The notes below the pieces were generated by a model. It was not told the origin of the DNA. It ran no database searches and saw only the letters and a list, made by a program, of their open reading frames with translations. Both the position numbers and the translations under genes were made by a program. Of a stretch of 55,416 nt of DNA, positions 1 to 55,416 are shown one piece after another (position 1 is the first letter of the stretch; the number at the start of each line of letters is the position of its first letter). The stretch comes from Deltaproteobacteria bacterium (GTDB taxonomy: Bacteria > Myxococcota > JACPTQ01). The DNA is taken from contig JACPTQ010000071.1 in NCBI GenBank assembly GCA_016192705.1, positions 1 through 55,416 on the forward strand, written 5' to 3'.

Positions 1-96
1 CAGACCCGAGGACTTCCGCGAGCCGGAGCGAGCCCAACTCCGACCGCCCCACGCTGGTCTTGGCCGTTAGCCGGGAATCAGGCTTAATCTTGATGG
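1..96 (+). repeat. Element A, copy 1 (CAGACCCGAGGAC family)
   Basis: This dispersed extragenic element starts CAGACCCGAGGAC and ends near CCGGGAATCAGG. It is nearly identical to 9457-9552 over its length and related to 4805-4885, 9073-8975 (minus) and 55057-54972 (minus). The copy may be cut by the window edge. It points toward the tRNA-Val promoter that follows directly. Where copies 3 and 4 have TATAAT, this copy has a degenerate TTAATCT. Confidence 0.8.
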
Positions 97-99
97 TAT

Positions 100-128
100 T
101 TGACACGGCCGTTGGGGGGAAGTATTTT
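100..128 (+). promoter_or_regulatory. Sigma70-type promoter of tRNA-Val
   Basis: TTGACA (100-105) and TATTTT (123-128) are separated by 17 bases. This places transcription start near 135, about 14 bases before the tRNA. The -35 is a perfect consensus match. Confidence 0.75.
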
Positions 129-148
129 TCGCCGCCCGATTTGACCGC

Positions 149-221
149 AGGCACGTAGCTCAGTTGGTAGAGCACCTCCCTGACGCGGAGGGGGTCGTCG
201 GTTCGAACCCGGCCGTGCCTA
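149..221 (+). tRNA. tRNA-Val (anticodon GAC)
   Basis: A full cloverleaf can be drawn. The acceptor AGGCACG (149-155) pairs with CGTGCCT (214-220), followed by discriminator A221. The D stem is GCTC/GAGC, and the anticodon stem CCTCC/GGAGG encloses the 7-base loop CTGACGC, giving anticodon GAC, which reads valine codons GUC and GUU. The T stem is GTCGG/CCGGC with loop TTCGAAC. CCA is not encoded, so it must be added after transcription. A T-run follows immediately and is also the left arm of a two-hairpin element. Confidence 0.95.
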
Positions 222-304
222 TTTTTTTCGCAATTAGCTGACAGTCCAGTGGACTGTCAGCGCGAAAAAAATGGGTGAGGGCGACGGAACGGAGCCCGAA
301 CCCC
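222..304 (+). repeat. Two-hairpin structured element, copy 1
   Basis: Hairpin 1 has outer stem TTTTTTTCGC (222-231) with GCGAAAAAAA (262-271) and inner stem GCTGACAGTCC (237-247) with GGACTGTCAGC (251-261) around loop AGT. Hairpin 2 has GGGT/ACCC and GGGC/GCCC stems separated by GA/GA, with a loop containing GACGGAAC. Copies at 35868, 46675 and 55355 keep the shape but change the paired bases. Because the T-run is 5' and the A-run 3', this is not a classical terminator. It ends about 50 bases before the start codon at 355. Confidence 0.75.
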
Positions 305-354
305 ACCAACGCGGTACCAAGAACGCAATCGCGTCAGGAGTAAAGAGGTCTTGC

Positions 355-981
355 ATGAGGAGGAGTTGGATTAGCTTATTCGCGGTTTGGCTCGCGAGCG
401 GTGTTGCGCTGGGACAAGTGCCGCAGACACGAACGACCGCGCCCGCGGGAGTGACGGCAAACGAGTTTCGTGAGATTGAGCACCAAATTCGTTTGACTCC
501 CAAGGGTTTTCTTGGCGCGCATCTGAAAGCAGATCCGAGACTCGCGCGTTTGACAGGGACGCAGCGCCTTAAGCTTTTGGAGATTCACAAGGTCCCAATG
601 TGGATGCGTGGGCTTGCCTTCGGCTTGAACTTCACCCTGCCGGGACTCGGTTCTCTGCTCCAGGGCGACACGGCCTGGGGCGTTGCAAGCATCAGCGGGT
701 TCCTGGTCGGTGCGGCTCTCATCGTCGAGGGGTTGTGGCCCGTAATCGCGTTTAAAGCGCCGTTCGAGTTAATCCGTGGGGGGTTCTGGCCCGGAGTGGT
801 TTTGGCATTGGGCGCGTTGGCGATCAGCGTTGTGCGGCCATGGGTCTACGAGAATCCGCGCTACGAGGAAGTCCGGTATCATCTGAACTTGCCCTCGAGC
901 GTGCCGCTTACAGACCGAGACAATATGGGCTCGTCGTTCGGCTTGCCACGGTTCGCGTTCGCCTACACCGGCCAGTTCTGA
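355..981 (+). CDS. Exported or membrane protein, P13-porin-like
   Basis: A protein of 208 residues with a signal-peptide-like start (Arg-Arg followed by a hydrophobic stretch ending near VALG, residues 1-20). A central block contains LPGLGSLLQGDTAWG and two or three hydrophobic segments (about residues 85-160). The GLGSxxQGD pattern recalls the P13 family of small membrane or porin-like proteins; this is resemblance only. The start at 355 was chosen over the in-frame ATG at 271 because 271 lies inside the hairpin element, whereas 355 has GAGG six bases upstream and begins a signal peptide. The gene is monocistronic and converges with rsmB. Function is not established. Confidence 0.75.
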   Translation: MRRSWISLFAVWLASGVALGQVPQTRTTAPAGVTANEFREIEHQIRLTPKGFLGAHLKADPRLARLTGTQRLKLLEIHKVPMWMRGLAFGLNFTLPGLGSLLQGDTAWGVASISGFLVGAALIVEGLWPVIAFKAPFELIRGGFWPGVVLALGALAISVVRPWVYENPRYEEVRYHLNLPSSVPLTDRDNMGSSFGLPRFAFAYTGQF

Positions 982-1054
982 ACTTCGTCGATTCGCCCTT
1001 CAGAGGGATCGTCGAACCTGGGGTCACAACCCAGGCCAGCGGCTCATTTTTCGA

Positions 1055-2266
1055 TCACCCCCTCACAAACACCGCCGCATAATGCGCATCGGCCGCGTCG
1101 CGGTGCGGCCAAAGTCGCATCTCGACCGTCTTGATGAATTCCGGGTGCTCCTCGCAAAACTCACGCACAACATCGTCGGTCTCGACCGCCGTAAACGTAC
1201 AAACCGAATAGACGAGTCGCCCACCCGCGCCCACGAACGGCGCTGCGGCCTCGAGCAAGTCGAATTGCAGCACAGACGCGGAAATCGCGTCGTCCGCTGC
1301 GACGCGCCACTTCACCTCGGGGTGTCGTCGAATCGTCCCAAGGCTCGTACAAGGCGCATCGACCAAGACCGCGTCAAACGTCCCGTGCACCGGCGGGCTT
1401 CGGCCATCGCCCTGCAACAACGACACCCCCGAGACCTTGAGTCGCGCCGCCGCCTCGCGCATCTTCTCGAGGCGCTCGCGACTTGGGTCAACCGCCACGA
1501 CCCGCGCACGCTCCGCAATCGCAAACGCCTTGCCGCCCGGCGCCGCGCACAAATCGAGGACCCGCTCGCCCGTCACAAGCTCGACAACGCGCTGCGACGC
1601 CGTGTCCTGAACCATGAACGCGCCCTCGCGCCACCCCACGAGCCCTGTCGGATCACCGAGCTTATCGCCCGACGGCAACTCCTCTTCCCACGCGACCCGC
1701 GGATTCCGTCGCAGAACAAGCGCCGCCTCCTTGTTCATTGCCGCAAGCGCCGTCTCAACCTCCGCGTCGCCCACGCCACGCGCGACTTCGGCCACCATCC
1801 ACGGCTGGAAAGCGTGCCGCTCCGCGATGTCCGCCGTTTGAAACTCACGCCAAGCACCGATGTACTTCCGCAATACGGCGTTCACAAAACCCGCAAGCTT
1901 CGGTCCGCGCACCCCTTTTACGTGTTCGACGGCCGTCGACACCGCTGCGTACTCTGGAATCTTATCGAGCCGCGAAATTTGAAACGCCGCGACCCGAAGC
2001 GCGTGAATCGTAAACCCGTCGTTGGGAAGACCACGCTCCGTGAGCGCGGCAAGCTCTGCGTCGAGCCGCGTCCGAAACCGCGTTACGCCCGCAACCAGCG
2101 CGCGCGCGAGCGCTCGGTCGAGCGCCGACAGCCCCATCCACCCAGCCGCTTCGAGCGCATCCTCAATTCGAAGGCGGAGTGGATTCGTTCCCTCGGCGCC
2201 ACGATCTTCAAGTTTCGCGAGGGCCGTTTCCGCCACCGTGCGAGCGTCACGTGTCCTCTGCGTCAA
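1055..2266 (-). CDS. rsmB: 16S rRNA (cytosine-5-)-methyltransferase RsmB
   Basis: A cytoplasmic SAM-dependent methyltransferase of the RsmB/Sun family, which makes m5C967 in 16S rRNA. Residues 1-130 form the NusB-like RNA-binding domain. The Rossmann methyltransferase domain follows, with the SAM motif DLCAAPGGK (about 238-246), VDAPCT (302-307) and the second conserved cysteine motif YSVCT (353-357). The reading frame is open to 2413, but the TTG at 2266 has GGAG at good spacing and gives the usual length (403 residues). This start overlaps the end of fmt by 20 bases, so the two are translationally linked. The exact start is uncertain; the family assignment is firm. Confidence 0.9.
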   Translation of the reverse strand: MTQRTRDARTVAETALAKLEDRGAEGTNPLRLRIEDALEAAGWMGLSALDRALARALVAGVTRFRTRLDAELAALTERGLPNDGFTIHALRVAAFQISRLDKIPEYAAVSTAVEHVKGVRGPKLAGFVNAVLRKYIGAWREFQTADIAERHAFQPWMVAEVARGVGDAEVETALAAMNKEAALVLRRNPRVAWEEELPSGDKLGDPTGLVGWREGAFMVQDTASQRVVELVTGERVLDLCAAPGGKAFAIAERARVVAVDPSRERLEKMREAAARLKVSGVSLLQGDGRSPPVHGTFDAVLVDAPCTSLGTIRRHPEVKWRVAADDAISASVLQFDLLEAAAPFVGAGGRLVYSVCTFTAVETDDVVREFCEEHPEFIKTVEMRLWPHRDAADAHYAAVFVRG

Positions 2267-3176
2267 AGTGTTCTCCAACTCCAATCCGCCGACTTGCGGC
2301 TTGTAACTCCAAAATCGACACGAACCCATCTCCCGCGGCGACAAGAAGCTCGCCTTCACCCCGCGCCGCGGCCGCGACGATCGTTCCCGGCGCGACCGGT
2401 CCGCCACCTCCACAGGTTGCGATGCGCGCTTTATGGATTTTTATCGGCGCCGCCCGAAGCGTCGTTGTCGCCCCCGGCCAGACGTGGAACGCACGCACGT
2501 GATTCACGACGTCGGCGGCCGAACGTGTCCAGTCGATGCGCCCATCGCTTTTCGTGAGCGGTGGCGCGAGCGTTGCCGCGGCGTCGTTTTGTGGCGTCGC
2601 CGTGAGCTTCCGTTCTGCGAGCGGCTCGATCGATTCGACCATCAGCCTCGCCGAAATCTGCGCGAGGCGGTCGTGCAGGGCAGCGGCGTCCTCGTCGGGG
2701 GCGATGTCGACGGCGCGCGTTGCGAGAATGGCGCCGGTATCGAGCCCCGCTTCGACCCGCATCAGCGTCACGCCGGTTGTTGTCTCGCCGCGCGCGATCG
2801 CCCATTGAATTGGCGCCGCACCGCGGTATTTGGGGAGGAGCGAGGCGTGCAAGTTGACGAACCCGAGACGGGGAAGGGCGAGCAGATCCGCGGGCAAGAT
2901 ACGGCCGTAAGCAATGACGATGGCGAGATCGAGGCGGTCGGCGGCGAGTGCGGCGCGAAACTCGGGTGTCCGGATTTTCGCGGCGGCGTCGACCGCGAGA
3001 CCGATCTGCTCGGCCGCGACCCGAACCGCGGTCGGTGTTGTGTGCAGGCCATGCCCTTTCGGCCGGTCAGGCTGCGTGACGACGCGCACGACTTGCAGCC
3101 GAGCGGGATCGACCGCCGTGAGCGCCTCCAGGGTTGGTACGGCGTAGGCCGGTGACCCAAAAAACGCGACGCGCAC
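2247..3176 (-). CDS. fmt: Methionyl-tRNA formyltransferase
   Basis: Transfers the formyl group from 10-formyl-THF to initiator Met-tRNA in the cytoplasm. The protein has 309 residues, normal for the family. The N-terminal formyltransferase fold starts MRVAFFGSP. The folate-binding signature VNLHASLLPKYRG (about 107-119) carries the catalytic Asn and His, and EAGLDTGAI (about 142-150) carries the catalytic Asp. The C-terminal OB-like domain follows. It sits between the receiver/J-domain-like gene (2 bases upstream) and rsmB (overlapping). The fmt-rsmB pairing is a common bacterial arrangement. Confidence 0.95.
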   Translation of the reverse strand: MRVAFFGSPAYAVPTLEALTAVDPARLQVVRVVTQPDRPKGHGLHTTPTAVRVAAEQIGLAVDAAAKIRTPEFRAALAADRLDLAIVIAYGRILPADLLALPRLGFVNLHASLLPKYRGAAPIQWAIARGETTTGVTLMRVEAGLDTGAILATRAVDIAPDEDAAALHDRLAQISARLMVESIEPLAERKLTATPQNDAAATLAPPLTKSDGRIDWTRSAADVVNHVRAFHVWPGATTTLRAAPIKIHKARIATCGGGGPVAPGTIVAAAARGEGELLVAAGDGFVSILELQAASRRIGVGEHFDAEDT

Positions 3177-3178
3177 CT

Positions 3179-4201
3179 CTACGACTCCAAGCCGGCACGG
3201 TAACTGGACCTCAAGGTGGCGTTGGCGAGCACTTCGTAAGCCTCATCAAGCCCCGCGCGCACTTCAGCGAGCGGGCCGGCGAGTGCGTCGCCAAGCGCTC
3301 TCGCGGCGTTGGAGCATTCGCGCGATGCCGCGTCAAACGCCGCTCGTACGTCGTCGTCCGATGCGTCGCGCGCGACGCGGAGGATTGTGAAGTAGTCAGA
3401 TTCGCGAATCTCCACAAGGCGGTCCTTGAGCCAAACGGCGTGGTCGTCTTGCGGCTTTGCGGCTGGGCTGAAGAGCGGCGATGATGCGCGAACGGGTGCG
3501 GATGCGGGAGCGGAGGCGGTTGCGGGAGCGGTTGCGGAAGCGGGTGCGGGTGCGGGTGCGGGTGCGGACGCGGTAGCGGATGCGGAGGCGGCAGCGGGCC
3601 CGGCGCCAAACCCGTTCGGTCGCGGCGCCGCAACGAACTCCACGCGCGGAAGCGAGATGACGTTTTTCGATACAACGACGGCGATCGGAGGCTGGGGTGG
3701 CAAATCGCGCTGTACGCCGTTTGTCGGCTCGGGCGCCGCGCCGGTTCGGTTTCGCTCGGAAGCCTCTCTAAGCGACCGTATCACTTTGCGATGTTGCAAT
3801 GACCGATCGATCGGCGGCGGGTCTCCCGACACCCCGGCAAACGTTTCAACGCGCCTCAACAGCCGCGATGCGGGTTCCGCGGTCGACAAAAAATCGTCCG
3901 CGCCGTTTGCGTGCGCCCACTGAAGCCCGCGCTCGGGACTCTCGAACGCCCCGCACACAATAATCGGAACATCGGGCCCGCCGTCGCGCGTTCGAACGGC
4001 TCGAATGAAAGTCGTCATGCGTTCCGGCTCGCTGGCATCAAGGATTCCAACAACGCATCCAACGCGCCAGAGCGAGACCGATTCGACATCGGTCGGCGAC
4101 TCGATCCGTCGCCGCTCACCCGGAACCGACGCAACCGCTTCCCACGCTGACTTTGCCCATTCTCCTTCGCGCTGACTCGCCTTTAGAAAGATGATCTGCA
4201 C
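3179..4201 (-). CDS. Receiver-like / low-complexity / J-domain-like protein
   Basis: A 340-residue protein starting at GTG. Residues 1-125 resemble a degenerate response-regulator receiver: alternating beta strands with VPIIVCGAF and ANGADDFLS, but no clear phospho-acceptor aspartate pocket. Residues about 200-240 are an Ala/Pro repeat encoded by a hexanucleotide tract. The C-terminus (about 260-340) resembles a J domain (DYFTILRVARDASDDDVRAA, then EAYEVL) but lacks the HPD tripeptide, so classical DnaK stimulation is unlikely. It lies 6 bases after the Cys-rich gene and 2 bases before fmt, apparently in one operon. Function unknown. Confidence 0.7.
   Translation of the reverse strand: MQIIFLKASQREGEWAKSAWEAVASVPGERRRIESPTDVESVSLWRVGCVVGILDASEPERMTTFIRAVRTRDGGPDVPIIVCGAFESPERGLQWAHANGADDFLSTAEPASRLLRRVETFAGVSGDPPPIDRSLQHRKVIRSLREASERNRTGAAPEPTNGVQRDLPPQPPIAVVVSKNVISLPRVEFVAAPRPNGFGAGPAAASASATASAPAPAPAPASATAPATASAPASAPVRASSPLFSPAAKPQDDHAVWLKDRLVEIRESDYFTILRVARDASDDDVRAAFDAASRECSNAARALGDALAGPLAEVRAGLDEAYEVLANATLRSSYRAGLES
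3493..3600 (+). repeat. (GCGGNN)n hexanucleotide tract
   Basis: About eighteen head-to-tail GCGGNN hexamers read on the plus strand, while the host gene (3179-4201) is on the minus strand, so they encode Pro-Ala/Ser-Ala/Thr-Ala. Related tracts at 7095, 10618 and 30413 lie in plus-strand genes and have the same strand polarity. Confidence 0.85.
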
Positions 4202-4207
4202 GTCCCG

Positions 4208-4546
4208 CTACCCGCCGTCCGCGCCAGCGTCGCCACCTGTTCCTCCAGCGTCGGACGATGCATCAGGTCCCGCGTCCGCCGCGCCCCCATCTTGAGCGCC
4301 CGCATCCGACGCGCCGCCGTCGGCCACATAGCAGCGCCCGTTGATGTCACAAATGTTCGACAGGCAGTCGGCGTTTCGGCGGCACTCGTACGTGCAAACT
4401 TTTGTCGACGACCGACAAAAGAATCCGAGGTCGCATTCGCCGTCGGCCGCGCACGCGTCGCCCTCCTTCCCCTTCGTGCATTCGATACCGAGAATCCCAA
4501 GCGCCACGCAGAGCAAAAGCGCACCCAACCGACGTCTTGCTGCCAT
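4208..4546 (-). CDS. Small Cys-rich secreted protein with Asp-Ala-Gly tail
   Basis: A protein of 112 residues. An N-terminal hydrophobic signal (about 6-22) ends at GIEC, a poor lipobox. A disulfide-type cysteine array follows (CAADGECDLGFFC, then CTYECRRNADCLSNIC, about 32-72), then an Asp/Ala/Gly-rich tail (about 76-112). This small EGF-like cysteine pattern with a DAG tail is seen in secreted myxobacterial-type proteins. It is first in the minus-strand run leading to fmt and rsmB. The ATG lies six bases after a TAGAAT box, so the message may be leaderless. Role unknown, probably at the cell surface. Confidence 0.7.
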   Translation of the reverse strand: MAARRRLGALLLCVALGILGIECTKGKEGDACAADGECDLGFFCRSSTKVCTYECRRNADCLSNICDINGRCYVADGGASDAGAQDGGAADAGPDASSDAGGTGGDAGADGG

Positions 4547-4552
4547 GCGGCC

Positions 4553-4581
4553 ATTCTACCCGATCGCGATGCGCGTAAGAA
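4553..4581 (-). promoter_or_regulatory. Candidate promoter giving a leaderless transcript
   Basis: Read on the minus strand, TTCTTA (4581-4576) and TAGAAT (4558-4553) are 17 bases apart. The -10 ends six bases before the ATG at 4546, so transcription should begin at or next to the start codon. The -35 matches only half of the consensus. Confidence 0.45.
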
Positions 4582-4937
4582 CACTCGTTGCGAGAGTGGC
4601 GGCTGAGACGGTTTTCAGATCGCGTGGCCGCTCGGCATGCTCACGGATGGTACCGGCGAGATTAGGAGGAGCGGATCGCGATCTTAGCGTGGGGTGTGGG
4701 AGGATCGCGAAGTCGCGCGTCCGCAGGGGCTGAGGTGTCATACGCGCACGGGTTTGCTTATACGCGCAAGACCTAAATCGATCCGTAGGTCGGACGTTTC
4801 AAGTCAGACCCGAGGACGTCCGCGCGACGAAGCGGACTCCAACATCCCCACGCCATAAGGGCGGTCATCCGCTTTCAATCAGATGCGCGGAAGAACACCG
4901 GTTGACACTCGCGGCGACACGGGTGAAAACAGAGTTA
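4582..4937. other. Intergenic region with repeat remnants
   Basis: There is no convincing gene here. It holds a remnant of the right end of the MITE-like element C (GCGTCCGCAGGGG, about 4717-4729, like 9369-9381) and element A copy 2 (4805-4885). TTGACA occurs at 4902, but no good -10 follows at 16-18 bases. Confidence 0.6.
4805..4885 (+). repeat. Element A, copy 2
   Basis: Starts CAGACCCGAGGACGTCCGCG and is closest to the minus-strand copy at 9073. Its distal half has diverged and no TATAAT is left. It points at the M50 protease gene whose start lies about 50 bases further on. Confidence 0.7.
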
Positions 4938-5666
4938 ATGGATTTCGATTTCCAGCGATTCATCCTCTTGGCCGTTACCTACTTCGTTCCGATGCTGTTG
5001 TCGTCGGCGGTGCACGAATACGCGCACGCGCGCTCGGCTTACGCACTCGGCGACGACACCGCGAGCCGCGAGGGGCGGATGACGCTGAACCCGTTTTCGC
5101 ACATCGACCTCTTTGGATCGATATTGCTGCCGCTCCTTTTCGTTTTCATGATCGTGCAAAACCCCGGCGCGATGGTGCCGTTCATCGCGTGGGCCAAGCC
5201 CGTCCCCTACAATCCGCTTCGGTTTACGCGACGCGTGTCGATGCGCGGCGGCGCGGCCATTGTCGCTGCAGCCGGCCCGCTCTCGAACCTCGTGCTCGCG
5301 GTTATCTCGACGGCCCTTCTTGCCGTGGCGTTTCATATCGACCCCACGTTGATGCGCTTTAACCCCACAACGATGGGATTTGAGAATCCAGCTTCCGAGC
5401 TTCTTTTTGCATTTTTGCGCATCAACGTTGGTCTTATGCTCTTCAACCTCATCCCGTTGCCGCCGCTCGATGGCAGTAAGGTCGTCGCGGCGTTTTCAAA
5501 AACGTACTCCGACCTGATGGACCGAATCGCGATGTTCACCTTTATCTTTATTATCTTGCTTGTGAACACGGAAGTCGGACGGACGATCTTTGGCCGACCG
5601 TACGTTTCGATCGTGAGCTGGCTCTATTCGCTCGCGGTTCCAGCGCCCATGGCCCTCGGCACCTGA
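4938..5666 (+). CDS. Site-2-protease-like zinc metalloprotease, M50 family
   Basis: A multispanning membrane protein of 242 residues belonging to the compact M50B group. The zinc motif HEYAH is at residues 26-30 in the first membrane segment. NPFSHIDLFGS (51-61) and the second zinc-ligand motif LPPLDGSKV (174-182, LDG) follow, all typical of intramembrane proteases. No PDZ or CBS domain is present. The frame is open from TTG 4902, but ATG 4938 gives the usual N-terminus; neither has a strong Shine-Dalgarno sequence. It is followed 9 bases later by scpA, a frequent neighbour of this family. The substrate cannot be told from sequence. Confidence 0.85.
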   Translation: MDFDFQRFILLAVTYFVPMLLSSAVHEYAHARSAYALGDDTASREGRMTLNPFSHIDLFGSILLPLLFVFMIVQNPGAMVPFIAWAKPVPYNPLRFTRRVSMRGGAAIVAAAGPLSNLVLAVISTALLAVAFHIDPTLMRFNPTTMGFENPASELLFAFLRINVGLMLFNLIPLPPLDGSKVVAAFSKTYSDLMDRIAMFTFIFIILLVNTEVGRTIFGRPYVSIVSWLYSLAVPAPMALGT

Positions 5667-5675
5667 AAGGGAAAA

Positions 5676-6542
5676 ATGGAAACAACGTCGGAGCCGACGC
5701 GAGACGCAATTGTTCATTTGACGCTCGACGCGTTTGAGGGGCCGCTCGATCTCCTCCTTCATTTGATTCAAAAGCACGAGATCGACGTCTTCGACATTCC
5801 CGTCGCGGTCGTCACCGAGAAGTACCTTGCGTACCTCGACCTCATGCGGACGTTGAACCTCGATGTGGCGGGCGAATACCTGCTCATGGCGGCGACGCTC
5901 ACACACATCAAGTCGCAGATGCTGCTCCCGAAACCCGAGCCGCTCCCGGGCGAGGAGCCCGAAGTCGATCCGCGCGAAGAGCTTGTGCGACGGCTGCTCG
6001 AATACCAAAAGTATAAGGACGCGGCGGCGCAGCTAACGGCGCGGCCAGTGCTCGGGCGCGATACGTTCGCGCGGGCGCCGGTGCTTGACGGTGTCGCGGG
6101 CGAGGACGAGCTTTCGGGTGGGCTCGTTGAGGTCGGGATTTATGCGCTGGTTGACGCCATGTCGCGCGTTATCGAGCGGGTCGGCAAAGACCTCGCACAC
6201 GAAGTGCGGCCCGAAGGGATTTCGATCATGGTGCGAATGCGCGAGATATGCGAGCGCTTTATGGCTGTGAAATCGGTTGTATTTGATGAGTTGTTCGAAG
6301 GGAAGATCGCGCGGGCAGACGTGGTTGTGACGTTTTTGGCGTTGCTTGAGCTTTGCCGACTGCGCGTTGTGAAGCTTTACCAGCGCAGCAAAGACGATGT
6401 GCTCCATATCGTGCGCGCGGTCGAGGAGATGGGCGAAGCGGAGTTGGGGATGCTGTCGGAAGCGGATGCGGGTGCGGAGGCGGGACCAGTTGCGGAAGTC
6501 GGTAGCCGGGAGCCGGCCGCCGGATCGGGAGGTGCGGCGTGA
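5676..6542 (+). CDS. scpA: Segregation and condensation protein A
   Basis: The kleisin subunit of the SMC-ScpAB condensin, acting on chromosome compaction and segregation. The 288-residue protein has the family start FEGPLDLLLHLIQKHEIDV (about 18-36) and VAGEYLLMAATLTHIKSQML, and a C-terminal winged helix with VVTFLALLELCRL, which binds the SMC head. AGGGAAAA precedes the ATG. The last 25 residues are low complexity, encoded by GCGGNN hexamers and a GTAGCCGGGAG-type repeat. Its end overlaps the scpB GTG, so the two are translationally coupled. Confidence 0.93.
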   Translation: METTSEPTRDAIVHLTLDAFEGPLDLLLHLIQKHEIDVFDIPVAVVTEKYLAYLDLMRTLNLDVAGEYLLMAATLTHIKSQMLLPKPEPLPGEEPEVDPREELVRRLLEYQKYKDAAAQLTARPVLGRDTFARAPVLDGVAGEDELSGGLVEVGIYALVDAMSRVIERVGKDLAHEVRPEGISIMVRMREICERFMAVKSVVFDELFEGKIARADVVVTFLALLELCRLRVVKLYQRSKDDVLHIVRAVEEMGEAELGMLSEADAGAEAGPVAEVGSREPAAGSGGAA

Positions 6543-7273
6543 GCGCGGTGTCGCGGTTGGCAGCTGAGATTGAGTCGGTTCTTTTTACGTCGGCGCGTCC
6601 GGTCACGGCGCGCGAGCTGAAATCGGTTGTGGGGGCGAAGACGTCGGAAATTGCGGATGCGATCCGCGAGCTGTCTCTCGAGTACACCCTAGCGGGCCAC
6701 GGGTTTGAGGTGTGCGAAGTCGCGGGCGGGTATCTTTTGCGGAGTCGCGCGGAGTTCGCGGAGTCGATTCGGAAGCTGCACCAAAAACGCCCGACGCGGC
6801 TGTCGCGGCCGGCGCTCGAGACGCTCGCGGTTGTCGCGTATAAGCAGCCGATCACGCGACCGGAAATCGAGCAGCTTCGGGGTGTCGATTGTGGCGCGGT
6901 GATGAAGTCGCTTCTCGATCATCGTCTCGTGAAAATCATTGGGCGAAAAGACGAAATCGGGCGTCCGCTGCTTTACGGGACGACAAAGGAGTTTTTGGAG
7001 TTTTTTGGATTGCGCGATTTGACGTCGTTGCCGACGTTGCGGGAATTCGCGGAGATTAACGACCGTGTGGATCGGGAAGAAGACGGGGAAGAAGGAGCGG
7101 GAGCGGGAGCGGATGCAGTAGCGGGGGCGGTGGCGGATGCGGTAGCGGATGCGGTAGCGGGCGCGGAAGCGGAAGCGGGCGCGGAAGCGGAAGCGGGCGC
7201 GGAAGCGGAAGCGGAAGCGGAAGCGGGCGCGGGAGCGGGAGCGGATGGCGTCGCGAGCGTCAGCCGGGGTTAG
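6539..7273 (+). CDS. scpB: Segregation and condensation protein B with Ala/Glu/Gly tail
   Basis: A winged-helix partner of ScpA in the SMC complex. Residues 1-180 are a normal ScpB: ESVLFTSARPVT near the start, then LSRPALETLAVVAYKQPITR and GRPLLYGTT in the second winged helix. Residues about 185-240 are an unusual acidic Ala/Gly/Glu tail encoded entirely by a GCGGNN hexamer tract; typical ScpB lacks it. The start is GTG 6539, overlapping the scpA stop, and the end overlaps the pseudouridine synthase gene by 29 bases. Confidence 0.93.
   Translation: MSAVSRLAAEIESVLFTSARPVTARELKSVVGAKTSEIADAIRELSLEYTLAGHGFEVCEVAGGYLLRSRAEFAESIRKLHQKRPTRLSRPALETLAVVAYKQPITRPEIEQLRGVDCGAVMKSLLDHRLVKIIGRKDEIGRPLLYGTTKEFLEFFGLRDLTSLPTLREFAEINDRVDREEDGEEGAGAGADAVAGAVADAVADAVAGAEAEAGAEAEAGAEAEAEAEAGAGAGADGVASVSRG
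7095..7246 (+). repeat. (GCGGNN)n hexanucleotide tract in scpB
   Basis: About 25 tandem GCGGNN hexamers (mostly GCGGAA, GCGGGC and GCGGGA) encode the Ala-x dipeptide tail of ScpB. This is the longest uninterrupted tract in the first 10 kb. It stops just after the start codon of the next gene. Confidence 0.9.
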
Positions 7274-8120
7274 GCTTCAGAAGGTTCTGGCGCACGCGGG
7301 GGTCGCATCGCGTCGTGCGGCCGAGGCGATGATCCGGGCGGGGCGAGTGACCGTAAATGGCGAAGTCGTGACGGCGATGGGGACCAAGGTCAACCCGGCG
7401 CGCGACAAAGTCGTGGTTGACGGCAGCGACGTCGCGGTCGAGCGCGAGACGCGCGTCTATTATCTCCTCAATAAACCGCCCCGTATGATTTCTTCGGCGT
7501 CGGATCCCGAGGGGCGGCCCACGGTGCTTGACGGATTGCGCGACGAGATTTCGGAGCGGGTTTTTCCAGTCGGGAGGCTCGATTGGGACGCGGAAGGCGC
7601 GATGCTTCTGACGAATGACGGCGATCTCGCCGAAGCGCTCTTGCATCCGCGTAACTCCGTGCCGCGAACGTACTTCGTGAAGGTGCGCGGCGTTCCGCCT
7701 GATGCGGTCATGAAGCGCGTCGCGTCAGGGCTGCGCCTCGATGACGGTCCGACACGCAAGGCGGACGTCAAGCTCGTTGCGGTGACCGCGAAGAACAGCT
7801 GGGTGCGGATGACGATGCGCGAAGGCCGGAATCGTCAGGTCAAGCGGATGTGGGAGGCGGTCGGGTTTCCGGTTCTCAAGCTGAAGCGCGAAGCGTTTGC
7901 GGGGTTGACCGTTGATGACCTACCGATGGGGGCGTGTCGGCGGTTGAGGCCGAGGGAGGTCGCGGTGCTCTGGGATGCGGTGAAGAAGAGAGGAGAAGAA
8001 AAGAGAAATGCAACCACAGAGACACAGAGGCACAGAGATCTGACGGGGAAGAAAAAAGGGATAAGAAAGGGAAAGCGGATTCAGGGGTTATTGCGGAAGC
8101 CCGTAGCCGGGAGTCGGTAG
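7245..8120 (+). CDS. rluB: rRNA pseudouridine synthase, RsuA/RluB family
   Basis: Isomerises specific uridines in rRNA to pseudouridine. The S4 RNA-binding domain is at about 9-60 (VRLQKVLAHAGVASRRAAE). The catalytic domain carries GRLDWDAEGAMLLTNDG with catalytic Asp113, then EGRNRQVKRM (about 193-202). Residues beyond about 250 are not part of the family: NATTETQRHR (about 255-264) comes from a CACAGAG-type repeat and KPVAGSR from a GTAGCCGGGAGTCGGTAG repeat, so the 3' end was extended by repeat insertion. RluB is the best guess, but RsuA or RluE specificity cannot be separated from sequence alone. It is last in the M50-scpA-scpB operon. Confidence 0.9.
   Translation: MASRASAGVRLQKVLAHAGVASRRAAEAMIRAGRVTVNGEVVTAMGTKVNPARDKVVVDGSDVAVERETRVYYLLNKPPRMISSASDPEGRPTVLDGLRDEISERVFPVGRLDWDAEGAMLLTNDGDLAEALLHPRNSVPRTYFVKVRGVPPDAVMKRVASGLRLDDGPTRKADVKLVAVTAKNSWVRMTMREGRNRQVKRMWEAVGFPVLKLKREAFAGLTVDDLPMGACRRLRPREVAVLWDAVKKRGEEKRNATTETQRHRDLTGKKKGIRKGKRIQGLLRKPVAGSR
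8008..8060 (+). repeat. CACAGAGACACAGAG-family repeat inside the rluB 3' end
   Basis: AATGCAACCACAGAGACACAG is followed by GAGATCTGACGGGGAAGA and an A-run. It matches 10571-10610, 34431-34480 and both arms of the palindrome at 42716-42831. It is translated here as NATTETQRHRDLTG. Confidence 0.85.
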
Positions 8121-8154
8121 CCGGATTATCGGATGCGGAGGCCGGTACGCGAGA

Positions 8155-8868
8155 TTAGCGCGGAACGGCTGGAGCCGCCGGTGGTGCAACGGGGGCTCCC
8201 GGCGCTGGCACAGGCGGCGTCTCCTTGCGTTCGCCTACGGCGCGCCACGGCTTCGGGAACCACGCCCAGCGCCCATTTACGTGCACGAGGCCGTCGTACG
8301 CCATGCCCAACTTCTCGCCCGGCTTGACATACTTCCAACGATAAACGGTGAGCCCGGCCTTGAAGTGTTGCGCCACATTCTTGTAACCGCCCGGGAAATT
8401 GTTCGCTTCGCCGGTCCAGCTCTTGAGCTCGTCGGTCTTCGCGGCCCACATAAGGAGTTCGGTGTTCGCTGGGTCAGCGCCGATCACCGCACGCGGATCG
8501 TTCCACAGTTTTTCGTACGCGGTTGCAGCCTTGGTGGCCGCATCGCCCTCAAACACCGCCGAGTAATCGGCGGCCGTCGGCTTCAGCGCGCGCGTGAGGC
8601 CCGGTCGGTCTGAATTCGGTTTCAAGAACTCGCCCAGCAGCGCCTTCGCGCCATCGGCGGTGCCAGGGAAGTTGATGGCGACGGGCGTTGCGGGTGCACC
8701 CGTCAGCGGGCGGGCTGGCGCGCCGGGCGGCGTTGCGGGTGTGCCCGGTGTCGCCGGTCGCGCGGGTCCAGTCGGTGCCGCCGGGGGCGCGTCCTTCTTG
8801 CAGGCGGCGAGCCCGAGGGCAACAACGGCCGCTAAAGTTGAGTAGCCGGTCAAGCTTCGTGTCAGCAT
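8155..8868 (-). CDS. Lipoprotein of unknown function
   Basis: A 237-residue protein. Lipoprotein signal peptide with lipobox LAAC and lipidated Cys23, followed by CKKD and a Pro/Ala/Thr-rich linker to about 65. A globular region has no family I recognise (it includes AYEKLWNDPRA and WKYVKPGEKLGMAYDGLVHV). A Pro/Ala tail closes it. The ATG at 8868 was chosen over the longer frame because AGGAGAGG lies four bases upstream and it starts the signal peptide. Upstream, element A copy 3 offers a TATAAT box pointing at this gene. It converges with rluB. Confidence 0.8.
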   Translation of the reverse strand: MLTRSLTGYSTLAAVVALGLAACKKDAPPAAPTGPARPATPGTPATPPGAPARPLTGAPATPVAINFPGTADGAKALLGEFLKPNSDRPGLTRALKPTAADYSAVFEGDAATKAATAYEKLWNDPRAVIGADPANTELLMWAAKTDELKSWTGEANNFPGGYKNVAQHFKAGLTVYRWKYVKPGEKLGMAYDGLVHVNGRWAWFPKPWRAVGERKETPPVPAPGAPVAPPAAPAVPR

Positions 8869-8974
8869 ATTTCCTCTCCTTTGGGCGGGTTTCTTGCCCA
8901 CCGACGCCTCGCGCCGCATGGGAACGCGCCAAGGGGTGAGTTCCTAGCGCCGATTCGCTTGCTCGTCAATTGCA

Positions 8975-9073
8975 TCCCTCATTATAATCCCCAATCCCCG
9001 GAAGCGGTTCGATCGCTCGTGAGCGTGAGGGTCGACAGGAGCCCGCTTCGGCGCGCCGACGTCCTCGGGTCTG
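8975..9073 (-). repeat. Element A, copy 3, with TATAAT
   Basis: Read on the minus strand it begins CAGACCCGAGGACGTCGGCG and ends GGGGATTATAATGAGGG (TATAAT at 8986-8981). Only the two ends are conserved relative to 9457-9552: the first 13 bases, and CCGGGRATNRGGGATTATAATGAGG. It points toward the lipoprotein gene starting at 8868. Confidence 0.75.
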
Positions 9074-9149
9074 ACTTGAGACGTGCGATTGATCCTCAGT
9101 TCAGAGGCACGCGAAAGCTCGGTGGTCCCAGCCGATACCGCGCTGCAGA

Positions 9150-9380
9150 CCCTGCGGATGCGCGCCTGCGCGGCGCCCCTGCTGACCCTACGCAGATCCG
9201 GGGCGGACCGCCTTCCGGAGACGCATTTTCTGGCCTTGAGGGTGGTACGAAGAGTTCACCCGGTGGGTGTTGGCTGACGATCGATCGACCCCCAAGTCTC
9301 TCAGCCGCCGTTTCAGGAAAACGGCCGAGGTCTGGTTGGGCGGGCGGGCATTGGGCAAGCGGAGGCTCGCATCCGCAGGG
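9150..9380. mobile_element. Element C, MITE-like, with 13-base terminal inverted repeats
   Basis: CCCTGCGGATGCG (9150-9162) and CGCATCCGCAGGG (9368-9380) are perfect inverted repeats bounding a non-coding 231-base element. A diverged second copy lies at 55135-55352 without its right terminus. The shared core includes GAAGAGTTCACCC, ACGATCGATCGACCCCCAAG and a GGCTGA/TCAGCC stem. No transposase is encoded. It sits between two outward-facing A elements. Confidence 0.7.
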
Positions 9381-9456
9381 GATGAGGTGCCGATGGGGCA
9401 TGGAATTGCCGTTCTCATGATGTTTGATTCGTTTCGAGCAGACTCACATTTTAGGT

Positions 9457-9552
9457 CAGACCCGAGGACTTCCGCGAGCCAGAGCGAGCCCAAACCCGAC
9501 CGCCCCGCGCAAGTGTTGCCCGTTATCCGGGAATCAGGGATTATAATGAGGT
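9457..9552 (+). repeat. Element A, copy 4, with TATAAT
   Basis: Nearly the same sequence as positions 1-96, ending GGGATTATAATGAGG with TATAAT at 9542-9547. That box is about 40 bases upstream of the start codon at 9586 and is a plausible -10. No good -35 is seen at 16-18 bases. Confidence 0.75.
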
Positions 9553-9585
9553 GCTTTCGCGGGGCGCGCGGGGGTGGTGGAAAAA

Positions 9586-11151
9586 ATGACGGCACGTTGC
9601 GATCGCTGTGGGAAGGTAACGGCCCTGCCGAACTCGGAGATTCCGATCGGGGGTCTCGCGGTGCGTTGTGCGTCGTGCGATCACCTATTTTTTGTACCGT
9701 GGGTTGCGGCGCCGTCGAGCGTCGACGACGCGCGTGAAGGGACCGACCCGCGAATTCCGGGCGGCGCTCCGGGATCGACAACTCAGGGAACGGCCGTCTG
9801 GACGGTGCGAAAACGCGACGGTTCGCTCTTAAGTTTCCGTGAGCTCGGAACGCTTCACGAATGGGCGGCGACGGGTCGTGTTTCGGTGGACGATGAAATC
9901 GCGCGTATCGGCGGGGCGTGGCGGCGAATCGCGGATGTTCCCGAGGTGGCGAGCCTTCTCGCGAACATAGCCGACGATCAAACGCTTGACGGAAAGAAAC
10001 CTCTTGACGTGATTTCGGCTGGCGACGGGGCGACGATGCACGATGCGCGGTCCCCGGTGGCTGTGGGGCCGCCGCCCGTTCCACTTCCGCGGGCTCAAAG
10101 TACCCGCCTTGACGAATCGCCCGCATGGGAGTCAGGGACGGCGTTTCAGGCGCGGCTCGATCTGCCGCCGGAAGTCGCGGCTCCTCCGCCGAATTTGGCG
10201 TCGCGCGATCGACCGACTGTTCTTGTTGCGCCGCCACGTGAACCAACGCCGCTTCAATCTCAAAATCCCGCGGTGCGCGAGCCTTCGTTTTCAGATCGAG
10301 GGTTTGGAGCGGTTCGGACGGAACGGTCGAGTCGGTCGGGTTCATTTTCGGGCGCGCGCGACGACGCGTTCGCGTCTCGGGAGTTTGAGTCCGCAGAGGT
10401 TTCGTCGCGGGATATTGGATCGCGCGAGTTCGAAGGGAACGTGATGTCGGCGTTACGGCCGCGCGGGATCGGAGCGCTGGCCATTGCCGGTTGGGTCGCG
10501 CTGGGTGTGGTGCTTGCGCTTGGGGCGGTGGCGATCATGCGGCCCGAGGTGTTTGGGCTGGGGAAGAAAAATGCAACCACAGAGACACAGAGCAGAGAAT
10601 CAGAGGAGGACAAGAGAGCGGTAGCGGGAACGGGTGCGGTGGCGGGTGCGGGTGCGGTTGCGGGTGCGGGTGCGGGAACGGGTGCGGTTGCGGATGCGGG
10701 AGCGGGTGCGGTGGCGGTTGCGGATGCGGGAACGGGTGCGGGTGCGGTAGCGGGAGCGGATGCGGGTGCAGGGGCGGTAGCGATAGCGGGAGCGGCGGCG
10801 CGGGCACGACGCGTCGGGGCGGCGAGGCCGCGGGCGGCGCGTGAAGATGATGGGGCAGGCGAAGCGCGACCAGCGGCACGCGGGGGAGGCGGCGGAAACG
10901 CGCGCGCGTTGTTGAAGGCTGGGCGGCGACTGTACGAGGACGATGATCTTCCGGGTGCCCTTGAGAAACTCAGGGCGGCGCTTCGGCTGAACCCGGGTTT
11001 GGCCGACGCTTACATCTTGCTTGGCACGGTTTATAAGAAGATGGGCGAAAAGCAAAAGGCGCTCGCCTCCTTCAAGAAGTATCTCGAAGTGGCACCGGAT
11101 GGGGACGAGGCGGCGGTTGCGCGAACCAACATCAGTGAGCTTCAAGATTAG
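9586..11151 (+). CDS. Zinc-finger / GYF-like / transmembrane / TPR protein
   Basis: A 521-residue protein. Residues 1-40 are an MJ0042-type zinc ribbon (CDRC, then CASC). Residues about 65-125 resemble a GYF_2-type domain (WTVRKRDG, then RIGGAWRRIADVPE). A Pro/Ser-rich linker leads to one membrane helix (about 292-315). NATTETQ (about 329-335) and a long Ala/Gly/Asp/Val stretch (to about 410) come from repeat DNA. The C-terminus (about 442-520) holds TPR units such as ADAYILLGTVYKKMGEKQKA. Zinc-ribbon/GYF proteins of this build occur in myxobacteria. ATG 9586 was chosen over GTG 9574. The gene overlaps the next by 17 bases. Function unknown; likely a membrane-anchored scaffold. Confidence 0.8.
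   Translation: MTARCDRCGKVTALPNSEIPIGGLAVRCASCDHLFFVPWVAAPSSVDDAREGTDPRIPGGAPGSTTQGTAVWTVRKRDGSLLSFRELGTLHEWAATGRVSVDDEIARIGGAWRRIADVPEVASLLANIADDQTLDGKKPLDVISAGDGATMHDARSPVAVGPPPVPLPRAQSTRLDESPAWESGTAFQARLDLPPEVAAPPPNLASRDRPTVLVAPPREPTPLQSQNPAVREPSFSDRGFGAVRTERSSRSGSFSGARDDAFASREFESAEVSSRDIGSREFEGNVMSALRPRGIGALAIAGWVALGVVLALGAVAIMRPEVFGLGKKNATTETQSRESEEDKRAVAGTGAVAGAGAVAGAGAGTGAVADAGAGAVAVADAGTGAGAVAGADAGAGAVAIAGAAARARRVGAARPRAAREDDGAGEARPAARGGGGGNARALLKAGRRLYEDDDLPGALEKLRAALRLNPGLADAYILLGTVYKKMGEKQKALASFKKYLEVAPDGDEAAVARTNISELQD
10571..10610 (+). repeat. CACAGAGACACAGAG-family repeat inside a CDS
   Basis: ATGCAACCACAGAGACACAG then AGCAGAGAATCAGAGGAGG, in frame within the zinc-finger/TPR gene just after its membrane helix. 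It is directly followed by a (GCGGNN)n tract. Confidence 0.85.
10618..10803 (+). repeat. (GCGGNN)n hexanucleotide tract
   Basis: About thirty tandem GCGGNN hexamers (GCGGGT, GCGGTT, GCGGAT, GCGGTA and others) encode an Ala-Gly/Val/Asp linker between the membrane helix and the TPR region. Confidence 0.9.
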
Positions 11152-13681
11152 CAGGCCGCTGAAACACGTTTTACTCGCGGTTGCAGTGACCGCGGCGGTC
11201 CTGGTCGAGGTTGGTGCGGCTCAATCGGCAACTCCCGCGCGGGTCGCGAAAATTCGTGCGGCTATTTTGCGCGGAAAAACGGCCGACGCACAGAAGCTGT
11301 TTGAGCCGATTGCGAAGCGATACAAGGCGGGCGCACTCAAATCCGCCGCGGCGCTACATGCGGCGGCGCTTATGCTTGTCGAGCTTGCGCGCCTGCCCAA
11401 TTCGAAGGAGCGCTACCACGACGCGAATCGCCTTTTCTTTGAAGCGAAAGAGGCCGACCCTAAGCGGGCTCAGGTGTTCATCGACTGGGGGATGCTTTAC
11501 GTCGAGAAGTACGACACCGAGGAAGCGGCGAAAAAGTTCAACCTGGCGCTCGCACTCGAGCCCGAGAATGTCGATGCCATTGCCGGCCTTGCGCGCGTGG
11601 CGTATGCGTCGTTTGACTACGCGACGGCGATAGAGCGCGTTGGGCGCGTGCTCGCGAAGAAGCCGCGGCATCCCTTGGCGATTCGAACGCGCGCCGAGAT
11701 CGCCGTTAATGAGGACGACTTGCCGGCTGCGGCGACGGCCTTGAGTCGCCTCGAGGCCGCGGACCCGCGCGGTCCCGCGACGTCGGGGCTTCGCGCGGCG
11801 GTTGCTTACTTTCGCGGCGACAAGCAGCGCTACGAAGCGGAGCGGAAAGGTTGGGCGAAGCTCGGTCCCTTGGTGAGCCTCGCGGCGGGGGTTTTGCTCG
11901 AGCATCTCGTCAAACGTTTTCAATACGCCGAAATCGAGCGGGTGACGCGCGACGCACTTGTAACGGCGCCCTACTCCGCGCCGCTTCTGGTCGAGCGCGG
12001 CATGAACGCGATGCGACTCGGCGAAGAGGCGATGGCGCAAAAGACGCTCGACGCCGCGCACAAGCAGGACCCGTTTCATCAGCAGCTCATCGCGATGCTC
12101 AATTTTGTCGAGAAGGCGCTTGTGCCTTACCGATGGCATGAAGACGGGGTGCTCCGGCTGCGCCTCCACGAGGGCGACACGGAGCCACTTTTGCCGCTCG
12201 TTGGCGCGCTCGTGCGGCGCGCGATCGATTCGATGTCGCGTCGATTCGCTTATGCGCCCGAGAGGGTCACGCTCGAACTTTTCAAAACGCACCAGGAGTT
12301 TTCGCTGCGCACAATGGGTGTTCCGGCACTCGGCGCGCTCGGGGTTTGCTTTGGTCCGGTTGTGACAGCGGTGGCGCCGCCGCGGGCGGGGGCGCGGGTC
12401 AATTGGGGGCAAATCCTGTGGCACGAGCTGTCGCACGTTTTTTCGATCGCGTTGTCGCGTGGGCGTGCGCCGCGCTGGTTTGGCGAGGGGCTCGCGGTTG
12501 TCGAGGAGGGCGAGGGGCGGCCGGAGTGGGCGCGAGAGATGTCGGTCGAGATGCACCGGGCGATCGCTCGGGGGCGCGTGCTGTCGGTTGCGAAGCTGAC
12601 AACGGCCTTCACGCGCGCGCGGTCGCACGCGGACATGCTGCTTGCCTATCATCAGTCATCGCGCGTTGTGGCGTTCATCAAGGAGCGTTGGGGCTGGGAC
12701 GCGGTGACGCGGGTGCTCACCGTGTTCGGCGATGGGAAGACGACGCCGGAGGTCGTGAAGGCCGTGACGGGGCTAGAGGTCGCGGAGTTCGACGCCGCGT
12801 TTCTTGAATGGCTGAAAAAATCGGTCGCGTTTTTGGATGGGCAGTTCGACGTTGATCCAGCGCGGTATCGCGACATCCCTGCGATTCGAAAGGCGGCCAC
12901 GGACGCGCCGGCCGATCTCGACCGGCAGGCCGCACTTGCGGCGGCACTTCATGTACATGGCGCCCATCAACCGGCGCTCGCGGTTGCGGAACGTATCGTC
13001 GGGCGCGACGTCGTTCATCCGCTTGCGCGCTATGTTGCGGGGGCCGCGGCATCGGCGCTCGGGCAATTTGAGGTCGCGAAAAAGAATTTTGAGGCGCTGC
13101 GCACAGCGGGCGTCGACGGTCATCTCCTTCGCGCGGCGCTCGGTTTCGTGTATAGAAAGCTGAACGATGAGGCGCGGGCGGAGGTTGAGTACGTGAAGGC
13201 GCGGGAGTTGAACCCGGAGCTGTCGAGTGCGATTGCGGTGGTCGCGGAGCTGCGGGCGGCACGTGGGGAACCGGATGGCGCGCTCAGCGAGTGGCGGCGG
13301 CTTGCGGCGTTTGACCAGGCGAACGGTAAGGCGATGCGCGCGGTGCTCGCCGCGGCCGAAAAGCAGAAGGACGCGAAGGCGGTGGTCGACGCGGCGGAGG
13401 CGCTCCTTTTTTTAGAGCCGTACGACGCGGCGGTGCACGTGGCTCTTGCGCGGGCGCGACGTGAGGCGGGGCGCCTGGACGACGCGGCGCAGTCATTCGC
13501 GACGGCGGTTGCGCTCACACCCAATGCTGGCGCGGATTTGCGGGTTGAGGCGGCGATCGTGATGCTTGACGCGGGGAAACGTGGGGCGGCCTGCGCGGAG
13601 ATTGACGCCGTATTGAAGACGGATGCGGAACATCCGGTCGCCAAGGACCTCAAAGCGCGATGCGAGGCGCCAACGCCATGA
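11135..13681 (+). CDS. Exported TPR protein with peptidase-MA-like zinc protease domain
   Basis: An 848-residue protein with an N-terminal signal segment (about 8-28). TPR repeats occupy about 40-330 and again 600-845. The middle is a gluzincin-type domain: HELSH (His430, Glu431, His434) and WFGEGLAV (Glu451) 17 residues later, matching the peptidase MA family. GTG 11135 was chosen over the upstream open frame because it starts the signal sequence and overlaps the preceding gene by only 17 bases. It overlaps the following kelch-like gene as ATGA. Probably periplasmic or envelope-attached; the substrate is unknown. Confidence 0.85.
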   Translation: MSFKISRPLKHVLLAVAVTAAVLVEVGAAQSATPARVAKIRAAILRGKTADAQKLFEPIAKRYKAGALKSAAALHAAALMLVELARLPNSKERYHDANRLFFEAKEADPKRAQVFIDWGMLYVEKYDTEEAAKKFNLALALEPENVDAIAGLARVAYASFDYATAIERVGRVLAKKPRHPLAIRTRAEIAVNEDDLPAAATALSRLEAADPRGPATSGLRAAVAYFRGDKQRYEAERKGWAKLGPLVSLAAGVLLEHLVKRFQYAEIERVTRDALVTAPYSAPLLVERGMNAMRLGEEAMAQKTLDAAHKQDPFHQQLIAMLNFVEKALVPYRWHEDGVLRLRLHEGDTEPLLPLVGALVRRAIDSMSRRFAYAPERVTLELFKTHQEFSLRTMGVPALGALGVCFGPVVTAVAPPRAGARVNWGQILWHELSHVFSIALSRGRAPRWFGEGLAVVEEGEGRPEWAREMSVEMHRAIARGRVLSVAKLTTAFTRARSHADMLLAYHQSSRVVAFIKERWGWDAVTRVLTVFGDGKTTPEVVKAVTGLEVAEFDAAFLEWLKKSVAFLDGQFDVDPARYRDIPAIRKAATDAPADLDRQAALAAALHVHGAHQPALAVAERIVGRDVVHPLARYVAGAAASALGQFEVAKKNFEALRTAGVDGHLLRAALGFVYRKLNDEARAEVEYVKARELNPELSSAIAVVAELRAARGEPDGALSEWRRLAAFDQANGKAMRAVLAAAEKQKDAKAVVDAAEALLFLEPYDAAVHVALARARREAGRLDDAAQSFATAVALTPNAGADLRVEAAIVMLDAGKRGAACAEIDAVLKTDAEHPVAKDLKARCEAPTP

Positions 13682-15012
13682 CCGGGCGACGCGTTTGTTT
13701 ATCGTGTGCCGCAATCGCGAGCGCGGCTGTCGCTCTGACCTGCACAACGACGACGACGATTCCGGGCGCTTCGTCGGTCGTCAGCCTTGTTGTGGGCAAT
13801 GCCGACACATCTGATTCTCAAACTTTCGCGCGGCTTGTCTATTTCCCAAGCGGCGGTTCGACATGCCGGAAGGACATCACAACTGAGCCCAGCCAGTGGG
13901 CACGCACACTCACGGCCACGGACCATGGCGTTCCGCTGTCGCTCTTTGGCGCAGGGTCGCGTGTCGCGGTGGAGCAGCGACGGAATAGCGATTCCGTGGT
14001 TGTTCGACAAGGGCTGTCCGGGCCGGTGCACGCCGTCGGCGGTGGATTGTCGGTGTTCGTGAACTTGTCGCCCGCGCGCGCGGTTGGTGCGATGCGAGAC
14101 CTTAATTTCGGTCGGTACGCCGCGCAGGCGATCTACGTGAGTGCTACAGGCGGAATCCTTGTTGTTGGTGGATTGAAGGCGGGCGCTTCCGATTTCGCCA
14201 TCAACGCTGCGGCGGATTTCGAGCCAAACATCGAGTACCTTGACCCGGCGACCGGGAAATGGATCGTCGTCGGCGACGCGGGCGAAGGTCGTCGCGTGCA
14301 CCACACGGTGTCCGAACTTGCGGACGGCCGGATTGTCGCGCTCGGTGGTGTTTTCGGTGCGACGGCCGTGGCGAGCGATCTCGTATTTGACCCGACGACG
14401 CGGCGCCTGGATGTGATCGACGCGTCGGTTGTGCCCGCGGTGTTTGGCCACTCGGCGACGGTTCTTTACGACAGCGCGAGGGCGCTCACGAACCGGGTCC
14501 TCGTGTTTGGCGGCGCGACGACCCTGGTCGCCGATGCGGGCGATGCGCTGCTCCCGCTCGCGGGTCTCCAGAAGAAGTGGACGCTCGTCGATTTTTCGGG
14601 GAGCACGCCGCAGGTTACGTCAAGTGAACCCGCGGGTGCGATCGAGCTTGCGTTTCATCGGGCGGCGATCACGCGCGAGACGAGCGAGTCGGCGGTCTAT
14701 TGGGTGGGTGGCGTGACGGGGACGCCGCTCAGGGCGACAAGCCGGATTTTCGAGCTGCGGCATTTGGCGAATCCGTTTCAGTTCGCGTCATCGACGTCGT
14801 CACTTTCTACGGCGCGTGTTTTTCACGTCGCGTTTCAGACGAGCCTCAGTGAGGCAACCAACATTGTCACTGGCCGTGGCGCGTGCGGGGCACGCCGTTG
14901 CGTCGCTTCCGGTCGGGACCGTAACCGTGGCGTCGTCGGGCTTGCCGTCGGTCGCGACGGTGCCAGTGGTTGTCGGCGGGCGCAGCGCGGCGGGTGGTTT
15001 GAGCAAAGTTGA
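13678..15012 (+). CDS. Kelch-like exported protein, frameshifted (part 1)
   Basis: Starts at an ATGA overlap with the TPR protease gene. An N-terminal signal ends at VALTC, a weak lipobox. Beta-propeller/kelch-like repeats follow, shown by recurring VVGGL, ALGGV, VFGGA and WVGGV strands and TAR/HH motifs. From about codon 400 the translation becomes atypical (GACGARRCVASGRDRNRG), while the +1 frame from about 14850 to 15199 reads like more kelch sequence. The gene is therefore probably one frame-shifted unit, 13678-15199, with the shift near 14850-14880. This could be real decay or a sequencing error. Function: surface or periplasmic propeller, ligand unknown. Confidence 0.65.
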   Translation: MTGRRVCLSCAAIASAAVALTCTTTTTIPGASSVVSLVVGNADTSDSQTFARLVYFPSGGSTCRKDITTEPSQWARTLTATDHGVPLSLFGAGSRVAVEQRRNSDSVVVRQGLSGPVHAVGGGLSVFVNLSPARAVGAMRDLNFGRYAAQAIYVSATGGILVVGGLKAGASDFAINAAADFEPNIEYLDPATGKWIVVGDAGEGRRVHHTVSELADGRIVALGGVFGATAVASDLVFDPTTRRLDVIDASVVPAVFGHSATVLYDSARALTNRVLVFGGATTLVADAGDALLPLAGLQKKWTLVDFSGSTPQVTSSEPAGAIELAFHRAAITRETSESAVYWVGGVTGTPLRATSRIFELRHLANPFQFASSTSSLSTARVFHVAFQTSLSEATNIVTGRGACGARRCVASGRDRNRGVVGLAVGRDGASGCRRAQRGGWFEQS

Positions 15013-15199
15013 GGTGGTCGCGGATGCTGGATTCTCGGTGGCCGCTGAGATCGCCCGCGGGACGGGCGCAGCGGTTGCGTCGACTCCGTGGGGCGTTGTG
15101 GTGATTGGCGGACAGGACGGCGGCGCTGGTGAGCGATCGGTTTCGACGTATGCGGACCTCGTTACGTACGCGGTTGGCGGTGTTTCGGAGTGTCCTTAG
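14816..15199 (+). CDS. Kelch-like protein, frameshifted remainder (part 2)
   Basis: The +1 frame continuing the preceding kelch-like protein: VARAGHAVASLPVG and VPVVVGGRSAAGG, then WGVVVIGGQDGG, are blade-like. The nominal start in this frame has no Shine-Dalgarno sequence, so it is better read as the C-terminus of the 13678 gene after a one-base frame change. The stop at 15199 lies 10 bases before the next lipoprotein gene. Confidence 0.5.
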   Translation: MFFTSRFRRASVRQPTLSLAVARAGHAVASLPVGTVTVASSGLPSVATVPVVVGGRSAAGGLSKVEVVADAGFSVAAEIARGTGAAVASTPWGVVVIGGQDGGAGERSVSTYADLVTYAVGGVSECP

Positions 15200-15209
15200 A
15201 GGAGTCGTC

Positions 15210-15872
15210 ATGAAGTGCGCAAGCGTGGTTCTATTGATCGTTGGCGTGGCAGCGTGTAAAGAGAAACCGGCGGCGCCTGTTCCGGCGCGATCGGAAAGAG
15301 GACCGGGAACGAGCGCGAAGACGAGCACGGGCACGACAACGGGACCGAGCCGGGGTGCGACGGTGGTAGCGGATGCAGGCGCGGGTGTCGGGAGCCGGAA
15401 GACTGAAGCCGGAATTTCGTCCGGGTTCAAGTGCGCGGCGACGATCGACTCCGCGTCGATTCCAGCGAAGCCGGTTGAGGGCGAAGTGAACGGCGCGAAG
15501 TTTACGCCGGCGAGTGCTGGTTTTTGGGAGGAGGGCGCGTTTGGCGGGTCGAGCCTCATGTTTCGCGCGCCACTCGGCAAGGAGGCCGGGTGCGATCGGT
15601 TTTTCGCGGAGACGCGCCTCGAGGTCACGGTCGAACCGATTGCGGACGCGGCGCTCGGAAAGCCTGTGACGAAGGCGAAAAACGCAAACTTTATCCATAA
15701 GAAGGACGACGGCACTCCGGTTTCGAGCAACAGCGAGCTCGCGGTGTTCGTTCAGGTCGACTCGATCGAGAAGAAGCGCGGCGGCAAAGTGAAGGGCAAA
15801 GTCGCGATCTGCTTTAAGGATGAAAAGAAGAGTTGGCTCGCGGGCACCTTCGAAGCCGATTGGTGCGAGTAG
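15210..15872 (+). CDS. Lipoprotein of unknown function
   Basis: A 220-residue protein. The signal peptide has lipobox VAAC with lipidated Cys16 and CKEK after it. A Thr/Ser/Gly linker (about 20-70) is encoded partly by repeat-like DNA (GTAGCGGATGCAGGCGCGGG). A globular C-terminal part (about 75-220) contains paired cysteines (FKCAATI, KEAGCDRFF, VAICFKD, ADWCE) and no recognised family. GGAG lies seven bases before ATG. It is probably the last gene of the 9586-15872 envelope cluster. The stop codon overlaps a TAGCCGGGAGTCG repeat. Confidence 0.8.
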   Translation: MKCASVVLLIVGVAACKEKPAAPVPARSERGPGTSAKTSTGTTTGPSRGATVVADAGAGVGSRKTEAGISSGFKCAATIDSASIPAKPVEGEVNGAKFTPASAGFWEEGAFGGSSLMFRAPLGKEAGCDRFFAETRLEVTVEPIADAALGKPVTKAKNANFIHKKDDGTPVSSNSELAVFVQVDSIEKKRGGKVKGKVAICFKDEKKSWLAGTFEADWCE

Positions 15873-16028
15873 CCGGGAGTCGATACGCGCCGAACTTCTG
15901 TTCGAAAAACGATCGGCGAAATCCAACAACTGATCCGCGGCGATGCATTTTCCGCTGTTTTTGACGGCCCAATTCGTGTATACTGGTTGGCTTCGCTCGG
16001 GCGCGTGGCGCGGGCGAGGAGAGAAAAA

Positions 16029-17660
16029 ATGAAATCGGGGTATGGCGTTATTGTCGGTCTCTTGGTGGTCGCGGGTTGTGGTGCGGACGGCGGCGACGGG
16101 TTTGTTGACGGCGAACCGCTGGGCGACACGCTTTCGGAGGGCGACGAAAAGGCGGATCGAGCGGGAGGCCGTTCGTCGAGGCGCAGCGCGGCTCGCGTTG
16201 CACCGAGCGGGTCGGGGGATGGGGGCATCGTCCCGACTCCGAAGCCGCCGATCATTCGGGTCAGGCCAACCTATGTGCCGTGCTACAACCCGAACATGGC
16301 GACTTGGGGTCCCGTCGCTGTTTTGGACGCGACCGTCAAACTCGACAACCGGTTTACGGCGTGGTCGGACGGATACGGAACTTACGGCATGACGAATCTC
16401 AAACTGCTCGACGGTGTCCCGGGGATGCCGGCGCAAAACCACTTCCTCATCGTGACTGCCCCGGGTTTTCGCACGAAGATCATTCGGTTTGACGCATTCA
16501 ATTTGGGCTATTTGCGCGTCACCGATGGAAGCTGCTGGGGCGATTGCTTCGAATTCCGCCCGCAGCTCAAGAAAATCACAGACCCGCCTTGCGCTCCAGA
16601 TACGACCTACACGATTGACCAGGATCGCGGTGATTGGCAAACGACTCAGTTCGACGACCGCGACGGCGATGGCGCCGACGACGTGCTTGAAGACTGGCTC
16701 GCCTATCGATTCGCGCCGATCGTCTATCACGGCGACGACGAATCGAACTGGCCCGTCAACGTCGACTGGCTCTTGTCGCGAACAAAACTTCGCTTTTATG
16801 ACGACGAGTGTGACCCCGACCTTCATCGTACGTCGGTTGATCGCCCGTCGCAGCTAGACCTCCTCTTGTATCGCGTCACTGAAAGCTGCGGCGACAACTC
16901 TGACGTCGCTTCGGGCGAAACGCGCAGCGTTTGCAAGCAGCGAACGTATTACCTTCAAGATGTCGCGGAGAGCGCACGCGCCGGCACGATGACCGTGAGT
17001 CAGTGGAAGACCTACGTTCACAGCTACCTCAACGTGAACGGCGGCATCACGATCCAATATTGGCGCGTCTACGCGTACAACGACGCGGGAAATAATCACG
17101 GCGGCGATTGGGAGGGGATTCAGGTTCATTTGGACAACAGGTTGGAGGTGAGATATCTCGGCTACTTGGGTCACACGGGGATCGAAACGCGAATACCGAC
17201 CGATGCGGCGTGGGAAGGTGAGCACCCGAAGGTTTGGGTTGAAGGCGGTGGGCACGCGAGCAAGTACAGCACCGACGGGTTGAATGGGCAGGTCTTCTCG
17301 CGCTGGGAAACGTGGACGGGTGGCAAGGCGTGGGGCGTTTGGGGAAACTTGCTTGGGACGGCCGGGGGGCTCGTCAACGTCGGCGAAAAATCGCTGCCGC
17401 GCAATAGCCAGTGGTTCATCAAGTACTCGGGGATTTGGGGTTCGCCGGGCTCGACGTTTATCAGCTCGGGTTACTGGGGCCCGGCGTTCAACGAAACGGC
17501 GGCCGAATGCGCGAACTCGGGCGGCGTGCCGGCTTACGAATCGGGGATTGGGTGCGACGATGTTTGCCGCAACATGTATTTCGCCGCCTGGTGCCAAGGG
17601 ATGGACCCGAACTTCCTCAACGTCGCGTGGCAATGCTCGGCGCAAAGCACGTCGCGTTGA
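16029..17660 (+). CDS. Lipoprotein with Vps62/DUF946-like domain
   Basis: A 543-residue protein. Lipoprotein signal with lipobox VAGC (Cys17), a Gly/Asp-rich linker, and a small beta domain (about 75-180). A Vps62/DUF946-like fold follows: DGDGADDVLEDWLAYRFAPI (about 217-236), NHGGDWEGIQVHL (about 357-369), VWVEGGGHASKYS (about 400-412) and KYSGIWGSPGSTF (about 467-479). The His/Asp/Glu pattern matches that family's conserved core, otherwise seen mostly in fungi, plants and scattered bacteria. GGAGAG lies six bases before ATG, and a TATACT box at 15979-15984 could be the -10. Function unknown; probably outer-membrane facing. Confidence 0.75.
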   Translation: MKSGYGVIVGLLVVAGCGADGGDGFVDGEPLGDTLSEGDEKADRAGGRSSRRSAARVAPSGSGDGGIVPTPKPPIIRVRPTYVPCYNPNMATWGPVAVLDATVKLDNRFTAWSDGYGTYGMTNLKLLDGVPGMPAQNHFLIVTAPGFRTKIIRFDAFNLGYLRVTDGSCWGDCFEFRPQLKKITDPPCAPDTTYTIDQDRGDWQTTQFDDRDGDGADDVLEDWLAYRFAPIVYHGDDESNWPVNVDWLLSRTKLRFYDDECDPDLHRTSVDRPSQLDLLLYRVTESCGDNSDVASGETRSVCKQRTYYLQDVAESARAGTMTVSQWKTYVHSYLNVNGGITIQYWRVYAYNDAGNNHGGDWEGIQVHLDNRLEVRYLGYLGHTGIETRIPTDAAWEGEHPKVWVEGGGHASKYSTDGLNGQVFSRWETWTGGKAWGVWGNLLGTAGGLVNVGEKSLPRNSQWFIKYSGIWGSPGSTFISSGYWGPAFNETAAECANSGGVPAYESGIGCDDVCRNMYFAAWCQGMDPNFLNVAWQCSAQSTSR

Positions 17661-17663
17661 CGG

Positions 17664-20135
17664 CTACATCTTGATTGGCCGCAGCCCTGATTCTTGCAAT
17701 CTCTTCACATCGAGAATGACGACCGACGATCGCGCGAGGTCGGCGCCGTTGAAGTAGAGCCCGCGTTCGAGAAGCTGCCGCGAAAACGGCCGCCCACTTT
17801 TGAAGGCGCGCGCATCGAGCTCGGGGAAGTCGAACAGCTTTTCGGCGGCCTGTACGGCCCGCTCGAACTCGTGCCCAAAGTGGTTCGTGTCGAACGCGAC
17901 GAAGCGCTCGCGATCGCGCTCGCGGATGCGCCAGGCGACAATGGCGTGGCCGCGCGTCGGAAAGAGGACGAGCAGCGGATCGAGCTCGACCAGGCGGAGC
18001 GTGCTCGCCATCAAGATCGACAACTCAATGCAGTTGCCGCCGCGTTCCTTGAGTGTTTGCGCGGGGAATTTCACGACCTGTGTCGTCAGCGAGTAGTCGA
18101 CCTTCAAGTGTCCCTCGACTTCGGGCGAATTTGAGTAGTCGATTTTGAAGTCGCGCACGAGCGCCTCATACAGCGCGCGCACTTGCCGCGTTTGGGCCTT
18201 CGGTGCTGTCAGCGCGAGGTTAAAACTCGCCGGCGACTGATAACCGATGAACGGCGTCGTTGGGTCGCGCTGACGCGCCTTGACGAGAACGTCGCGCACT
18301 TGGCCCTCCTCGACCCAGGCGACGAGCGTATCCCAGAGCGACACACCGCCTTCCTCGCCGAGGTATGAAAAGAGAGGCGAGAAACGGTTGTTCGCGAGTA
18401 CTTTGAGGAATCCCGTCTCAACGCGAAGCGGCTCGACGCTGCCATCGGGGCGAATCCGCTCGACGCGAATCTCGAAGTAGTTTCCGGTTTGGTCGGACGT
18501 GAACGATTTGAAGACGCTCGACTGGAACGTCACGTACAGCGGAACCTTGCGTTCGTCGTCGGGGCCGAGCTCGAATGTCTCTTGAAGGAGGTGCGTGCGC
18601 TGTTTGATTTGGTGCGAAATCTTGATGGTCACCGGCGTGTCACCGTTGTTGCGCAGCTTGACCTTGGCGAACGGCACCTCTTTGAAGCGGTAAATCGCGT
18701 GAATCGCAGATGGGAGGCCGACTTCCGGGTCGACGTGCCGAATCTCGACGGCAATTCGTTCGCGCGGGGCGACGACGGGGCGTTGCGCGGCGCTCGGTTC
18801 GCCTTTGAGGGCGCGCGCGGAGGTTCGCGGGTTGTCGAGTCCGTGTTCGGTGGATGAGCCGAACGCGAAAAGAAAAACGAGGAGTGCGACGGGGACAAGC
18901 GCGAGGAGCGTGAGGCCCGCGTAAATGAAGCGAACGGTGTGGGTTGTGCGCGCGAGTTTGTGGCGGCCAGGAAGCACCTTTGGCACAAGCGATGAAAACG
19001 GCTCGAGCTTATCGTCGTTGAGTTCGAGGTAGCCGCGGCGCTCAAGGTGGCGAACCGCGGGGTCGTTCGCGGCGCTCGCGGGCAGTGGGGCCCGCTCCAG
19101 GATCGCGCGTTCGTCGGCGGCCAGACGCGAAACGAGGTAGCGCAGGTAACTTGCCGATTCGTCGAGCGCGCGTTCGCGCACCATGGTTTCGCGGACGGGC
19201 GATTGCCCAAGTGTTTCCGCGAGCTCGTCGAAGAAAATCGCGCAGACGATTTGAAGCGTCAGCGGGAAGCGACCCGAAAGGGCCTGAATTCTCTCAGCGT
19301 ACGGAAGGAGCGGGTAGTTTTCGCGGGCGGATGGTATGGCGATGAGTTCGCGCGCTTCGGCGTGCGTCAAGGGGCCGAGCCGAAACTCGGTGAACGTGGC
19401 GGCGATGCGCGCAAGGCGCGCGCCGTGGGTGCGAACAAGGGCGGTCGGTCCCGCGACCGATAGGAGCAGCATCGCGATGTGCGGAAGGCGCGCGAGGTCG
19501 GCGAGACCCACGAAGAACTTTTCGTCGAACGCGGCATTGTCAAGGAGCGCGTCAAACTCGTCGACCACGATGACGAGCTGCGGGTGGTGAAGCGGGCGCG
19601 GCGTTGCCGTGGTCGTTGAAACGTCTTCCTTGGGCGTCACCATCCCGAGCCCGTTTTCGGCGCCGGCCGCGACGAGGGCGCGCGTGAGAACTTCGAAAAA
19701 CGCGTCGGGGTCGTAGGGGGCGATTTCGAGGGCGTCAACGCGTGCAATCGGGACCCGAACGCCATCGCCATCGCGGATGCGTCTTTCGAGAGCGGCGGCG
19801 AGGGACGACTTGCCGATGCGCCGCTCGCCGACGAGGGCCGTGGGAACGCGCGCGGGGCCGACCACGGTGCGCTCAAGCTCAGTCAGTTCGCGTGCGCGCC
19901 CAACGAACGCGGTCGGGTCGTCGATGCGGCCGCGGTGGAAATACGGGTTGCGTCCGCGGCGCCGCCCGTCCTCGACGGCGAGCTCGCGCTCCGCCGTGCG
20001 CTTGAGTTTCTCTGGGAGCTTGAACCGGCGCGTTGTTTCGATGAGCCGATTCTTTTGTTCGGGGGAATCGGCCGAGCGCACAATTCGAAGCAGCTCTTTG
20101 TAGATTTCTTGCTCGAGTACTTCGTCCTTCGGCAC
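17664..20135 (-). CDS. STAND-type ATPase / transmembrane / transglutaminase-like fusion
   Basis: An 823-residue fusion starting at GTG, with AGGA eight bases upstream. Residues 60-300 are a STAND/AAA-type NTPase: NPYFHRGRIDDPTAFVGR, Walker A GERRIGKSS (103-111), Walker B LVIVVDEFD (187-195). Residues about 315-390 look like a winged helix. One membrane helix lies at about 403-425. The remainder should be periplasmic: a beta-rich region (about 455-585), then a transglutaminase-like domain with GGNCIELS (Cys702), RGHAIVAW (His730) and FDTNHFG (Asp749), a complete Cys-His-Asp triad. I know of no described system with this order. It converges with the Vps62-like gene 3 bases away. Possible roles are envelope stress sensing, proteolysis or defence; unproven. 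Confidence 0.8.
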   Translation of the reverse strand: MPKDEVLEQEIYKELLRIVRSADSPEQKNRLIETTRRFKLPEKLKRTAERELAVEDGRRRGRNPYFHRGRIDDPTAFVGRARELTELERTVVGPARVPTALVGERRIGKSSLAAALERRIRDGDGVRVPIARVDALEIAPYDPDAFFEVLTRALVAAGAENGLGMVTPKEDVSTTTATPRPLHHPQLVIVVDEFDALLDNAAFDEKFFVGLADLARLPHIAMLLLSVAGPTALVRTHGARLARIAATFTEFRLGPLTHAEARELIAIPSARENYPLLPYAERIQALSGRFPLTLQIVCAIFFDELAETLGQSPVRETMVRERALDESASYLRYLVSRLAADERAILERAPLPASAANDPAVRHLERRGYLELNDDKLEPFSSLVPKVLPGRHKLARTTHTVRFIYAGLTLLALVPVALLVFLFAFGSSTEHGLDNPRTSARALKGEPSAAQRPVVAPRERIAVEIRHVDPEVGLPSAIHAIYRFKEVPFAKVKLRNNGDTPVTIKISHQIKQRTHLLQETFELGPDDERKVPLYVTFQSSVFKSFTSDQTGNYFEIRVERIRPDGSVEPLRVETGFLKVLANNRFSPLFSYLGEEGGVSLWDTLVAWVEEGQVRDVLVKARQRDPTTPFIGYQSPASFNLALTAPKAQTRQVRALYEALVRDFKIDYSNSPEVEGHLKVDYSLTTQVVKFPAQTLKERGGNCIELSILMASTLRLVELDPLLVLFPTRGHAIVAWRIRERDRERFVAFDTNHFGHEFERAVQAAEKLFDFPELDARAFKSGRPFSRQLLERGLYFNGADLARSSVVILDVKRLQESGLRPIKM

Positions 20136-20227
20136 CGCGCCCGTCCTGGTCCCCCAGTTGCCAACTTCATTGTAGCAGAAGGGATTGGCGTTCGCCGGAT
20201 GGGGGATTTCACCCGCATCCGTTTCCG

Positions 20228-21255
20228 TTATTGCATGCCGCCATCCGAGTTGTATTTGACGACGAAGATGTCTTCGAACCCCGCGTTTGTGTACCCGTCG
20301 AGCCCGCCATAGGTATAGCCCGCGATATAGGCGATCCCACTTGTGTCGATCGCAACGCCGTTGCCATAGTCATCTGACGATGTCCCGAGCTGTCTTGTCC
20401 ACTCTTTGCCACCGTCCGAGCTGTATTTGACGAGGAAGATGTCGCGGGACCCCGCGTTCGCGTTCCCGTCGAGCCCGCCATAGGTAAAGCCCGTGACAAA
20501 GGCGTTTCCGCTTGTATCGACCGCAACGCCATAGCCATAGTCACCTGCCGGCGTCCCGAGCTGCCTTGTCCATTCCTTACCACCGTCCGAGTTGTATTTG
20601 ACAAGGAAGATATCGCCGGGCCCCGCGTTCGTGTTTCCGTCGAGCCCGCCATTGGTATAGCCCGTGACATAGGCGTTTCCGCTTGTATCGACCGCGACGC
20701 CGTAGGCATAGTCGGATAGCGATGTCCCGAGTTGCCTTGTCCACTCTTTGCCACCGTCCGAGCTGTATTTGACGAGGAAGATGTCGCTGAGCCCCTGGTT
20801 CGCGTTCCCGTCGAGCCCGCCATAGGTAAAGCCCGCGACATAGGCGTTTCCGCTCGTATCGACCGCAACGCCGTTGCCATAGTCATCTGACGATGTCCCG
20901 AGCTGTCTTGTCCACTCTTTGCCACCGTCCGAGCTGTATTTGACGAGGAAGATGTCGCGGGACCCCGCGTTCGCGTTCCCGTCGAGCCCGCCAAGGGTAT
21001 AGCCCGCGACATAGGCGTTTCCGTTTGTATCGACCGCAACGCCGCTGCCATAGTCGTCTGCCGATGTTCCGAGCTGCCTTGTCCACTCTTTGCCACCGTC
21101 CGAGTTGTATTTGACAAGGAATATGTCGGCGGACCCCGCGTTCGTGTTCCCGTCGAGCGCGCCAAAGGTATAGCCCGTGACATAGGCGTTTCCGCTCGTA
21201 TCGACCGCGACGCCGAAGCCATAATCGCTAACCGACGTCCCGAGCTGCCTTGTGC
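20228..21255 (-). repeat. Six 171-base tandem repeats
   Basis: Exact periodicity of 171 bases (for example CACCGTCCGA at 20410, 20581 and onward) encodes the six 57-residue SBBP units. Neighbouring units are so similar that recent duplication or gene conversion is likely. Confidence 0.9.
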
Positions 21256-22576
21256 CCGTCCCGGTCCCTCGCAGCGCACGGGCTGCGGTCTGGTCTCCAG
21301 CGCCGTCGTTGTACCCGAGGCCGATCGAATCGGTCGCGAGCCCCGCGCTGCTCGGCGCGAAGCGAACGATGAGCGTGCAGCTCCCCGCGGCGGCGAGTGT
21401 GCCCCACGTCACGCACGTCCCGCCAGCCTGAAGGGCAAACGGTGCGGCGAGCCCGAGCCCCACGTCGGTCACTGTTCCAAGCGTCGCCCCGTACCCACCG
21501 GAATTTGTGACCGTTAGTGTCTTGTCGGTCGTCAACGCGGTTGACTTCGATCCGTAGTCGTACGTCACTCCATCCGAGATCGTGAGGACGGCCGGCAACA
21601 CCCCGAATCCTCGCACCGCGCGCGAAGCGGTCTGGCCCGTGACGCCGTCGTTGTACGCGAGGTCGATCGAATCGGTTGCGAGCCCCGCGAGGCTCGGCGC
21701 GAAGCGAACGATGAGCATGCAGATCCCCGCGGCGGCGACCGTGCCACCCGTCGCGCATGTCCCGCCAGCCTGAAGGGAAAACGGCGCGGCAAGCCCGAGG
21801 CCCGCGTCTGTCAATGTTCCCAGCGTCGCCGCGGCGCCACCAGAATTCATGACCAGGAACGTCTTGTCGGTCGTCGAGCCGGTGGCCTTCGTCGCGAAGT
21901 CGAACGTCGGTCCCTCCGAGATCGTGAGGACGGCTGGAGTCGTCCCCGCGTCGCCTCCCGCATCGGCCCCGGCGTCACTTCCCGAGTCCGCCGCCCCCGC
22001 GTCACTTCCCGCATCCGCTACCCCCGCATCTGTTCCAGCATCGGCGTCGGTACCCGCATCGGCCCCGGTATCACTTCCCGAGTCCGCCGCCCCCGTCCCT
22101 TGCACCGCGCGCGAAGCGGTTTGGCCTGTGACGCCGTCGTTGTACCCGAGGTCGATCGAATCGGTCGCGAGCCCCACCGTGCTCGGCGCGAAACGAACGA
22201 TGAGCATGCAGATCCCCGCGGCGGCGACCGTGCCCCCCGTCGCGCATGTCCCGCCCGCCTGCACGGCAAACGGCGCGGCCAGCCCGAGCCCCACGTCGGT
22301 CACCGTTCCGAGCGTCGCCGCGACGCCACCGGAATTCATGACCATGAACGTCTTGTCGATCGCCGAACCGGTGGCCTTCGCCCCGAAGTCGAACGTCGGT
22401 CCGTCCGAGATCGTGAGCACCGCCGGCGCCGCCCCCGCGTCACTTCCAGCATCCACGCCGGTCCCCGCGTCACTACCCGCCCCCGCATCGCTTCCCGCTC
22501 CTGATCCCGACTTCCCGCACGCGAGCAGAAGAGGAAAAACGAAAACGAAACTGAGTCCACACTTCAAGAGCCGCAT
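20228..22576 (-). CDS. Lipoprotein with ASH-like domains and SBBP beta-propeller repeats
   Basis: A 782-residue protein. The lipobox LLAC (Cys20) is followed by an Asp-Ala-Gly linker. Three ASH/choice-of-anchor-type beta-sandwich repeats (each with VMNSGG or VTNSGG, then TLGT, then IVRFAPS) are broken by a second DAG linker (about 160-205). Six near-identical 57-residue SBBP repeats finish it, each built like TRQLGTSxxDYGxGVAVD, then GNAYVTGYT, then DIFLVKYNSDGGKEW. The frame is open to 23611, but ATG 22576 has GGAGG five bases upstream and begins the signal peptide. Likely a surface-exposed adhesin or binding protein. Confidence 0.85.
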   Translation of the reverse strand: MRLLKCGLSFVFVFPLLLACGKSGSGAGSDAGAGSDAGTGVDAGSDAGAAPAVLTISDGPTFDFGAKATGSAIDKTFMVMNSGGVAATLGTVTDVGLGLAAPFAVQAGGTCATGGTVAAAGICMLIVRFAPSTVGLATDSIDLGYNDGVTGQTASRAVQGTGAADSGSDTGADAGTDADAGTDAGVADAGSDAGAADSGSDAGADAGGDAGTTPAVLTISEGPTFDFATKATGSTTDKTFLVMNSGGAAATLGTLTDAGLGLAAPFSLQAGGTCATGGTVAAAGICMLIVRFAPSLAGLATDSIDLAYNDGVTGQTASRAVRGFGVLPAVLTISDGVTYDYGSKSTALTTDKTLTVTNSGGYGATLGTVTDVGLGLAAPFALQAGGTCVTWGTLAAAGSCTLIVRFAPSSAGLATDSIGLGYNDGAGDQTAARALRGTGTGTRQLGTSVSDYGFGVAVDTSGNAYVTGYTFGALDGNTNAGSADIFLVKYNSDGGKEWTRQLGTSADDYGSGVAVDTNGNAYVAGYTLGGLDGNANAGSRDIFLVKYSSDGGKEWTRQLGTSSDDYGNGVAVDTSGNAYVAGFTYGGLDGNANQGLSDIFLVKYSSDGGKEWTRQLGTSLSDYAYGVAVDTSGNAYVTGYTNGGLDGNTNAGPGDIFLVKYNSDGGKEWTRQLGTPAGDYGYGVAVDTSGNAFVTGFTYGGLDGNANAGSRDIFLVKYSSDGGKEWTRQLGTSSDDYGNGVAIDTSGIAYIAGYTYGGLDGYTNAGFEDIFVVKYNSDGGMQ

Positions 22577-22762
22577 TTTCGCCTCCGTGTTGACCTTCAC
22601 TGCCCGTATGCGATCTGCAGAGACCCGGGCCTCAGCTTTTGATCTTGCTAACACAATGGTAAAGTTGAGCGCGACAAGATTCAAGATCGGGGGTGCCGCC
22701 GGTCGCCGTTGCATTTGCTCGGGCGTGCGCGCACCATCCGCCTTCGGGATGGGAGGCAAGCG

Positions 22763-23614
22763 ATGAATCCAAAATCGATGGGCGTTGTGGGGGCGGGAAT
22801 TATGGGCTCGGGGATTGCGCAGGTGGCCGCGCAGTCGGGGCTTGAGGTCGTTGTGGTCGATGCCGACGAGAAGCGCGCGAAGAGCGCGGTCGATCAGATT
22901 GGCCTCGCACTTGGTCGACTCGTCGCGAAGGAAAAGATTTCGCAAGCGGATCGCGACGCGGCCGTTTCGCGGCTGAAAGTTGGGAAGGGGCTCGACGATT
23001 TGGCCGTGCTTGAATTCGTGGTGGAGGCGGCGACGGAACGGCTCGACGTCAAGGTCGACTTGTTCGCCAAGCTCGACCGCATTCTGGCGCCGGACGTCAC
23101 ACTCGCGTCGAACACGTCGTCGATTTCGATCACGCGGCTCGGCGCAGCGACGAAGAGGCCCGACAAGGTTATCGGTATGCACTTCATGAATCCCGTGCCG
23201 GTTATGAAGCTCGTCGAAGTTGTGCGCGGACTCGCAACGAGCGACGCGACGGTCGATGAGGTTGTGGGGCTCGCGCGGCGATTCGGGAAGACAACGGTTT
23301 CGACGAAGGACCTTCCTGGGTTTCTCGTGAACCGTGTCTTGATGCCGATGATCAACGAGGGGATTTACGCGCTGATGGAGGGGCTCGGGTCGCCGGAAGA
23401 GATCGACACGGCGATGAGGCTCGGTACGAATCAGCCGATGGGACCGCTTGCGCTCGCCGATTTGATTGGACTCGACACGTGCCTTTCGATCATGGAGGTT
23501 TTGCACACAACGTTTGGCGACCCGAAGTATCGGCCATGCCCGATTCTGCGGCATTACGTCGACGCCGGCTGGCACGGCAAGAAATCGGGCCGCGGCTTTT
23601 ACACGTATCAATAG
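22763..23614 (+). CDS. hbd: 3-hydroxybutyryl-CoA dehydrogenase
   Basis: An NAD-dependent 3-hydroxyacyl-CoA dehydrogenase of 283 residues, the size of single-domain Hbd/PaaH enzymes. The NAD-binding GAGIMGSGIAQ is near residues 10-20, catalytic His140 is in GMHFMNPVP, and the C-terminal helical domain holds PGFLVNRVLMPMINE. GGAGG lies six bases before ATG. It is followed 53 bases later by a close paralogue and then a crotonase, forming a short acyl-CoA module for fatty-acid breakdown, butyrate-type metabolism or polyhydroxybutyrate turnover. Sequence alone cannot choose the chain length. Confidence 0.9.
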   Translation: MNPKSMGVVGAGIMGSGIAQVAAQSGLEVVVVDADEKRAKSAVDQIGLALGRLVAKEKISQADRDAAVSRLKVGKGLDDLAVLEFVVEAATERLDVKVDLFAKLDRILAPDVTLASNTSSISITRLGAATKRPDKVIGMHFMNPVPVMKLVEVVRGLATSDATVDEVVGLARRFGKTTVSTKDLPGFLVNRVLMPMINEGIYALMEGLGSPEEIDTAMRLGTNQPMGPLALADLIGLDTCLSIMEVLHTTFGDPKYRPCPILRHYVDAGWHGKKSGRGFYTYQ

Positions 23615-23667
23615 GTTTGGTTTTACAAAGTGGACCGGGCATGTAAGAACGACTTCATGGAGGTGCG

Positions 23668-24531
23668 ATGTCTATGAATGCGAAATCGATTGGTGTTGTT
23701 GGAACGGGCGTTATGGGCAGCGGAATCGCGCAGGTCATTGCGCAGTCTGGGATCGAGGTGCTGTGGTTGTCGCGCGATGCGGGACGCGCCAAGGCGGCGG
23801 TCGAACGAATTGCGCAGTCGCTCGGTCGCGTCGTGGCGAAAGCGAAGATGACCGAAGCCGAGCGTGACGCCGCGATCGGGCGGTTGCACACCACCACAAG
23901 TTTCGATGACCTCGCGCGCGTTGACCTCGTCATCGAAAGCGTTCCCGAAGATCTCGCGGCCAAAATCGACGTCTTTCGGCGCGTTGAAGCCGCGGTTGGC
24001 GCGAGCGTGATTTTGGCGTCGAATTCGTCGTCACTCTCCATTACGAAGATTGGCGCGTCGACAAAACGCCCCGAGCGCGTCGTCGGCATGCACTTCATGA
24101 ATCCTGCGCCCCTCATGAAGCTCGTCGAGGTTGTCCGCGGGCTCGCCACATCCGACGACGTCATTAAGGATGTGAGCGACGTCGCGCGCGCGCTGGGAAA
24201 AACGATCGTTGTCGCGAAGGATCGCCCGGGGTTCGTCGTCAACCGCGTTCTGATACCGATGATCAATGAGGCGGTTTTTACATTCATGGAGGGCGTCGCG
24301 GGTGCCGAGGAGATCGACACGGCGATGAAGCTCGGGTGCAACCAGCCGATGGGTCCGCTCGAGCTTGCGGACTTGATCGGGCTCGACGTCTGCCTGTCGA
24401 TCATGGAACGCTTGCACGCGGCGTCCGGCGAATCGAAGTATCGTCCGTGTCCGCTCATGCGCGACTACGTCGACGCGGGTTGGCTCGGGCGAAAAGTCGG
24501 CCGCGGCTTTTACGTGTACGAGAAAAAATGA
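23668..24531 (+). CDS. 3-hydroxyacyl-CoA dehydrogenase, second paralogue
   Basis: A 287-residue paralogue of the preceding gene. NAD motif GTGVMGSGIAQ, catalytic His in GMHFMNPAPLMKLVEVVRG, and VNRVLIPMINEAVF. GGAGG lies four bases before ATG. The two proteins keep the same active-site residues but differ across the helical domain, so this is tandem duplication with divergence rather than a recent copy. The crotonase follows after 9 bases. Confidence 0.88.
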   Translation: MSMNAKSIGVVGTGVMGSGIAQVIAQSGIEVLWLSRDAGRAKAAVERIAQSLGRVVAKAKMTEAERDAAIGRLHTTTSFDDLARVDLVIESVPEDLAAKIDVFRRVEAAVGASVILASNSSSLSITKIGASTKRPERVVGMHFMNPAPLMKLVEVVRGLATSDDVIKDVSDVARALGKTIVVAKDRPGFVVNRVLIPMINEAVFTFMEGVAGAEEIDTAMKLGCNQPMGPLELADLIGLDVCLSIMERLHAASGESKYRPCPLMRDYVDAGWLGRKVGRGFYVYEKK

Positions 24532-24540
24532 GGGGTTGTG

Positions 24541-25329
24541 ATGGGCGCAGGGTTTGAGAATGTTTCGCTTGTGATCGAAGGGACGACGGCGACGGTCACT
24601 GTTGATCGGCCGAAGGTGTTGAACGCGCTGAATCGTGCGACGTTGGTGGAGCTGCTTCGTGTCTTTGATCGATTCAAGTCGGACGAGGCGATTCGCGCGG
24701 TGGTACTGACCGGCGCGGGCGAAAAAGCGTTCGTGGCGGGTGCGGACATTTCCGAAATGTCGGGAATGACGTCGGCCGAGGCGCTTCGTTTCGCCGAAAT
24801 GGGGCACGAGCTCGGCGACGCCATCGAGCGATTGCGCGTGCCGGTTGTGGCTGCGGTTAACGGCTTTGCGCTGGGCGGCGGTTGCGAGCTCGCACTCGCC
24901 TGCGACTTCATCTACGCGAGCGATCGCGCAAAATTCGGTCAGCCCGAAGTCGCGCTCGGGGTCATTCCAGGGTTTGGCGGCACGCAGCGTCTCGCACGGC
25001 GCGTTGGGATCGGGCGCGCACGCGAGATGGTGCTTCTGGGCGCGCCGATCGACGCGACGAAGGCACTCGCGTGGGGCCTCGTCAACGAGGTTGTGCCGGC
25101 CGGCGAGCTCTTGCCTCGGGTGCAGGGGGTCGCGAAGGCGATCGCGTCGAAGGGCCCGCTCGCGGTTGCGGCCGCGAAGCGCATCATGCACGCCGGCGCC
25201 GATGTTCCTCTCGCGGTTGCGCACGAAATGGAGCGCCAGGCGTTCGCCGTTTTGTTTGACAGCAAAGACCAAAAGGAGGGGATGGCGGCGTTCGGTGAGA
25301 AGCGAGCCCCCGCGTGGTGCGCACGCTAA
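24541..25329 (+). CDS. Enoyl-CoA hydratase/isomerase (crotonase)
   Basis: A 262-residue crotonase-fold enzyme. The oxyanion-hole segments are AFVAGADISEM and ALGGGCELALAC, and the region with both catalytic glutamates is present (GGGCELA and GQPEVALGVIPGFGGTQRL), which supports hydratase activity. AGGGG lies five bases before ATG. Enoyl-CoA hydratase followed by 3-hydroxyacyl-CoA dehydrogenase gives two consecutive beta-oxidation steps. No thiolase or acyl-CoA dehydrogenase is in the window. Confidence 0.88.
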   Translation: MGAGFENVSLVIEGTTATVTVDRPKVLNALNRATLVELLRVFDRFKSDEAIRAVVLTGAGEKAFVAGADISEMSGMTSAEALRFAEMGHELGDAIERLRVPVVAAVNGFALGGGCELALACDFIYASDRAKFGQPEVALGVIPGFGGTQRLARRVGIGRAREMVLLGAPIDATKALAWGLVNEVVPAGELLPRVQGVAKAIASKGPLAVAAAKRIMHAGADVPLAVAHEMERQAFAVLFDSKDQKEGMAAFGEKRAPAWCAR

Positions 25330-25733
25330 GACGAGATTGGTGCCGTGAGGGTATCTCTTAGGATCTGTCTCAAGAGCTGAATCAGTCCGTTCGCTGGCCA
25401 GGGTTTTGCGATAAACGCGTCGATGTCGCCAGACTTGATGTGATTCTCGGCCTCCTCCCGAGTCAACGATCCCGAGATAAGGATCCGTCGCGACGTGGGG
25501 AGGCGCTCCTTCGCGACACGCAGGAGTGAGAGGCCGCTCGGCTCGTGACCGAGATCAAGGTCAGAAACGATCGCGCGCCATGTTGTCGAGGCTGACATCA
25601 AGTTGATCGCTTCAATGTACGTTTGGACAAGGATCACGGGGAACTCTCGGCCGATCTCGCGTGCAATCGCCGAAAGGACGAGCTGTTCGTCGTCGACCAC
25701 AAGAATGGTGTCTTTTATCTGCACGCGCCACAT
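25326..25733 (-). CDS. Stand-alone response-regulator receiver protein
   Basis: A 135-residue CheY-like single receiver domain: ILVVDDEQLVL (acidic pocket), phospho-acceptor Asp58 in IVSDLDLG, LISGS, and conserved Lys110 in AKPW. There is no output domain. The frame is open to 25877. ATG 25733 or GTG 25724 (better Shine-Dalgarno spacing) are the plausible starts. Its 3' end overlaps the crotonase stop by 4 bases on the other strand. No kinase lies next to it, so the partner is unknown. Confidence 0.8.
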   Translation of the reverse strand: MWRVQIKDTILVVDDEQLVLSAIAREIGREFPVILVQTYIEAINLMSASTTWRAIVSDLDLGHEPSGLSLLRVAKERLPTSRRILISGSLTREEAENHIKSGDIDAFIAKPWPANGLIQLLRQILRDTLTAPISS

Positions 25734-26031
25734 CCCTGCGTCAGACCACCCCAAAGCGACACACGCTGCTCCTACCACGGGCGCAGCAAATAGTACAGCC
25801 GACACAAGACTTATCTGCCCGGTCTCAGACGATGCACCCGACACGATTCGTGACGCGCATGGCGCCGGAGGGGGCAAATCGTGACTGCAGAAAATTCAGC
25901 GGGCCCGAGAATTCAAGGAGAAAAGTTCGCCGTCCGCCGGAACATATCATGCACATTCTAAATCGGGGGGTGCGTACCTTTTCGATGTGGGGGCTTATCG
26001 GCGATTGTGGCCGAGGGTGGAGGTCGCGCGT

Positions 26032-26442
26032 ATGAAGTCCCTTTTGGCGAGGCGTTTCGGCGTCCACGTTCGTGCGTTGCGAAAGCAGGCGGCGCTAACG
26101 CAGTCGGTTTTAGCAGAGCGGAGCGGCCTTTCGGTCGACTCGGTCCGTCGCATCGAGCGCGGTTTTTTTTCGCCGTCTCTCGATTCAATTGCGAAGCTGT
26201 GTGCTGGGCTCGACATTTCGCTCCCGAGCTTTTTCGAAGCGTTCGATCGACCCGAGTCGGGGTTGCCGGGGCAAATCGCGGGCTTTCTGCGTGGGCGCTC
26301 AGCCGCCGAGCTCGCGGTTGTTTGGCGGGTCCTCCGCGCGATGCTCAGCCCTCGCGACCTGCAGCGCCAATCGTCGTCGCGTGGGAAGCGGCCGCCCCGG
26401 GCGTCGACGACGAATGGCACTTGGCAAATGGGTGCCGAGTGA
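26032..26442 (+). CDS. XRE-family transcriptional regulator
   Basis: A 136-residue protein with an N-terminal helix-turn-helix of the Cro/CI (XRE) type at about residues 8-65: RKQAALTQSVLAERSGLSVD, then RRIERGFFSPSLDSIAKLC. The C-terminal half is a short helical part and a basic tail. GGAGG lies eight bases before ATG 26032; the in-frame start at 25987 has none. It is divergent from the receiver gene across about 300 bases in which I see no clear promoter or gene. Target unknown. Confidence 0.85.
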   Translation: MKSLLARRFGVHVRALRKQAALTQSVLAERSGLSVDSVRRIERGFFSPSLDSIAKLCAGLDISLPSFFEAFDRPESGLPGQIAGFLRGRSAAELAVVWRVLRAMLSPRDLQRQSSSRGKRPPRASTTNGTWQMGAE

Positions 26443-26466
26443 CGGGTCTTTAAGGAGATCGTCATC

Positions 26467-26718
26467 GTGAGACGGCGGCATATTCATCGAGCGAACGCGC
26501 GGGCTCTCGCCCATTTGAGTGATGTGCTCGAAAAAACGGCGCAGAAAATGGCGCACAAAGAGCGGATGTTGTTAGAGGCGCGCGAGGAATCGGCGAAGCA
26601 ACTCAAGAGCGGCAAGGCCGAGGGCGATAAAGAGCACGAGCGAGCCATGTTCTCGCGCGACAGCCCACGCGCGTCGCCGCCACGCGATCGCGGACGCGAC
26701 GGATCGAGCGACACCTGA
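26467..26718 (+). CDS. Possible small basic/coiled protein
   Basis: An 83-codon frame from GTG with a good AAGGAG nine bases upstream, 24 bases after the XRE gene. Residues 15-60 could form an amphipathic helix (LSDVLEKTAQKMAHKERMLL). The last 50 codons lie opposite the more convincing RING-like gene on the minus strand. It may be a short real gene whose 3' end overlaps, or a by-product. No family recognised. Confidence 0.3.
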   Translation: MRRRHIHRANARALAHLSDVLEKTAQKMAHKERMLLEAREESAKQLKSGKAEGDKEHERAMFSRDSPRASPPRDRGRDGSSDT

Positions 26719-26859
26719 CCCGCAGGCGCAACGTCCGAGAGTTCGAAAGCACCGCTCGTGACTCTGTGCGCCGCAACCCGCGCATGTGACGATTGCGTCG
26801 CCGCCCGTGAGCGGTTGGGAACAGGCAGGGCACGGTGCGAACGGGCTTAAGGGATCCAT
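26572..26859 (-). CDS. Small RING/zinc-ribbon-like membrane protein
   Basis: A 95-residue protein. Residues 8-45 carry a treble-clef array: CPAC, then CAGCGAQSHERC, then GRCACG. The Cys-x2-Cys, Cys-x2-Cys, His-x2-Cys pattern is like prokaryotic RING-finger-like domains. Residues about 72-92 form one membrane helix (LVLFIALGLAALELL). Prokaryotic RING-like domains of this sort are known in ubiquitin-like or membrane-associated systems, but no E1, E2 or ubiquitin-like gene is nearby. The Shine-Dalgarno sequence is weak. Confidence 0.6.
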   Translation of the reverse strand: MDPLSPFAPCPACSQPLTGGDAIVTCAGCGAQSHERCFRTLGRCACGSGVARSVASAIAWRRRAWAVAREHGSLVLFIALGLAALELLRRFLARL

Positions 26860-26896
26860 TTTTGGCAACCGGGTATCGTCTGAAATCCCTTAAAAA

Positions 26897-26945
26897 TCAA
26901 GGGGTTTGTGATTTCCCTTGACTCACGTTGTGACCCAATTAAGAT
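26897..26945 (+). promoter_or_regulatory. deoC promoter with inverted-repeat operator candidate
   Basis: TTGACT (26918-26923) and TAAGAT (26940-26945) are 16 bases apart, about 47 bases before the deoC start. TCAAGGG (26897-26903) and CCCTTGA (26915-26921) form an inverted repeat overlapping the -35. A third related arm CCCTT lies at 26887. This is a natural site for a repressor that senses nucleosides or deoxyribose phosphates; no such regulator is adjacent except possibly the XRE gene. Confidence 0.6.
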
Positions 26946-26991
26946 CGCCGCGATTTCGGGCCTTTAGAAGAAATTTTAGGCGGAGTCAAGC

Positions 26992-27891
26992 GTGTCGGAA
27001 CTCGAACAGCTCATCGATCAGATCACGGCGGCGGTGAAGGCACGGCTGGGAAGAGAAGAGAACGGACGATCGGGCGCGGTTGCGGAGGCGGTTGCGGGCA
27101 GCGGGCAGCGGGGAGAATGCGGGGGGTGCGGGATGTGCCCGAACCAGGATCGAAGGGAGGCGGATACGTTTGCGGTGCTCGGCGCGGCACGGCTCGGGAC
27201 GCCGCTTTTGCCGGCGAAGCCGTGCGAAGGGCTTCACTGTCTCATCGACCACACGCTTCTTAAGGCCGACGCGACGCGCGACGAGGTGAAGAAGCTCTGC
27301 GACGAAGCGCGAAAACACGAGTTTGCTTCGGTCTGTGTCAACTCGGGGAATGCACGGTATGCGGCGACGCTCCTTGCGGGGACGAACGTCATTGTGTGCG
27401 CAGTCGTTGGGTTTCCGCTCGGCGCGGCGACGGGAGCCGCGAAGGCGTTTGAGGCGAAAGAGGCGATTCGGGCGGGGGCGCGCGAAATCGACATGGTGAT
27501 GAACGTCGGCGCGATGAAGTCGGGCGACCACGCGACCGTGCTCGACGACATTTGCAAGGTTGTGCAAGCGTCGCGGCCGTACGCGGTGAAAGTGATTCTT
27601 GAGACCGGGCTCCTTGACCACGACGAGAAGGTCGCGGGGTGCGTGCTCGCTAAGGTTGGCGGCGCGGCGTTCGTCAAGACGTCGACGGGGTTTAACAACA
27701 CGACGGGCGCGACGGTCGAGGACGTTGAACTCATGCGGCGCTTGGTCGGGAGCGAGATGGGCGTTAAGGCGTCTGGCGGAATTCGCACGAAAGAGGACGC
27801 GGAGAAGATGGTGCGTGCGGGGGCGAATCGGCTGGGTGCGTCGGCGAGCGTCGCGATCGTGACGGGGAAAAAAGGATCGAGCGCATATTGA
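26992..27891 (+). CDS. deoC: Deoxyribose-phosphate aldolase with N-terminal Cys-rich extension
   Basis: Cleaves 2-deoxyribose-5-phosphate to acetaldehyde and glyceraldehyde-3-phosphate in the cytoplasm. The TIM-barrel core starts near residue 80 (LIDHTLLK). EIDMVMNVG carries the catalytic Asp, AFVKTSTGF the Schiff-base Lys, and VKASGGIRT the second Lys. At 299 residues it is longer than the usual 220-260. The extra N-terminus holds a hexamer-repeat stretch and [11 protein letters not shown], a possible metal-binding or redox cysteine cluster. GTG start with GGCGGAG upstream. First gene of the salvage operon; its stop overlaps the deoB TTG. Confidence 0.93.
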
Positions 27892-29078
27892 TAGCGATTG
27901 AGCGCGTGACCATTCTCGTGATGGACGGGTTTGGTGTGGGCGAAACCCGCGATGCAGCGGCGTATGGCGACGTCGGGAGCGACACGTTTGGCAACATCGC
28001 GCGGCGCATGGGCGGGCTCGCGCTGCCGAATTTGGCGCGGCTTGGCCTCGGGAATGCGCACGCGGTCGAAGGTGTTGGAGCGGTCCTTGCGCCGGTCGCG
28101 TCGTACGGGAAGATGGCGGAAGCGTCGGCCGGAAAAGATACGGTGACGGGGCATTGGGAGATGGCGGGGCTCGTCGTGACGAAGGCGTTCGCGACTTTTC
28201 CGGGCGGGTTTCCGGCGGAGCTTGTGGCGGCGTTTGAGAAGGCGATCGGGCGGCGCGTGCTTGGGAATAAGGTCGCGTCGGGCACGGTCATTATCGACGA
28301 GCTGGGCGACGAGCATGTGCGGACGGGCGCGCCCATCCTCTATACGAGCGCGGACAGCGTGTTTCAGATCGCGGCGCACGAAGAGGTGATTCCAGTTGCC
28401 GAGCTTTACCGAATGTGCGAAGCGGCGCGGCGGCTTTGCGATCCGTATCAGATTGCGCGGATCATCGCGCGTCCGTTCGTCGGGAAGCCGGGACGTCAAG
28501 GCGACGCGTGGAAGCGGACGTACAACCGCAAGGATTTTGCGATGCCGCCGCACGGCGAGACGGTGCTGACGCTCGCACGGGACGCTGGGTTGCCGGTTGT
28601 GGGGATCGGAAAGATCGAGAATATTTTTGCGGGGCGCGGAATCGGCGAGTCGATTCACACCGAAGGAAACATCGATGGGATCAAACAGACCGTCGACGTA
28701 CTGAAACGCGGCGAGCGCGGGATTGTGTTCACGAACCTCGTTGACTTCGACATGTTGTATGGGCACCGAAACGACACGCCCGGTTATGCGCGTGCGCTCA
28801 AGGAGTTTGATGAGCGATTGCCGGAAATCGTTGCAGCGCTTGGCCCGCGTGACATGCTCCTTATTACGGGCGATCACGGATGCGATCCGACCGATGTCTC
28901 GACGGATCACACGCGCGAGCATGTGCCACTCCTCTGCTATGCGCCGGGGCTCAAGGCGGGCATCAACCTCGGAACGCGGGCGTCGATGACCGACATGGCG
29001 GCGACGATCGCCGAAGCGCTTGGGCTGAAAGCCGCGGCCGGCACAAGCTTTTTCAAAGAGTTGGAATGCGCGCGGTAG
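27888..29078 (+). CDS. deoB: Phosphopentomutase
   Basis: Interconverts ribose- or deoxyribose-1-phosphate and the 5-phosphates, linking the phosphorylases to DeoC. The 396-residue protein is of the alkaline-phosphatase superfamily: metal-binding Asp13 in VMDGFGVGE, phospho-accepting Thr85 in [14 protein letters not shown], and the second metal site in [12 protein letters not shown] start overlaps the deoC stop (TTGA); the end overlaps the next gene by 13 bases. Cytoplasmic, Mn-dependent family. Confidence 0.94.
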
Positions 29079-30370
29079 ACGTCATACGGAAAAAGAGGGA
29101 CGGCGGCGCGCTCGAGCCGAACGAAATCGCATGGCTCGTCGATGCCTACACACGCGGCGAGGTGGCCGACTATCAGATGTCGGCGTTTGCGATGGCCGTG
29201 GTGTGGCGCGGCATGTCGATGGACGAGACGGTCGCGCTGACGCGCGCGATGCTCGCATCGGGACGGGTGCTCGATTTCGCGCATGTGCCGGGCGTGAAGG
29301 TCGACAAGCATTCGACGGGCGGCGTTGGCGACAAGATTTCGCTGCCGCTTGTTGGCGCGGTTGCGGCGTGCGGCGTCAAGGTGCCGATGATGTCGGGGCG
29401 CGGGCTCGGACACACGGGTGGCACGCTCGACAAGCTCGAGTCGATTCCAGGGTTTCGCGTCGACTTGTCGCTCGAAGAATTTGAGCGCGTGTTGACGGAC
29501 GTCGGGTGCGCGATGATTGGGCAGACGGCCGACATCTGCCCAGCCGACAAGAAGCTCTATGCGCTTCGCGATGTTACGGCGACGGTCGAGAGTATCCCGC
29601 TCATTGCGGCGTCGATTATGTCAAAGAAGATGGCCGAGGGGATCGACGCGCTTGTGCTCGACGTGAAAGTCGGGCGCGGTGCTTTCATGAAGACGCGGGA
29701 CGACGCGGAGAAGCTCGCGCGAACGATGGTTGCGATTGGGCGCGGTTTTGGGAAGAAAGTCGTCGCCTATTTGACCGATATGAGCGAACCGATTGGGAGC
29801 GCTGTCGGGAATGCGCTTGAGGCGAAGGAGTCGATTCAAGCGTTTGCGGGGGCGAAGTTTACGCGTTCGGATTTGCGCGAGTTGGTTGTGGTGCTGGGCG
29901 GCGAGATGCTGCGGCTCGCGGGGGCCGGCGGGCCGGATGACATCGCGCGCGTCCTCGATAATGGCGAAGCGCGGAAGAAGTTTAGGCAACTGGTCGTTGC
30001 GCAGGGCGGTGACGGGACGGCGGTCGATGGGGCGCCGGTGTTTGCGAAGGCGGCGCGGATGGTGCGCGTGAACGCCGAGGCGGATGGCAAGGTCAAGGCG
30101 GTCGATGCGGAGGCGATTGGGCGGGCGGCGATGCTTCTGGGGGCGGGACGCCGCATGACGACGGACAAAATAGACCCAACGGTCGGAATTACCGGTGTGC
30201 CGCTTGTGGGGACGGTGGTGCGGCCGGGGCGCGCAATTGCGCTGTTGCACGTCAACGACGAGTCGAATCTTGCTGAGGCGGAGGGGATGGTGAAGGGCGC
30301 GATTGAAATCGCCGCCGACCCGTCGATCGCATTCGCGACGACACGAATCTTGGGGAGGATCGAGGGGTGA
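29066..30370 (+). CDS. deoA: Pyrimidine-nucleoside phosphorylase / thymidine phosphorylase
   Basis: Phosphorolysis of thymidine and uridine to free base and (deoxy)ribose-1-phosphate. The 434-residue protein has the family signature SGRGLGHTGGTLDKLESIPG (about 111-130), VDKHSTGGVGDK (about 76-87) binding phosphate, and the C-terminal alpha/beta domain. The length suits both DeoA and Pdp; I cannot separate them by eye. ATG 29066 was chosen because it starts the conserved domain and overlaps deoB slightly; the upstream open frame is a shadow of deoB. Confidence 0.93.
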   Translation: MRAVDVIRKKRDGGALEPNEIAWLVDAYTRGEVADYQMSAFAMAVVWRGMSMDETVALTRAMLASGRVLDFAHVPGVKVDKHSTGGVGDKISLPLVGAVAACGVKVPMMSGRGLGHTGGTLDKLESIPGFRVDLSLEEFERVLTDVGCAMIGQTADICPADKKLYALRDVTATVESIPLIAASIMSKKMAEGIDALVLDVKVGRGAFMKTRDDAEKLARTMVAIGRGFGKKVVAYLTDMSEPIGSAVGNALEAKESIQAFAGAKFTRSDLRELVVVLGGEMLRLAGAGGPDDIARVLDNGEARKKFRQLVVAQGGDGTAVDGAPVFAKAARMVRVNAEADGKVKAVDAEAIGRAAMLLGAGRRMTTDKIDPTVGITGVPLVGTVVRPGRAIALLHVNDESNLAEAEGMVKGAIEIAADPSIAFATTRILGRIEG

Positions 30371-31839
30371 GGCGGGCGTGGCTGGTCGTGGCGATCGTTG
30401 CAGTCGGGGGATCGGAAGCGGGGGCGGAAGCGGTAGGGGAGGCGGTTGCGGGAGCGGTAGCGGAGGCGGGTGCCAAGGCGGCGCCGAAGCGGGTCGACCT
30501 CAAGAAAGGGAACTTCATTCCGGCGCAGACGACGCTGCTCGACCGCGTGCTTTCGCTCGTCGGAATCCCCTTCATCTTGGGCCTTTGCTGGCTCATGTCG
30601 ACAAATCGCCGCGCCATCTCGTGGCGCATCGTGTTTTGGGGAACAGCGCTTCAAGTCGTGTTCGCGTTCCTCGTGCTTTTACCCGACGTGCGCGGGTTTT
30701 TCTTCGATGCGGTCGACAAGGGCATCAAGAAACTTTTATCGTTCGCTGAGGACGGGGCAAACTTCACGTTCCAGTCGGTTCACCCGCACAAGATCGAGGC
30801 GCTTGATTTTTCGACGCAGGGTTACGTGACGCAGGTGTACGCTGGCAAGATAAGTCCCGCCGCGAAGAGTCTCTTCACGTGGGTCTTGCCGACAATCATT
30901 TTTTTCTCATCGCTGATGGCGCTCCTTTATCACGTCGGCATTATGCAGCGCATCGTCAAGGCTTTCGCGTGGATCATGTTTCGCACCATGAAGACGTCGG
31001 GCGCTGAGACGCTGTCGGCGTCGGCCAACATCTTTCTCGGGCAGACCGAAGCACCGCTTCTCATTCGGCCGTTCGTTGGCAAGATGACCGACAGTGAGCT
31101 GCACTGCGTGATGGTGGGCGGCTTTGCGACGGTTGCGGGCGGCGTCATGGGCGTGTATGTCGGCGCGCTGCAATCGATTGACGGAATTGCGGGGCACATC
31201 ATGACGGCGTCGATTATGAGCGCGCCGGCGGCGATTGTTTGCGCGAAGATCATGGTTCCCGAGACGGGGACGCCGGCAACGTCCGGTGCGCTGCCGTTTA
31301 GCGTCGAAAAAGTCGATCGCAACGCGGTCGAGGCGGTGTCGCGCGGTGCGAGTGACGGGATGGCGCTCCTCCTAAATGTCGCGGCGATGCTCATCGCGTT
31401 CGTCGCGCTCGTGGCGCTTGCGAATTACCTTATTTCCGCGGTGGGCGGCGTTTTTGGTGCTGAGGTGTCGCTGCAAAAGTTGCTTGGATGGCTCTTTACG
31501 CCGCTTGCGTTTTTGATGGGTGTGCCGTGGGATGAGGCCGGGGCGGTTGGGCAGCTCCTCGGCGAAAAGATGATTTTGACCGAGCTCATCGCGTACTTTC
31601 ATTTGGGCGAGATGGTGAATCAGGCGACGCCGGTCTTGTCGTATCGGTCGTCGGTCATTGCGAGCTACGCGCTTTGCGGATTCGCGAACCTCGCGTCGAT
31701 CGGAATTCAAATCGGTGGCATCGGCGGGATTGCGCCCGAGCGCCGCGGCGATCTGGCAAAACTCGGTTTTCGCGCGATGATTTCGGGGAGCCTCGCGTGC
31801 AACATGACGGGGACGATCGCGGGGGCGTTTGTTCGATGA
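30367..31839 (+). CDS. nupC: Concentrative nucleoside transporter (NupC/CNT family)
   Basis: An inner-membrane Na+ or H+ nucleoside symporter of 490 residues. Hydrophobic helices occur throughout from about residue 60. The CNT signature SANIFLGQTEAPLLIRPF lies in the nucleoside-binding core, and CGFANLASIGIQIGGIG is in the C-terminal repeat. An N-terminal signal-like helix is followed by an Ala/Glu stretch encoded by a GCGGNN tract, not typical of the family. GTG start overlaps the phosphorylase stop. It brings the substrates for the rest of the operon into the cell. Confidence 0.93.
   Translation: MRRAWLVVAIVAVGGSEAGAEAVGEAVAGAVAEAGAKAAPKRVDLKKGNFIPAQTTLLDRVLSLVGIPFILGLCWLMSTNRRAISWRIVFWGTALQVVFAFLVLLPDVRGFFFDAVDKGIKKLLSFAEDGANFTFQSVHPHKIEALDFSTQGYVTQVYAGKISPAAKSLFTWVLPTIIFFSSLMALLYHVGIMQRIVKAFAWIMFRTMKTSGAETLSASANIFLGQTEAPLLIRPFVGKMTDSELHCVMVGGFATVAGGVMGVYVGALQSIDGIAGHIMTASIMSAPAAIVCAKIMVPETGTPATSGALPFSVEKVDRNAVEAVSRGASDGMALLLNVAAMLIAFVALVALANYLISAVGGVFGAEVSLQKLLGWLFTPLAFLMGVPWDEAGAVGQLLGEKMILTELIAYFHLGEMVNQATPVLSYRSSVIASYALCGFANLASIGIQIGGIGGIAPERRGDLAKLGFRAMISGSLACNMTGTIAGAFVR
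30413..30472 (+). repeat. (GCGGNN)n hexanucleotide tract
   Basis: About ten GCGGNN hexamers near the 5' end of the transporter gene, encoding an Ala-Glu/Val/Gly insert right after the first hydrophobic segment. Confidence 0.75.
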
Positions 31840-32666
31840 TGCCGATTGAGTTCAATGACGTTCAACGGGCCGCGGCGGAAATCCGCGCGAAGCTCGGAAC
31901 TCTCTCTCCACGAGTTGGGCTCGTGCTCGGTTCGGGACTCGGCGGTTTTGCCGCGAAGATAACAGACGCCGTGCGGATTTCGTTCAAAAAGATTCCGCAT
32001 TTCCCCGAGTCGAAGGTCGCGGGACACGCGGGCGAGCTTGTCGCGGGGACCGTCGCCGATGTGCCGGTTGCCCTGCTTGCGGGGCGCGTTCACCTTTATG
32101 AAGGTTGGCCCGTAGTATGCGTGGTGCGGCCAATTCGCACGCTTTGTGCGCTCGGCGTCGAGGCGATCGTCGTGACAAATGCGGCGGGCGGCATCGACCG
32201 CGAATTTGGCGTCGGCGACTTGATGCTCATTGATGACCACCTGAACTTGACGGGGCAAAACGCACTCGTTGGCGACAACGACGAGCGGTTCGGGCCTCGC
32301 TTCGTCGATATGACGGGGGCGTACGACGCGACGCTTCGCTCACGCATGGTCGACGCGGCGCGCGCCACAGGCGTCGATCTCAAGCGGGGCGTCTACGCGG
32401 GACTCCTCGGCCCGACGTACGAGACGCCCGCTGAAGTGCGGATGCTCGCGGCGCTCGGCGCAAGCGCGGTCGGGATGTCGACGGTCAACGAGGTTATCGC
32501 GGCGCGGCATCGGGGTGTTCCTTGCGTCGGGGTATCGCTCATCACGAACCTCGCCGCTGGTTGGAGCGAGGCGCCGCTCAATCACGATGAAGTCCAGACC
32601 GCGGCGAAGCAGGCGGCCGAGCGGTTCGAACGACTTGTCGTTGAGTTCGTGCGGAGGTGCGCGTGA
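31836..32666 (+). CDS. punA: Purine-nucleoside phosphorylase
   Basis: Phosphorolysis of purine (deoxy)nucleosides in the cytoplasm. The 276-residue trimeric-type PNP has the phosphate loop LVLGSGLGGFA near the start, HAGELVAGTV, TNAAGGIDREFGVGDLMLI, GPTYETPAEVRML and GMSTVNEVIAARHRG. ATG 31836 overlaps the transporter stop (ATGA). The upstream open frame is a shadow of the transporter gene. Its stop overlaps the GTG of cdd. Confidence 0.93.
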   Translation: MMPIEFNDVQRAAAEIRAKLGTLSPRVGLVLGSGLGGFAAKITDAVRISFKKIPHFPESKVAGHAGELVAGTVADVPVALLAGRVHLYEGWPVVCVVRPIRTLCALGVEAIVVTNAAGGIDREFGVGDLMLIDDHLNLTGQNALVGDNDERFGPRFVDMTGAYDATLRSRMVDAARATGVDLKRGVYAGLLGPTYETPAEVRMLAALGASAVGMSTVNEVIAARHRGVPCVGVSLITNLAAGWSEAPLNHDEVQTAAKQAAERFERLVVEFVRRCA

Positions 32667-33100
32667 CGCGGGGTGCCGGTCCTTGGCGAGAGTTGGAAGT
32701 CGCGGCGCGGGCTGTGCGCTCGCGGGCGTATGCGCCCTATTCGGGGTATCGCGTCGGGGCGGCGCTTCGCGCATCGTCGGGGCGAATCTTTGCGGCGTGC
32801 AACGTTGAGAACGCGTCGTTCGGGCTCTGTATTTGCGCCGAGCGATCGGCGGTCGCGGCGGCCGTGGCGGCCGGGGAGCACGCGTTTACCCATCTCGTCG
32901 TGATGTCGGACGGCGCGCCGCCCGCGAGCCCGTGCGGAATGTGTCGACAAACGCTCGCGGAATTCTCGACGAGTTTGACGATTCGGATCACGAACGTGTT
33001 GGGCGAAGGCGACGAAGTCTCGCTCAGAGAGTTGCTCCCCTTGGCGTTCGACGGCCAAAAACTCAAGCGAACCAATTCAGCAAGAAAACGGAGGACCTAA
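32663..33100 (+). CDS. cdd: Cytidine deaminase
   Basis: Converts (deoxy)cytidine to (deoxy)uridine. The 145-residue zinc enzyme has NVENASFGLCICAERSA (first zinc Cys and the catalytic Glu) and SPCGMCRQ (other two Cys), the homotetrameric form. GTG 32663 has GGAGG five bases upstream and overlaps the punA stop. It supplies uridine for the phosphorylase. The last ten residues are basic. Confidence 0.93.
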   Translation: MTRGAGPWRELEVAARAVRSRAYAPYSGYRVGAALRASSGRIFAACNVENASFGLCICAERSAVAAAVAAGEHAFTHLVVMSDGAPPASPCGMCRQTLAEFSTSLTIRITNVLGEGDEVSLRELLPLAFDGQKLKRTNSARKRRT

Positions 33101-33103
33101 CGA

Positions 33104-34420
33104 ATGGACCTTTTGATTACGGGCGGAAAACTTGTCACGATGAATGCGAAGCGCGAAGTCTTCAATGGCGACATCCTCGTCACCGATGGGCGAATCGCAA
33201 AGATCGGCGCGAAGCTCAAAGCGCCGCGTGGAGCAAAAACGATCGACGCGGAAGGCGCCGCGGTTGTTCCGGGCCTCATCCAGACGCACGTGCACGTTTG
33301 CCAGACGATGTTTCGGTGCATGGCGGACGACATGACGCTTCTCGAGTGGTTGCGAAAGCGGATTTGGCCGTTCGAAGGGGCGCATGACGCGAACTCGCTG
33401 CGCGCGTCGGCGGAAGTCGGTGTCGCGGAGCTTTTGCGCGGTGGCACGACGACGATTCTCGACATGGGAACGGTGCGGAATCAGGACGTCGTCTTCGAGG
33501 TGTTTGCGGAGTCGGGGATTCGCGGAATCGGCGGCAAGGCGATGATGGACGTGCCGAAGGGGCTACCGAAGGGGCTTCAGGAGGGGATGCGCGAATCGCT
33601 CGAGGAGTCGGCGCGGCTTGCACGGACGTGGCATGGCGCGAAGGACGGGCGCATCAAATACGCGTATTGTCCACGGTTTGCGCTGTCGTGTTCGGAACAC
33701 TTGATGCGCGAAGTGGCGGTGCGCGCGCGCGAGGGCGGGATGCTGATTCATTCGCACGCGGCCGAAAACCGCGACGAGGTGATGGAAGTCAAGGTGCGGA
33801 CGGGGATGACGAATTTGTCGTATCTGAATTCGATGGGCCTCACGGGGAATATGGTGTGTCTCGCGCACTGCGTTCACATCGACGAAAACGAGATGATCCT
33901 CATCCGTGAAACCGACACCCGCGTTGTGCACTGCCCGACGTCGAACTTGAAGCTCGCGAGCGGGTACGCGCCGGTGCCGGAGCTTTTGTCGCACGGTGTG
34001 TCGGTGTCGATCGGCTCGGATGGGGCGGCGTGCAACAACACGCTCGATCAGTGGGCCGAGATGCGGCTCGCGGCGATCATGCACAAACCGCGCTGCGGCG
34101 CCGACGTGATGAAACCGGTCACGGTGTTCGAGATGGCGACGATTGGCGGCGCGAAGGCGCTCGGGATGGACCACGAAATTGGGAGCCTCGACGTTGGGAA
34201 GTTCGCCGACATCGCGATTGTGAGTTGGGATGAACCGCACTGCGGACCGGGCGGCGACGTTTATTCGCGGCTGGTTTACGCGACGAATGCGTCGGATGTG
34301 GCGACGGTGCTCGTGCAAGGCGAGGTTGTGATGCAGAATCGGAAGCTCACGAAGCTCGACGAGAAGCGCGCGCGCGCGCGGGCTGAGGAGGAGCTGAAGA
34401 AGTTGCAGAAGCGGGTGTGA
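33104..34420 (+). CDS. Amidohydrolase of the ATZ/TRZ (MtaD/SAH deaminase-like) family
   Basis: A 438-residue metal-dependent hydrolase: TIM-barrel motifs QTHVHV (His62, His64), LIHSHAAE, LAHCVH and SIGSDGAACNN, with the family start LITGGKLVTM and GKFADIAIV near the end. Homologues deaminate 5-methylthioadenosine, S-adenosylhomocysteine, guanine or other aminated heterocycles. In a nucleoside operon a purine or nucleoside deaminase is the natural inference, but the substrate is not fixed. GGAGG lies eight bases before ATG, three bases after the cdd stop; probably the last gene of the operon. Confidence 0.88.
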   Translation: MDLLITGGKLVTMNAKREVFNGDILVTDGRIAKIGAKLKAPRGAKTIDAEGAAVVPGLIQTHVHVCQTMFRCMADDMTLLEWLRKRIWPFEGAHDANSLRASAEVGVAELLRGGTTTILDMGTVRNQDVVFEVFAESGIRGIGGKAMMDVPKGLPKGLQEGMRESLEESARLARTWHGAKDGRIKYAYCPRFALSCSEHLMREVAVRAREGGMLIHSHAAENRDEVMEVKVRTGMTNLSYLNSMGLTGNMVCLAHCVHIDENEMILIRETDTRVVHCPTSNLKLASGYAPVPELLSHGVSVSIGSDGAACNNTLDQWAEMRLAAIMHKPRCGADVMKPVTVFEMATIGGAKALGMDHEIGSLDVGKFADIAIVSWDEPHCGPGGDVYSRLVYATNASDVATVLVQGEVVMQNRKLTKLDEKRARARAEEELKKLQKRV

Positions 34421-34430
34421 CGAGAAGAGA

Positions 34431-34480
34431 AACCACAGAGACACTGAGAACCGAGAGATCTGAGGAGGAAAAAAAGGGGG
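34431..34480 (+). repeat. CACAGAGACACTGAG-family repeat, intergenic
   Basis: AACCACAGAGACACTGAGAA, then GAGAGATCTGAGGAGG and an A-run, aligning with 8008-8060 including the AGAGATCTGANGGGGAA part. It is followed by AACGGTAGCG, a trace of the hexamer tract seen after the other copies. Confidence 0.8.
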
Positions 34481-34504
34481 AAGGCAGGGGAACGGTAGCG
34501 ACGA

Positions 34505-35128
34505 GTGAGTCCAGACAGCCTAGTCATTTTTTGCGGAATCAACATCGCGGTTGGCATCGCGTTGTGGTGGCCGCATCGACGCGGGACGGTGCTTTTCCTC
34601 GCGCGTGGGTTCACGACGCGACCGATGTCATCGGGCGATGTCGCGGCGCTCTTCGACGAGATTCCGCCGAGGGCCCGGCAGATTCTCGACGCGCTTTTGC
34701 GCGATGGGAAACGCGAGGTGTATGAGGAGCGGGTCGGGCCGTTTCGCATGGCGACGGCGTTCGTTCACGTTGCGCCGGGCGCGCTCGTCGTGGTGCGGCG
34801 GCTTGCGGGCGGCAGCTGGCGGCTCGAGTGCGCGTCGAATGTTGGCGACGTTGCGACCTTAACGGGTAGTGATGGTGTCGGCGTTTCGTCTGCGAATGTC
34901 AGGTATCACGTCAACGCAGCCGAGGCGCTGGAGGATCTGGTCAAAGCCCATGCGAATCTCGGCACCGGAACACCCCTGTCGGTCGGCGCGTACTTCGATG
35001 CGCGACGGGCCCTTTATCGCGAAGCCGCGGGCCGTGTGTTTCGCCGCGACGTGCTCATGGCCGCTGTCTGCCTCTGCATTATTGCCGTCAATGTCTACGG
35101 ACTTCTCCGCGTGGTCGCGTATTTCTAA
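34505..35128 (+). CDS. Membrane protein of unknown function
   Basis: A 207-residue protein, GTG start with a poor Shine-Dalgarno sequence. Hydrophobic segments are at about 5-23 (VIFCGINIAVGIALWW) and 183-203 (VLMAAVCLCIIAVNVYGLL), with a soluble domain between. The middle has no family I recognise (PPRARQILDALLRDGKREVY, then ECASNVGDVATL). It starts just after a CACAGAG repeat, so the true promoter or start may have been altered by insertion. Confidence 0.65.
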   Translation: MSPDSLVIFCGINIAVGIALWWPHRRGTVLFLARGFTTRPMSSGDVAALFDEIPPRARQILDALLRDGKREVYEERVGPFRMATAFVHVAPGALVVVRRLAGGSWRLECASNVGDVATLTGSDGVGVSSANVRYHVNAAEALEDLVKAHANLGTGTPLSVGAYFDARRALYREAAGRVFRRDVLMAAVCLCIIAVNVYGLLRVVAYF

Positions 35129-35160
35129 GACTCGCGGATGTTTCAATAATGTTACTCTAT

Positions 35161-35169
35161 TGTTATAAT
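35161..35169 (+). promoter_or_regulatory. Extended -10 promoter of the AbrB/Doc module
   Basis: TGTTATAAT is an extended -10 with a perfect TATAAT at 35164-35169. The ATG at 35176 is six bases further on, so the transcript is predicted to be leaderless. ATAATG occurs twice (35147 and 35165), a possible antitoxin-binding direct repeat. The stretch is clearly AT-rich for this genome. Confidence 0.65.
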
Positions 35170-35175
35170 GCCAGC

Positions 35176-35400
35176 ATGTTGAAAACGCGTATCCGAAAAA
35201 TCGGAAACAGCCATGGGATTCTTTTGCCGTCACAGGCCATCCGGTATTGGCGGGCCAAAAGCGGGACTGAGGTCGAGCTGGTGTTTGATGCGGACCGCCT
35301 CATCATTCGGCCGGTGTCGGGCGACCGCGATGGCTTCGTGAGAGCGTTGGATGAAGTCCTCGACGAAGACGAGGCGATTTTGCGTGACTTGGCGAAGTGA
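35176..35400 (+). CDS. SpoVT-AbrB/MazE-type antitoxin
   Basis: A 74-residue protein with a swapped-hairpin AbrB fold at the N-terminus: KTRIRKIGNSHGILLPSQAI, then GTEVELVFDADRLIIRPV. The acidic C-terminus (ALDEVLDEDEAILRD) would wrap the toxin. It overlaps the toxin GTG (GTGA), the usual antitoxin-first order. ATG 35176 was chosen over 35149, which lies upstream of the promoter box. By analogy with known modules it should bind its own promoter and neutralise Doc. Confidence 0.88.
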   Translation: MLKTRIRKIGNSHGILLPSQAIRYWRAKSGTEVELVFDADRLIIRPVSGDRDGFVRALDEVLDEDEAILRDLAK

Positions 35401-35786
35401 AGGCGATTCGATTCTTAACGGTTCAAGAAGTTCTCGAGGCTCACGCGGCAACCCTTCGACGGCATGGCGGCGCGTCGGGCATTCGAGACACAGGTCTGCT
35501 CGACTCAGCCGTGCATATGGCGCAGGCGATGTACGGCGGCGAATTTCTGCATCCGGGTTTGTTCGACATGGCGGCGGCATATCTTTTTCACCTTGTCCTG
35601 AATCACCCCTTCATCGACGGGAACAAGCGGTGCGGGTGGCTGGCCGCTCGGGTTTTTCTTCGAATGAACGGCGTCGCACTTAGCGTTTCACGCGGGGAGG
35701 CCGTTCGTCTCGTGACGCGCCTCGCGGATGGTAAGGTCCGGGACTGGCGTGAAATATCTGAGTCGTTTGCGAAGCGAAGTCGTTGA
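35397..35786 (+). CDS. doc: Doc-family (Fic fold) toxin
   Basis: A 129-residue Fic/Doc protein with active-site motif HPFIDGNKR (about 65-73) and the preceding helix AMYGGEFLHPGLFDMAAAYLF typical of Doc. Known Doc proteins phosphorylate EF-Tu and stop translation. The motif keeps the His, Asp and Asn/Lys/Arg needed for catalysis, so it looks active. It is paired with an AbrB-type rather than a Phd-type antitoxin. Confidence 0.9.
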   Translation: MKAIRFLTVQEVLEAHAATLRRHGGASGIRDTGLLDSAVHMAQAMYGGEFLHPGLFDMAAAYLFHLVLNHPFIDGNKRCGWLAARVFLRMNGVALSVSRGEAVRLVTRLADGKVRDWREISESFAKRSR

Positions 35787-35867
35787 CGGTTTTTGGAGAA
35801 CTGTTGAGTCGGATTCGGTGGCATTGACGGCATTTGCGCGCGGGTGGTAGGTCTCCTCGGTTTCCCA

Positions 35868-35949
35868 ATTTTGCGAGCAATCGTGCGAAAGCCAGTGGCT
35901 TGAGCACGCGAGCAAAATGGGGAGCGCCTGTTTACAGAGCGCGAACCCC
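35868..35949 (+). repeat. Two-hairpin structured element, copy 2
   Basis: Hairpin 1: ATTTTGC (35868-35874) pairs with GCAAAAT (35912-35918), then CGTGC/GCACG and AAGCC/GGCTT around loop AGT, with an internal loop GAGCAAT opposite CGA. Hairpin 2: GGGG/CCCC and GCGC/GCGC around a loop containing TGTTTACA. It ends 21 bases before the start codon at 35971, and the Shine-Dalgarno sequence GGGGAGGAG follows it. Confidence 0.8.
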
Positions 35950-35970
35950 ACCATTTAGGGGAGGAGCACG

Positions 35971-37797
35971 ATGAGAACTGTTCTGTTGGTTGCGATGTTC
36001 GTCGGCGCGCTTGGCGCCTGTAAATCTGACTCGTCGAAGACGAAGGCACATGCGCCGACGCGCGGGCTGCCGCTTAAAGGCGCGAAGCCGGTGCCGGTTC
36101 CAACGGCCGACCTCGGCGATGAGTTGAAGAGGCCGTTTGCCGATAAGACGGGGAAGCTGGGGGACGACTACCAATACCCGATGTCGAAGGTTCTGTGGGA
36201 GCGTCCGATGAAGGTCGACGTGTCGCACAAGGATGCGTTCGACGCGAAGCGCGGCATTTTGTACGGCACCGACGCGTCGCACACGCGCGTGCAGGCGATC
36301 GACATCAACACGGGGCGCATTGTTTGGACGGGATCGGCCGACCTCACGAAGCCGCCCAAGAAATTCGACCCAGACAAGCACCCCAAAAAGGCGAACGATC
36401 AGTCGCTCGAACCGAACTTCCAGATTCTCGGTGCGAAGGTTTTCGTCGCGCAAAACGTGATCAAGGGCGATGCGAAGAAGGGCGACCTTGTCGTGAAGAT
36501 TCACGGGTACGAGGCGGCGAGCGGCCGGCGCATTTTCACGGCGTCGATGCCGAACACGTGGGGCGAAGGGAAGAGTTGGGCGATTTGGAAGGAGGTGGGG
36601 GCGCTTCTTCTCGGCGATTCGGGCGATGGGCCGGTTCACATCATCGACCAGGCGAAAGGGAAGCCGCGGCACACGTTTAACTTTCCCGCGGAGGGATCGG
36701 GAAAGTGGGTTTATGCGGGCGGCGGTTCGGGGAATATTTATTTTTATCAGGACCGTGGAACGGGGACGCTCGGGTTTGCGGCGTTTGATGCAGAGACGGG
36801 CGCCGCGCGGTGGCTCTCGGCGATTCTGCAGGAGTGCTACAACGACCCGATGTATTTGCGTCAGGTCGTCGCGTCGACGATCGTCTGCAAGTGGAAGGGG
36901 CGGGGGCACAACGTTGCTGACCGCGTGATTCAGTTCGATGCGGCGACGGGGCAGGCGAAGTGGGCGACGCTGGTCTTTGAGGCGGGGGCCATGTCGAAAG
37001 AGGCAAAGTACGCGTCGAACGTGGTCGTGCGCGCGTCGGCGGATCGCAGTGCGCTCTTCTTTAGGAATCTGCACACGCTTGTGCGGCTCGATGCGCCGAG
37101 CGGCAAGGAGGGGTGGCGGCGAAAGCTCGACCCCGAGCGGCATGTCCTGTTCTTGGTCGACGGTAAGCCCTGGAAAACGGAAATCGTGCAGGCGGGTGAG
37201 TTTACGTACGACGAGGTCGTGGCGCTCGATGCGGCGGGTGGCAAGGAACTGTGGAAGGTGACGACGCCGGGCAAGGAGCAGGCGCTTCCGGGGCATATTA
37301 TTTGGCAAAAGGGGAAGCTCGTGCTCTTTGGGGACTTCCGTGTTTACGCCTACGACGCGGCGACGGGGAAGGCGCTTCTTGCGATGGAGAATCGGTTCGC
37401 GGTGGGCGCGCGCGAGGCAAAAACGAAGGTCGACAGCGTGTCGCTTTTGGGCGACGTCGTTGTGGTCGCGGCGTCGGGCGTGCGCACGGCGTATGAGCTT
37501 GGGTCGGCGAAGAAGGTTTTGCACGAGCCGTCAAACGATGAAACGTCGCTCAACTGGAACCTCGATCTCGATCGCGCGAACCTTGTGATTTTCGACGATG
37601 ACGATTTCGTTGTGCGCGCGCTCGCGATTTCGGGGGGCGCCGCGCCGAAAGTGCAGCCGCCGGTTGCGAAATTTTTGACGCCGGCCGCCGCAAACGCTGT
37701 CGCGCCGCGGTTTTCGCCGACGGGGGATCGCGTGGGGTTTACGAGCGACTCTTTCGCCGCGTGCGTTTGGAGATGTGAAATGGAATCGCGCGGGTGA
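35971..37797 (+). CDS. PQQ/WD40 beta-propeller lipoprotein, frameshifted (part 1)
   Basis: The signal peptide has lipobox LGAC (Cys17). PQQ-type blades are spread over about residues 75-560: AIDINTGRIVWTG, AFDAETGAARW, QFDAATGQAKWATL, ALDAAGGKELWKV and AYDAATGKALL. The end reads PRFSPTGDRVGFTSDS and then breaks off in CVWRCEMESRG. Removing one T from the TTT at 37766-37768 restores CVGDVKWNRAGDKFVY and joins it to the next frame. One gene, 35971-38560, is therefore the likely ancestral unit. Strong GGGGAGGAG Shine-Dalgarno sequence. Function unknown; surface or periplasmic. Confidence 0.85.
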   Translation: MRTVLLVAMFVGALGACKSDSSKTKAHAPTRGLPLKGAKPVPVPTADLGDELKRPFADKTGKLGDDYQYPMSKVLWERPMKVDVSHKDAFDAKRGILYGTDASHTRVQAIDINTGRIVWTGSADLTKPPKKFDPDKHPKKANDQSLEPNFQILGAKVFVAQNVIKGDAKKGDLVVKIHGYEAASGRRIFTASMPNTWGEGKSWAIWKEVGALLLGDSGDGPVHIIDQAKGKPRHTFNFPAEGSGKWVYAGGGSGNIYFYQDRGTGTLGFAAFDAETGAARWLSAILQECYNDPMYLRQVVASTIVCKWKGRGHNVADRVIQFDAATGQAKWATLVFEAGAMSKEAKYASNVVVRASADRSALFFRNLHTLVRLDAPSGKEGWRRKLDPERHVLFLVDGKPWKTEIVQAGEFTYDEVVALDAAGGKELWKVTTPGKEQALPGHIIWQKGKLVLFGDFRVYAYDAATGKALLAMENRFAVGAREAKTKVDSVSLLGDVVVVAASGVRTAYELGSAKKVLHEPSNDETSLNWNLDLDRANLVIFDDDDFVVRALAISGGAAPKVQPPVAKFLTPAAANAVAPRFSPTGDRVGFTSDSFAACVWRCEMESRG

Positions 37798-38560
37798 CAA
37801 GTTTGTGTATGCGGAGGCGGCAAAAGCGACGAAGAAGCAACATTTCACCGACATTAATTTGGTGCCGGAACAGTGGGTGAAGGTCTATTCGGCGGCGGCG
37901 CGTGCATCGACGACTGTGCTGACGCTCGCGAATTTCCCCGAGGGGACTGCCTTTTTGCGAGCCGAGTGGAGCCCCGACGATCTTGAGGTGGCGCTGCTTT
38001 TTTACGTGCCGATTGGGCAGGCGACAAAAAACAGCTTTGTGGCAACGGTGCCCGTTTCGGGCGGCGCGCGCGCGGAGCTGAAGGTTGACGATTCGACCGG
38101 GACCGCGACGCTGAAGGGCAAGGGGCGCTGGAACGGCGGGCCGACGGCGGCGCTAGGGTGGGTCAAGGAGGAGCTGGTCGACGCGATCGGTTGGTCGAGG
38201 CGAGGGGAGTTTGCTTATGTGCGGCGCGCGGTGCCGACGCGTCCGCGGCTCTACGTTGTGAATGCGAAGGGCAAAGAGATCGCGGCGGAGGATGGCGTGA
38301 CGGAGGTAGCTTGGTCGCCGGACGGCGCGGAGCTTGCGGTTAATCGGCACGGAAATGTTTGGGTCTGGAACAGCGGCGGCGGGTGGCGTCAGGTGACGGC
38401 GTATCCGCCGAAGCGTGAGCCGATCAATGAGGAGGACGCGGTTCAGAACCCGCAGCGGATTCGTGACCTCGCATGGTCGCCCGATGGGAAGCAGGTTGTG
38501 TTCGCGGTTCATCAGCCCGGGCCGGGGCGGCGCCTCGCGCTCCTCGATGTGAAGCGCTAG
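37775..38560 (+). CDS. WD40/TolB-like C-terminal part of the propeller lipoprotein (part 2)
   Basis: The nominal GTG start at 37775 lies inside the end of part 1. The sequence is TolB/WD40-like: VKWNRAGDKFVYAE, FLRAEWSPDDLEVALLFYV, VTEVAWSPDGAELAVNRHG and IRDLAWSPDGKQVVFAVHQP. It has no Shine-Dalgarno sequence or signal peptide, so alone it would be a cytoplasmic fragment. It reads smoothly onto part 1 after a one-base correction. Either a sequencing error in a T-run or a recent disabling mutation. Confidence 0.75.
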   Translation: MKWNRAGDKFVYAEAAKATKKQHFTDINLVPEQWVKVYSAAARASTTVLTLANFPEGTAFLRAEWSPDDLEVALLFYVPIGQATKNSFVATVPVSGGARAELKVDDSTGTATLKGKGRWNGGPTAALGWVKEELVDAIGWSRRGEFAYVRRAVPTRPRLYVVNAKGKEIAAEDGVTEVAWSPDGAELAVNRHGNVWVWNSGGGWRQVTAYPPKREPINEEDAVQNPQRIRDLAWSPDGKQVVFAVHQPGPGRRLALLDVKR

Positions 38561-38591
38561 ACAGTGGTAGACTTCCGGTCGAGCGAGGGGC

Positions 38592-40931
38592 ATGCGCGCG
38601 ATTTGGAAATTCATTCGGCTGATCTTCGGGACGTTTTACCCGTTTCGTGGTCCGAGAACCCTGTCGCTCTGGATCGCCGGTGTCTTTGCGGGCGCCGTTT
38701 TTCTTTCGTGGCGCGGAGATCCGCCGTTCGTGGCGCGCTCGGTCGACGCGATTGAAGAGGAGTTTCTTCGCCTCAAATTCAATGTTCGCGGCTATCAGCC
38801 CGCATCGTCGGAGGTTGTCATCGCCGCGATCGACGAGCTCAGCCTCGAACGGTTTGGTCAATGGCCGTGGGATCGACGCGTCATTGCGCAGCTGATCGAA
38901 ACGCTGAAATCGTATGGCGCGCGAACGATTGCGTTCGATATGGTTTTTTCGGAAGACGATCGCAGCCAAGGGTCGCCTGGGTTTCGGCGCGCCGTCGAGG
39001 AGCTCTTGCCGCTCGTCCCCGAAAATGGGGATAGCGCGCGCACCGCAAAGAAGCGACGCGTTGAGGCCGCCGTCCGGCCGCTGTCGGACGAGGTCCTTGC
39101 GCAAGTTCTCGCAAAGACGGACGGCGTTGTTCTTGGGTACTTTCTTTTGACCGATCTTGTCGAAGCGAAGAACCTCTCGGCGAACGTTATCGAGGATGGC
39201 ATCGCGCGCGTGAAGTGGTCTGGTCCCCCCGCGCAAAGGGACGGCGCCGATGAGTGGCCGGGGTTGCCGCGTGCCTTTGGTGTTGTGCCGCCGATTCGCG
39301 AGCTCGCAAGCGACGCCAAGCAGCTCGGTTTCTTCAACGCCGCGCCGTCGAGTGTGCTCGGCATGACGATTCACGCCATCCTCGCGCGCGTCGTCGAAAC
39401 CGCGAAGACCAAGGTGCCGCTCTTTCACCTCGCCGCGACCGCCGCGTCGGTACATCTCACTGGCGAGCGCCCGTCGCTAAAGCGCGACGCCGCGACCGGC
39501 CGTTCGATTATTGCGCTCGACACAAAAGACGCACCGCTCATTTTGCCGACCGACTTTAACGGCGAGTTTTACATCAACTATCGCGGACCGCGCGGCATGT
39601 ACAAATATTTCGGCGCATCAAGCATCATCGACGGCACGGTCCCGCGCGCGCGATTCAAAGACAAGCTCGTTCTTGTCGGCGTCTCAACGGCCGGGCTTTT
39701 CGACCGCAAGGTTACGCCGTACGCCGAAGACTGCCCCGGCGTCGAAATCAACGCGACGATCGCCGACAACATCCTGACGCGCCAATTCTTGCAGCGCCCG
39801 CCAAAACTCCCGGTCATCGAGCTCGCGGTGGCCGGCGGCATTGGTCTCGTGCTTGGTTTTCTTCTCCCCTTCGTGCGTCGCGCGAGCGTTCTCTTCGCGC
39901 TCCTCTTCGTTTTACTCGGCGGCCTTTTCTTCGCGGATGTCACGGTGCTCTTCAGCAAGGGCGTCTGGGTCAAGAGCGGAATGATTCTGCTGCAGGTCGC
40001 GACGACGTTTGTCCTTGTTTACTCGCTCCTTTACTTCACGCATTTTCGCAAGGAACGCGAGACGCGCCACGCGTTTCAGCACTACCTCGCGAAGCCGATC
40101 CTCGAAGTCATCATGAAAGACCCGTCGAAGCTCGCGCTCGGTGGCGAGCGACGTGAGGTGACGGTGCTCTTTACCGACATTCGCGGCTTCACGAGTTTTT
40201 CGGAGACGTGCGAAGCGACGCGGCTTGGCGCGATCTTGAACGAGTATCTGACGCCGATGACGAACGCTGTTTTCAAAAACGGCGGCACGCTCGACAAGTA
40301 TATTGGCGATGCGATGATGGCGTTTTTCGGTGCGCCCGTCGAACAATCCGATCACGCACGACGCGCGTGTCAGGCGGCGATTGAAATACAGGAGGCGGTC
40401 AAGACGCTCGAAACGGTGCGCGTCGGGAAGGGGGAGCCGGCCTTTAAGATTGGCGTTGGGCTCAACTCCGGCGTCGTGTCGCTCGGAAACATGGGGTCGC
40501 AGCACCTTTTCAACTACACGGTGCTCGGCGACGAGGTGAACCTCGGGTCGCGACTCGAAGGGACAACGAAATATTTCGGTGCGGCGATTCTCGCGTCGGG
40601 GCGAACGGTGCGCGCCGCGGGAGACGCGATCGTGTCGCGGTTTTTGGGGCGCGTTCGCGTTGTCGGCAGGGAGGAACCGATCGAAGTCTTTGAACCGTTG
40701 GCGATGCGAACAGAAGCGGCGCCGGCGCTCGTCGCGTACGCGGAGCGGTTTGGAGCGGCCGTCGAGTTGTATCAGGCTGCGCGCGTCGCCGACGCGAAAG
40801 CGGCATTCGAAGTGCTCGTCACCGAACGAGCGGACGACGCAACACGCATTTGGATTGCGCGGTGCGACGCGGCCTTGACGGCACCGTCACCGGAAGAGTG
40901 GGATGGAGTTATTCGAATGGCGGGGAAGTGA
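38592..40931 (+). CDS. CHASE2-domain adenylate/guanylate cyclase
   Basis: A 779-residue sensory cyclase. An N-terminal membrane helix (about 25-43) precedes an extracytoplasmic CHASE2 domain (about 45-400, starting VVIAAIDELSLERFGQWPWD). Three membrane helices lie at about 410-490. A class III cyclase domain (about 515-690) has EVTVLFTDIRGF with the metal Asp near 529 and DKYIGDAMMAFFG with the second Asp near 573, then VLGDEVNLGSRLE. The C-terminus has a short TPR-like helical part. It makes cAMP or cGMP; the substrate residues were not resolved by eye. Followed 7 bases later by an HD-GYP gene. Confidence 0.92.
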   Translation: MRAIWKFIRLIFGTFYPFRGPRTLSLWIAGVFAGAVFLSWRGDPPFVARSVDAIEEEFLRLKFNVRGYQPASSEVVIAAIDELSLERFGQWPWDRRVIAQLIETLKSYGARTIAFDMVFSEDDRSQGSPGFRRAVEELLPLVPENGDSARTAKKRRVEAAVRPLSDEVLAQVLAKTDGVVLGYFLLTDLVEAKNLSANVIEDGIARVKWSGPPAQRDGADEWPGLPRAFGVVPPIRELASDAKQLGFFNAAPSSVLGMTIHAILARVVETAKTKVPLFHLAATAASVHLTGERPSLKRDAATGRSIIALDTKDAPLILPTDFNGEFYINYRGPRGMYKYFGASSIIDGTVPRARFKDKLVLVGVSTAGLFDRKVTPYAEDCPGVEINATIADNILTRQFLQRPPKLPVIELAVAGGIGLVLGFLLPFVRRASVLFALLFVLLGGLFFADVTVLFSKGVWVKSGMILLQVATTFVLVYSLLYFTHFRKERETRHAFQHYLAKPILEVIMKDPSKLALGGERREVTVLFTDIRGFTSFSETCEATRLGAILNEYLTPMTNAVFKNGGTLDKYIGDAMMAFFGAPVEQSDHARRACQAAIEIQEAVKTLETVRVGKGEPAFKIGVGLNSGVVSLGNMGSQHLFNYTVLGDEVNLGSRLEGTTKYFGAAILASGRTVRAAGDAIVSRFLGRVRVVGREEPIEVFEPLAMRTEAAPALVAYAERFGAAVELYQAARVADAKAAFEVLVTERADDATRIWIARCDAALTAPSPEEWDGVIRMAGK

Positions 40932-40938
40932 GGCGACA

Positions 40939-42738
40939 ATGAATCGGGAAGCCGAAAGGGTCGACGGCGATTTGGCGCGGCTGCGTGAGGCGCTCGCGCG
41001 CTCGGAGGCGGAGCTCATCGAGCGATCGCTTGAGCTTCGCGGGTTGCGTCGTGAAGTCCAGGCGATGGGGCATGAGCTTCTTGTTTATCGCGAGATTGAG
41101 TCGGTTGCGCGCGAGGATTTTTTCATCGACGCTTTGATCGAGCGTTTGTTGTCGCATGTTCTCGGTGTGATGGGCGTTGGCTCGGGCGCGCTCGCGCTTT
41201 TGGAGCGCGAGGCGTTTGTTTATCGCGCAGCCGCGAAAGTCGGGGGCGTCGTGGTGGGGCAGGTCGTGCCACCGGGTGAAGGCATCGCCGGCTGGGTTGG
41301 CGTGACTGGGCGTCCGTACCTTCTCGTGCCACCGGATGGTGATGGTGGTGGCGTTCCAGCGGCGACGGAGCATTGGGATGCGCGGCACGATGCGCACGAA
41401 GTCGCGAAGCCGGCGGTGCGTCCGCACTCACTTGTTGCGGCGCCGCTGCTCGGCGCAGGCGGCAAAGTGTTGGGCGTTGTCGTGGCGCTTGCTGGCCCGG
41501 ATCGCGGTCCGGGTTTTGGGCGCACGGATCTCGAGCGGTTTGCGCGTCTCGCTGAGCAAGCGGCGGTTGTGCTGTCGACGGCGCGGCTCTTTCACGAGGC
41601 GAGGCGCGTGTCGCGGCAGTCGAAACTTTTGACCGAAGTCAGCATGCTGCTCAATTCAACGCTCGCGGAAAAAGAGGTGCGGCGGCGCGCGATGGAGGCG
41701 GCGGCGCGGCTCCTTGACTGCGACGTAAGCTCACTCCTTCTTCTCGATCCCGAGACCGGCGAACTTTATTTCGAAGTTGCGCTCGGCGAAGCCGGCGCGA
41801 AGGTCAAGGAGGTGCGGCTCAAGCGCGGCGAGGGGATCGCGGGTTGGGTCGCAGAGCACAACGAGGCGGTGCTCATCCCGGATTGCACGAAGGATCCGCG
41901 GTTTGCGGGACACGTCGATCGAAAGAGCGAGTTTCAAACGCGGAACATGGTCTGCGTGCCGGTGACGATCAAGGGCCGAATGCTCGGGGTGTTGCAGGGG
42001 ATTAACAAGCGCAACCGTCGGACATTTGACGAGTACGATTTGAACGTGTTGACGATGTTGTCGAATGAAGTTGCGATCGCCATCGACAACGCGCAGACGC
42101 ACGAAAAACTTCGGCGTAGTTTTTCGCAGACGGCGCAGGCCCTCGCGGAAGCGATCGAAGTTCGCGACCCTTACACGGGTGGCCACACAAAGCGGGTGAC
42201 CGACTTTAGCGAAGCGATCGCGCGGCGGCTCGGCATCGAGGAGCAGGAGATCGAGAACATTAAGCTGTCGGCGGTGCTGCACGACATCGGAAAGATTGGC
42301 GTTGAGGACAAAGTTCTTCGGAAGCCGGGGCGGCTCGACGATGCGGAGTACGACGCGATCAAAAAGCACCCGAGTTACGGCGCGGAGATTTTGGGGCCGG
42401 TCGAGCAGATGAGATCGGTTATTCCGGGAATGTTGCATCACCACGAGCGGTACGACGGGCGCGGATATCCGCGGGGGCTCAAGGGCGACGAAATTCCCGA
42501 GAGCGCGCGGATCATCGCCGTCGCCGATACGTTTGATGCCATGGCGAGCGATCGCCCTTATCGGAAGGGGCTCGATCCCGAGGTCGCGCTCGCGGAGATC
42601 CAGAAGTGTTCGGGAACGCAGTTTGACCCGCGCGTGGTCGAGGCGTTCGTGGCGGCGTATGGAGCGGGGGAAATCGTGTCGCAGCGCGCGCGGGAAGAGA
42701 AGACAAGAGAAGAGGAACATGCACCTCAGTCGCACTGA
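40939..42738 (+). CDS. GAF-GAF-HD-GYP c-di-GMP phosphodiesterase-like protein
   Basis: A 599-residue cytoplasmic protein: a short coiled coil (about 8-45), two GAF domains (about 60-215 and 240-385), then HD-GYP (about 400-585) with GGHTKRVTDFS, HDIGKIG and the full HHERYDGRGYPRGLKG signature, so catalytic hydrolysis of c-di-GMP is expected. ATG 40939 has GAGG six bases upstream and was chosen over 40903, which lies in the cyclase gene. The final residues (HAPQSH) are encoded by an inserted palindromic repeat. Pairing with a cyclase suggests joint cAMP and c-di-GMP control. Confidence 0.92.
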   Translation: MNREAERVDGDLARLREALARSEAELIERSLELRGLRREVQAMGHELLVYREIESVAREDFFIDALIERLLSHVLGVMGVGSGALALLEREAFVYRAAAKVGGVVVGQVVPPGEGIAGWVGVTGRPYLLVPPDGDGGGVPAATEHWDARHDAHEVAKPAVRPHSLVAAPLLGAGGKVLGVVVALAGPDRGPGFGRTDLERFARLAEQAAVVLSTARLFHEARRVSRQSKLLTEVSMLLNSTLAEKEVRRRAMEAAARLLDCDVSSLLLLDPETGELYFEVALGEAGAKVKEVRLKRGEGIAGWVAEHNEAVLIPDCTKDPRFAGHVDRKSEFQTRNMVCVPVTIKGRMLGVLQGINKRNRRTFDEYDLNVLTMLSNEVAIAIDNAQTHEKLRRSFSQTAQALAEAIEVRDPYTGGHTKRVTDFSEAIARRLGIEEQEIENIKLSAVLHDIGKIGVEDKVLRKPGRLDDAEYDAIKKHPSYGAEILGPVEQMRSVIPGMLHHHERYDGRGYPRGLKGDEIPESARIIAVADTFDAMASDRPYRKGLDPEVALAEIQKCSGTQFDPRVVEAFVAAYGAGEIVSQRAREEKTREEEHAPQSH

Positions 42739-42831
42739 GGTCACAGAGGAAGACACAGAGGATGGTTTTTGAGAAACAGAAACCTCTGCGTGCAGCACTT
42801 CGTGAATCTCTGTGTCTCTGTGGTGCATGTT
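42716..42831. mobile_element. Palindromic CACAGAG-family MITE-like element
   Basis: A 116-base element bounded by AACATGCACC (42716-42725) and GGTGCATGTT (42822-42831). The right arm, read on the minus strand, gives AACATGCACCACAGAGACAC, the same unit seen at 8008, 10571 and 34431. The left arm contains CACAGAGGAAGACACAGAGG. It supplies the last codons and stop of the HD-GYP gene. No transposase. Confidence 0.75.
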
Positions 42832-42853
42832 TGATTTGTTTGGAGGCTGAAGG

Positions 42854-43339
42854 TTGAAGGTTTCGAGTGGCTTCGGGGCGATTGTTGTTGCAGCTGCGAT
42901 TATCGCGCCGGCGTGTGAGGATTCAAAGAGTTGCGTGGCGCCGCAGGTCGTCTCGGTTTCGGCGACGTCGGGGGCGCAGGGCGAGGTTGTCGTTGTGACA
43001 GGGTGTGGGCTTGGTGCGCTCGCGTGTTTGTCTTACGTGGCGTGGAACGGCGTGCCGGGCGAAGTGCGTGCGTGGAAGGAAACGCGAATCGACGTCGCCG
43101 TTCCGCGTGGCGCGGGGACCGGAGCGAAGACGATCGCGATTGTCGTTGCGGGCAAGGTCCTCGCGACTTCGGTTTTCGATGTGACCGCGGAGGCCGCTCA
43201 AGTTGACGCTGGCCTTGCGGCGTCGTGCGATGCGGGAGTTGCGGCGGTCGATGCGGGAACGCCCGACGCTGGACTTGACGGCGGCGCTGATGGTGGTGGT
43301 GACGCCGGCTCGACCGATGCGGGGCCAGATGGAGGCTGA
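42854..43339 (+). CDS. Small lipoprotein with IPT/TIG-like domain and DAG tail
   Basis: A 161-residue protein. TTG start with GGAGG about eight bases upstream. Lipobox APAC (Cys21) is followed by an IPT/TIG-like immunoglobulin fold (PQVVSVSATSGAQGEVVVVT, then WNGVPGEVRAW and ETRIDVAVPRG, about 30-115), and an Asp-Ala-Gly tail (about 118-161). It precedes the larger IPT/kelch lipoprotein by 91 bases and shares its style. Probably surface exposed; role unknown. Confidence 0.75.
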   Translation: MKVSSGFGAIVVAAAIIAPACEDSKSCVAPQVVSVSATSGAQGEVVVVTGCGLGALACLSYVAWNGVPGEVRAWKETRIDVAVPRGAGTGAKTIAIVVAGKVLATSVFDVTAEAAQVDAGLAASCDAGVAAVDAGTPDAGLDGGADGGGDAGSTDAGPDGG

Positions 43340-43430
43340 TCTCTTTTTGCAGGGTGTGGCGCCACTTGATTTGGGATAAACGACCCTCCATCATTTTGGG
43401 TGTAGCCCGGAATTTTGCGGAGGGTACCTG

Positions 43431-46400
43431 ATGGCGGTTCGTGTGTCTCGTTGGATCGCGTTCACGGCTTTGGGTTCGACCCTTCTTGTTGGCTGTTCGA
43501 AGGTGGACACCTCCGGGACGATCGAGATTGTTCACACGTTGCCCGGGTCGTTTTCGAACAGCCTCCGTCTCGCGGTCAGCAAGGTCGAGATTATTTTTGA
43601 TGAGCCGGGGGGAAGCGACCAGCTTTTCTTGTCGACAATGAACGCGCAGCCGGTCGATTTTGGCGGCGGGATTCAGGGCTCTTATGCGATCGCGGATGCG
43701 GACGGCGATCAGAAGTTTGAGGCGCTAACCACGATCAACGCGAATCCGTTTTCTGGGAGTCTTACCTGGACGTCGTCTTTCTTCAGCGAAGGGAAGCTCG
43801 GCGGTGGCTTTTGGATTCGCGGGAAGATCTATTCGGGCACGTCGCCGCAAACACTCACTGCCGAAGCGGTCGCGACGGTTGTCGACGGGACTCAGGGGAC
43901 GATTCAGTTCGGCGGCGGGTTGAAGACCGTGACGCTGACATATACCTGTGCCGCGGGGGTGAGTTGCTTGACGACGACCGATGCGGGTGCGGGCGCGGAT
44001 GCGGGTGCGGGGACGGATGCGGGTGCGGGGACGGACGCGGGTGCGGGGACGGACGCGGGCTGTGATGCTGGGGTGGATGGTGGCTGCGTCGATGCGGGAG
44101 CGGATGCGGGTGCGGACGCGGGCGCGGGTGCGGATGCGGGTGGGGGTGTTGGTGACGGTGGTCTCTCCGTAACAGCGGTTTCCCCGAGCTTCGGGGTCGT
44201 CGGAACATCGGTCACGATCGCGGGATTGGGTTTTTCTTCCGTCCTGACGTTAAACGATGTTCGGTTCAACGGGGTCGGCGCGACTGTTCGCGAGTCGTCG
44301 TCGACGACCCTCGTTGTGGATGCCCCTGCGTCGGCATCTGGAGAAGTCGTGGTCTCCGTCGACGGCGGCGGCTCGGCCGACGGTGGCACTTTTTCGTTTG
44401 TTTATCTAAACGCCGTTCACGAGCCTGTTATGAGCAATGACGCGGGCGTCAAGTCGGTTTGGCTCGAGGGGAGTTTTGCTGCGAACACGTCGTTTGCGGT
44501 CGACTTTTTGCGGGCCGACGGAAGCACGGGAATCACCAGTGCCATCGGCGATTCGGGCGCCATGCGCCTCGGGGTCACAATTCCAACGGGGGTCGATATC
44601 GACTCCGTTCGCGTGCGCTGGCCGAATGCGGTCGATGGTGGCGATCTCGCGACCGCCGCGCTTCCATTCCGTGCTGCGCCGTTCCCGCTCGACCTTGGCG
44701 CGTTTCGTGGCAAATACGAGCAGGCCGACGTCGCCCGATCGTTTCCGAAACTGGTTGCGGCGCGCGCCGGACATTGCACCGTCAAGGCGGGCCCGTACCT
44801 TTACGTGATTGGGGGCGGCACTGGCGATGGCGCATACTTGACGAACATCGAGCGGGCGCTCGTCAACGCGGACGGCACGCTGGGCAGCTTCACGTCGCTC
44901 GGGACAACAACTGAGCTCAGGATCGCACGTGGGTATCACCGCTGCGTCGTGCTTGGTTCAAACGTTTATGTGATTGGCGGATTGACGACGGGCGATGTGG
45001 TCGTTTTGTCGTCGCAGAGTGTTGAGCGAGCGACGCTCGCGGCGGACGGAACGATCGGGTCGTTTGACCTCGTGACGGGGGTCGAAATGGGAACGCCGCG
45101 GCACAGCTTCGCGCTGCAAGTCGTGGGACGCTATGTTTACGCGGTCGGTGGCGCGACCACGTCGGCGCTCAACACCGTGGAAAGGGCACTTATTTTGGCC
45201 GACGGAACGATCGGGTCGTTTTCGTCGACGGGTCTACCGGTGCTCGGGACGCCGCGCAAATATCCGGCGAGCGTCGTTCTCGGTTCAAAGTTTTATGTTG
45301 TGGGCGGCGAGAACAACACGCCCGCGTGGCTCGACACGTATGAAGTTGCGACGATCCAAAACGATGGGACACTTGGGAGTTTCTCGGACCCTGCCGGATC
45401 GCCGAAGTTAACATCGGGTCGTCGCGGTCATGCGGTCGTCGTGCTTGGCGGGAAAGCTTTCTTCCTTGGCGGCTATACGGGTTCCGCGTATTCCGTCGAA
45501 ACCGACTACGCGACGGTTGCACAAGACGGGACGCTGGGCGCGGCGGCGTCCGGCGCGAACGATCTCATTGTCGCAAGGGCGGAGCACACCGCAGATATTA
45601 TCGGGAACTATGTTTACGTGATCGGCGGACAGAACGCGGGTGGCGTGCTCTCCACCGTGGAACGCGCGCCGATCATCGGTGATGGGCACGCATTTTCGAC
45701 ATCTGTGTTGCTCTCGGAACAGCTTGTTACCGCGCGCGACGGGGTCTCAGCGGTCGTTATCGGGAACTATCTGTACGCCATCGGTGGCGCCGATTCGCAG
45801 TATCATTCGCTCGACACGGTTGAGCGTGCCCCGATTTACGCAGATGGGACCATCGGGGAATTTGTCGCCGACGCGGGTGGGCCGCTCGTGAAGCCGCGTT
45901 CGTCACCGACGCTCGCGGTAACCGGAGACCGCCTCCATGTCATCGGGGGAATGGCCGATGGTGGTGGCGAGATTTGGAGCCCGATCGAATTTACAACAAT
46001 TGCGGGCGATGGCACGATCGGCGGCTTTTCGGTGGCGGCGCCGACCCTCACGAGCCCACGGTACCAACTCACGAGCGCGGTTATCGATAACCGGCTTTAC
46101 ACGTTCGGCGGTTGGCAGGCCCCTCCATTGGAGAGCAACGACTACGAGTACTTTTACTTGGATGCCGGGGGAGGGCTTTCGTCGGGCGCGTTCTCAGAGT
46201 TCACGACGGGGCGCACCGGACACAAGTCGATCGTCATCGGCAGTCGATTTTGGATGTTTGGCGGAGATACGAGCATCGGGTATACGGCCTCTGGAATGCA
46301 GTCAAACTTGATCGATGGCGGCGGTATCACGGCCCTTTCTGATGGCGGCGAGAGTCTGTTGGCGATCGCGCGCGAGTCGTTCGGCGCGGCCGTCGTCGGC

Positions 46401-46637
46401 GAATACGCGTACATCTTCGGCGGTTCGACCGGCGGACCTCCGGTTACGTCGATGGAGCGGGCGCGTTTTGATGTGGTCCAAAGCAACTTTAACGGCGCGT
46501 TCGGTGACGCTGGTTCGCCCCTTGTGACGGCGCGAACCAAACCTGCGGCGGTTGTCATCGGCAACTACCTCTATGTACTCGGCGGCAAGGGCCAAAGTGG
46601 GACGTTGAGAAGCGTCGAGCGGATAAAGATCCAATAG
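43431..46637 (+). CDS. Large IPT/kelch lipoprotein
   Basis: A 1068-residue protein. Lipobox LVGC (Cys22). An N-terminal beta domain (about 30-180) leads to an Asp-Ala-Gly linker (about 184-240, encoded by GCGGGTGCG-type repeats), then an IPT/TIG domain (AVSPSFGVVGTSVTIAG, about 246-325). The rest is a kelch-type propeller with many blades, each with a pattern like YVIGG, IERA or VERA, and ADGTIGSF. GGAGG lies seven bases before ATG. Probably a surface adhesin or carbohydrate-binding protein. Confidence 0.85.
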   Translation: MAVRVSRWIAFTALGSTLLVGCSKVDTSGTIEIVHTLPGSFSNSLRLAVSKVEIIFDEPGGSDQLFLSTMNAQPVDFGGGIQGSYAIADADGDQKFEALTTINANPFSGSLTWTSSFFSEGKLGGGFWIRGKIYSGTSPQTLTAEAVATVVDGTQGTIQFGGGLKTVTLTYTCAAGVSCLTTTDAGAGADAGAGTDAGAGTDAGAGTDAGCDAGVDGGCVDAGADAGADAGAGADAGGGVGDGGLSVTAVSPSFGVVGTSVTIAGLGFSSVLTLNDVRFNGVGATVRESSSTTLVVDAPASASGEVVVSVDGGGSADGGTFSFVYLNAVHEPVMSNDAGVKSVWLEGSFAANTSFAVDFLRADGSTGITSAIGDSGAMRLGVTIPTGVDIDSVRVRWPNAVDGGDLATAALPFRAAPFPLDLGAFRGKYEQADVARSFPKLVAARAGHCTVKAGPYLYVIGGGTGDGAYLTNIERALVNADGTLGSFTSLGTTTELRIARGYHRCVVLGSNVYVIGGLTTGDVVVLSSQSVERATLAADGTIGSFDLVTGVEMGTPRHSFALQVVGRYVYAVGGATTSALNTVERALILADGTIGSFSSTGLPVLGTPRKYPASVVLGSKFYVVGGENNTPAWLDTYEVATIQNDGTLGSFSDPAGSPKLTSGRRGHAVVVLGGKAFFLGGYTGSAYSVETDYATVAQDGTLGAAASGANDLIVARAEHTADIIGNYVYVIGGQNAGGVLSTVERAPIIGDGHAFSTSVLLSEQLVTARDGVSAVVIGNYLYAIGGADSQYHSLDTVERAPIYADGTIGEFVADAGGPLVKPRSSPTLAVTGDRLHVIGGMADGGGEIWSPIEFTTIAGDGTIGGFSVAAPTLTSPRYQLTSAVIDNRLYTFGGWQAPPLESNDYEYFYLDAGGGLSSGAFSEFTTGRTGHKSIVIGSRFWMFGGDTSIGYTASGMQSNLIDGGGITALSDGGESLLAIARESFGAAVVGEYAYIFGGSTGGPPVTSMERARFDVVQSNFNGAFGDAGSPLVTARTKPAAVVIGNYLYVLGGKGQSGTLRSVERIKIQ

Positions 46638-46674
46638 GCGATCCGGCGTTGACCGCGCGCAGCCAAATGCGCTA

Positions 46675-46760
46675 ATTTTGCGAGCCTTCGGCCGAAAAGC
46701 CAGTGGCTTTTCGGTGCGAGCAAAATGGCGAGGCCGACGGAACGGAGGCCGCAGCCTGCC
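46675..46760 (+). repeat. Two-hairpin structured element, copy 3, in the gyrA leader
   Basis: Hairpin 1: ATTTTGC (46675-46681) with GCAAAAT (46720-46726) and CCGAAAAGCC/GGCTTTTCGG around loop AGT; internal loop GAGCCTTCGG opposite TGCGA. Hairpin 2: GGC/GCC and GGCC/GGCC around a loop with GACGGAAC. It ends nine bases before the gyrA Shine-Dalgarno sequence GGAGG (46769-46773). Confidence 0.8.
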
Positions 46761-46778
46761 CCCTTTGTCGGAGGATCC

Positions 46779-49244
46779 ATGGACCTTGAGCGCGTAAGCG
46801 GCGTCGACATCGCGGACGAGATGCGAATCTCGTACATGGACTACGCGATGAGCGTCATCGTCGGGCGCGCGCTGCCCGACGCGCGCGACGGGTTGAAGCC
46901 GGTGCATCGGCGCATCCTTTACGCGATGTTTCGCGAGGGGCTGCTCCACAATAAGCGCTACTCGAAAAGCGCCGGCGTCGTCGGCGAAGTCTTGAAGAAG
47001 TATCACCCGCACGGCGATTCGGCTGTGTACGACGCCATGGTGCGGCTCGCGCAGGAGTGGAACTTGCGCTACCCGCTCGTCGACGGCCAAGGGAATTTTG
47101 GGTCGGTCGACGGCGACCCGGCGGCGGCGTATCGGTACACGGAGTCGCGACTCACGGCGCTCGCGGAGGAGTTGCTCGCCGACATCGACAAAGAGACGGT
47201 CGGCTTCACGCCGAATTTTGACGAACAGACGGTCGAGCCGGTTGTCATGCCCACGCGCATTCCAAATTTGATTGTGAACGGTTCGGCGGGAATCGCGGTC
47301 GGCATGGCGACGAACATTCCGCCCCACAACTTGACCGAGATTTCGAACGCGCTTTTGCATCTCATCGATCATCCCGACGCGACGGTTGTCGATTTGATGA
47401 AACACGTGCCGGGACCCGACTTCCCGACAGGGGCGATTATTTTCGGGCGTGAGGGTTGCCGCCAGGCGCTCGAGACGGGGCGCGGGATCATTCGGGTGCG
47501 TGCGCGTGCGCGAATCGAGCGTGACGAAAAGCGCGATCGCGAAAGCATCATTGTGACCGAGATCCCGTATCAGGTGAATAAGGCGAAGCTCATCGAGAAG
47601 ATCGCGGAGCTTGTGCAGGAAAAGCGGATCGAGGGCGTTTCGGATTTGCGCGATGAAAGCGATCGCGACGGGATGCGCATTGCGATTGAGCTCAAACGCG
47701 ACGCGCAGGCGGGCGTCGTGATGAACCAGCTTTACAAGCTTACCCCGATGCAATCGACGTTTGGGGTGATTCAGCTTGCGATTGTTCAGGGGCAGCCGCG
47801 GGTGTTGTCGCTCAAGGAGATGTTGTCGATTTTCGTCGACCATCGGCGCGACGTCGTGACGCGACGAACGCGGTATGAGCTCAGCGAGGCGGAGAAGCGG
47901 CTCCACATCTTGGAGGGGCTCAAGATCGCGCTCGACAACCTCGATGCGGTGATCGAGCTCATCAAAAAGTCCGCGTCACCGCAAGTTGCGCGCGAACGAC
48001 TCAGTGAGCGCTTTGGGTTGAGCGAAATTCAGGCGCAAGCGATTCTTGACATGAAGTTGCAGCGTTTGACGGGGCTCGAGCGCGAAAAGATTCTCGAAGA
48101 GCATCGACAGGTTGTGGCGGAGATCGCGCGGCTCACGGCGATCCTCGCGTCGGACGAGCTTCTCACGGGCGTCGTGAAGAGCGAAATCGTTGAAATCCGC
48201 GACAGATTTGGCGACAAGCGGCGAACGGAGATTGTCGACGCGGTCGCCGACATCGCGCTCGAGGACATGATCGTCGAAGAAGACATGGTCGTGACGATTT
48301 CACATTCGGGATACATCAAGCGAAACGCGCTAACGCTTTATCGCAGCCAGCGGCGAGGTGGCCGTGGTGTGACGGGGATGGGAACGAAAGAGGAGGATTT
48401 TGTCGTCGACCTTTTCGTGGCGTCGACGAAGAGCTACATCCTTATCTTCACGACGTCGGGTCGACTCTTCTGGCTGAAGGTGCATGAAATCCCGGAGGGC
48501 GGCCGCGCGGCACGGGGCAAGGCAATCGTCAACTTGCTGAAGCTCGAGCCGGGCGAGAAGCAGGCGGCGATTGTGCCGGTGCGTGCATTCGAGGAAGGGA
48601 AAAACGTCGTGATGGCGACGCGGCGCGGAATTGTGAAAAAGACCGACTTGATGGCGTATTCGAATCCGCGGCCGTCAGGAATCATTGGGGTGCTCATCGA
48701 GGAGGGGGACGCGCTGATTGATGCGCGGCTCACCGATGGAACGAAGGACATTTTTATTGGCACGGCCGATGGGATGTCGATTCGCTTCGAAGAGGCGGAG
48801 GTGCGGCCGACGGGACGTGCGGCGTATGGCGTCAAGGGGATCGCGCTCGGCGACAAGGACGATGTGGTTGCGATGGACATTGTGAATCCGGGCGCGTCGA
48901 TTCTGACGGTCACGGAGAACGGGTTTGGGAAGCGGACGCCAGTTGAGGAGTATCGGCAGCAGGGGCGCGCGGGAAGTGGCGTCATCACGATTAAAACGAG
49001 CGAACGCAACGGTCGGGTCATTGGTGTCGCTCAAGTGACGGACGACGATCAAGTGATGCTCATCACGAGTGGCGGTCAGGTGATTCGGACGCGCGTCGCG
49101 GAGATTCGTGAGTCGGGGCGGAACACGCAGGGCGTGAAGCTCATCAATGTGGCCGAGGGTGAGAAGGTTGTGGCGGTGGCACGACTTGCGGAGGGCGATG
49201 GCGATGACGAGGCGCCGCCGGAAAAGCCGGTGGTTGAGGCGTAG
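46779..49244 (+). CDS. gyrA: DNA gyrase subunit A
   Basis: An 821-residue type II topoisomerase subunit that breaks and rejoins DNA. The catalytic tyrosine is Tyr120 in YRYTESRL. The quinolone-determining region [13 protein letters not shown] keeps Ser81 and Asp85 (E. coli Ser83 and Asp87), so no classical resistance change is seen. The GyrA box QRRGGRG (about 525) marks it as gyrase rather than topoisomerase IV, followed by a six-bladed wrapping domain. ATG 46779 with GGAGG was chosen over the open frame from 46725, which would translate the hairpin element. gyrB is not in the window. Confidence 0.95.
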
Positions 49245-49381
49245 GGAGAGAAGAGGGGAGTAACCACATCCGAGAATCCACGAAGGGCCAGCGCCAAGTA
49301 TGTCTGGCGTCGGGATCCTTGGAGTTGGTGTCGCGGCAGTGCCGCGCAGGCACAGAGTTCAGGAGGCCGGAGGAGAAAAAG

Positions 49382-50017
49382 ATGAAAAAGTTGATTTCGA
49401 TCGTTGGGGTGGCTTTGATCGCGGGGGTTGCGTGCAAAAAGGAGACGCCGCCGGCGACGGATGCGCGGGCCGGAGAACAGCGGCGTGCGAGCGACGCGCC
49501 TCGCGTTGTGCCGCCGCCGGTTGTAACAACCCCCACGGCTGTTCCGGGCGATCCGAACGCGGCGCGTCCGCCGGTCGCGGCGCTTGAGCCGGAGCAGGCC
49601 GTGACGTCGCCCGAGCCGGATCTTGGTGGAAAGAACGATCTGTCGACACCCGAGGGGCTCGCGCATGCGTATTGGCGGGCTTACAAGAAGAAGGACGTTG
49701 ATGCGTTCAAGGGTCTGGTCGTGACGGAGGGCGATATCGCGAAGATGTTGCTGCCGGAGAAATCGGAGGTTCCGAAGAGGGAAATTGCGAAGCTCCCGGA
49801 CAAATTCAAGAAAGTTCTCGAGATTTTTGCGGACGTGAAGTGGAAGGGGCTCAAAATCGGGAAGCCTCAGAAGCTATCGCAGGATAGGGGATTCAAGGAG
49901 GAGTCGGAGGGGATTCGGCGAACGCTCATCTTCGTTGAGCGCGATGGAAAGCCGGACCGAATGGGCGTTCGTGCGATGCTGAAGTGCGAAGGCAAATGGA
50001 AGATCGCGTCGTTGTGA
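49382..50017 (+). CDS. Lipoprotein of unknown function
   Basis: A 211-residue protein. Lipobox AGVAC (Cys18) followed by CKKE, a Pro/Ala/Thr linker (about 20-85), then a small alpha/beta domain (about 90-211) with HAYWRAYKKKDVDAFKGLV and AMLKCEGKWKIASL, resembling SnoaL/DUF4878-like NTF2-fold proteins; resemblance only. GGAGG lies eight bases before ATG. The 137 bases upstream (49245-49381) contain fragments like AACCACATCCGAGAATCCAC, perhaps a decayed CACAGAG repeat. The end overlaps hemL. Confidence 0.75.
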   Translation: MKKLISIVGVALIAGVACKKETPPATDARAGEQRRASDAPRVVPPPVVTTPTAVPGDPNAARPPVAALEPEQAVTSPEPDLGGKNDLSTPEGLAHAYWRAYKKKDVDAFKGLVVTEGDIAKMLLPEKSEVPKREIAKLPDKFKKVLEIFADVKWKGLKIGKPQKLSQDRGFKEESEGIRRTLIFVERDGKPDRMGVRAMLKCEGKWKIASL

Positions 50018-51300
50018 GACGCGTCGGCGCATCTGAAGCGCTGTTCGCGAAGGCGAAGGCCGTCATTCCAGGCGGGGTGAACAGTCCGGTGCGGGCTTAC
50101 CGGGCGGTGGGAGGCGTGCCGCCATTTGTCGCTGAGGCGTGCGGCGCGGAGGTCGTTGATGCCGACGGGAATCGGTACGTCGATTACGTGATGTCGTGGG
50201 GCGCACTCATTGCGGGGCATGCCGAACCGAGCGTTGTGGCGGCGGTGCAAGCGGCGGCCGCGCGTGGGACGAGTTTTGGCGCGCCGACGGCCGGTGAGGT
50301 CGAGCTCGCAGCGGCGATCACGCGGGCGTTTCCCGCAGTTGAACGGGTGCGGCTTGTGTCGTCTGGGACGGAAGCGGTGATGAGTGCGCTCCGGGTTGCG
50401 CGCGCGGCGACAAAGCGCGACGTCGTCGTGAAGTTCGACGGGCATTACCATGGGCACTCGGATGCGATGCTCGTGAATGCGGGGAGTGGGCTGGCGACAT
50501 TTGGCGTGCCGTCGTCACCCGGCGTGCCGGCGGCTCTCGCGGCGCTGACGGTGACGCTGCCGTTTAACAATCGCGACGCGCTCGGTGCCGCGTTTCGTGA
50601 GCGCGGGCGGGAGATCGCCGCGGTGATCGTTGAGCCGGTCATGGGGAACATGGGGGTCGTTCCGGCGGAGCCGGGTTTCCTCGAAGCTGTGCGCGACGAG
50701 ACGGCGCGGGCCGGCGCGATTTTGATTTTCGACGAAGTGATAACTGGAATGCGGGTGGGCCCGGGGGGTGCGCAAACCCGATTTGGCGTGCGGCCGGATC
50801 TTTCGTGCCTCGGCAAGATTATTGGGGGCGGATTACCACTCGCCGCATTTGGTGGACGGGCCGATTTGATGGGCCTCGTTGCGCCCGAGGGTCCGGTTTA
50901 TCAAGCGGGAACGCTTTCGGGGAATCCAGTTGCCGTGGCGGCGGGGATTGCGATGATGAAACTCCTTGAACGAAACGGCGTTTACGACGATCTCGATCGG
51001 CGCGCGGCGACGCTTTGCGCGGGCGTGCTTGATGCGGCGCGAAACGCAGGCATCCCGCTTGTCGCGAACCGAGTGGGTTCGATGTTCAGTTTTTTCTTCA
51101 CCGGTGGGGCGGTTCGATCGGCAGCGGACGCGCGCCGTGCGGACGCCGCGAGATTCGCGCGATTCCATGCCGGGATGCTCGAACGCGGCTTTTGGCTTGC
51201 GCCATCCGCTTTTGAGGCGTGGTTTTTGTCGCTTGCTCATACCGACGAACACGTCGCAAGAACGGTTACGGCGGCGAACGAGGTTTTTCGCTCGAGCTGA
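50014..51300 (+). CDS. hemL: Glutamate-1-semialdehyde 2,1-aminomutase
   Basis: A PLP enzyme making 5-aminolevulinate from glutamate-1-semialdehyde, the C5 route of tetrapyrrole synthesis. The 428 residues are standard. The start AKAVIPGGVNSPVRA, then VRLVSSGTEAVMSALRVAR, FDGHYHGHSDAML, ILIFDEVITGMR and the PLP-lysine motif LGKIIGGGLPLAAFGG are all present. GTG 50014 forms a GTGA overlap with the lipoprotein stop; ATG 49996 is an alternative. It is followed 27 bases later by a coproheme-decarboxylase-type gene. Confidence 0.94.
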   Translation: MRRVGASEALFAKAKAVIPGGVNSPVRAYRAVGGVPPFVAEACGAEVVDADGNRYVDYVMSWGALIAGHAEPSVVAAVQAAAARGTSFGAPTAGEVELAAAITRAFPAVERVRLVSSGTEAVMSALRVARAATKRDVVVKFDGHYHGHSDAMLVNAGSGLATFGVPSSPGVPAALAALTVTLPFNNRDALGAAFRERGREIAAVIVEPVMGNMGVVPAEPGFLEAVRDETARAGAILIFDEVITGMRVGPGGAQTRFGVRPDLSCLGKIIGGGLPLAAFGGRADLMGLVAPEGPVYQAGTLSGNPVAVAAGIAMMKLLERNGVYDDLDRRAATLCAGVLDAARNAGIPLVANRVGSMFSFFFTGGAVRSAADARRADAARFARFHAGMLERGFWLAPSAFEAWFLSLAHTDEHVARTVTAANEVFRSS

Positions 51301-51327
51301 TCGTTATCGATTCAAGGAGACCAAGGG

Positions 51328-52017
51328 ATGGCGGATAAGAGACAATTCGTGAATTTTGCGTTTTACAAAGTGGACCCGGCGTGGCGACGATTGCCCGAGG
51401 CGGAGCGCCGGTCGGGCGCTGAGTCGTTTTCGCGCGCGGTTTTGGCGCGGGGCGCGGACGAGATCATTTTGCGGACGTATTCGCTCGCTGGGATTCGAGC
51501 GGACGCAGATTTACTTCTTTGGCGAATTTCGTACTCTTTGGACGCGCTTCAAGCGATGAGCATTGCGATCCAAAAGAGTGCGCCCGGAAAATTCCTCGTT
51601 CCCGCGTACAGTTATTTGTCGATGTCAAAGCGTTCGACCTACATCGACAAGATTTCACCCGAGCATGAGGAGTCGCGCGTGCGCATTGTGCCGGGGAAGG
51701 CGAAATATCTTTTTGTTTATCCGTTCGTCAAAACACGCGACTGGTACCTGCTTCCACTCGCACGACGACAGGAGATTATGGACGAGCATATCCGCGTCGG
51801 GAATAAATACCCGTCGGTGAAGCTCAACACGACTTATAGCTTTGGGCTCGACGACCAGGATTTTGTTGTGGCGTTCGAATCCAATGAGCCCGGGGATTTT
51901 CTCGACCTCGTACAAGAGCTTCGCGAAACCGAGTCGTCGCGTTACACGGTGCGCGACACGCCGACGTTTACGTGTGTTGCGAAACCGCTCGCGGAGATTT
52001 GTGCGGACCTCGTCTAG
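51328..52017 (+). CDS. chdC: Coproheme decarboxylase / chlorite-dismutase-family protein
   Basis: A 229-residue protein of the chlorite dismutase superfamily. KYLFVYPFVKTRDWYLLP contains the YPFxK motif with the catalytic Tyr, and RQEIMDEHIRVGNKY carries the proximal haem His. This pattern is that of ChdC (HemQ), which decarboxylates coproheme to haem b, rather than of true chlorite dismutases. AAGGAG lies ten bases before ATG. Co-location with hemL supports a haem-biosynthetic role. Confidence 0.88.
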   Translation: MADKRQFVNFAFYKVDPAWRRLPEAERRSGAESFSRAVLARGADEIILRTYSLAGIRADADLLLWRISYSLDALQAMSIAIQKSAPGKFLVPAYSYLSMSKRSTYIDKISPEHEESRVRIVPGKAKYLFVYPFVKTRDWYLLPLARRQEIMDEHIRVGNKYPSVKLNTTYSFGLDDQDFVVAFESNEPGDFLDLVQELRETESSRYTVRDTPTFTCVAKPLAEICADLV

Positions 52018-52020
52018 GCG

Positions 52021-52614
52021 TTAAGCCTCTTTTTCTTCAGCGCCGAAATCCTTGAGGCGCCGATACAGCGTGGCGACTCCGATGCCGAGGAGGTTCGCGG
52101 CGCGTTCACGATTGCCGCCAACTTCGTCGAGCGTTCGCATAATAGCGACGCGTTCCATCTCCGCAAGCGACGTCCCGACGACAAACGTCATCGATCCGGC
52201 CATGTCAGCGGGAGGCGCTTGTCGCACGGCGGGCGGAAGAAGCTCGACACCGAGGTCGGGCGTTTTGGTGAGAACGACGGCGCGCTCGATCGCGTTTTCG
52301 AGCTCGCGCACGTTGCCGGGCCAGCTGTACTCTTGAATGGCTTTCATCGCTTCAGGCGACAAACCGCCCACGGTCTTCCCGTTCTCACGAGCGTACTTTT
52401 CGAGGAAGTGCCGCACAAACAGCGGAATGTCGTTGCGACGCCCGCGAAGAGGCGGAACTTCGATCGAGACGACATCCAGCCGATAGAAAAGGTCTTCGCG
52501 AAACGTCTTTTCCTCGATGGCGCGACGCAAATCGCGGTTGGTGGCCGCGATGATGCGAACATCCGCGCGACGGGTCTCGTTGGAGCCGAGGCGCTCGAAT
52601 TCGCCCTCCTGCAA
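52021..52614 (-). CDS. NtrC-type regulator, C-terminal fragment (frameshifted)
   Basis: The second half of a sigma54-dependent response regulator. The same frame is coding up to about 52747: EKGAFTGAAQTKPGRFEVA, then AGTLLLDEVGEISLATQVKL (Walker B), then ADVRIIAATNRDL, WPGNVRELENAIERAVVL, and a Fis-type HTH (RERAANLLGIGVATLYRRL). It continues part 52661-53359 after a lost segment. No good Shine-Dalgarno sequence is present, so independent translation is doubtful. Type: fragment of a probable pseudogene, 52021-53359. Confidence 0.8.
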   Translation of the reverse strand: MQEGEFERLGSNETRRADVRIIAATNRDLRRAIEEKTFREDLFYRLDVVSIEVPPLRGRRNDIPLFVRHFLEKYARENGKTVGGLSPEAMKAIQEYSWPGNVRELENAIERAVVLTKTPDLGVELLPPAVRQAPPADMAGSMTFVVGTSLAEMERVAIMRTLDEVGGNRERAANLLGIGVATLYRRLKDFGAEEKEA

Positions 52615-52660
52615 AACGCGCAGCAGCTTAACTTGCGTTGCCAGCGAGATTTCGCCGACC

Positions 52661-53359
52661 TCATCGAGAAGCAGCGTTCCCGCTTGCGCGACCTCGAAAC
52701 GGCCCGGCTTCGTCTGGGCCGCCCCAGTGAACGCACCTTTCTCGCGCGGCGCAGTGCACCTTCACGAAGGGCGCAGCAGAGCGCGGGCTCCGGCTGTGGA
52801 TCGCATTTGCGATGACCTCTTTCCCGGTGCCGCTTTCACCCGTCAGGAGGACGCTCGACTTCGAGCGCGCCACTTGCTCGACAATCTCGAGAATCTCACG
52901 GAGCCCGGATTCGGCCCCGACAATTTCAAAGCGCCCCTTGAGCGTCGCGACTTCCTCTTTGAGGCGCGTATTTTCGGCGACGAGCTGCCGCGTTTCGAGA
53001 ACGCGCGCCACCGTTTTTAGGAGCTCACGCAGGCGCACCGGTTTCGTGATGAAATCAGCGGCGCCTTCTTTCATCGCTTCAACGGCCGTCGAGAGCGTCC
53101 CTTCGCCACTCACCATGATGACCGCGGCGTCCGCGGCGTTGCTCTTGAAATGGCGAAGCAGGTCAAGGCCGTTCATGACCCCAGGGAGAACCAAATCAAC
53201 CACCAGCAGGTCCGGAGTCCCGCGGCCCGCCTCGTCGACAACGTCCTCGGCGCACGCGAAGCTGGCGACGTCAAACCCCTCGTCGCCGAGCCCTTCGGCC
53301 AGCGCGAGCCGCGTGTTGCGGTCGTCGTCAACGACCCAGATGCGCCGTCCGCCGTTCAT
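52661..53359 (-). CDS. NtrC-type regulator, N-terminal fragment (frameshifted)
   Basis: Receiver domain (WVVDDDRNTRL, phospho-acceptor Asp55 in LLVVDLVLPG, TKPV), linker helix, and the first part of a sigma54-activating AAA+ domain with Walker A GESGTGKEV. After KVHCAA the frame changes; the expected stretch up to the GAFTGA loop (about 13 residues with the ELFGHE motif) is missing and the tail is nonsense. It starts 6 bases after the kinase stop with GAGG at good spacing, so kinase and regulator form a pair. The receiver half may still be made. Confidence 0.8.
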   Translation of the reverse strand: MNGGRRIWVVDDDRNTRLALAEGLGDEGFDVASFACAEDVVDEAGRGTPDLLVVDLVLPGVMNGLDLLRHFKSNAADAAVIMVSGEGTLSTAVEAMKEGAADFITKPVRLRELLKTVARVLETRQLVAENTRLKEEVATLKGRFEIVGAESGLREILEIVEQVARSKSSVLLTGESGTGKEVIANAIHSRSPRSAAPFVKVHCAARERCVHWGGPDEAGPFRGRASGNAASR

Positions 53360-53365
53360 GGGCGC

Positions 53366-54901
53366 TTACGCCTCATGCGAAACCAACTCCTCGTCGTCCG
53401 CAGCCTCGCCGGTCTCGTCAACCTCAGCAACCGGAAGACCGAACGTCGCGGACACGCCCTTCCCCGGGCGGCTGTCGAGTCGCAATTCACCGCCGTGCGC
53501 GCGAACGATCTCTTGCACGAGATAAAGGCCCAACCCCGTTCCACCCTCTTTCCGCGTGAAAAACGGTTCGGTGGCGCGCTTCAACGCCTGAGTGTTCATA
53601 CCGGGACCTGTGTCCTTGACGCTGACCTCAATGACACCGTTTCTCACCGCGGCTGTAAAGGTGACCTGCCCACCTCCGGGCATTGCGTCGCGCGCGTTCG
53701 TCGCAAGATTGAGAAGCACGCGTCGAATTTGGCGATCGTCAAACGAGACAGGCGGAAGCGGCGCGTCAAAATCCTCAACGATCTTGATTTTCGCGCCACG
53801 CCACCGCGTGCGAAGCTCCGCCACGAACTCAGCGACCACGCTGCGAAGGTCTCCGGTCTTCCGGCGAAGATCCGAAAGGCGTGCGAGGGACAAGTAATCC
53901 GCGATGATGTCATTCAAGCGCTCGACCTCTTCGCGAACGCGCTCAACATAGCGCTTGACCTTGTCGCCGCTCATCCCGTCGGTTTTGCCGACCTCGCGCT
54001 CGAGGAGGTCGCTGTTTAGAAAGATCGAGTTAAGCGGATTTCGAATTTCGTGCGCAACAGCACCGGCGATGCGCGACATCGCGCCGAGCTTCTCGGCCTC
54101 GTCGAGACGCGTCTTGAGCGTATTGAGTTCAGAGACGTCCCAAAGCGACAAAATGAGGTGAGGCGTCCAGGCGTCGCCTTCACGCTCGATCGCGGTCAGG
54201 TGGTAGTAAATCGTCGCTTCGTCCGCGTCGCCGTCGTCGCCAACGCGCATCGCGAATTCGCCTTTTTCAACGCCGGTATCGCCTGTTTCGAGAAAGTCGT
54301 CGATCGCCTGCGCAATCGCCGGAAACGCCTCCTGCCCGCGCATGCCGAGCATCTCTTCTTCGGGGCGCTGCGTGACGACGACCGCCGCCTCGTTCCACGA
54401 AATGATCCGGCCGACGCCGTCCATGACCACGACCCCGTGCTGCGACCCGCGCAAGAGTCCGGCGGTGAGCGTCGTCTTGCGGCGAAGCTCCGCCTGAAAT
54501 CGTGAGAGCTGCGTCGCGAGGCCGCTCCCGTGTTCGCCGTAAAAGCGAAGCCGCTCGCGCATGTAGAGGTCGAACATTTTGGTGACGCGTTTGCGGTGCC
54601 TGAGCTCGGCCTCAGCGTCGTCAGGAAAATTATCGTCGACCATTTCAAGAATGGCGTTTCGTAGGGACGTGTCGACTTCGAGCGCCGCGTCGACGCGCGT
54701 ATCGGGGTCCGCGTCCTCCAGAACGGGCGGCCCTTCACCTTCGATGTCACGCAGCACACGGCTCATCCGCTGCTCGAAGAGAGCGCGCGCGCGGCCCGGC
54801 GACAAGAGTTCGGGGCTCACCTGTTCACGCAGACGGCGGCGCGCTCGGCGAATGAGGAGGTCGCGATTCTCACGAACGATGTCACTTAGGTCTTTGCGCA
54901 T
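53366..54901 (-). CDS. Sensor histidine kinase with PAS domain, cytoplasmic
   Basis: A 511-residue protein without membrane helices: a helical N-terminus (about 1-140), a PAS domain (about 150-265; LLRGSQHGVVVMDGVGRIIS), HisKA with the phosphorylated His near 284 in VAHEIRNPLNSIFLN, and HATPase with NLATNARDAM, VKDTGPGMN, EPFFTRK and GGTGLGLYL. This is an NtrB-like architecture matching the NtrC-type regulator downstream. ATG 54901 has a weak Shine-Dalgarno sequence; TTGACG at about 54954-54949 could be a -35. Element A copy 5 points at it from upstream. Confidence 0.92.
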   Translation of the reverse strand: MRKDLSDIVRENRDLLIRRARRRLREQVSPELLSPGRARALFEQRMSRVLRDIEGEGPPVLEDADPDTRVDAALEVDTSLRNAILEMVDDNFPDDAEAELRHRKRVTKMFDLYMRERLRFYGEHGSGLATQLSRFQAELRRKTTLTAGLLRGSQHGVVVMDGVGRIISWNEAAVVVTQRPEEEMLGMRGQEAFPAIAQAIDDFLETGDTGVEKGEFAMRVGDDGDADEATIYYHLTAIEREGDAWTPHLILSLWDVSELNTLKTRLDEAEKLGAMSRIAGAVAHEIRNPLNSIFLNSDLLEREVGKTDGMSGDKVKRYVERVREEVERLNDIIADYLSLARLSDLRRKTGDLRSVVAEFVAELRTRWRGAKIKIVEDFDAPLPPVSFDDRQIRRVLLNLATNARDAMPGGGQVTFTAAVRNGVIEVSVKDTGPGMNTQALKRATEPFFTRKEGGTGLGLYLVQEIVRAHGGELRLDSRPGKGVSATFGLPVAEVDETGEAADDEELVSHEA

Positions 54902-54971
54902 GCGCGAGCGAAGTGCTCAACGCGCAATGTAGAAATTTCGATCCGCGATCGTCAAGCGCAAGTCTGGTGAG

Positions 54972-55057
54972 TCCTCGATCCCCGGATAAGCGGCCAGGTC
55001 TCTTCCGTACGTTGGGTCGGCAGGTGCCGCTTCGGTGCGCCGACGTCCTCGGGTCTG
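54972..55057 (-). repeat. Element A, copy 5
   Basis: On the minus strand it starts CAGACCCGAGGACGTCGGCG and ends CCGCTTATCCGGGGATCGAGG; the TATAAT part is lost. It points at the histidine kinase gene. Most similar to copy 3. Confidence 0.7.
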
Positions 55058-55134
55058 GCCCTCAACCCGTTCGCAAGTCGCACGAACGAAAACATGCGAA
55101 TGAATGAAAACCCGTGCATTCATGGCAGCTCAGA

Positions 55135-55352
55135 CCCTGCGGATGCGCGCCTGCGCGTTGCCCCTGCCGACCCTACGCGAATCCCTCGACCGCTTTCCGG
55201 GGACGCATTTCTTAGGCTTGTGGGCGGTTCGAAGAGTTCACCCGCTGGGTGTCGGCTAACGATCGATCGACCCCCAAGTCTATCAGCCGCCGTTCCCGGG
55301 AAACGGCTGGTTTCTAGTTGGGCGGGCGGGGATTGGGCAAGCGGAGGCTCGC
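55135..55352. mobile_element. Element C, copy 2, right terminus missing
   Basis: Left terminus CCCTGCGGATGCG (55135-55147) and the internal core (GAAGAGTTCACCC, ACGATCGATCGACCCCCAAG, TTGGGCGGGCGGG, GGAGGCTCGC) match 9150-9370. At the point where the right inverted repeat should follow, a two-hairpin element begins instead. The short frames here are shadows; I see no gene in 54902-55416. Confidence 0.7.
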
Positions 55353-55354
55353 GT

Positions 55355-55416
55355 ATTCTGTGAGCAATCGTTGGCAAGCCTGTGGCTTGCCGACGCGAAC
55401 AGAATCGCGAAGGCGA
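55355..55416 (+). repeat. Two-hairpin structured element, copy 4 (cut by the window end)
   Basis: Hairpin 1 is complete: ATTCTGT (55355-55361) with ACAGAAT (55399-55405), then GGCAAGCC/GGCTTGCC around loop TGT, internal loop GAGCAATCGT opposite GACGCG. Only the left arm of hairpin 2 (CGCGAAGGCG) is inside the window. Confidence 0.7.

Follow-up and report, generated by a model that had tools for sequence, protein, structure and literature searches.

A single gene in the window, the 55,416-nucleotide stretch of DNA that was analyzed, encodes a protein of 823 amino acids in which a STAND-type NTPase is joined through one membrane helix to an Ig-like domain and a transglutaminase-like (TGL) domain with an intact catalytic triad. 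The reading we favor, to which we assign a probability of roughly 0.48, is that the product crosses the inner membrane once and that its STAND NTPase, a switch on the cytoplasmic side, would control a periplasmic Ig-TGL cysteine enzyme. A first-pass annotation of the sequence had proposed a STAND NTPase, a membrane helix and a TGL domain in one protein, and this was confirmed, as the open reading frame is real and the residues lie where they were placed. Its domain order and intact triad also stood, whereas the strand, the Ig-like domain and a helical N-terminal segment of about 60 amino acids had been missed. The features are as follows.

17664..20135, minus strand: whole gene, 823 aa, GTG start (open reading frame list)
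19956..20135, minus strand: N-terminal helical segment, aa 1-60, three predicted helices (AlphaFold model, block pLDDT about 47-70)
19101..19907, minus strand: STAND/AAA+ NTPase core, aa 77-345 (Pfam, fold, profile matches)
19803..19829, minus strand: Walker A, GERRIGKSS, aa 103-111 (G103, G108, K109 and S111 invariant in 8 rows)
19551..19577, minus strand: Walker B, LVIVVDEFD, aa 187-195 (D192 and E193 invariant in 8 rows)
18861..18929, minus strand: single membrane helix, aa 403-425 (19-residue hydropathy 2.65)
18381..18761, minus strand: Ig-like beta sandwich, about aa 459-585 (AlphaFold model, VIA matches)
17667..18380, minus strand: TGL (papain-fold) domain, aa 586-823 (alignment, NCBIfam, fold)
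18030..18032, minus strand: Cys702, at a helix start (invariant, 23/23)
17946..17948, minus strand: His730, at a strand start (invariant, 23/23)
17889..17891, minus strand: Asp749, just after the next strand (Glu in 17 and Asp in 6 of 23)
20231..22570, minus strand: upstream gene region, SBBP repeats and HYDIN-type Ig domains (Pfam)

Read on the plus strand, the interval of the gene contains stops. On the minus strand, G+C at the three codon positions was 0.70/0.43/0.77 over the whole frame, which is coding-like. A chimeric join is not suggested, because the coding-like pattern holds throughout and is similar in the two halves.

The N-terminal part contains the STAND-type NTPase that had been predicted, with both Walker motifs confirmed. 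The Pfam family nSTAND2 (PF20702) matched aa 186-345 above its cut-off (E = 2.3e-13, 50.5 bits versus 24), covering positions 112-269 of a 279-position profile, and AAA_16 matched aa 77-208 below its cut-off. In STAND proteins the helical bundle after the NTPase carries a G-x-P motif; at the corresponding position, SGRFPLTLQ, P291 was invariant in 8 rows and is the firm part of the motif because the residue two places before it, where the glycine would be, is an arginine and lacks a clear register in every row. By sequence profile, the closest solved structures were the archaeal ATPases 2qen (3e-9) and 2fna (1.7e-7), which we take to be STAND members. The N-terminal AlphaFold model (pLDDT 59.8) is usable only from about aa 80 to 300, and in VIA it was closest to AAA+ proteins of the ORC/Cdc6 kind (best Z 17.3), with 2qen and 2fna at Z 16.0 and 15.9, so fold alone does not distinguish a STAND protein from an ORC-like AAA+ one. 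Within alignment A3, which consists of just 8 divergent rows, no conserved arginine was clear as the arginine finger expected of a two-gene nSTAND2 system. In aa 312-440, where a winged helix would be expected, the model fell below pLDDT 50 and the sole profile match was a weak one to TrmB (E = 0.15). We conclude that the nSTAND2 match and the invariant P291 moderately favor a STAND identity over an ORC-like AAA+ one.

C-terminal sensor repeats are usual in STAND proteins, although they are not strictly defining. A Pfam scan of the protein detected no TPR, WD40 or LRR repeats, and the membrane helix, Ig-like and TGL domains stand where such repeats usually are. Pfam gave no match above cut-off in aa 1-60, and no EAD or death-like domain was recognized in aa 1-75. 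Searched alone, the N-terminal part matched in 9 of 195 genomes of the phylum, and the nSTAND2 profile in 9 of 195, with 5 above cut-off. In these 195 genomes, the NTPase relatives found by BLAST are ATPases of STAND type that carry WD40 repeats, Ig-like domains or kinase-like regions, the kinase reading (L012) having been made by eye from the sequence. In one STAND protein (genome G165, locus L028, 1039-3681, minus strand), a CARDB Ig-like domain precedes the NTPase and a membrane helix is predicted at aa 153-171, a combination of STAND, Ig and membrane helix in an order other than that of the fusion protein; the same genome also encodes a separate CARDB-TGL protein (L073).

The membrane helix lies where it had been predicted, and aa 407-425 are the sole segment of the protein above the hydropathy threshold used. 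The 20 residues flanking it on the N-terminal side include 5 positive and 0 negative charges, those on the C-terminal side 3 positive and 2 negative, and the C-terminal half has a single cysteine, the catalytic Cys702. Moreover, 19 of 22 non-helicase relatives of the Ig-TGL module have an export-like hydrophobic N terminus by a hydropathy criterion set for this analysis. Because of the flank charges, the lone catalytic cysteine and the mostly exported relatives, we infer that the likely topology is N-in, C-out, which puts the ATPase in the cytoplasm and the enzyme in the periplasm. The earlier claim of opposite compartments is thus likely, although the Ig-TGL module alone leaves the compartment unfixed, as ProA-type helicases carry it too and there it is presumably cytosolic.

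The C-terminal AlphaFold model (pLDDT 76.9, pTM 0.76) consists of an Ig sandwich followed by an alpha/beta domain, with low confidence at aa 441-457, 674-682, 778-783 and 785-787 (model residues 1-17, 234-242, 338-343 and 345-347). In VIA, the Ig-like part matched the Ig domains of factor XIII and protein 4.2 and the FixG-related structure 2r39 (Z about 8.7-10), and FixG_C matched it sub-threshold in Pfam. The alpha/beta domain matched yeast PNGase (3esw, Z 9.1, rmsd 4.1, 156 residues aligned; 1x3w, Z 8.8, 166 aligned), so the structural check of the C-terminal domain found the TGL fold present in the model. Foldseek alone returned low TM-scores only, many of them from the Ig part. Rows titled LapG or TgpA were absent from the best 50 VIA matches, which excludes neither, and the BTLCP/LapG family was not among Pfam matches at E up to 10, though hmmscan filters drop weak matches.

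Transglut_core (PF01841) scored below its cut-off of 23 in Pfam, with 15.6 bits for the whole protein and 17.4 bits for the C-terminal part. The NCBIfam model for the anti-phage protein ProA (NF058533) matched aa 644-753 (E = 5e-10) with 37.4 bits versus a cut-off of 1500, over positions 154-253 of 1903. In alignment A2, composed of the fusion protein and 22 selected relatives (weaker ones, such as proteins with HEAT repeats and a length of about 1500 aa, were omitted), the Cys-His pair was kept in 23/23 rows and position 749 was Asp or Glu in 23/23; Y667 was also invariant. The intact triad that had been reported is borne out by this conservation and by the papain-like order and fold, but the accompanying term protease holds only in part, as protease is just one activity of the superfamily. 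We conclude that, despite the sub-cut-off Pfam scores, a TGL identity is supported by the alignment of the 22 relatives, the ProA match and the predicted fold.

A search for the same architecture elsewhere recovered the fusion only in the window's own genome among the genomes examined. BLAST matched somewhere in 22 of 195 genomes of the phylum (best 5 candidates per genome), and among the matches listed none was full length outside the own genome. An Ig-TGL profile found 32 of 195 genomes and at least 39 places, own included (best 10 per genome). The comparison genomes are resolved only to the level of the same phylum, so a family confined to closer kin would be invisible among them. Public genome contigs were scanned with short back-translated patterns, a non-exhaustive method: the whole-protein pattern gave 48 stretches and 0 relatives, and that of Ig-TGL alignment A1 gave 6 loci from 92 stretches, 5 of them under Myxococcota titles and 1 under the title Deltaproteobacteria only. 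Relatives numbered 0 of 2 and 0 of 14 pattern stretches in viral contigs, and tblastn gave no match in plasmids and phages.

The loci compared contained 45 Ig-TGL frames, or 40 proteins after subtraction of four frames from second copies of a contig and one for a protein split by a stop. The split protein (L080, 3-3332 and 3336-4388, plus strand) is interrupted by one in-frame stop and continues in the same frame. A STAND profile built from just 8 rows matched in the same frame in 0 of the 40 other Ig-TGL proteins, and across the full locus set the only frames with both STAND and Ig-TGL were copies of the window gene. An upstream STAND domain could be missed in some cases because the frame runs off the contig end (e.g., L031, L069, L073 and L077). 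In a tree, the TGL domain of the fusion protein sat on a long branch and was placed with no class. As the fusion has no ortholog, the coupling of its parts has no argument from conservation behind it. We conclude that Ig-TGL is a module known from other proteins and that its join to a STAND NTPase via a membrane helix was seen in no other genome searched.

The gene starts 92 bases after the same-strand SBBP/HYDIN gene, with which co-transcription is possible, and a promoter scan of the gene found none. Its 3′ end lies 3 bases from a convergent open reading frame without a Pfam match, and other neighbors encode Kelch, TPR, peptidase MA, response regulator and HTH domains (Pfam). Among the 10 window proteins scanned with Pfam, no substrate, inhibitor or partner gene was recognized, nor any sign of the defense-island context that had been raised for this locus. 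PADLOC returned only PDC-S27 for the fusion protein (E = 0.032, over the NTPase) and matched 0 of 23 Ig-TGL sequences, and by eye no neighbor was shared in 6 loci of exported relatives. The window also contains a Fic/Doc protein 15 kb away (35397-35783, plus strand; PF02661, E = 5e-17) and a Kelch-type open reading frame (13660-15199, plus strand), the downstream part of which overlaps another in a different frame (14816-15199), a possible frameshift.

In the reading we favor, an internal cue would cause the NTPase to exchange nucleotide and oligomerize, the membrane helix and the Ig domain would transmit the state of the NTPase across the membrane, and the TGL domains, thereby brought together or uncovered, would cut or cross-link envelope proteins, with cell death, shedding of surface proteins or remodeling of the envelope as candidate outcomes. 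We infer the oligomerization, the inside-to-outside direction and the catalytic activity of this TGL domain. Two things favor an inside-out direction: the triad is retained at the enzyme end, and periplasmic TGL-fold enzymes elsewhere are controlled from the cytoplasm (LapD/LapG) or govern the cell surface and phage sensitivity (HvyA). In canonical STANDs the C-terminal part is the sensor, and signaling would therefore run in reverse here, which is the main counter-argument. A stronger version, which we regard as doubtful, makes the protein a transmembrane switch for death or remodeling, in which the cytoplasmic STAND oligomer would directly drive a ProA-type periplasmic TGL peptidase, so that an internal alarm (e.g., phage infection) would be executed on the envelope by one protein with neither a second messenger nor a separate effector.

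If the canonical polarity were kept, the periplasmic Ig-TGL part would bind or cut an envelope or phage ligand and the STAND domain would relay the signal inward, with effectors recruited via the helical N terminus. The three predicted helices of aa 1-60 could serve as such an adaptor, and a predicted periplasmic placement has been described for a NACHT-lectin target (PMC10907252, in part). A pure receptor would not need the fully kept triad, however, and no EAD or death-like domain was recognized near the N terminus, and thus we regard an outside-in sensor as unlikely. Alternatively, the protein could be a membrane-anchored housekeeping enzyme of the envelope, akin to TgpA, in which the ATPase would aid assembly or localization and have no switch or defense role. 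NTPases of the STAND class are usually regulated switches, and the lack of an ortholog in 195 phylum genomes is unlike a conserved housekeeping factor, making this explanation rather improbable even though no defense genes were recognized among the scanned neighbors. In its favor, the periplasmic TG domain of TgpA is critical for viability (PMC3507681, in part).

That both domains are cytoplasmic, with the helix monotopic or buried and the TGL domain acting inside as it presumably does in ProA, would fit the presence of the same module in ProA-type helicases, where there is no reason for export; the hydropathy of the helix, the asymmetry of its flank charges and the exported appearance of 19/22 non-helicase relatives render it quite improbable. 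An assembly or gene-fusion artefact, or a decaying chimera in one draft genome, is very improbable given one uninterrupted frame, two coding-like halves and intact catalytic motifs, although the gene is a singleton in an assembly of 88 contigs (G000).

The usual picture of STAND switches has them act on effectors that share their compartment. If true, a direct fusion that crosses the inner membrane and ends in an envelope enzyme would be a compact route from an internal signal to a change at the cell surface. The protein also connects exported proteins with a module that takes its name, ProA, from anti-phage activity, which suggests that the Ig-TGL block is a portable enzyme cassette.

Among known systems, DUF4011 helicases of the ProA/MTES_1575 type carry the same N-terminal Ig-TGL module (NF058533, BLAST). 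They differ in having DUF4011, helicase and nuclease domains, where the fusion protein instead has a STAND NTPase and a membrane helix, and the fusion protein gave no full-length ProA match that includes the DUF4011 helicase. Elsewhere in its own genome (contig C3, 94000-104000, locus L126), a ProA-like frame of 1357 aa (3691-7761, minus strand) matches the profile only from 452, apparently lacks the Ig-TGL part and adjoins a frame whose sequence, judged by eye, resembles an HsdR-like helicase of type I restriction. One giant protein combines TGL, SF-I helicase, Vsr REase and HEPN domains, and its TGL domain is predicted to cleave proteins in defense (PMC3710099, in part). Exported TPR-Ig-TGL and Ig-TGL-TPR proteins of Myxococcota are homologous to the fusion protein over the length of Ig-TGL and share its C-H-(D/E) triad, but where the fusion protein has its STAND domain and membrane helix, they have an export-like N terminus and repeats of the TPR or HEAT type. 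Seven loci (L067, L068, L070, L071, L072, L074 and L076) encode exported-looking proteins in which TPRs come after Ig-TGL and some of which begin with HEAT repeats, and Transglut_core was below cut-off in those of the group that were scanned.

The polypeptide order STAND-helix-Ig-TGL was not found in the open-licence literature, a scope outside which most subscription journals lie. The earlier statement that no described system has this order is upheld to that extent. Already in print, however, are TGL peptidases linked to NTPase-based conflict systems, as well as a STAND (NACHT) protein for which a periplasmic part is predicted (PMC10907252, in part). The nSTAND2 systems, which share the NTPase family, are mobile two-gene operons directed against invaders, in which the partner STAND is inactive and carries a GT4 or HEPN fusion (PMC8195603, in part); no partner STAND gene was among the 10 Pfam-scanned window proteins, both neighbors included, and a TGL effector is not mentioned for these systems in the part of that source used. 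TGL peptidases do occur in the NTP-dependent ternary conflict systems VMAP and TERNS3 (PMC7159879 and PMC8195603, in part), which likewise link a TGL peptidase to a regulated NTPase system. Those are MoxR-vWA based and differ in domain order, and the portions of the two papers used describe no coupling across a membrane.

Parallels for the placement of the enzyme come from the envelope, as far as excerpts of the cited papers describe them. TgpA is an inner-membrane protein that, like the fusion protein, has a membrane-anchored TGL domain in the periplasm (here a likely placement), but it has six predicted helices and the excerpt describes no NTPase in the polypeptide (PMC3507681). HvyA is a periplasmic TGL-fold enzyme that governs the surface and phage sensitivity (PMC4241560), and LapG is a periplasmic TGL-fold cysteine enzyme controlled from the cytoplasm via LapD (PMC3032545 and PMC4359373). 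LapD/LapG and HvyA differ in being separate proteins, with enzymes of the BTLCP family, and LapD uses c-di-GMP rather than an NTPase switch. By analogy, inside-out control like that of LapD/LapG, here within one polypeptide, is plausible.

Follow-up and report, generated by a model that had tools for sequence, protein, structure and literature searches.

A dispersed two-hairpin element in a deltaproteobacterial genome is a small mobile repeat under selection as a folded single strand

Results

Four copies of a two-hairpin element in the window

The window, i.e. the whole stretch of 55,416 nt that was analysed (contig JACPTQ010000071.1 of a Deltaproteobacteria bacterium), harbours four copies of an element of approximately 83-89 nt, all on the + strand. 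Copy 1 (221..310; covariance model score 100.9 bits) is of the tRNA-end type. It directly follows tRNA-Val(GAC) (149..221, + strand), which was identified by ARAGORN, by Rfam RF00005 and in the sequence itself, and base 221 is both the discriminator A73 of that tRNA and the first base of the element. Its parts are hairpin 1 (221-272), hairpin 2 (273-303, GGGT-GA-GGGC / GCCC-GA-ACCC) and a tail, CACCAAC. Copy 2 (35868..35955; 97.4 bits) lies 15 nt upstream of the start codon of a gene assigned by Pfam as PQQ/BamB-like, and comprises hairpin 1 (35868-35918) with a tandem G·A in its inner stem, hairpin 2 (35919-35948) with the CTGTTTACAGA loop, and the tail CACCATT. Copy 3 (46675..46763; 99.5 bits) is made of hairpin 1 (46675-46726), hairpin 2 (46727-46756) and the tail TGCCCCC. 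According to Pfam, its neighbours are a Kelch-repeat gene that ends 37 nt upstream and gyrA, which starts 15 nt downstream. Copy 4 (55355..55416; 62.6 bits) sits within a long repeat that resembles miniature inverted-repeat transposable elements (MITEs). It is truncated at its 3' side, as seen by alignment with other filled repeats, and breaks off in hairpin 2 where the contig ends.

Hairpin 1 is built from an outer stem, a tandem G·A or Watson-Crick step, a bulge of approximately 4 nt, an 11-bp inner stem and a CC-NGT-GG cap. No U-tract follows hairpin 2 on its 3' side in the sequence. A preliminary description had placed the four copies at 222-304, 35868-35949, 46675-46760 and 55355-55416, and these places, the stems, the CC-NGT-GG loops, the GA internal loops and the GACGGAAC loop were all recovered. 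The bounds needed adjustment: the first base of copy 1 is the discriminator of tRNA-Val, and position 55416 is the end of the contig, not that of the element. As for the GA-type internal loop, it is present, but other copies have Watson-Crick pairs at that place, so that it acts as part of a helix.

Reading frames also start in the element. In copy 3, an ATG within it (AAATGG; 46725-46778) opens a frame that continues in frame into gyrA (ORF 46725-49244), and the same AAATGG start in copy 1 (271-450) opens ORF 271-981.

Copy number and range

The genome-wide covariance model search that had been proposed with the preliminary description did return many matches. A model based on the four copies of the window has at least 149 matches in the organism's own genome (E up to 10), 147 of them at E < 0.001. 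The genome searched amounts to 5.21 Mb in 88 contigs and is 96.65% complete, and the presence of gyrA, tmRNA and a class A RNase P RNA identifies the assembly as bacterial. Copies are dispersed in both orientations.

Outside this genome, the covariance model was run on 194 further genomes from the same phylum and had no match. The hairpin-2 pattern was absent from the GTDB genome contigs, a collection that may not include near relatives of this genome. IMG/VR gave three exact matches to the pattern, none of which is an element according to the covariance model. An exact-shape pattern search with one fixed inner stem found no match, because the stems vary among copies. Rfam at the gathering score matched the tRNA alone in the window and nothing on the element, in line with the initial impression that no known family applies; at a permissive threshold, radC came up as a chance match (10.8 bits, with 40 needed).

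Fold and covariation

Compared with dinucleotide shuffles, copies 1 to 4 fold with z values of -8.2, -5.1, -2.2 and -5.4, respectively. In an alignment of 119 distinct rows fitted to the model, 96.6% of the cells pair, 22 of the 27 pairs have changes on both sides, and double-change cells amount to 584, vs 175 expected after shuffling. Sliding the partners by one column lowers the pairing to approximately 41%. As this alignment was fitted to the structure and hence leans towards it, we recomputed the covariation on a structure-free MAFFT alignment of 37 copies, all with pairwise identities below 85%, using APC-corrected mutual information. The top 11 of all column pairs are predicted base pairs, with scores of 0.67-1.23 vs a null maximum of 0.355 (20 shuffles). 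Among the next-ranked pairs are those of the tandem G·A, which are G·A plus A·G in some copies and Watson-Crick pairs in others; the 'internal loop' is accordingly a step of the helix for which either construction will do. In two tRNA-end copies (L125 and L135), the outer stem of hairpin 2 reads CCC...GGG and not GGG...CCC, all three pairs being swapped.

G·U and A·C mismatches are complementary, and equal counts are therefore expected for a duplex or a cruciform. In the paired columns of non-redundant copies, we counted 34 G·U vs 2 A·C (p = 2e-8). This excess indicates that selection sees one specific strand, folded alone. Selection on folded RNA or single-stranded DNA, which the preliminary description had proposed, is thus supported both by the covariation, far above the null in the two alignments, and by the G·U excess. 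Selection acts on one strand of the element as a folded single strand, be it RNA or DNA. Its reading as a structured element was sound regarding the selected fold and the absence of an Rfam family, and incomplete in that the element is a dispersed mobile repeat, not a host regulatory RNA.

An empty site in a long repeat

The long repeat that holds copy 4 occupies the end of the window with its left part (54978..55416; start at approximately 54978, from alignment; arm motif at 55034-55057), and the contig begins inside the right end of another one (1..85; arm motif at 1-24). With both ends of the window inside long repeats, the contig probably breaks there because of the repeat. Another copy (9029..9545) is devoid of the element and displays an empty insertion site, GGCTCGCAT^CCGCAGGGG, at 9372/9373. 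In two homologous repeats (L020 and L016), an element of 88 nt (ATTC...ACCTTT) is inserted exactly at the equivalent of 9372/9373. In the repeat with copy 4, the element begins with ATTC at the same point and can be followed up to the end of the contig.

The long repeat is separate from the element, spans approximately 430-640 bp and has inverted end arms. Its arm motif has 264 matches genome-wide, vs 0 for the control. Several copies are seemingly flanked by direct repeats of 8-9 nt, as read by eye, which makes the long repeat look like a MITE. In many long-repeat copies (L092, L094, L096, L102 and L075), hairpin 2 is interrupted by a third repeat, the short CAAACTTGGTGTCGCGGCAGTGCCGCGCA, which has a hairpin of its own, likewise with an AGT loop.

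In-frame copies in protein genes

Several conserved protein genes tolerate the element in frame. The leucyl-tRNA synthetase (LeuRS) gene (L154) contains a copy that adds 30 residues. This insert is absent from all 72 homologues with a full N-terminal alignment, which lack 25-31 residues there, exactly 30 in 57 of them, and the solved LeuRS structures are likewise shorter at that place. The insertion is flanked by a 7-nt duplication, ACCATTT. Together with the long repeat, this makes two sites with defined insertion ends. Prolyl-tRNA synthetase (ProRS) also carries an in-frame copy and is longer than solved structures at the corresponding position. Other in-frame hosts are a transaldolase/PGI, a phosphatidylserine decarboxylase, NrfD, an AMP-binding ligase, a CusB-like protein, a radical-SAM protein and a flippase. 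For the acyl-CoA ligase, homologues were found, but the alignment did not place the insert cleanly, and a PDB search with the flippase host gene gave no match.

Most copies of the element are free of stop codons in most frames. Hairpin-2 loop variants with a one-base insertion are found in 6 of 14 coding copies vs 7 of 66 other copies (p = 0.0085); the additional base helps to restore the reading frame in coding copies. We also observed that 12 of the 14 in-frame copies are in the sense orientation relative to their host gene, although the antisense frames are equally open. Selection on the peptide or transcription-linked insertion could explain this bias.

Copies at RNA genes

The element is found directly 3' of approximately 15 of the 41 tRNA genes, two nested copies included, and starts 0 or 1 nt after the discriminator base. 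The tmRNA gene is followed by the element in the same manner, and degenerate remnants are associated with the selenocysteine tRNA gene and one tRNA-Leu gene. At tRNA-Trp, one copy lies against the 5' end and is oppositely oriented. At L076:2418-2671, the anticodon loop of a tRNA-Arg gene is interrupted by a copy, and the perfect 82-bp direct repeats on its two sides, an unusually long target duplication, restore an intact tRNA; a similar but older arrangement is found at tRNA-Leu (L079). We considered targeting to hairpins as the cause of the exact tRNA ends and rejected it, since the regions upstream of 54 ordinary insertions are no more structured than controls, and slightly less so if anything.

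A second type of small insert is present 3' of tRNA-Glu, -Met, -Ser and -Thr (L118, L136, L108 and L052:3134-3310), and a duplicate of the tRNA's 3' part comes after the insert. A motif, CGTAAGG...CTCGCTCTCG, is common to the inserts at tRNA-Glu and tRNA-Met, both of which open with the T arm in reverse complement.

Ends, duplications and nesting

Of 63 copies, 96% are preceded by an A or a T. The element starts with a fixed ATTT, and ACC is the motif at which conservation stops on the 3' side. The two ends (ATTT... / ...ACCTTT) do not form an inverted repeat, as hairpin 2 is present at the 3' side only. Clear target duplications were observed at a few copies, namely 7 nt at L009, 8 nt at L071, 9 nt at L068 and 82 nt at the tRNA-Arg copy. 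The mean excess is weak (z approximately 2 for 6-8 bp) and gives little indication of a duplication of constant length. Copies are nested in the hairpin-1 or hairpin-2 loops of others, in one case three deep, and the composites recur. At L006, L081 and L084, a copy is followed by a partial repeat of its own 5' half. Between co-directional genes, 15 copies are sense and 14 antisense.

Search for a mobilising enzyme

Profile searches of the 96.65%-complete genome for Y1_Tnp (PF01797), RVT_1 (PF00078) and the IS110 transposase gave no match, whereas the controls matched; for Y2_Tnp/IS91, the controls themselves had no match. None of ten proteins encoded next to close pairs of elements is a transposase, all of them being ordinary. 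The mobilising enzyme may thus lie outside the families searched, have been lost, or be encoded in the few percent of the genome that the assembly lacks. Hairpin-2 matches that lack a full model match were considered as a potential autonomous version with a gene in hairpin 1, and they turned out to be nested, truncated or contig-edge copies.

Discussion

The element described here is mobile. This follows from the empty paralogous site, the LeuRS homologues devoid of the insert, the in-frame copies, the nesting and the lack of preferred orientation; the evidence comes from a paralogous site and from protein homologues, for one genome with no close relative. We consider it probable (roughly 0.8) that it is a non-autonomous selfish mobile element of approximately 83-89 nt, whose folded single strand is read by an enzyme provided in trans. 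We infer that such an enzyme recognises the fold and that the intermediate is single-stranded.

On this reading, copying would proceed as follows. The element would have to fold as a single strand, either as transcribed RNA or as single-stranded DNA exposed during replication or transcription, and the fold needed would consist of hairpin 1 plus hairpin 2. The enzyme supplied in trans would read the shape and the conserved unpaired bases rather than the sequences of the stems, and active lineages could accordingly swap base pairs freely while the fold persists. A new copy would enter after an A or a T, with its 5' end fixed at ATTT and its 3' end near ACC(TTT), usually with little or no target duplication. 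Presumably, the insertions that survive are those tolerated by the host, i.e. intergenic ones, those directly 3' of RNA genes, and those in frame at permissive sites of proteins, where the mostly stop-free reading frames may help.

A different view is that the element is a functional cis-acting RNA, such as a leader, a terminator, or an element for 3'-end processing or stabilisation, whose spread was driven by what the host needs. The strong single-strand covariation, the exact placement after 15 of 41 tRNA genes and tmRNA, and the position of window copies 2 and 3, both 15 nt upstream of start codons, would all fit such a role. We nevertheless find it very doubtful, as orientation between co-directional genes is unbiased (15 to 14), copies occur in frame within essential enzymes and nested in one another, an empty paralogous site exists, and hairpin 2 is devoid of a following U-tract. 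Could the element instead be a classical MITE, with a DDE transposase binding terminal inverted repeats and moving the element as duplex DNA? It is short, palindromic and present in high copy number, duplications of 7-9 nt are seen at L009, L068 and L071, and the same genome contains a long repeat with inverted ends. However, the ends of the element are not mutually inverted, hairpin 2 being 3' only, and duplications are mostly absent. An enzyme that binds a duplex would moreover generate no strand bias of G·U over A·C, which makes this mode of movement very unlikely.

The mobile-element model does not explain the exact 0-1 nt spacing at approximately 15 tRNA genes, for which a target rule or a function would have to be added. 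One proposal, compatible with that model, is that the tRNA-end copies form a distinct functional class of RNA-gene trailers or terminators from which the mobile form escaped later. Most of them share longer bulges and a hairpin 2 of the GGGT-GA...GA-ACCC or CCC-GA...GA-GGG kind, in addition to their start 0 or 1 nt past the discriminator base. We regard this scenario as unlikely, given that some tRNA-end copies (Lys, one Leu, one Thr and tmRNA) are of the ordinary type, that approximately 60% of the tRNA genes have no element, and that the copy at tRNA-Trp adjoins the 5' end in the opposite orientation. A bolder idea would make the element a bacterial mobile RNA, transcribed behind tRNAs, with its exact 5' end produced by ordinary tRNA 3' processing and its folded RNA as the intermediate that is written back. 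We give it little credence. If true, bacteria would have an equivalent of the tRNA-launched short interspersed elements, and the enzyme that copies it would be a hitherto unknown one.

Coming back to the reading as a selfish element, it belongs to the small non-autonomous palindromic mobile repeats, and we found no earlier description of it in open-licence papers. Rickettsia palindromic elements (RPEs) are high-copy repeats of 105-146 bp with terminal inverted repeats, found in intergenic regions, as in-frame fusions within conserved protein genes, and also in tmRNA and RNase P RNA (PMC2229807). Our element is similarly high-copy, palindromic, intergenic and in frame in conserved protein genes, LeuRS among others. 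However, its length of approximately 83-89 nt (88 nt for the resolved insertion), its asymmetric ends and its second hairpin set it apart from RPEs as described. It also adjoins the 3' ends of tRNAs and tmRNA, whereas RPEs lie within RNA genes, and it belongs to another organism. In the bacterial repetitive extragenic palindromes (REPs), mobility acts on one single strand. REPs are 20-40 bp long, with a GTAG or CGTC tag on one of their ends (PMC3733652). Like REP/BIME repeats, which are associated with RAYT transposases, our element is a structured, dispersed palindrome in bacteria, but it is longer, its end sequences differ and have no GTAG/CGTC tag, and no Y1_Tnp was detected in the genome. 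MITEs such as ERIC, Correia, RUP and BOX are short non-autonomous repeats, some of which are read through in frame (PMC2229807, PMC10969869). The element shares these traits but has no terminal inverted repeats; target duplication is mostly absent and its covariation is specific to a single strand. As for RNAs mobilised by reverse transcriptases of the group II-like or retron-like types, they differ in that RVT_1 was not found in the 96.65%-complete genome.

In form, the closest likeness is with mitochondrial double-hairpin elements (DHEs) and repetitive hairpin-forming elements, which consist of two adjacent hairpins, are mostly intergenic with some in genes, and are thought to be mobile, possibly via RNA since flanking duplications are lacking (PMC10085805, PMC2800124). 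Our element also consists of two adjacent stem-loops and is dispersed in many copies, but in a 5.2-Mb bacterial genome, whereas DHEs reside in organelle genomes. In the hairpin elements of sponges, stems are conserved and loops variable (PMC2800124); here, in contrast, the loops are conserved and the stems covary. How RPEs or DHEs move is unsettled, and the element provides unusually clear statistics for selection on a single strand, which makes the question of an RNA or single-stranded DNA intermediate testable. In addition, LeuRS and ProRS with a tolerated insert of 30 residues represent a natural experiment in essential enzymes. The entry into genes in frame that is typical of RPEs and the double-hairpin form of organelle elements are thus combined in one bacterial genome, in at least 149 copies.
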